Below are positions 1-19,253 of a stretch of DNA of 19,253 nucleotides, piece after piece. Positions within the stretch are counted from its first letter, which is position 1, and the number at the start of each line of letters is the position of its first letter. The DNA comes from Candidatus Latescibacterota bacterium (GTDB lineage: Bacteria; JAAXHH01; JACQVL01): positions 1 through 19,253 of the forward strand of contig JACQVL010000045.1 in the NCBI GenBank assembly GCA_016209865.1, read 5' to 3'. A program made the position numbers and the translations under genes. The notes beneath the pieces were generated by a model, which saw nothing but the letters and a program-made list of their open reading frames with translations, was not told the DNA's origin and did not search any database.

Positions 1-1123
1 ATCGTGACCGAATGTAGTCCGCCGTCCCGATATCCCAGTACGTCCGGTACCGGCCGGCGTCGTACAGGCGGAGGACCGACCGGATGTACTGCAGCGTCGG
101 GGTCAGGAGATACTGATCGACCCGCTCCGGATGGGAAGCGGACTGCAGGTTGACGAACGCCCGGATGAACACACTACGGTCGTGAATCGGCAACCGTTTG
201 ACGTTCTGCACGAACGCATCCATCCGGCCGTTGGGGACGAGGTAAAACTCGACGTTGGACAGGTAGAACGCGGAGACGGCTTCACCCCGATCCCGGATGT
301 ACGCTCCCACCCCGGCCAATGCTTTGTCCCCGGCAAAATCCCCGGTGATTGGGATGATGAGGTTGTTGGCCGACATCTGCTTGATAAAGGCGAAGTCGTC
401 ATCACTATTCAGAAAATTCCCCTGGTGCCCTTCCAGGTCTTTTTCGAGCAGGAACTCGCGGTAGACCGGGAAGTTCAGGCCGTTCAGAGAGGGCCGTTTG
501 AACTCGAACCGCATGTCGAGGTGGTACGTGAAGAACGCCCGGTACGTGTCCTGGATCGTCCGGAAGTCATCCGGGGAGAGGTTCAGCCGGTACGCCGTGA
601 TGCTGCGGGTCAGACGGGCCAGTGTGTTCTGGTAGAGGCGCTCATCCCCCGGGGTACGGTCGAAGTAGTCGACCATCGCCTGGATGGAGGGGGTGGGACC
701 GAGGCCCGCATCCGGCCGGATGGGCTTGCTGAAGAGGAGGGACAGGTACTCCTGCCGGGTGCGGGCGATCTCGAAGAGCGCTTTGAAGAGCAGATGTTCC
801 AGGAGGTTTTCGCGTCGGATATCGACGAGAAAGGCGAGCTTCGGGCGGATTCTGGCGATGTAGGTGAAATTCTGGTCCGGCCCGACCCCGACGTAGACGC
901 CGTCGTGCGCCCCCACCTGCTGCAGGGTTCGGACGATGTGCAGGTAGGCCGTCTCGTTCGACACGAAATTGTCGCTGTCGAAGTACCCCGGCGGCTCAGA
1001 GATCGTCTGGACGGTCGTCGCGAACTCGTCTGCGGACAGGGGATGGATCGCGGGGGTCGGCGGGGGAGTCCGACACCCCATGACGACGACGAGTCCGATC
1101 AAGACCCCTCGGACAGCCCACAT
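1..1123 (-). CDS. Conserved lipoprotein of unknown function, 3' end cut by window edge
   Basis: The frame opens at ATG 1123-1121 and runs 374 codons without a stop to the left edge, so the C-terminus is missing. The N-terminus (MWAVRGVLIGLVVVMGC) is a signal peptide with a lipobox-like VMGC, predicting lipidation at Cys17 and attachment to a membrane facing the periplasm. The body contains GVGPDQNFTYIA, FDSDNFVSNE and LAFLVDIRREN. These resemble, from memory, the uncharacterised LIC_10091-type proteins known from Leptospira and other bacteria; I am only moderately sure of that family. No enzymatic function can be assigned. A GAGGT ribosome-binding site sits about seven bases ahead of the start and overlaps the stop of the small gene upstream. 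The gene is the last visible member of the ompA-domain operon. The long plus-strand frame over the same region is an antisense shadow. Confidence 0.85.
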   Translation of the reverse strand, partial: MWAVRGVLIGLVVVMGCRTPPPTPAIHPLSADEFATTVQTISEPPGYFDSDNFVSNETAYLHIVRTLQQVGAHDGVYVGVGPDQNFTYIARIRPKLAFLVDIRRENLLEHLLFKALFEIARTRQEYLSLLFSKPIRPDAGLGPTPSIQAMVDYFDRTPGDERLYQNTLARLTRSITAYRLNLSPDDFRTIQDTYRAFFTYHLDMRFEFKRPSLNGLNFPVYREFLLEKDLEGHQGNFLNSDDDFAFIKQMSANNLIIPITGDFAGDKALAGVGAYIRDRGEAVSAFYLSNVEFYLVPNGRMDAFVQNVKRLPIHDRSVFIRAFVNLQSASHPERVDQYLLTPTLQYIRSVLRLYDAGRYRTYWDIGTADYIRSR

Positions 1124-1130
1124 AGCGACC

Positions 1131-1277
1131 TCACGGGAACATTTGACTCTGCGTCTTGACCGCCCACCAGAGGGCATACACGACGAGGGCCGCCACCAGC
1201 AGACGGATCAACAGGTCGATCGGAGAAAGCTCATACCGGCGAAAAAGCCAGAATGTCAACCGATCCCACCAGTCCAT
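1131..1277 (-). CDS. 48-residue single-pass membrane protein
   Basis: ATG at 1277-1275 opens a 48-residue frame ending in TGA at 1133-1131. The protein begins MDWWDRLTFWLFRRYEL. It has one hydrophobic segment at about residues 20-40 (LLIRLLVAALVVYALWWAV) and a short polar tail, so it should span the inner membrane once. A GAGGGG ribosome-binding site lies ten bases ahead of the start, in the 19-bp gap behind the ompA-domain gene. Its stop codon is fused to the ribosome-binding site of the lipoprotein gene seven bases later. This tight fit between two real genes is the main reason to believe it. I do not recognise a family; it may be an accessory or anchoring subunit for its envelope neighbours. 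Confidence 0.7.
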   Translation of the reverse strand: MDWWDRLTFWLFRRYELSPIDLLIRLLVAALVVYALWWAVKTQSQMFP

Positions 1278-1296
1278 CGTATCCCATCCCCTCGAT

Positions 1297-2817
1297 TCAC
1301 TCGTCCAGGACGATTACGACATCGACCCGCCGGTTCTGCGCCCGGCCCTGAGGGGTGAGGTTGTCCGCGATCGGCTTCGTTCCGCCGAACCCGGTCGCGG
1401 TGATCCGGGTGTCCGGGATGCCGGCTTTGGAGACCAGGTACTCCCGGACCGCCCTGGCTCTCGCCCCGGACTGGGCGAGGTTCGCCTTCTCATCCCCGGT
1501 CGCCGCCGTGTGGCCTTCGACGCTGGCCCGGCTTCTGGGGAATAACGCCAGCACCTTCCCCACTTTATCGAGCAGAGGGGACGCGTCTTTCGGGAGGGCC
1601 GTCACCCCGGACGGGAAGTTCAACCCGACGAGCCGGATGACCAGAGATTTTCCCGCTCGCACGACCAGCGCCTCAGTCTTGAGAAACGTGCTCTGCGCCT
1701 GATCGATGGCATCGAGCTGCATCTTCTTCCGCAGTTCGACCTCCAGTTCGCGTCGCTTGAGCTCCAATTCCTCTTTCCGGGTCTGCAGGTCGGTCTGGTA
1801 CTGCTCGATCATCGTCGCCAGCCGAATCTGGTACTGATCGAACGCGGTCTGGAGGGAATCGATCGTGCGGCTGAGCCGGGCGACTTCGACATCGCGGCGG
1901 GTGACTTCGGCGTCGTGGAGGACGAGTTGCCTCGTGAGGGTGTCGTGTCCCTGCTGTATCGCTCTGATGACAGAATCCACCGGCGTCTGGACGCCGCGCT
2001 CGAAGGTCGGACGAACCCCTATCGCGTCCGCGATCCGGCTGACGATGTGTTCTTGATCGAGGAGCAGACGCTCCCAGTTCGCGTTGTTGCGCCGGAGGGT
2101 GTCGAGGACGGTCGCCAGATAGATCGCATGGCGCGCTTCGTACTCCGCTAAGCTCGCCTTGGCCTGGAGTTCTTCGAGCGACACATTCCCTTTCTCCACG
2201 GCCGCTTCGATCTCTCGGATGAGCGTCTGCGCCTGCCCGTAGGTCTTCGGGGCGTACTCCTCCGCTTTGCGGGATTTGGCTTCGGCGACTTTGGCGCGCG
2301 CCGCGCCCAGCAGGTTGATCCTCACCGCGCTCGCTTCAGCCTGACGGTATTTGGCGACGGCCTCCTTGCCGGTCTTCTGCGCCCCTTTCACGTCGTTCTG
2401 CTCCAGCCTGGACACGGCTTCGTTGAACGTCGCCTGGGCGTTCTGGTATTCTTTCGCCGCCACCTCGGGCGCGTTCGCCGCGATCGCACGAGTGCGAGCG
2501 GCTAACGCCTCGCCGAGGACCGCCTTGCCCTGCGCGGTGTTTTTCGTCGCCGTCTCCAGCGCCTGGCGGAACTGCTGGATGGCCGGTTTCACCTCGGTGT
2601 CCGGCCGGCCGCGCCGGACGAGATCGACCAGGCGGCGGTATCCGTCGACCGCTTTGGCGTAGGCTTTGGGGGACAGCAGGTCGACCTGCTGGCTTTTGGC
2701 GCTGTCCAGGTCCGCCGCTGCCTGCTGGACCGGAGAACTGGCGAGGGGTTGGGCGTAGAGGATGGCGGGCACGAACGAGGACAGCAGCGTGAGCACGAGA
2801 ACAGCGATCCACACCAT
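1297..2817 (-). CDS. OmpA-domain envelope protein with helical repeats and coiled coil
   Basis: This 506-residue protein starts at ATG 2817, four bases after the upstream stop, with a GGGGGA ribosome-binding site. Residues 1-22 form a signal peptide ending near LYA. Residues 30-215 are Ala/Glu/Lys-rich helices with recurring modules (SPKAYAKAVDGY, APEVAAKEYQNA, APKTYGQAQTL), resembling DUF4398-type repeats. A long coiled coil follows at about 300-385 (RKEELELKRRELEVELRKK). The C-terminal 110 residues are an OmpA-like peptidoglycan-binding domain with GFGGTKPIADN and GRAQNRRVDVVI. In OmpA-type domains the Asp of GHTD and an Arg in the following helix bind diaminopimelate. Here the motif is GHTA (Ala438), while the Arg (R453) is kept. 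There is no beta-barrel, so this is probably a periplasmic or outer-membrane-associated structural protein. It is co-transcribed with a membrane peptide and a lipoprotein. Confidence 0.92.
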   Translation of the reverse strand: MVWIAVLVLTLLSSFVPAILYAQPLASSPVQQAAADLDSAKSQQVDLLSPKAYAKAVDGYRRLVDLVRRGRPDTEVKPAIQQFRQALETATKNTAQGKAVLGEALAARTRAIAANAPEVAAKEYQNAQATFNEAVSRLEQNDVKGAQKTGKEAVAKYRQAEASAVRINLLGAARAKVAEAKSRKAEEYAPKTYGQAQTLIREIEAAVEKGNVSLEELQAKASLAEYEARHAIYLATVLDTLRRNNANWERLLLDQEHIVSRIADAIGVRPTFERGVQTPVDSVIRAIQQGHDTLTRQLVLHDAEVTRRDVEVARLSRTIDSLQTAFDQYQIRLATMIEQYQTDLQTRKEELELKRRELEVELRKKMQLDAIDQAQSTFLKTEALVVRAGKSLVIRLVGLNFPSGVTALPKDASPLLDKVGKVLALFPRSRASVEGHTAATGDEKANLAQSGARARAVREYLVSKAGIPDTRITATGFGGTKPIADNLTPQGRAQNRRVDVVIVLDE

Positions 2818-2821
2818 GCGC

Positions 2822-3115
2822 TTATCCCCCGGTTCTCAGAAGCGCCCGCCTCACGATCGGCTCCAGCGCCGTCCATCCCTCCGGGGTGGTGATGCGTAGG
2901 GCGCGGATGCATCCGAGTCGAGCGAGCGGGTGAGCGCGGGCGACGCTCTCTTCCAGGGTGATCAGGCCTGACTGGCCATCGAGGTCGATCTCGATCATCG
3001 CAGTCTTGTCTGTGATCGCCGACCGGCGAACGGTGACGTGCCCTTCGGTCAGGCCTCGAATCAGCCCATCCACTCCTGCTTGCAGTCCTATCGTATAGAA
3101 GATGTACTCTGGCAC
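2822..3115 (-). CDS. Hypothetical 97-residue protein
   Basis: This 97-residue frame starts at GTG 3115 and ends in TAA four bases before the ompA-domain gene. It shows no signal peptide or membrane segment and looks like a small cytosolic alpha/beta protein (YIFYTIGLQAGVDGLIRGL, then MIEIDLDGQSGLITLEE). I do not recognise it. The upstream 45 bp consist largely of a C-rich 7-bp repeat. The nearest purine-rich stretch on the coding strand (GGGGAAGGACAGG) is further from the GTG than usual, so the exact start is uncertain. Its position between a MoaD/ThiS-like gene and the envelope genes suggests a shared transcript but does not reveal its role. Confidence 0.72.
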   Translation of the reverse strand: MPEYIFYTIGLQAGVDGLIRGLTEGHVTVRRSAITDKTAMIEIDLDGQSGLITLEESVARAHPLARLGCIRALRITTPEGWTALEPIVRRALLRTGG

Positions 3116-3136
3116 TTTTCTGTCTTGCCTGTCCTT

Positions 3137-3171
3137 CCCCGAATCCCCAACCCCGACCCCCTAATCCCGGC
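3137..3171. repeat. C-rich heptameric repeat array (five 7-mers)
   Basis: Read on the plus strand, five 7-mers follow without a gap, each carrying a run of C: CCCCGAA and TCCCCAA first, then CCCCGAC, CCCCTAA and TCCCGGC. The array overlaps the last codons and stop of the MoaD-like gene: its CTA at 3161-3163 is the TAG stop. A second array with the same first and fourth units lies at 14327-14361. The form recalls the short tandemly repeated heptamers known from filamentous cyanobacteria; that comparison is by appearance only. Confidence 0.7.
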
Positions 3172-3412
3172 TCTCTCCCCCGGCGATCGGCGGGAAGAGA
3201 CTGACGACGGCCCCGTCGTGGAGGGGGGCGCCTTTGGGGACATGCTTGCCGTCGACCAGGGTGAGATGCACGTGTCCATCCGGAATGCCGAGCTTGACGA
3301 CGAGATCATCGGTGGTCGCGCCATCGTCGAGGGTCAACATCGTCGTCTTCTTCATCGAGCCTGCGGGCAGGTATTTCGTCAGCGTAGCGAAGAGTTTCAC
3401 CGAGACGGTCAT
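3161..3412 (-). CDS. MoaD/ThiS-family sulfur-carrier-like protein
   Basis: This 83-residue protein has the beta-grasp pattern of MoaD/ThiS: SVKLFATLTKYLP at the start, then LGIPDGHVHLTLVDGKHV, and AVVSLFPPIAGG near the end. Members become thiocarboxylated or adenylated on a C-terminal Gly-Gly and donate sulfur to molybdopterin, thiamine or other targets. Here the Gly-Gly is followed by four more residues (ESRD), so it is not C-terminal unless trimmed. I chose ATG 3412. An AAGGAGG lies 11 bases ahead of it, and a GTG at 3418 has a better spacing of five and would add two residues. An in-frame upstream extension runs through the repeat hairpin and looks non-coding. No moaE, thiG or activating enzyme is next to it, so the acceptor is unknown. 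Confidence 0.82.
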   Translation of the reverse strand: MTVSVKLFATLTKYLPAGSMKKTTMLTLDDGATTDDLVVKLGIPDGHVHLTLVDGKHVPKGAPLHDGAVVSLFPPIAGGESRD

Positions 3413-3451
3413 AGGCACGCTCGCCTCCTTGAGACGGTCGAGGCATGGACG

Positions 3452-3512
3452 CGGAACGATGAATGGGGTCACGCCTTCATTCATCGTTCATCATTCCGCA
3501 TTCATCGTTGTT
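3452..3512. repeat. Heptameric repeat with 12-bp inverted repeat
   Basis: On the plus strand 3478-3512 reads as five 7-mers: CATTCAT, CGTTCAT, CATTCCG, CATTCAT and CGTTGTT. The 12 bases at 3454-3465 (GAACGATGAATG) are the exact reverse complement of 3478-3489, with a 12-base spacer, so RNA from either strand can form a hairpin. The element fills most of the gap between the hydrolase gene and the MoaD-like gene and abuts the hydrolase stop codon. No U-tract follows the stem on the minus strand, so it is not a standard terminator. It may be a dispersed 3'-end element or a transcript-stability hairpin. Confidence 0.75.
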
Positions 3513-4428
3513 ATTTCGTGTATTGGCGTAAGAAGGCCACGGTACGCGGCCATGCCTGCTGCGTGGCCTTCAGGTTCGCGCCGTCTTTGCCATCCTGAGC
3601 CCGCAAGAACCCGTGGCCGGCCCCGTCGTAGATGTGGGGTTCGTAGGATTTCCCGAGCTTCTTCATCTCTGTTTCGGTCGGAGGAATCGTCGCGTTCACC
3701 CGGGCGTCATCCCCTCCGTACAGGCCGAGGACCGGGGCCTTGATCGTGGCGAGTCGTGCGGCATCGGGCGCGGAGCCGTAGTAGACGATCGCCGCGTTGA
3801 GTCCCGGCTGGGCGGTCGCGTACGCGAAACTGGTCGATCCCCCCCAGCAGAACCCGACGGTCGCGCTCTTGCCGTTCGCGGCGGGGAGTGTGATCGCATA
3901 CTCCCGGACGGCGTTGAGGCGTCCGGTGACGTCGTCGGGCGTTAAACTTCTGATCGCTTTCGTCACGTCGTCCCGGCTGGCGAACGCGTCGGTGTTGCCC
4001 CCGCCGGGGCCTTGACCGGACAGGAGGTCGGGGGCGACGGCGATGAACCCGTCTTCGGCGAGCTGATCGGCGACCCCGCGAATCCAGTCGGTCAGGCCGA
4101 AGATCTCGTGGATGACGATGACGACCGGGGCTTTCTCCTTGCGCTCGGGATAGACCACCCATGTCACGAGAGGTTTCTCACTCCCCTCCAGCTTGACACT
4201 GGCCCACTCCCCATGTCGCGGGGACTTATTCAGCGCGTCTTTGGCCTGGGCGTCGCCGGGGGGCAGGCGTTCGTCCGTCGAGACGACCGCGGTGGTGGAC
4301 GCGGACGTCGTCTGGTCGCTGGCCATCAGGTGGTCGGCGTGCAGGTCTTGTTGCGCCGCTGCCGGGCTGATTCCCCACAGGCCTGTCAGGGAGAGAACTA
4401 CCAGAGCTCTGATCGTCCCGCTCGTCAT
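3511..4428 (-). CDS. Exported dienelactone-hydrolase family alpha/beta hydrolase
   Basis: The 305-residue protein starts at ATG 4428 behind GAGGAGG. A longer in-frame frame exists, but its extra residues lie over the promoter. Residues 1-25 form a signal peptide ending in AAA before QQD, so the enzyme is probably periplasmic or secreted. The dienelactone-hydrolase fold starts near residue 75. Its family residues are visible: Glu108 in IHEIFGL, the nucleophile Cys194 in GFCWGG, Asp240 or Asp241 in YGGDDARV, and His272 in GAGHGFL. The family hydrolyses dienelactones and other esters, and the real substrate here is unknown. The low-complexity stretch at residues 28-60 (Ser/Thr/Asp-rich) is typical of an exported linker. 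It is the first gene of the left operon, with its own promoter-like sequence at 4502-4530. Confidence 0.93.
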   Translation of the reverse strand: MTSGTIRALVVLSLTGLWGISPAAAQQDLHADHLMASDQTTSASTTAVVSTDERLPPGDAQAKDALNKSPRHGEWASVKLEGSEKPLVTWVVYPERKEKAPVVIVIHEIFGLTDWIRGVADQLAEDGFIAVAPDLLSGQGPGGGNTDAFASRDDVTKAIRSLTPDDVTGRLNAVREYAITLPAANGKSATVGFCWGGSTSFAYATAQPGLNAAIVYYGSAPDAARLATIKAPVLGLYGGDDARVNATIPPTETEMKKLGKSYEPHIYDGAGHGFLRAQDGKDGANLKATQQAWPRTVAFLRQYTK

Positions 4429-4457
4429 CGCGCGATCCTCCTCTATGGGTGGATGGG

Positions 4458-4518
4458 TTGAGGCGTCTTGCCATTCAGGGTGGATTGAGAGTTCTGCGCT
4501 AAATATAGTTGAGGCGTC
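4458..4518. repeat. 10-bp direct repeat around the hydrolase promoter
   Basis: TTGAGGCGTC occurs at 4458-4467 and again at 4509-4518, with starts 51 bp apart. The right copy lies inside the spacer of the proposed promoter and the left copy in the 5' leader. This layout could be a pair of regulator sites, but a chance duplication is not excluded. Confidence 0.4.
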
Positions 4519-4530
4519 ATGAGGGGACAA
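4502..4530 (-). promoter_or_regulatory. Sigma70-like promoter for the hydrolase operon
   Basis: Read on the minus strand, TTGTCC (plus 4530-4525) and TATATT (plus 4507-4502) are separated by 17 bases. The pair lies about 75 bases ahead of the hydrolase start codon and just past the leuS terminator and dif-like site. It is a good match to the general bacterial consensus, assigned by eye. Confidence 0.55.
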
Positions 4531-4566
4531 GCGGTTTTTCTGAGGGAGTGGGGGACGCTGGCTTTA

Positions 4567-4594
4567 AATTCGCATAATAGATATTATGTAAACT
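4567..4594 (+). other. dif: dif-like XerC/XerD chromosome dimer resolution site
   Basis: The 28 bp split into an 11-bp left arm AATTCGCATAA, a 6-bp centre TAGATA and an 11-bp right arm TTATGTAAACT. From memory, the right arm equals that of the Bacillus subtilis dif site, and the left arm shares CGCATAA with the E. coli site (GGTGCGCATAA). The inner palindrome ATAATA-GA-TATTAT is intact. In most bacteria XerC and XerD cut at the arm/centre borders to resolve chromosome dimers near the replication terminus, activated by FtsK. The site lies between a terminator and a promoter, where no gene is interrupted. It could instead be a Xer site used by an integrated element, but no such element is visible. 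Confidence 0.82.
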
Positions 4595-4604
4595 TTAGAG
4601 AGCC

Positions 4605-4649
4605 AAAAAAGACCGACGGCCTACCTTTTTCCGCAGAGAACCGCCGGTC
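4605..4649 (-). terminator. Rho-independent terminator of leuS and the large operon
   Basis: On the minus strand, GACCGGCGG (plus 4649-4641) pairs with CCGTCGGTC (plus 4619-4611) as nine pairs including one G-U. Six U follow directly (plus 4610-4605). The loop is 21 bases. The stem is fully paired only in the minus-strand RNA, which fixes the direction. It lies about 130 bases after the leuS stop and 10 bases before the dif-like site. Confidence 0.8.
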
Positions 4650-4729
4650 GGGCCATCTTCGCCGCCTTCCCCGAAGAAACCAGAATTCCTCCCCTTCCTT
4701 CTCGCGGAGCATTTTGGTTCGCTCTTGAT

Positions 4730-4757
4730 GTCATGATGGAGCATGCTCCATCATGAC
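4730..4757. repeat. Perfect 28-bp palindrome behind leuS
   Basis: GTCATGATGGAGCA at 4730-4743 is followed directly by its exact reverse complement at 4744-4757. A smaller inverted repeat, CAATG-CTC-CATTG, follows at 4761-4773, four bases from the leuS stop, and shares TGCTCCA with the palindrome. No U-tract follows on the minus strand. It may be a binding site for a dimeric protein, a cruciform-forming repeat, or a transcript-end structure. Confidence 0.8.
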
Positions 4758-4776
4758 GCCCAATGCTCCATTGTGG

Positions 4777-7194
4777 TCAGACGACGATGTTCACCAATTT
4801 TTTCGGGACGACGACCACCCGCTTCACCCCATGCCCGTCGAGATAGGGCCGGACGCGCTCGTGCTCCAAGGCCAGGCGCCTGATCGTCTCCTCATCCGCA
4901 TCAGCGGCCACCGTGAGCTGTCCCCGGACCTTCCCGTTGACCTGCAGGACGAGGGTCATCTCCGCGGACACGAGCAACGCCGGGTCGTAGTCCGGCCACC
5001 CCTGCTGATGGACACTGTCCGCATGACCCAGCGCATGCCACAGCTCTTCCGTGAGATGGGGGGCAAACGGCGCCAGGAGAATCAGCACCGTCTCAGCCGT
5101 CGACCGTCCGATCACCCCGTCCAGGCCGTCCGGGGCGTTGACATAGTTGACGAACTCCATGAACCGGCTGATCGTCGTGTTGAAGCGGCACTCCTCAACC
5201 CCCTCCGACACCTGCTTGACCAGCAGATGTCGCCGCCGGATCAATTCCGGAGAGTCAGCGTCCTGGGTGTCGAGGTTCTTCATCACCAGCGCCCAGACGC
5301 GGTTCAGGAAGCGGGAAGTCCCGTTGATTCCCTCCTCGCTCCAGGTGGCATCCTCATCGAACGGTGCCATGAAGAGTTCATACAGCCGCAGGGTGTCCGC
5401 CCCGTACTCCTCGACGACGCTGTCCGGCGTGATCACGTTGCCCCGGCTCTTCGACATCCGCTGCCCACTGGGCGCATGGAGCTGGCCCTGGTTCAGGAGC
5501 TTGGCGAACGGCTCCGAGAACGGCACGAGTCCAGCGTCTGCCATCACCTTCATCCAGAACCGGGCGTACAGCAGGTGCATGACCGCATGCTCCGCTCCGC
5601 CGACGTAGACATCGACCGGCATCCAGTACGCCACCGCCTCCGGGTCGAACGGGCGGGCGTGTTCGTGCGGACTCGTAAACCGCAGGAAATACCACGACGA
5701 ACACGCGAACCCACCCATCGTGTCCGTCTCCCGCTCCGCCGGGCCGCCGCACCCCGGACAGGTCGTCTGGACGAACTCCGGGATGTCGGCCAGCGGCGAC
5801 CGGCCCGTCGTCGCTGGCTGGTACCGGTCGGGCAGCAGCACCGGGAGCTCGTCCTCCGGCACCGGCACCATCCCGCAGCGCACGCAGTGGACGATGGGAA
5901 TGGGCGCGCCCCAGAACCGCTGTCGGGAGATCAGCCAATCCCGCATCTTATAGTGCACCTGCCGTCGCCCGATGCCCCGGTGCTCCATCCAATCCGCGAT
6001 CCGCTCCAGGCCGTCGCGTGACGGCAACCCGCTGAATTCCCCGCAATTGACCAGCACCCCGTCCCCCGTAGACGCCTCGGAGAGCGGCTGCCCGTCCCAT
6101 TCCGGCGGCGCGATGACGACGGGAATCGGCAGCCCGTAGCGGGTAGCGAACCCGAAATCGCGCGCATCGTGGGCCGGAACCGCCATGATCGCGCCCGTCC
6201 CGTAGCCCATCAGGACGTAATCCGCCAGATAGAGCGGGACGCGCTGTCCGTTCACCGGGTTGATCGCGTACGCCCCGGTGAACACTCCCGTCTGCTCTCG
6301 TTCTATCGAGGCACGCTCGATGTCGGTCTGCAGACGGGCCGCGTCGCGGTAGGCCTCAACCGCCGCACGATGCTCCGGAGTCGTGAGCGCATCGACGAGC
6401 GGATGCTCCGGGGCCAGGACGACGAAGGAGACCCCGAACACGGTATCCACCCGGGTGGTGAACACCCGGATCGACTCGTTCGTCCCGGCGACTTCCATGT
6501 CGAATTCTACCCCTTCACTCCGGCCGACCCAGTTCCGCTGCATCGTCGTGATCCGTTCCGGCCAGTCAATCCCGTCCAGGTCGCTGATCAATCGGTCCGC
6601 ATACGCCGTGATCCGGAAGAACCAGGCGGGGAGCAGCTTCTTCGTGATCGTATTGTGACCACGCCAGCACACCCCATCCCCGACCTCCTGGTTCGAGAGG
6701 GTCGTCTGGCATTGGGGACACCACCACTGCCAGTTCGTATCCCGATAGGCCAGACCACGGTGGTACAGGAGCAGGAAGAACGATTGCGTCCACTGGTAGT
6801 ACTCAGGATCGCTGGAATCGATCTCGCGCGACCAGTCGTAGGACGTCCCAATCAGCCGGAGCTGTCGTTTATAATTCGCCGTGTTGCGGGTGGTCGCCAG
6901 CCGGGGATGGATGCCATGTTTGATCGCAAACGCCTCTGACGGCTCCCCGAACGCATCCCATCCCATCGGATGGAGGACGTTGTACCCGCGCATCCGCTTG
7001 TACCGGGCAATCAGGTCGGTCGGGATATAGTTCCGGCAATGCCCGACACTCAGCCCTTCGCCGGACGGATACGGGAAAAAATCCAGGCAGTAGAATTTCG
7101 GTCTCTTCGGGTCCGTCCCCGTCCGGTGCAGCCCCTGCTCCTCCCACCAGGCCTGCCACTTCGGTTCGATCGTCTTGAAATCATACCCGGTCAT
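4777..7194 (-). CDS. leuS: Leucine--tRNA ligase
   Basis: This 805-residue class I synthetase attaches leucine to tRNA(Leu) in the cytoplasm and has the normal bacterial length. The ATP-binding HIGH motif lies at 49-52 in PYPSGEGLSVGH, so it reads SVGH with Ser in place of the first His. The second motif is RMSKS (579-583) instead of KMSKS. The leucine-site region reads GWDAFGEPSEAFAIKHGIHP, where many LeuRS have FGLPAEN. The CP1 editing domain is kept (FTTRVDTVFG, then GTGAIMAVPAHDARDFGF), as are CxxC pairs in CPQC, CVRC and CPGC that suggest zinc-binding loops. The C-terminal region ends VVVVPKKLVNIVV, as in complete family members. A GGGGAGGG ribosome-binding site overlaps the upstream stop. 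It is the last gene before the terminator at 4605-4649. Confidence 0.97.
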   Translation of the reverse strand: MTGYDFKTIEPKWQAWWEEQGLHRTGTDPKRPKFYCLDFFPYPSGEGLSVGHCRNYIPTDLIARYKRMRGYNVLHPMGWDAFGEPSEAFAIKHGIHPRLATTRNTANYKRQLRLIGTSYDWSREIDSSDPEYYQWTQSFFLLLYHRGLAYRDTNWQWWCPQCQTTLSNQEVGDGVCWRGHNTITKKLLPAWFFRITAYADRLISDLDGIDWPERITTMQRNWVGRSEGVEFDMEVAGTNESIRVFTTRVDTVFGVSFVVLAPEHPLVDALTTPEHRAAVEAYRDAARLQTDIERASIEREQTGVFTGAYAINPVNGQRVPLYLADYVLMGYGTGAIMAVPAHDARDFGFATRYGLPIPVVIAPPEWDGQPLSEASTGDGVLVNCGEFSGLPSRDGLERIADWMEHRGIGRRQVHYKMRDWLISRQRFWGAPIPIVHCVRCGMVPVPEDELPVLLPDRYQPATTGRSPLADIPEFVQTTCPGCGGPAERETDTMGGFACSSWYFLRFTSPHEHARPFDPEAVAYWMPVDVYVGGAEHAVMHLLYARFWMKVMADAGLVPFSEPFAKLLNQGQLHAPSGQRMSKSRGNVITPDSVVEEYGADTLRLYELFMAPFDEDATWSEEGINGTSRFLNRVWALVMKNLDTQDADSPELIRRRHLLVKQVSEGVEECRFNTTISRFMEFVNYVNAPDGLDGVIGRSTAETVLILLAPFAPHLTEELWHALGHADSVHQQGWPDYDPALLVSAEMTLVLQVNGKVRGQLTVAADADEETIRRLALEHERVRPYLDGHGVKRVVVVPKKLVNIVV

Positions 7195-7207
7195 ACGCCA
7201 CCCTCCC

Positions 7208-7552
7208 CTACTTCACTCCGATCAACACGTCGAGGATGAGGCTGATCACGCTGATGGCCAGCGCCGCCCCGATCGCGTCGAGAAACCCGCTGATACCGAA
7301 CCCCTGGACGACCGCCGCGACCAGGAAGAGCATCCCCCCGTTGACGACGAGCGTAAACAGGCCGAGGGAGAGAATGTTCAGAGGCAGGGTCAGCAACAGG
7401 ACGATCGGGCGGAGCACCGCGTTCACAATCCCCAGACACACCGCAGCCACGACCGCGGTCGTCACCGTATCCACCTGGACGCAGCTCGTCAGCCGGGTCA
7501 CGATCAGGATGGCCAGCGTCGTGACGATCGAATGGATCAGGAACCGCTTCAT
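7208..7552 (-). CDS. Phage holin family / DUF360 small membrane protein
   Basis: The 114-residue protein has four hydrophobic segments, at about residues 5-22, 29-50, 55-80 and 88-112. The central motif NAVLRPIVLLLTLPLNILSLGLFTLVVNG is shown here only by its core, LRPIVLLLTLPLNI and LGLFTLVVNG. It matches the membrane family named DUF360 or phage holin family 4, common in ordinary chromosomes and of unclear function; there is no sign of a prophage. Its ATG (7552-7550) overlaps the stop of the deacetylase gene by four bases, so translation is probably coupled. leuS follows 13 bases later. Confidence 0.88.
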   Translation of the reverse strand: MKRFLIHSIVTTLAILIVTRLTSCVQVDTVTTAVVAAVCLGIVNAVLRPIVLLLTLPLNILSLGLFTLVVNGGMLFLVAAVVQGFGISGFLDAIGAALAISVISLILDVLIGVK

Positions 7553-8364
7553 CCTTCGCTCTGCTCCACGGATTCAGGGTATCGCGGCGTCCCTTTCACG
7601 GCCGGGGTCCGGCCTGCGCACCAGCCGATCCCACGCTCGATCAGATCGCCGAACCAGGACAGCGGACGGCCTTCCACCTTCCGCCGGAGACTGGCAAGGC
7701 CATCCGTGAGGTACACACACGTCCCGGCCAGCGGGATCAGACCGTCGACGGACTGCAGCCCCTTGCAGCCCCGCACGACCACCATTCCCCTGTACCCGGC
7801 CGCAGCCGCTAAGCGTGCCACCTCATCCGAATACCGGCCGAACGGGCAGGAGAGCACCTCGACCGTCACCCCGGCCATCCGCTCGATACTCACGCGAGAG
7901 GCTTCAAGCTCATGGCGAAGCTGAGCGGGAGACAGTCGCGTCAAATCCGGATGATTCAGCGTATGCGAGCCGATCTCCAGTCCGCCCTCACGGAGGGCTT
8001 GCACCTGCTCCCAGTCCAGATGCCGGAACCGGCGTCCGCCGAGGTTGACCTCCCACCCGTTCTCCCGGCCGACGTACCCGGCGATGACGAAAACCGTCGC
8101 CGTCAACCCGTGCTCCCGGAGCAGGGGGTACGCATGCCGGTAGACACTCTCAAACCCATCGTCGAACGCCAGGACGACCGACCGAGGCGGCAACGGGCGA
8201 TGGGCACTCACGCTGGCCAGGACGTCGGCGAGATGGACGGTCGTATACCCGCGCGCCACGAGCCAGCCCAGATGGCGGGCGAACTGACGCGGCGTCAGCC
8301 GGGTGATCCCGTACTCGAACCGGGGATCAACCTTGTGGTAGACGAGGATAGGACACGACCCCAT
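7549..8364 (-). CDS. Polysaccharide deacetylase (NodB-type) family protein
   Basis: With the start at ATG 8364 the protein has 271 residues. It begins with the usual family opening CPILVYHKVDP. The metal-binding triad of carbohydrate esterase family 4 is present: Asp69 in LAFDDGFESV, and His134 and His138 in GSHTLNHPD. The next family motif appears as CPFGRYSDEV. The enzymes remove N-acetyl groups from cell-wall or capsule sugars. I see no signal peptide, so either export is non-classical or the start is different. An alternative ATG at 8397 would overlap dut by 29 bases and add 11 residues; longer upstream frames run deep into dut and look spurious. The chosen start lies four bases after the dut stop, in keeping with re-initiation. 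It is an unexpected envelope enzyme in a translation operon. Confidence 0.88.
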   Translation of the reverse strand: MGSCPILVYHKVDPRFEYGITRLTPRQFARHLGWLVARGYTTVHLADVLASVSAHRPLPPRSVVLAFDDGFESVYRHAYPLLREHGLTATVFVIAGYVGRENGWEVNLGGRRFRHLDWEQVQALREGGLEIGSHTLNHPDLTRLSPAQLRHELEASRVSIERMAGVTVEVLSCPFGRYSDEVARLAAAAGYRGMVVVRGCKGLQSVDGLIPLAGTCVYLTDGLASLRRKVEGRPLSWFGDLIERGIGWCAGRTPAVKGTPRYPESVEQSEG

Positions 8365-8368
8365 CCGG

Positions 8369-8830
8369 TCATCGTCCGGTATGACCGAACCCTCCATCGC
8401 CCCGTGTCGTCTCGTCCAGGCGCTCGACGACGATGAGGTGCACCCGTGGAACGGGGGTAATGACGAGTTGCGCGATGCGATCGCCGTCGTGCACCGTGTA
8501 CGGCGACGTCCCAAAATTAAAGAGGATCACCCCCACCTCGCCCCGATAATCGGGGTCGATCGTGCCCGGACTGTTGAGCAGGCCGATCCGGTGTTGAAGG
8601 GCGAGCCCGCTCCGGGGCCGGACCTGTCCCTCGTAGCCGGGGGGGATGGCGATGGAGAACCCGGTCCCGATCAGCGTTGCCTCACCGGGGTTCAGGACGA
8701 CCGGGGCCCCAAGCGCCGCGTGCAGGTCGAGTCCCGCCGCCCCTTCGCTCATGTATCGCGGGAGCGGGTGGACGGAAGGCCGGCAGGGGCTGATGTACAC
8801 GGTCACGGGGTGTGGAGACGAATCAGTCAT
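8369..8830 (-). CDS. dut: Deoxyuridine 5'-triphosphate nucleotidohydrolase
   Basis: This 153-residue trimeric-type dUTPase hydrolyses dUTP to dUMP and pyrophosphate, keeping uracil out of DNA and supplying dTMP synthesis. All five motifs are visible in order: AGLDLH (32-37), RPRSG (71-75), [17 protein letters not shown] (83-99) with the catalytic Asp92, GDRIAQLVI (116-124), and [10 protein letters not shown] (143-152). The last usually reads RGxGGFGSTG, so one Ser is replaced by His. Its ATG overlaps the TGA of the M16 peptidase gene by four bases (ATGA), indicating coupled translation. The deacetylase gene follows closely. Confidence 0.96.
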
Positions 8831-10104
8831 CGGGGGAGCGGGACGTCTCGCTCCTCGACCGGCCCCAGGGCCGCCACAGACAGACGCTCCGGGTCGAGGA
8901 GTTCTTCAGCCAGTTCCTGCACCTGGGTGAGGGTGACCGCATCGACCTGGGCGATCGTCTCATCGATGGAGGAATAGGAATCGAGGTACAGCTCCAGACG
9001 GGCCAGCCGGTTCATCACCGTGCCGGTGTTCTCCATCGACAGGATCAGCCCGCCGGTCAGTTGGGATTTGGAATCCTGTAATTCATCCTCATGCAGCGGT
9101 TCCTGGCGCAACCGGGCGCATTCCGTGTAGATCATCTCCAGCACCCGCGGGACATCCGCACCGTCCGTCCCCGCGTAAATGCTGAAGAGGCCCGTGTCCT
9201 CGTAGAAGTCCAGGTCGGAATAGATGGAATACGCCAGCCCGGCCTTCTCCCGGACCGCCTGGAAGAGCCGTGAGGTCATCCCCCCGCCCAGCGCGGCGTT
9301 GAGGACGAACAGGGCATATTTTCGCTCATCCCGGAACGGCAGCCCGTGGCCGCCGACGCACAGGTGGGCCTGCGCGATGTCCTTCGTCGTGACCTGACAC
9401 CGGGCCGCCGGGGGGGACAGGACAGCAGGCGGGTCTGCCGCCGGCCGGTCGGGGAAGAGGAGTGTCTGCCTCACCAGCTCGACGATCTGGTCGTGGTCGA
9501 CGTTCCCGGCCGCGACAACCGTCGTCCGATCGGCGGTATAGTACGTGTCCAGGTACGCCCGAATCTCCTCGCGTGTCAGGGCCGACACCGTCGCTTCCGT
9601 CCCCAAGATCGACCGGCCTAACGGGTGCGGCTGCCAGATCAGCGAGGTAAACTGATCATGGAGCCATTCCTCCGGGTTATCCTCCATCCCCTTGATCTCG
9701 TCGATCACCACGTGCTTTTCCTTTTCGACCTCATCGGGGTCGAAGAGGGAGTGCTGCAGGATGTCTGCGAGGACGTCGATGGCGACCGGTGCATGAACGT
9801 CGAGGAGCCGCGCGAGATAGCAGTTCAACTCCCGTCCGGTGAACGCGTTCAAGTAGCCCCCCAGCGACTCGATACTCTGGGCGATCTGGTAGGCCGTCCG
9901 CGACCGGGTGCCTTTGAACACCATGTGTTCGAGAAAATGGGCGATGCCGTTCTGCTCGACCCGCTCGTGCCGGGAGCCGGAGCGCACCCAGAGGCCGATC
10001 GTCAGGGAGCGAACGTGCGGGACGTACTCCGTGACGACCCGGATGCCGTTGGGGAGGACCGATTTCCGGTAGACGGAGTGGAAGCCGTGTCCGGGGGTGG
10101 TCAC
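8827..10104 (-). CDS. M16 family zinc metallopeptidase (processing-peptidase-like)
   Basis: The 425-residue protein starts at GTG 10104, overlapping the pnp stop by four bases. It carries the inverted zinc motif HxxEH in [12 protein letters not shown] (His56, Glu59, His60), with a downstream acidic ligand around Glu135 in [16 protein letters not shown] second inactive-type M16 domain fills the C-terminal half ([24 protein letters not shown]), as in mitochondrial processing peptidase beta subunits and bacterial PqqL or YmxG relatives. The bacterial members cleave peptides, and their substrates are mostly unknown. No signal peptide is visible, so a cytosolic location is likely. The arrangement pnp-M16 (ymxG) is widespread in bacteria, which supports the call. 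Confidence 0.94.
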
Positions 10105-12200
10105 CGCGTCCCCTCCGTGTGAGGCTCCTGCATGACGGCTTTCCGGCTGAGCTTGATCTTGCCCTGGGCGTCGATGCCGATGATCTTGACGCGGACCTCA
10201 TCCCCTTCGTTCGCCACCTCCCGCATCGCTTTCACCCGATGGGTATCCCATTCGGAGATGTGAACGAGGCCGTCCTGGCCGGGCAGGATCTCGACGAACG
10301 CGCCGAAATCAACGATGCGCTTCACTTTGCCGCTGTAGAGCTTGCCTAATTCGGGTTCTTCGACCAACGACCGGATCATGCGACTGGCCATCTCCCCGCT
10401 CTGCGGGTCGACCGCGGCGATCGTGATCGTCCCGTCGTTCTCGATGTTGATCTTCGTCCCGGTCTCGTCCTGAATGCTCCGGACCATCTTTCCACCCGGC
10501 CCGATGACGGTGCCGATCTGGTCGACCTTGACTTTCAAGGTGATGATCCGCGGCGCGTACGCTGATAGCTCGGGCCGCGGGGCCGGGATCGTCTGCTCCA
10601 TCCGGTCGAGGATGGAGAGCCGCGCGGCGCGGGCTCGTTCCAGGGACTCCCGGAGGACGTCGAGGGTCACCGTGATGACTTTCACGTCCATCTGGAAGGC
10701 GGTGATCCCCTGGCGCGTGCCCGCCACCTTGAAGTCCATCCCGCCGAGATGGTCTTCCACCCCCTGGATGTCGGTCAGGTATTGGGGGGCCGGCTCATCC
10801 GGGATCAGGCCGACGTTGACGCCGGCCACGTGGCTCGTGATGGGCACGCCGGCGTCCATCAACGACAGGCTGGCGGCGCAGACCGTGGCCATCGACGACG
10901 AGCTGTTCGACTCGAACACATCCGAGACAATCCGGATGGTATACGGGAAGACTTCATCCGACGGGATGACCGTGGCGATCGCCCGTTCGGCCAGGGCGCC
11001 GTGTCCGATCTCCCGCGGCCGCGGCCCGCGCTGCGGGCGTGTCTCCCCGGTACAGAACGGGGGAAAGTTGTAGTGGAGCATGAACGTCTTGAACGTCTCC
11101 CCTTCGAGGTCATCCATCCGCAGCTCGTCCAGCTTGCTCCCTAAGGTGGTGACGGCGAGGCACTGGGTCTCCCCGCGCGAGAACAGCGCCGAGCCATGCG
11201 TCCGAGGGAGCACGCCGACCTCAGAACTGACCGGCCGGATGTCATCCATCCCCCGGCCGTCGACCCGCCGGCCTTCTGTCTTGATCATCTCATGCATGTC
11301 CTGGCTCTGGGCATCCCGGACGATCTCCTTGATCACGGTTTCGCTCTCCGGGTAGTCCGGCCGCAGGCGCTCGATGGCCAGAGCTTCCGCCTGGCTGAAC
11401 AGCTCGCCCCGTTTCTGCTTCTCGACCGTCCGGTTCCCCTCATGGATGAGCGGCATGACGATTTCGGTCGTCCGGCGGACGAGCGTCTCATCCCGCTTCG
11501 GGTCGAGATGCTCCCGCTTGGGTCTGCCGCACAGCGTCCGGAGCCGCTCGATCTGCTCGTTGATCCGGATGGTCTGCTCATGCGCCAGCGAGATCGCCAC
11601 GAGCATGTCCGCTTCCACGATCTCGTGCGCCCCGCCTTCGAGGGACACGATGTACTCCGGCGTTCCCGTCACGACGATGTCCAGATCGCTCTCGTCGAGC
11701 TGGGGGAACGTCGGGTTGATCACGTACTCGCCGTTCACGCGGCCGACCCGGGACGCGGCCAGGGGGCCTGCGAACGGGATGTCCGAGATCGTCAGGGCGG
11801 CGGACGCCCCGATGATGCCTAAGATATCGGCATCGTTCTCCTGGTCGGACGAGAGGACGATGATCATGACCTGGGTCTCGCAGGCATAATCTTTCGGAAA
11901 CAGCGGCCGGATGGCATGATCGATCAGCCGGGCGCTGATCGTCTCTTTCTCACTCGGCGGGCCTTCGCGTTTGAGCCGTCCGCCCGGAATCCGGCCGGCC
12001 GCGTACATCTTCTCCCGATAATCGACCGTGAGGGGCAGGAAATCCCGTCCCTCCATCGCCTGTTTCGAGGACACGGCGGTCGCCAGGACGACCGTATCGC
12101 CGTAGCGAACCCAGACGGCGCCATCCGCTTGTTTGGCCACTTTTCCGGTTTCTAATGAGAGGACTCTTCCACCGATCGTGAGATCAACTCGATGTGCCAT
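10101..12200 (-). CDS. pnp: Polyribonucleotide nucleotidyltransferase (PNPase)
   Basis: This 699-residue protein degrades RNA from the 3' end by phosphorolysis and forms a trimeric ring in the cytoplasm, often within the degradosome. Two RNase PH domains are visible. The second carries HYNFPPFCTGE, PREIGHGALAERA and SSSMATVCAASLSLMDAG. A KH domain follows (IGPGGKMVRSIQDETGTK, near 550-610), then an S1 domain with DFGAFVEILPGQDGLVHISEW. The length is typical. ATG 12200 has an AAGGGAG ribosome-binding site about ten bases upstream. It lies 65 bases behind rpsO, the common rpsO-pnp order. The gap holds overlapping short palindromes, but no clear terminator or RNase III-type stem can be claimed. 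Confidence 0.97.
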   Translation of the reverse strand: MAHRVDLTIGGRVLSLETGKVAKQADGAVWVRYGDTVVLATAVSSKQAMEGRDFLPLTVDYREKMYAAGRIPGGRLKREGPPSEKETISARLIDHAIRPLFPKDYACETQVMIIVLSSDQENDADILGIIGASAALTISDIPFAGPLAASRVGRVNGEYVINPTFPQLDESDLDIVVTGTPEYIVSLEGGAHEIVEADMLVAISLAHEQTIRINEQIERLRTLCGRPKREHLDPKRDETLVRRTTEIVMPLIHEGNRTVEKQKRGELFSQAEALAIERLRPDYPESETVIKEIVRDAQSQDMHEMIKTEGRRVDGRGMDDIRPVSSEVGVLPRTHGSALFSRGETQCLAVTTLGSKLDELRMDDLEGETFKTFMLHYNFPPFCTGETRPQRGPRPREIGHGALAERAIATVIPSDEVFPYTIRIVSDVFESNSSSSMATVCAASLSLMDAGVPITSHVAGVNVGLIPDEPAPQYLTDIQGVEDHLGGMDFKVAGTRQGITAFQMDVKVITVTLDVLRESLERARAARLSILDRMEQTIPAPRPELSAYAPRIITLKVKVDQIGTVIGPGGKMVRSIQDETGTKINIENDGTITIAAVDPQSGEMASRMIRSLVEEPELGKLYSGKVKRIVDFGAFVEILPGQDGLVHISEWDTHRVKAMREVANEGDEVRVKIIGIDAQGKIKLSRKAVMQEPHTEGTR

Positions 12201-12265
12201 AGTGCTTCATTCTCCCTTGTTTCTTTCGTCTCGTCGTCTCGCCACTGCGGACGTCCGTGGACGGC

Positions 12266-12535
12266 TTATCCCCGTAAGCCGAGTTGCGCGACAAGCGCGC
12301 GATACCGTTCGATGTTGTGTCGCCGGAGATACGCTAAGAGTCGTCGGCGATGGCCGACGATCTTGAGCAACCCGCGCAGCGAGTGGAAATCTTTCTTGTG
12401 CGTCTTGAAATGTTCCGTGAGTTCATTGATCCGGGCGGTCAACAGGGCGATCTGCACCTCCGACGACCCGGTATCCGTCTCATGGCGGCGGTGCTGGGTC
12501 AAGAGCGCCTGTTTCGTTCCTTTGGTCAGAGACAC
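12266..12535 (-). CDS. rpsO: 30S ribosomal protein S15
   Basis: S15 is an early-binding 16S rRNA protein of the small subunit platform. With GTG at 12535 the product has 89 residues, the standard length. AAGGAG precedes it at six or seven bases; a longer in-frame ATG extension would add ten unrelated residues. Family-typical segments are [21 protein letters not shown] and [25 protein letters not shown], given here by their cores [13 protein letters not shown] and [18 protein letters not shown] 12-bp palindrome lies upstream at 12563-12574. In E. coli S15 represses its own translation; whether that applies here is not visible. Confidence 0.97.
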
Positions 12536-12562
12536 GGTGTTCACTCCTTGTAGAAGCCACGT

Positions 12563-12574
12563 CACACGTGTGAT
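12563..12574. promoter_or_regulatory. 12-bp palindrome upstream of rpsO
   Basis: TCACACGTGTGA is a perfect palindrome 28 bases ahead of the rpsO GTG, in the 62-bp gap after ribF. It could be an operator, or part of the rpsO leader structure. A palindrome of this length is also possible by chance. Confidence 0.3.
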
Positions 12575-12597
12575 CGAATGAGAAACCCCCGCACGAA

Positions 12598-13527
12598 TCA
12601 GCCCTGGAGCACCCGCCGGGCCTGCTCCACATCGGCCGCAATCTGTGCGCGCAGGGCGTCAACCCCCGAGAAACGCTGTTCGGCCCGCAGCCGTTCGACC
12701 ACCTCGACCCGCAGGTCACACCCGTACACATCCCCCTGGAAGTCCAGGAGATGGACCTCGACAGAGACGGTCCCCGGCCCGAAAGTCGGCCGGACCCCGA
12801 CGTTCATCACCCCTGGCCACCCGCCCGACCCGGTCGACGCGCGGACCGCGTAGACGCCATGAGCCGGCAGCAATTTCTGGGGCGAGGCGACCTGGAGGTT
12901 GGCCGTCGGAAAATCGAGCAGCCGTCCTCGTCCCTCCCCGTGGATGACCCGGCCGGCCAGGGTATACGAATAGCCGAGCAACCGGGCTGCCTCACGCATC
13001 CGGCCCGTCGTCACGCACTCTCGAACCCGGGTACTGTTGACGACCGACCCGTCGGCGGTGACGGGCGGCACGACCCGGACCTGAAACCCGTACGCGCTCC
13101 CCATCCGCCGCAGCAGGTCGGTATTCCCGACCCCATGGCGGCCGAACGCATGGGTGTACCCGACGACGAGTTCGCGGGCGTCCAGGCGTTCGACGTAGAC
13201 CTGATGCACATACCGTTCCGGCTCGGTCTGAGCCACCTCCAGGGTGAAGGGGATGACGAGCACCGCGGCGATGGGAAACCGGGCCAGGAGACGGAGTTTT
13301 TCCTCCAGGGGCGTCAAGAGCGACAGCAGCGGCCGGCGGCCGATGACGAGTTGCGGATGAGGTTCGAACGTGACGAGCAGGCACACACACCCGTGGTGGG
13401 CCGCGCGTGCGACAGCCTCGGTGATGATCGCATGATGGCCGAGATGAACCCCATCGAAGTTCCCGACGGTCACCACAGGCCGTCGAAACTGGCCGGTTGC
13501 CGCCTCAAGGCTGTCCAGCACTCTCAT
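12598..13527 (-). CDS. ribF: Bifunctional riboflavin kinase / FAD synthetase
   Basis: The 309-residue enzyme converts riboflavin to FMN and then FAD. The N-terminal adenylyltransferase domain shows [16 protein letters not shown] (about 20-35), TFEPHP and NSTRVRE. The C-terminal flavokinase domain starts near 185 with [20 protein letters not shown] and continues with HGVYAV and NVGVRPTF. The usual GxDFxFGxxRxG loop is altered to [14 protein letters not shown]. Its ATG overlaps the rbfA stop by four bases (ATGA). truB, which often lies between rbfA and ribF in bacteria, is missing. The gene sits in the translation operon, as it does in many genomes. Confidence 0.95.
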
Positions 13528-13940
13528 CCGTGCTCTGCATCCTCCACAGGCGGGGACGCGGGATGGGCGTCCTCGCCGTCGGACGGAGCCGGAGCACCGT
13601 CAACGGGTTGGATCGTCTTCATCACTTCCGCGATCCGGGCCGCGTGGATCAACGAGCGGTCGAACCGGAACGAGAATTCGGGGGTGTGCCGCAGCCGGAC
13701 GCGCCGCCCGATCTGGCTCCGGATGAACCCGGTCGCGCGCTCCAGTCCCTGGAGGCTGCGCGTGCGTTCCGCGTCAGACCCGAACACGCTGACGAACACC
13801 CGCGCGTACCGCAGATCGTCCGTGACATCCACGGCGGTTACGGTCACGAACCCGATCCGCGGGTCTTTCATCTCGTTCCGAATGATATCACTGACCTCCT
13901 GCTTGAGGAGGTCGGCGACGCGCAGAGATCGCCGCGACAT
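13524..13940 (-). CDS. rbfA: 30S ribosome-binding factor A
   Basis: RbfA is a KH-like cold-shock protein that binds the immature 30S subunit near the 5' end of 16S rRNA. With ATG 13940 the product has 138 residues. The sequence opens SRRSLRVADLLKQEVSDII and continues DPRIGFVTVTAVDVTDDLRYARVFVSVFG, shown by its core DPRIGFVTVT and LRYARVFVSV. I chose this start because GGGAGGAA lies seven bases before it. An upstream in-frame TTG at 13982 would add 14 residues over the ribosome-binding site and overlap the ylxP stop. The C-terminal 25 residues are Pro/Asp/Glu-rich and beyond the conserved domain. Confidence 0.95.
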   Translation of the reverse strand: MSRRSLRVADLLKQEVSDIIRNEMKDPRIGFVTVTAVDVTDDLRYARVFVSVFGSDAERTRSLQGLERATGFIRSQIGRRVRLRHTPEFSFRFDRSLIHAARIAEVMKTIQPVDGAPAPSDGEDAHPASPPVEDAEHG

Positions 13941-13968
13941 GGCCTGTTCCTCCCGTGACAGCGTGGTG

Positions 13969-14250
13969 TCATCGTCGCTCAATCGTATAGTCCAGGACTT
14001 CCACTCGACGGTCGAGGCGCACCAGGTTGAGCACCTGGGAGAGAGTCATCTCGATGAACTGCACATCGTTGGCGACGATCGCTACCCCGACCGACGCGCG
14101 TTGCCACAGATCGAGGTGATCGACCTCAGCCACGGACACGTTGAACCGGCTCCGAATCCGGTCTTTCAGCCCTTTGACGATCTGTCGCTTGCCCTTCAAC
14201 GAGCCACTATCCGGGATGAACAACTCGATCCGACAGAGACCGACGGTCAT
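13969..14250 (-). CDS. ylxP: YlxP-like DUF503 protein
   Basis: With ATG 14250 the product has 93 residues, the normal length for DUF503. Typical features are VGLCRIELFIPDSGSLKGKRQ (core: IPDSGSLKGKRQIVKGL), RFNVSVAEVDHLDLWQRASVG (core: NVSVAEVDHLDLWQ) and a C-terminal beta strand EVLDYTIE. The family lies beside infB and rbfA in many bacteria and is thought to take part in ribosome assembly, but its function is not firmly known. An upstream in-frame ATG at 14310 would add 20 residues (CFFPVPRTPNPVFQ) encoded by the repeat element, so I reject it. The ribosome-binding site is weak, with only AGG in reach, which may point to dependence on infB translation or on the hairpin upstream. Confidence 0.93.
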   Translation of the reverse strand: MTVGLCRIELFIPDSGSLKGKRQIVKGLKDRIRSRFNVSVAEVDHLDLWQRASVGVAIVANDVQFIEMTLSQVLNLVRLDRRVEVLDYTIERR

Positions 14251-14268
14251 AGAGAAAACCTGAAAGAC

Positions 14269-14361
14269 GGGGTTCGGAGTACGGGGTACGGGAAAAAAAC
14301 AGACAGTCAATCTCTAATTTTTGTTTCCCGAATCCCGTACCCCATACCCCTAATCCCGAGC
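14269..14361. repeat. Paired inverted heptameric arrays forming a long hairpin between infB and ylxP
   Basis: The left array (14269-14296) reads GGGGTTC, GGAGTAC, GGGGTAC and GGGAAAA. The right array (14327-14361) reads CCCGAAT, CCCGTAC, CCCATAC, CCCTAAT and CCCGAGC. In minus-strand RNA, 14350-14334 pairs with 14292-14276 over 17 continuous pairs with two G-U and no mismatch. The loop is 41 bases, and further partial pairing lies outside. The U-run (plus 14293-14299) lies in the loop, before the 3' arm, so this is not a standard terminator. The right array is related to that at 3137-3171. Confidence 0.82.
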
Positions 14362-14377
14362 TCCTTTGCGGTGACGG

Positions 14378-16669
14378 TCATCGCGGCTGCAATTGGCGCG
14401 CGACTTCCAGGGTTTCGTAGACCTCCAGGACGTCGTGTTCTTTAATATCGTTGAACCCCTCGATCGTAATCCCGCATTCGTACCCAGACGACACTTCCCG
14501 GACGTCGTCTTTGAAGCGACGGAGGGACGAGATGATGCCGTCGTACACGACCACGTTATTCCGGATGATCCGCACTGGAGCGTTCCGCCGGATCAGGCCG
14601 GATTGGACGTACGACCCGGCGACGACGCCGGCACGCGGCAGCCGGAAGACTTCCCGGATTTCCGCCACCCCGACGATCTGTTCTTTAACCTCTGGCTTGA
14701 GGAGGCCTTCGAGCGCGGCGGTGACATCGTTAATCACCCGGTAGATGATGTCGTACAGCCGGACATCCACCTTCTCCCGTGCGGCCAGCTCACGCACCCG
14801 GCCATCCGGGCGAACGTGGAACCCGATGATGATCGCGTTCGAGGCGGCCGCCAGGAGTACGTCCGATTCCGTAATCCCCCCGATGCCCTGATGGATGATC
14901 CGGATCTTGACCTCGTCCGTCCCAAGCCGCTGGAGCGCATCGCTCAACGCTTCGACAGAGCCGCCGACATCCGCCTTGATGATGAGCGGGAGTTCGCGGA
15001 TCTGACCTTCTTTAATCTGGTGGTAGATATCTTCCAGAGTCAGTCGCTTCACCTGCCGGTAGTCATGCTCCCGGCGGAGTTGCTGGCGTTTCAGGCTGAT
15101 CTCACGGGCGATCTGTTCGGACTCCACGACGAAGAACGTATCCCCGACCTGAGGCATCCCGCTGAACCCCGTGATCTGGGTCGGAGTCGAAGGGCCGGCG
15201 TGCTCGACCCGGCTTCCACGCTCGTTGAGGAGCGCACGCACCCGGCCGCTGTACAGCCCGGCCACGAACGGCTCCCCGACCCGGAGCAGACCCTGCTGAA
15301 TGAGGACGGTCGCGATCGTGCCGCGTCCCCGGTCGAGCTCCGCCTCGATCACCACCCCCGTCGCACGGCGGGTGGGGTTGGCCTTCAGTTCCAGGACCTC
15401 CGCCTGGAGCAGGATCATCTCCAGCAAGCGGTCGACTCCCTGGCCGGTCTTGGCCGAGACTTCGGCGGAGAGCGTCTGGCCGCCCCATCCTTCCACCAGG
15501 ACGCCGTGCTGGGCGAGTTGCTCGCGGAGGCGGTCGGGGCGAGCGGTGGGCAGGTCGATCTTGTTGAGGGCGACGATGATCGGCACTCCGGCCGCCCTGG
15601 CGTGGTCGATCGCTTCGATCGTCTGGGGCATCACCTGCTCATCCGCCGCGACGACGAGGACGACGATGTCGGTCACCTGCGCCCCGCGCGCCCGCATCGC
15701 CGTGAACGCCGCATGGCCGGGCGTATCGAGGAACGTGATCTTCCCCTGCGGGAGTGCTACCTCGTAGGCCCCGATGTGCTGCGTAATCCCCCCGGCTTCG
15801 CCAGCGATGACGTTGCTCCGCCGGATATAATCGAGGAGGGAGGTCTTCCCGTGGTCGACATGCCCCATGATCGTCACGACCGGCGGCCGGTGGATCAGGT
15901 CGGCGTCATCTTCCGCCTCATCCTCTTCGATCAGGTCAGCCCCGTACTCTTCCTGTTCCTCGACCTCGTACCCGAACTCGGACGCGACGGTCATGATCGT
16001 GTCCATGTCGAGCCGCTGGTTGATCGTGACCAGCAGTCCGAGCTGGAGACACTTCGCCACGACCTCGGAAGGGTTGACGCCCAAGTGTTCGGCCAGCTCG
16101 GCCGCTGAGATGAACTCGCTCACCCGGATGACATGCCCGTTCTCGCTCCCCTCTGTCTCCGTCTCGCGGACTCGCCGCTTTCGCCGCTTGATGCGGGCCC
16201 CCACGTCCATCTGGGCGAGCGTCCGCCGGACACTCGCCTCGATCTCCCGCCGGTCGATCTTTCGTTTTTTCTTCGAACGGCGGCGTTTGTCCCGCTCGAC
16301 CGGGCCCGGAGAGGCGGGTTGCGCGGCCGGAGGTGGGGTGACGGTCGGCGCGGTGACGGTGGGCGCGGCCGGAGCGGTCACGACATGCCCTTTTCTCTTC
16401 CGCCGTTTGGACGGGCGTGGAGGAACAGCCGCCGGAGCAGGGGCTTGAGCCACGGCCGGCTTTTCGGCTAATTGTTTCTTCCGGGCGTAGTCCTCTCTCG
16501 CCGCGCTCTTCTCCGCCTCGAACTTGCGCTTGACATCCTCCGACATCTTGTCATCCATCACGCTCATGTGACTCTTCACTTCATGCCCTAAGTCACGGAG
16601 CATACGGACGAGCGCTTCGCTGGAGATGTTGTACTCGCGTGCCACCTCGTAGATGCGTTTCTTTGCCAT
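14378..16669 (-). CDS. infB: Translation initiation factor IF-2
   Basis: IF-2 is the GTPase that brings fMet-tRNA to the 30S subunit and promotes subunit joining. The 763-residue protein starts [19 protein letters not shown], the IF2 N-terminal helical module. A long Ala/Pro and Arg/Lys-rich linker follows (about 70-170), then a second IF2-N module ([16 protein letters not shown], about 183-235) and the G domain. G motifs are GHVDHGKT (269-276), DTPGH (315-319) and NKID (369-372). Domains II-IV follow through [11 protein letters not shown] at the end. ATG 16669 has a strong GGGGGGAGG site. In some bacteria shorter IF-2 forms arise from internal starts; nothing obvious shows that here. It is followed by a large hairpin before ylxP. 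Confidence 0.97.
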
Positions 16670-16687
16670 TCTCTCTCGCCTCCCCCC

Positions 16688-17065
16688 TTACGACTGGGGC
16701 GTACTCACTCGGGGAGGATGCCTTCCTGCTTTCTCAAGCATTCCCGCTGCAAAGTGAGGGTTCAGGATCACAATCACCGCACGTGGAGGTCCCTGAAAAC
16801 ACCGGCCGTACTCGTCTTGCGTGCATCGTTCGAGGACCGGAACGCCGCGCGCCCGGGCGAGCCGCGTGAAGAATCGTTTGGTGCCCGCCGAGCTGTCCTC
16901 CGCGAGCAGCACCAACCGGGCTCGTCCCGCTCGGATGACGGCTTCTGAGGCGGTCGCCCCAGCCCGGACCTGTCGCGAGCGGATGGCGAGGCCAAGCAAC
17001 CCCAGGAGGCCTCGCTCCTCGCGTTCCTCATCATGCCGCGACGGTGTTGTTTCAGGATGGCTCAA
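16688..17065 (-). CDS. ylxQ: L7Ae/L30e-family ribosomal-type protein (YlxQ-like)
   Basis: The 125-residue frame contains the L7Ae-type RNA-binding core from about residue 19: GLLGLAIRSRQVRAGATASEAVI (core: LLGLAIRSRQVRAG), RARLVLLAEDSSAGTKRFF and RAVIVILNPHFAAGMLEKAG. In Firmicutes YlxQ lies between ylxR and infB, exactly as here, and is thought to bind RNA kink-turns; its role is poorly known. The start is uncertain. TTG at 17065 overlaps ylxR by 14 bases and has no well-spaced ribosome-binding site. No in-frame ATG is available before the core, so coupling to ylxR translation is likely. The stop lies 18 bases ahead of infB. Confidence 0.85.
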   Translation of the reverse strand: MSHPETTPSRHDEEREERGLLGLLGLAIRSRQVRAGATASEAVIRAGRARLVLLAEDSSAGTKRFFTRLARARGVPVLERCTQDEYGRCFQGPPRAVIVILNPHFAAGMLEKAGRHPPRVSTPQS

Positions 17066-17327
17066 CCTCAGACTGCTCCTTGATCATCCGGCGAATCTGC
17101 TGGATCGTCGAGGGGAAAAACATCCCACGAACCGTCCTCTGCGTCAGCAAACGGGCCAGACATGATTCCGACAGACAGACGTAGTGACCACGCCCTCCGA
17201 GCCGCCGTTCCGGGTCGATGCGCCAGCCGGCGTCCCCGCCCTCAGCCAGGCGCAGGAGCGACGCCTGAGGCTTCACCGACCGGCAGCCCAGACACCGCCG
17301 GAGGGGGATGTGACCGCGTATGCTCAT
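17052..17327 (-). CDS. ylxR: YlxR / DUF448 family protein
   Basis: The 91-residue protein has the family signature near its N-terminus, RRCLGCRSVKPQASLLRL (residues 10-27). It also has GGRGHYVCLSESCLARLL, with two Cys that may pair with the first CxxC. YlxR proteins are small nucleic-acid-binding factors. In Bacillus one was proposed to act as a nucleoid-associated regulator and in Clostridioides to affect RNase P; the role here is unknown. It begins six bases after the nusA stop, with GCGGGG just ahead of ATG 17327, and overlaps the L7Ae gene at its end. The nusA-ylxR-ylxQ-infB order is a widely conserved cluster. Confidence 0.92.
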   Translation of the reverse strand: MSIRGHIPLRRCLGCRSVKPQASLLRLAEGGDAGWRIDPERRLGGRGHYVCLSESCLARLLTQRTVRGMFFPSTIQQIRRMIKEQSEVEPS

Positions 17328-17333
17328 CCCCGC

Positions 17334-18497
17334 TCAATCAGCCGTTTCCCCTTCGTCGGTGGCGGCGTCCGTCGCCGCGACCGTGGGGGCAGGCGCTTCC
17401 TCAGAGGCAGCTTCCTCTGCCGCCGGAGGCTCAGGACCGAACGTTTCCGCCATCAACATCTTTTCCAGGTCGGTGCGCTTGACCAGGTCGATGTTCCAGC
17501 CGGTCAGTTTCGCGGCCAGTCGGGCATTCTGTCCGGCCTTCCCGATCGCTAAGGAGAGTTGATCGTCCTCCACGACGACCCGCATCTTCTTCGCTTCGAT
17601 GTTCAGGATAGAGACCTGAGAGACACGGGCCGGGCTCAGCGCTTTCGTGACGAAGGTCGACGGGTCGCTACTCCAGGGGACGATGTCGATCCGTTCGTTG
17701 TTGAGCTCGCGAACGACCGCCTGCACGCGGGAGCCCTTCATCCCGACGCACGCCCCCACCGCATCCACCCGGTCATCGTGCGAGAAGACGGCGATCTTCG
17801 ACCGGTCGCCCGGCTCCCGCGCCACCGCCTTCAGTTCCACGATCCCTTCGTGAATCTCGGGCACCTCAAGCCGGAACAAGAGCTCCAAGAACTGCGGATG
17901 GGCACGGGACAGGATAATTTGAGGCCCCTTCGTCGTCTTCTGGACGTCGAGCACGTACGCCCGGATCGTCTCCCCCTGGCGGTATTTCTCCCGGCGGATC
18001 TGCTCCCGCCACGGCACGATCGCCTCCGTCCGGTCGAGCTTCACGATGATGTTCCCGCGATCCACTTGCTGGACCGTGCCCGTCACGATGTCCCCGATCC
18101 GGCTCTGGAACGTGTCGTAGATGTTCTCCCGCTCCGCCTCACGGACGCGCTGGACGACGATCTGCTTCACCGCCTGGATGGCGTTCCGCCCGAAGTCCTC
18201 GAACGCGAGCTTCTCCTCGACCTGTTCCCCGACGGCGGCGTTCGGGTTGATCCGGCGCGCATCGGGGAGCGCAATCTGGAGGCCCGGCTCCTCCACGGTC
18301 TCGACCACCGTCCGGGAGAGCACCAGGTCGATCTGCCCGGTCTTCTCGTCGATCTTCACGTCGAGGTTGTCTTCGGCTCCGAACCTCTTCCTGGCCGCCG
18401 CCAGCAGCCCTGTTTTCAGCGTCTCCCAGACGAGGGCTCTGTCGACGTTCTTCTCTCGAATAATCTGCCCTAACGCTTCCAGAATCTCATAATTCAT
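17334..18497 (-). CDS. nusA: Transcription termination/antitermination protein NusA
   Basis: NusA binds RNA polymerase and nascent RNA, promoting pausing and hairpin termination and supporting antitermination. The 387-residue protein has the N-terminal polymerase-binding domain (EILEALGQIIREKNVD to about 130), an S1 domain (GDIVTGTVQQVDRGNIIVKL, about 135-200) and two KH domains (about 200-345). These carry GACVGMKGSRVQAVVRELNNE (core: VGMKGSRVQAVV) and LAIGKAGQNARLAAKLTGW (core: IGKAGQNARLA). The last 30 residues are Ala/Glu/Pro-rich; the acidic repeat domains of E. coli NusA are absent, as in most bacteria. GGAGG lies 11 bases before ATG 18497. NusA could act on the leader hairpin at 19079-19110. 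Confidence 0.97.
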   Translation of the reverse strand: MNYEILEALGQIIREKNVDRALVWETLKTGLLAAARKRFGAEDNLDVKIDEKTGQIDLVLSRTVVETVEEPGLQIALPDARRINPNAAVGEQVEEKLAFEDFGRNAIQAVKQIVVQRVREAERENIYDTFQSRIGDIVTGTVQQVDRGNIIVKLDRTEAIVPWREQIRREKYRQGETIRAYVLDVQKTTKGPQIILSRAHPQFLELLFRLEVPEIHEGIVELKAVAREPGDRSKIAVFSHDDRVDAVGACVGMKGSRVQAVVRELNNERIDIVPWSSDPSTFVTKALSPARVSQVSILNIEAKKMRVVVEDDQLSLAIGKAGQNARLAAKLTGWNIDLVKRTDLEKMLMAETFGPEPPAAEEAASEEAPAPTVAATDAATDEGETAD

Positions 18498-18542
18498 GAG
18501 GGACGAACCTCCACACCCGCCGCCGGTCGATCAGGCCGCCTG

Positions 18543-19013
18543 TCATCTCCACTCGACTTCGCGACGCGCTCTGCTGATGAGGTCAAACGGGATGGAGCGC
18601 GGCTGGCCGTTGACGGCGAGGATGACCAGACCCGGCTCGCACCCCTCAACCCGTCCGGTATGGACGGTCGTGTTCTCGACGGGAACAGCGGTGATGATCT
18701 TGACCAGTTTCCCGACCACCCGCTCGAAGTCACGCCCCGTCTTCAGCGGACGATCCATCCCCGGTGAGCACACCTCCAGGGTATACCGGTGAGGGATGGG
18801 GTCCTCGATATCCAGGACGTCCGCCACCCGCTTATTGATCCTGACACAATCGTCGAGGGTGACCCCTGAGGGTTTGTCGATCAGAAACCGCAAGATCGCG
18901 GCGCCGCCTCCACTGACGTATTCGAGGTCGACCAGTTCCATCCCGGCGTCTGCGATCACCGGTTCCGTCAGGCCTCGAACGCGGACGAGCAGCGCCTCGT
19001 GTGCCTCCGCCAC
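18543..19013 (-). CDS. rimP: Ribosome maturation factor RimP
   Basis: RimP assists 30S subunit assembly around S12, S19 and the central pseudoknot. The 156-residue protein shows the N-terminal domain (AGMELVDLEYVSGGGAAILRFLID; core: ELVDLEYVSGG) and the family signature CSPGMDRPL around residues 83-91. A C-terminal Sm-like beta barrel follows (GRVEGCEPGLVILAVNG). The start is GTG 19013, with GAGAGGG about eight bases upstream; no ATG fits better. It heads the operon, 45 bases before nusA, the standard rimP-nusA order. Confidence 0.95.
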   Translation of the reverse strand: MAEAHEALLVRVRGLTEPVIADAGMELVDLEYVSGGGAAILRFLIDKPSGVTLDDCVRINKRVADVLDIEDPIPHRYTLEVCSPGMDRPLKTGRDFERVVGKLVKIITAVPVENTTVHTGRVEGCEPGLVILAVNGQPRSIPFDLISRARREVEWR

Positions 19014-19078
19014 CTCGTCAGCCCTCTCTCTGTGCGCGCGACCTCAGAGGCCCCCGATGGCCTCCGGGTCTTGACCCT

Positions 19079-19110
19079 AAAAAAAAAGCGGGCACCACTC
19101 CGCCCACTTT
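19079..19110 (-). terminator. Leader terminator/attenuator upstream of rimP
   Basis: In minus-strand RNA, AAAGUGGGC (plus 19110-19102) pairs with GCCCGCUUU (plus 19093-19085) around an eight-base loop. The U-tract at plus 19087-19079 has nine U, the first of which close the base of the stem. It lies only about 10 bases after the predicted transcription start and 66 bases before rimP. It therefore probably controls the operon by early termination, rather than ending an upstream gene. Confidence 0.78.
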
Positions 19111-19123
19111 CCATAACCAATTC

Positions 19124-19152
19124 AATATATGCGGGAAGGAAAGAAAACGCAA
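19124..19152 (-). promoter_or_regulatory. Sigma70-like promoter of the rimP-nusA-infB operon
   Basis: On the minus strand TTGCGT (plus 19152-19147) and TATATT (plus 19129-19124) are 17 bases apart, giving a start near 19117. It is the only good promoter I see ahead of rimP. Confidence 0.6.
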
Positions 19153-19206
19153 GAGAAAAGTTGCGACACAGGTGAATCCAGAGGGGCCGTGCCTCCAGTC
19201 AGGTTC

Positions 19207-19234
19207 ATGTACAAAGAGGTACCTCTTTGTACAT
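19207..19234. repeat. Perfect 28-bp palindrome upstream of the rimP promoter
   Basis: ATGTACAAAGAGGT at 19207-19220 is followed directly by its exact reverse complement at 19221-19234. It has the same total length and arm length as the palindrome at 4730-4757 but a different sequence. It lies about 55 bases upstream of the -35 element. It may be an operator-type site, the end of an upstream transcription unit, or a dispersed repeat. Confidence 0.78.
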
Positions 19235-19239
19235 TTTGT

Positions 19240-19253
19240 GTTGCGTGCGCAAC
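19240..19253. repeat. Short inverted repeat at the right window edge
   Basis: GTTGCG and CGCAAC flank a two-base centre, five bases from the 28-bp palindrome. The window ends here, so a longer structure cannot be judged. Confidence 0.4.

Follow-up and report, generated by a model that had tools for sequence, protein, structure and literature searches.

The 28-bp sequence AATTCGCATAATAGATATTATGTAAACT, on the + strand at 4567–4594 of the window (the whole stretch of 19,253 nucleotides that was analysed), is very probably the chromosome-dimer resolution site (dif) of the host bacterium. dif is the place where bacteria separate joined sister chromosomes, and the motor protein FtsK normally drives the reaction. 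The best reading of the data is that this is a true XerCD/dif system that is activated without FtsK, with arrays binding accessory proteins as a leading but unproven substitute in some lineages. It departs from known cases in that XerCD/dif is conserved where FtsK was not found, and in the phased arrays that flank dif in a sister genus.

Sequence and layout of the dif site

The 28-mer has the 11-6-11 layout attributed to it in the preliminary description (AATTCGCATAA, TAGATA and TTATGTAAACT), and the inner palindrome and the conserved XerD arm are likewise present. The dif site of Escherichia coli, taken from MG1655, is GCGCATAATGTATATTATGTTAA; it pairs directly with the window 28-mer, arm for arm, and it is on this likeness that the left arm is predicted to be the one bound by XerC. 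There is no second copy in the window at up to three mismatches, and none arose in 200 shuffles. The site was also expected to be single in the genome, and none other was present at up to three mismatches in the whole host assembly (3.75 Mb in 356 contigs, 83% complete). A search of the window against Rfam gave no match. The features of the window that are discussed here are collected in Table 1.

Table 1. Positions of dif and of its neighbours in the window.
Feature	Position	Strand	Basis or remark
OmpA-family protein, conserved to the left of dif	1297–2817	-	PF00691
dif site, 28 bp	4567–4594	+	XerC arm 11, centre 6, XerD arm 11; unique, syntenic
Predicted XerC-binding arm AATTCGCATAA	4567–4577	+	alignment to E. 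coli dif and relatives
TAGATA centre, predicted strand-exchange interval	4578–4583	+	identical in genus g3
Predicted XerD-binding arm TTATGTAAACT	4584–4594	+	TTATGTAAA invariant in g3, g4 and g5
Intrinsic terminator of the operon ending in leuS	4605–4649	-	arms 4649–4641 and 4619–4611, then T-run 4610–4605; from sequence
Perfect 28-bp palindrome GTCATGATGGAGCA/TGCTCCATCATGAC	4730–4757	.	between leuS and dif, on the leuS side of the terminator; a partial repeat follows after 20 bp
leuS, lineage-specific neighbour	4777–7194	-	TIGR00396; reads toward dif
M16 peptidase - pnp - ribF - infB - nusA block, conserved to the right of dif	8827–18497	-	

Conservation and synteny

The site was compared across 16 genomes of the phylum (the host and 15 others), all of a single order, in which the host is alone in its genus and its family. 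A relaxed dif pattern gave exactly one match in 13 of the 16, while the same pattern read backwards gave none. No match was found in G001, G002 or G013; the contig of G002 stops inside the flanking array. One of the 13 matches is an E. coli-like dif, GGTTCGCATAATGTATATTATGTTAAAT, in G007 (G007:C71:5975-6001). It lies on a small contig of 13 kb without synteny and is likely to be contamination, and it was rejected as support although it is retained in the count.

In the sister genus g3 the dif sequence is ACTTCGCATAATAGATATTATGTAAATC, identical in nine genomes. The spacer of the same intergenic region has drifted, with 47% identity between the array sites described below and 63% at 110–205 bp from dif. 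On the XerD side in g3, some 80 bp between +28 and +110 (counted from the first base of dif) are unusually conserved, at 83% pairwise, and no such stretch is seen in the window.

The preliminary description had looked to close relatives for conservation of the site, and this is what was found. The order OmpA - dif - M16 - pnp - ribF - infB - nusA and the orientation of dif are common to the window and to the nine genomes of g3, which belong to a sister family; on some of the g3 contigs only one side of dif is visible. Synteny and orientation are held over about 14 kb, in which the proteins are only 35–76% identical, and the arrangement is therefore old. The OmpA side is syntenic in G003–G006, G008, G011 and G015. 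The last of these represents a third family (f3), and has OmpA at the expected place followed by the end of the contig. In G014 (genus g4) the site is present and the conserved neighbours are missing from its 20 kb.

Surroundings of dif in the window

The operon to the right of dif, nusA-infB-ribF-pnp-M16 peptidase-deacetylase-leuS, is transcribed toward dif. The location of dif at the end of this operon is as first described, but leuS is not a conserved neighbour; the M16-pnp-infB-nusA block is. It lies beside dif in this genome alone, and is 0.85 Mb from dif in G006 and G008. The window LeuS is 58% identical to a Chloroflexi LeuS, compared with 44–50% to those of its own phylum, which suggests that leuS is a horizontal replacement that entered the gap next to dif. 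The Chloroflexi-like LeuS raised the suspicion of a mis-binned contig. This was rejected, as the identities of pnp, infB and nusA to the phylum are 63–76% and the neighbourhood is syntenic.

The AT-rich gap that holds dif had been placed between a terminator and a promoter. The terminator is real; it lies downstream of leuS, 10 bp from dif, where a terminator scan gave a smaller stem. The promoter, by contrast, found no good support, the one candidate being a 9-of-12 match on the - strand to the left of dif. The perfect palindrome between leuS and the terminator is unrelated to the TTGTACAA arrays of the sister genus.

Location relative to the replication terminus

It is likely that dif lies in the region of the replication terminus. 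This was analysed in G006, covering 1.93 of the 2.87 Mb of contig C1. The cumulative GC skew rises past dif (1.019 Mb) to about 1.1–1.2 Mb and then falls. The change point fits best at 1.13–1.2 Mb, 110–180 kb from dif, and none of 5000 permutations reached its statistic. The skew itself is weak, at about +0.008 on one side and -0.007 on the other, and bootstrapping places the change point anywhere from 55 kb to 1.215 Mb, with a median of 1.165 Mb. Queries with E. coli DnaA and DnaN gave no match in the 1.93 Mb of C1, which is compatible with an origin elsewhere. The skew of the 19-kb window was rejected as evidence for the terminus; it drops after dif, but it tracks the strand of the operon and the window is too short. 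Nor is the orientation of dif relative to the skew informative, the terminus being symmetric in this respect. Where an assembly is too fragmented for skew analysis, the site can serve as a sequence marker of the terminus.

Xer recombinases

The host genome has three tyrosine recombinases, namely XerC, an integron integrase and a phage-type integrase. The host XerC scores 327.9 bits against TIGR02224, just below the cut-off of 335. XerD was not found in the host assembly, which is explicable because that assembly is 83% complete. Proteins above the XerD cut-off are present in G006, G014 and G015, and XerC-type proteins in G006 and G014; we infer that the host genome also encodes XerD. On inspection by eye, the translations show the catalytic residues R-K-HxxR-H-Y. 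The integron integrase of the host (G000:C306) scores 477 bits against TIGR02249, and there is a similar integrase-like protein in G015.

FtsK and polar sequences

No canonical FtsK was found in the 16 genomes of the phylum using PF01580, PF09397 and E. coli FtsK as queries. The FtsK/SpoIIIE motor domain PF01580 gave an over-threshold match in one of the 16, G015, and the controls (E. coli and B. subtilis among them) were matched. The G015 protein was rejected as an FtsK; its best full-length model, PRK10263, scores 147 bits against a cut-off of 1566, and models of type VII-secretion ATPases score nearly equally. The FtsK gamma domain (PF09397) gave a single sub-threshold match among the 16 genomes. 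A protein query comprising the motor and gamma domains of E. coli FtsK returned the same G015 gene together with a marginal match of 41 residues in the host genome, and nothing else. Note that nine of the genomes searched are at least 90% complete with contamination of 5% or less. At the level of sequence searching it is well supported that FtsK is absent from the phylum, short of a very divergent homologue. Of xerC, xerD and ftsK, which the preliminary description proposed to look for in the genome, XerC is in the host and XerD was found in its relatives only; ftsK was not found in any of the 16 genomes of the phylum.

G006 carries rsmH, ftsI, murE, ftsW, murC, ftsA and ftsZ, and therefore division looks conventional. 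The KOPS sequence GGGNAGGG occurs in G006 without polarity (203 on the leading and 179 on the lagging strand); a 100-kb segment of E. coli gave 8 versus 2. No strongly polar octamer was present in 0–1.88 Mb of G006 C1, the best being distributed 173 versus 98.

Palindrome arrays flanking dif in a sister genus

In g3, dif is flanked on both sides by helically phased arrays of TTGTACAA palindromes that are 20–22 bp apart. The XerC side has about ten of this type, at -82 to -261, and the XerD side has six, at +210 to +313; the arrays extend over about 180 and 110 bp respectively. Going outward from dif the spacing is 20, 22, 20, 21 and 20 bp on both sides, and 112 conserved TTGTACAA-like sites were counted in the genus. 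There is also a gene downstream of the left array. An example of the arrangement is at G006:C1:1019080-1019650 (locus L037, about 9650–10260; the g3 loci are L034–L043).

Within the 1.93 Mb of G006, every one of the densest motif clusters falls at dif, with 13 in 500 bp compared with no more than three elsewhere; by a looser count the numbers are 10 and 6. When the whole phylum was searched for three spaced copies, clusters were found at dif in g3 and G015, and elsewhere there were scattered single matches. The array is present in family f3 (G015), and partially in g4 (G014, with a few copies). At the window's own dif there is no TTGTACAA array, and no cer-like accessory site was recognized there.

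An element inserted at dif

In one relative, G010, dif is the exact integration point of a Xer-exploiting element, one end of which has a degenerate XerD arm. At the left junction the left array is followed by CTACTTCGCATAATAGATAGTATGCCCC and then by foreign small genes; at the right junction, on another contig, foreign sequence gives way to an intact dif, beyond which is the right array. The junctions, on the two unjoined contigs C1 (L220:1760 onward) and C76 (L041:1-2110), are identical through ...CATAATAGATA and then diverge. The insertion is natural evidence of recombination at dif. PHROGs and Pfam searches of the element identified one ribbon-helix-helix protein and nothing else, and neither the site nor the G010 junction was matched exactly in viral contigs.

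Activation of recombination and alternative interpretations

By inference, XerC and XerD would each bind one of the two 11-bp arms, two dif sites on a dimeric chromosome would synapse, and strand exchange within the 6-bp centre would yield monomers before division. Because no canonical FtsK was found across the phylum, activation is taken to be independent of FtsK; activation of XerD and pairing of the sites would then be brought about by something else. This might be an unrecognised translocase, accessory proteins, or recombinases that are intrinsically active as has been proposed for archaeal XerA.

Two interpretations would deny that the 28-mer is the dif of the host. A chance palindrome might be expected in an AT-rich gap such as this, but the shuffles and the backwards pattern gave no match (the latter in all 16 genomes), 13 of the 16 have exactly one copy and the location is syntenic, so that chance is ruled out for practical purposes. 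Phages and plasmids that exploit Xer recombination carry dif-like sites, and the element at dif in G010 is one such, raising the prospect that the 28-mer is a relic attachment site. This is very improbable, since the site is present as a single copy at the same chromosomal place across families and the window has no genes of such an element.

The role of the arrays is less certain. Dimeric accessory proteins bound to the TTGTACAA palindromes could activate XerCD in place of FtsK, wrapping or bridging the DNA, in the way that ArgR and PepA act at cer, lineages like that of the window using another sequence or having lost the array. This would refine the main reading rather than displace it, the site being dif either way. 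We consider it a real possibility, albeit one with somewhat less than an even chance. It is consistent with the number of conserved sites in g3 and their matching spacing on the two sides, with the cluster at dif in G006 that has no comparable counterpart elsewhere, with the clustering at dif phylum-wide, with the extension of the array to f3 and in part to g4, and with the failure to find FtsK. Against it, the window's dif lacks an array, the protein that would bind is still hypothetical, and part of the left array could be an operator for the gene that it precedes. Alternatively the arrays might serve another function of the terminus, such as a replication-fork barrier, an organiser of chromosome domains or a centromere-like partition site, and merely be co-located with dif. 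Phased palindromes resemble iterons and partition sites, and these occur to either side of dif, where the terminus is presumed to be, but the spacing is locked to dif in all the g3 genomes and is kept beside the left junction of the insertion in G010. The locked spacing favours a role linked to dif; we consider the alternative only slightly less likely than the accessory-protein model. Only tentatively would we go further, and propose that the phylum dropped FtsK while keeping XerC, XerD and dif, with dimer resolution run by a dedicated protein on helically phased TTGTACAA arrays as a chromosomal counterpart of the control of plasmid cer.

Comparison with known systems

The system resembles XerCD/dif with FtsK in E. 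coli in its 11-6-11 layout, the inner CGCATAAT....ATTATGT core, its two recombinases (here in the phylum), its probable terminus location and its single copy. It differs in that neither the motor nor the gamma domain of FtsK was found, and in the non-polar distribution of GGGNAGGG in G006. Archaeal XerA/dif also has a dif-like site in the terminus and no FtsK homologue (PMC2958812), whereas here there are XerC and XerD in a bacterium, and a strongly polar octamer is not evident. At cer, XerCD recombination is independent of FtsK, and ArgR and PepA bind accessory sequences that adjoin the core and are about 180 bp long (PMC5357621). The g3 arrays are similar in extent to the accessory sequences of plasmid cer and psi (ArgR/ArcA, PepA). 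However, they are chromosomal, lie on both sides of the site and have an unrelated motif, and the window is without an array.

In open-access papers we found no description of a bacterium having XerCD without FtsK, or of arrays flanking dif. Since this lineage combines ftsZ, two Xer recombinases and a dif that is strongly conserved, yet has no detectable FtsK, it offers a natural way of testing what FtsK is needed for, and the arrays that flank dif in the sister genus offer a concrete and testable substitute for it. Sites of this kind have been predicted in silico in many phyla, as single copies near the shift in skew (Kono et al. 2011, PMC3025954), and therefore one further prediction is not rare as such. 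Ours is a prediction of the same kind, to which are added synteny across families, an insertion that arose naturally and the failure to find FtsK in the lineage.
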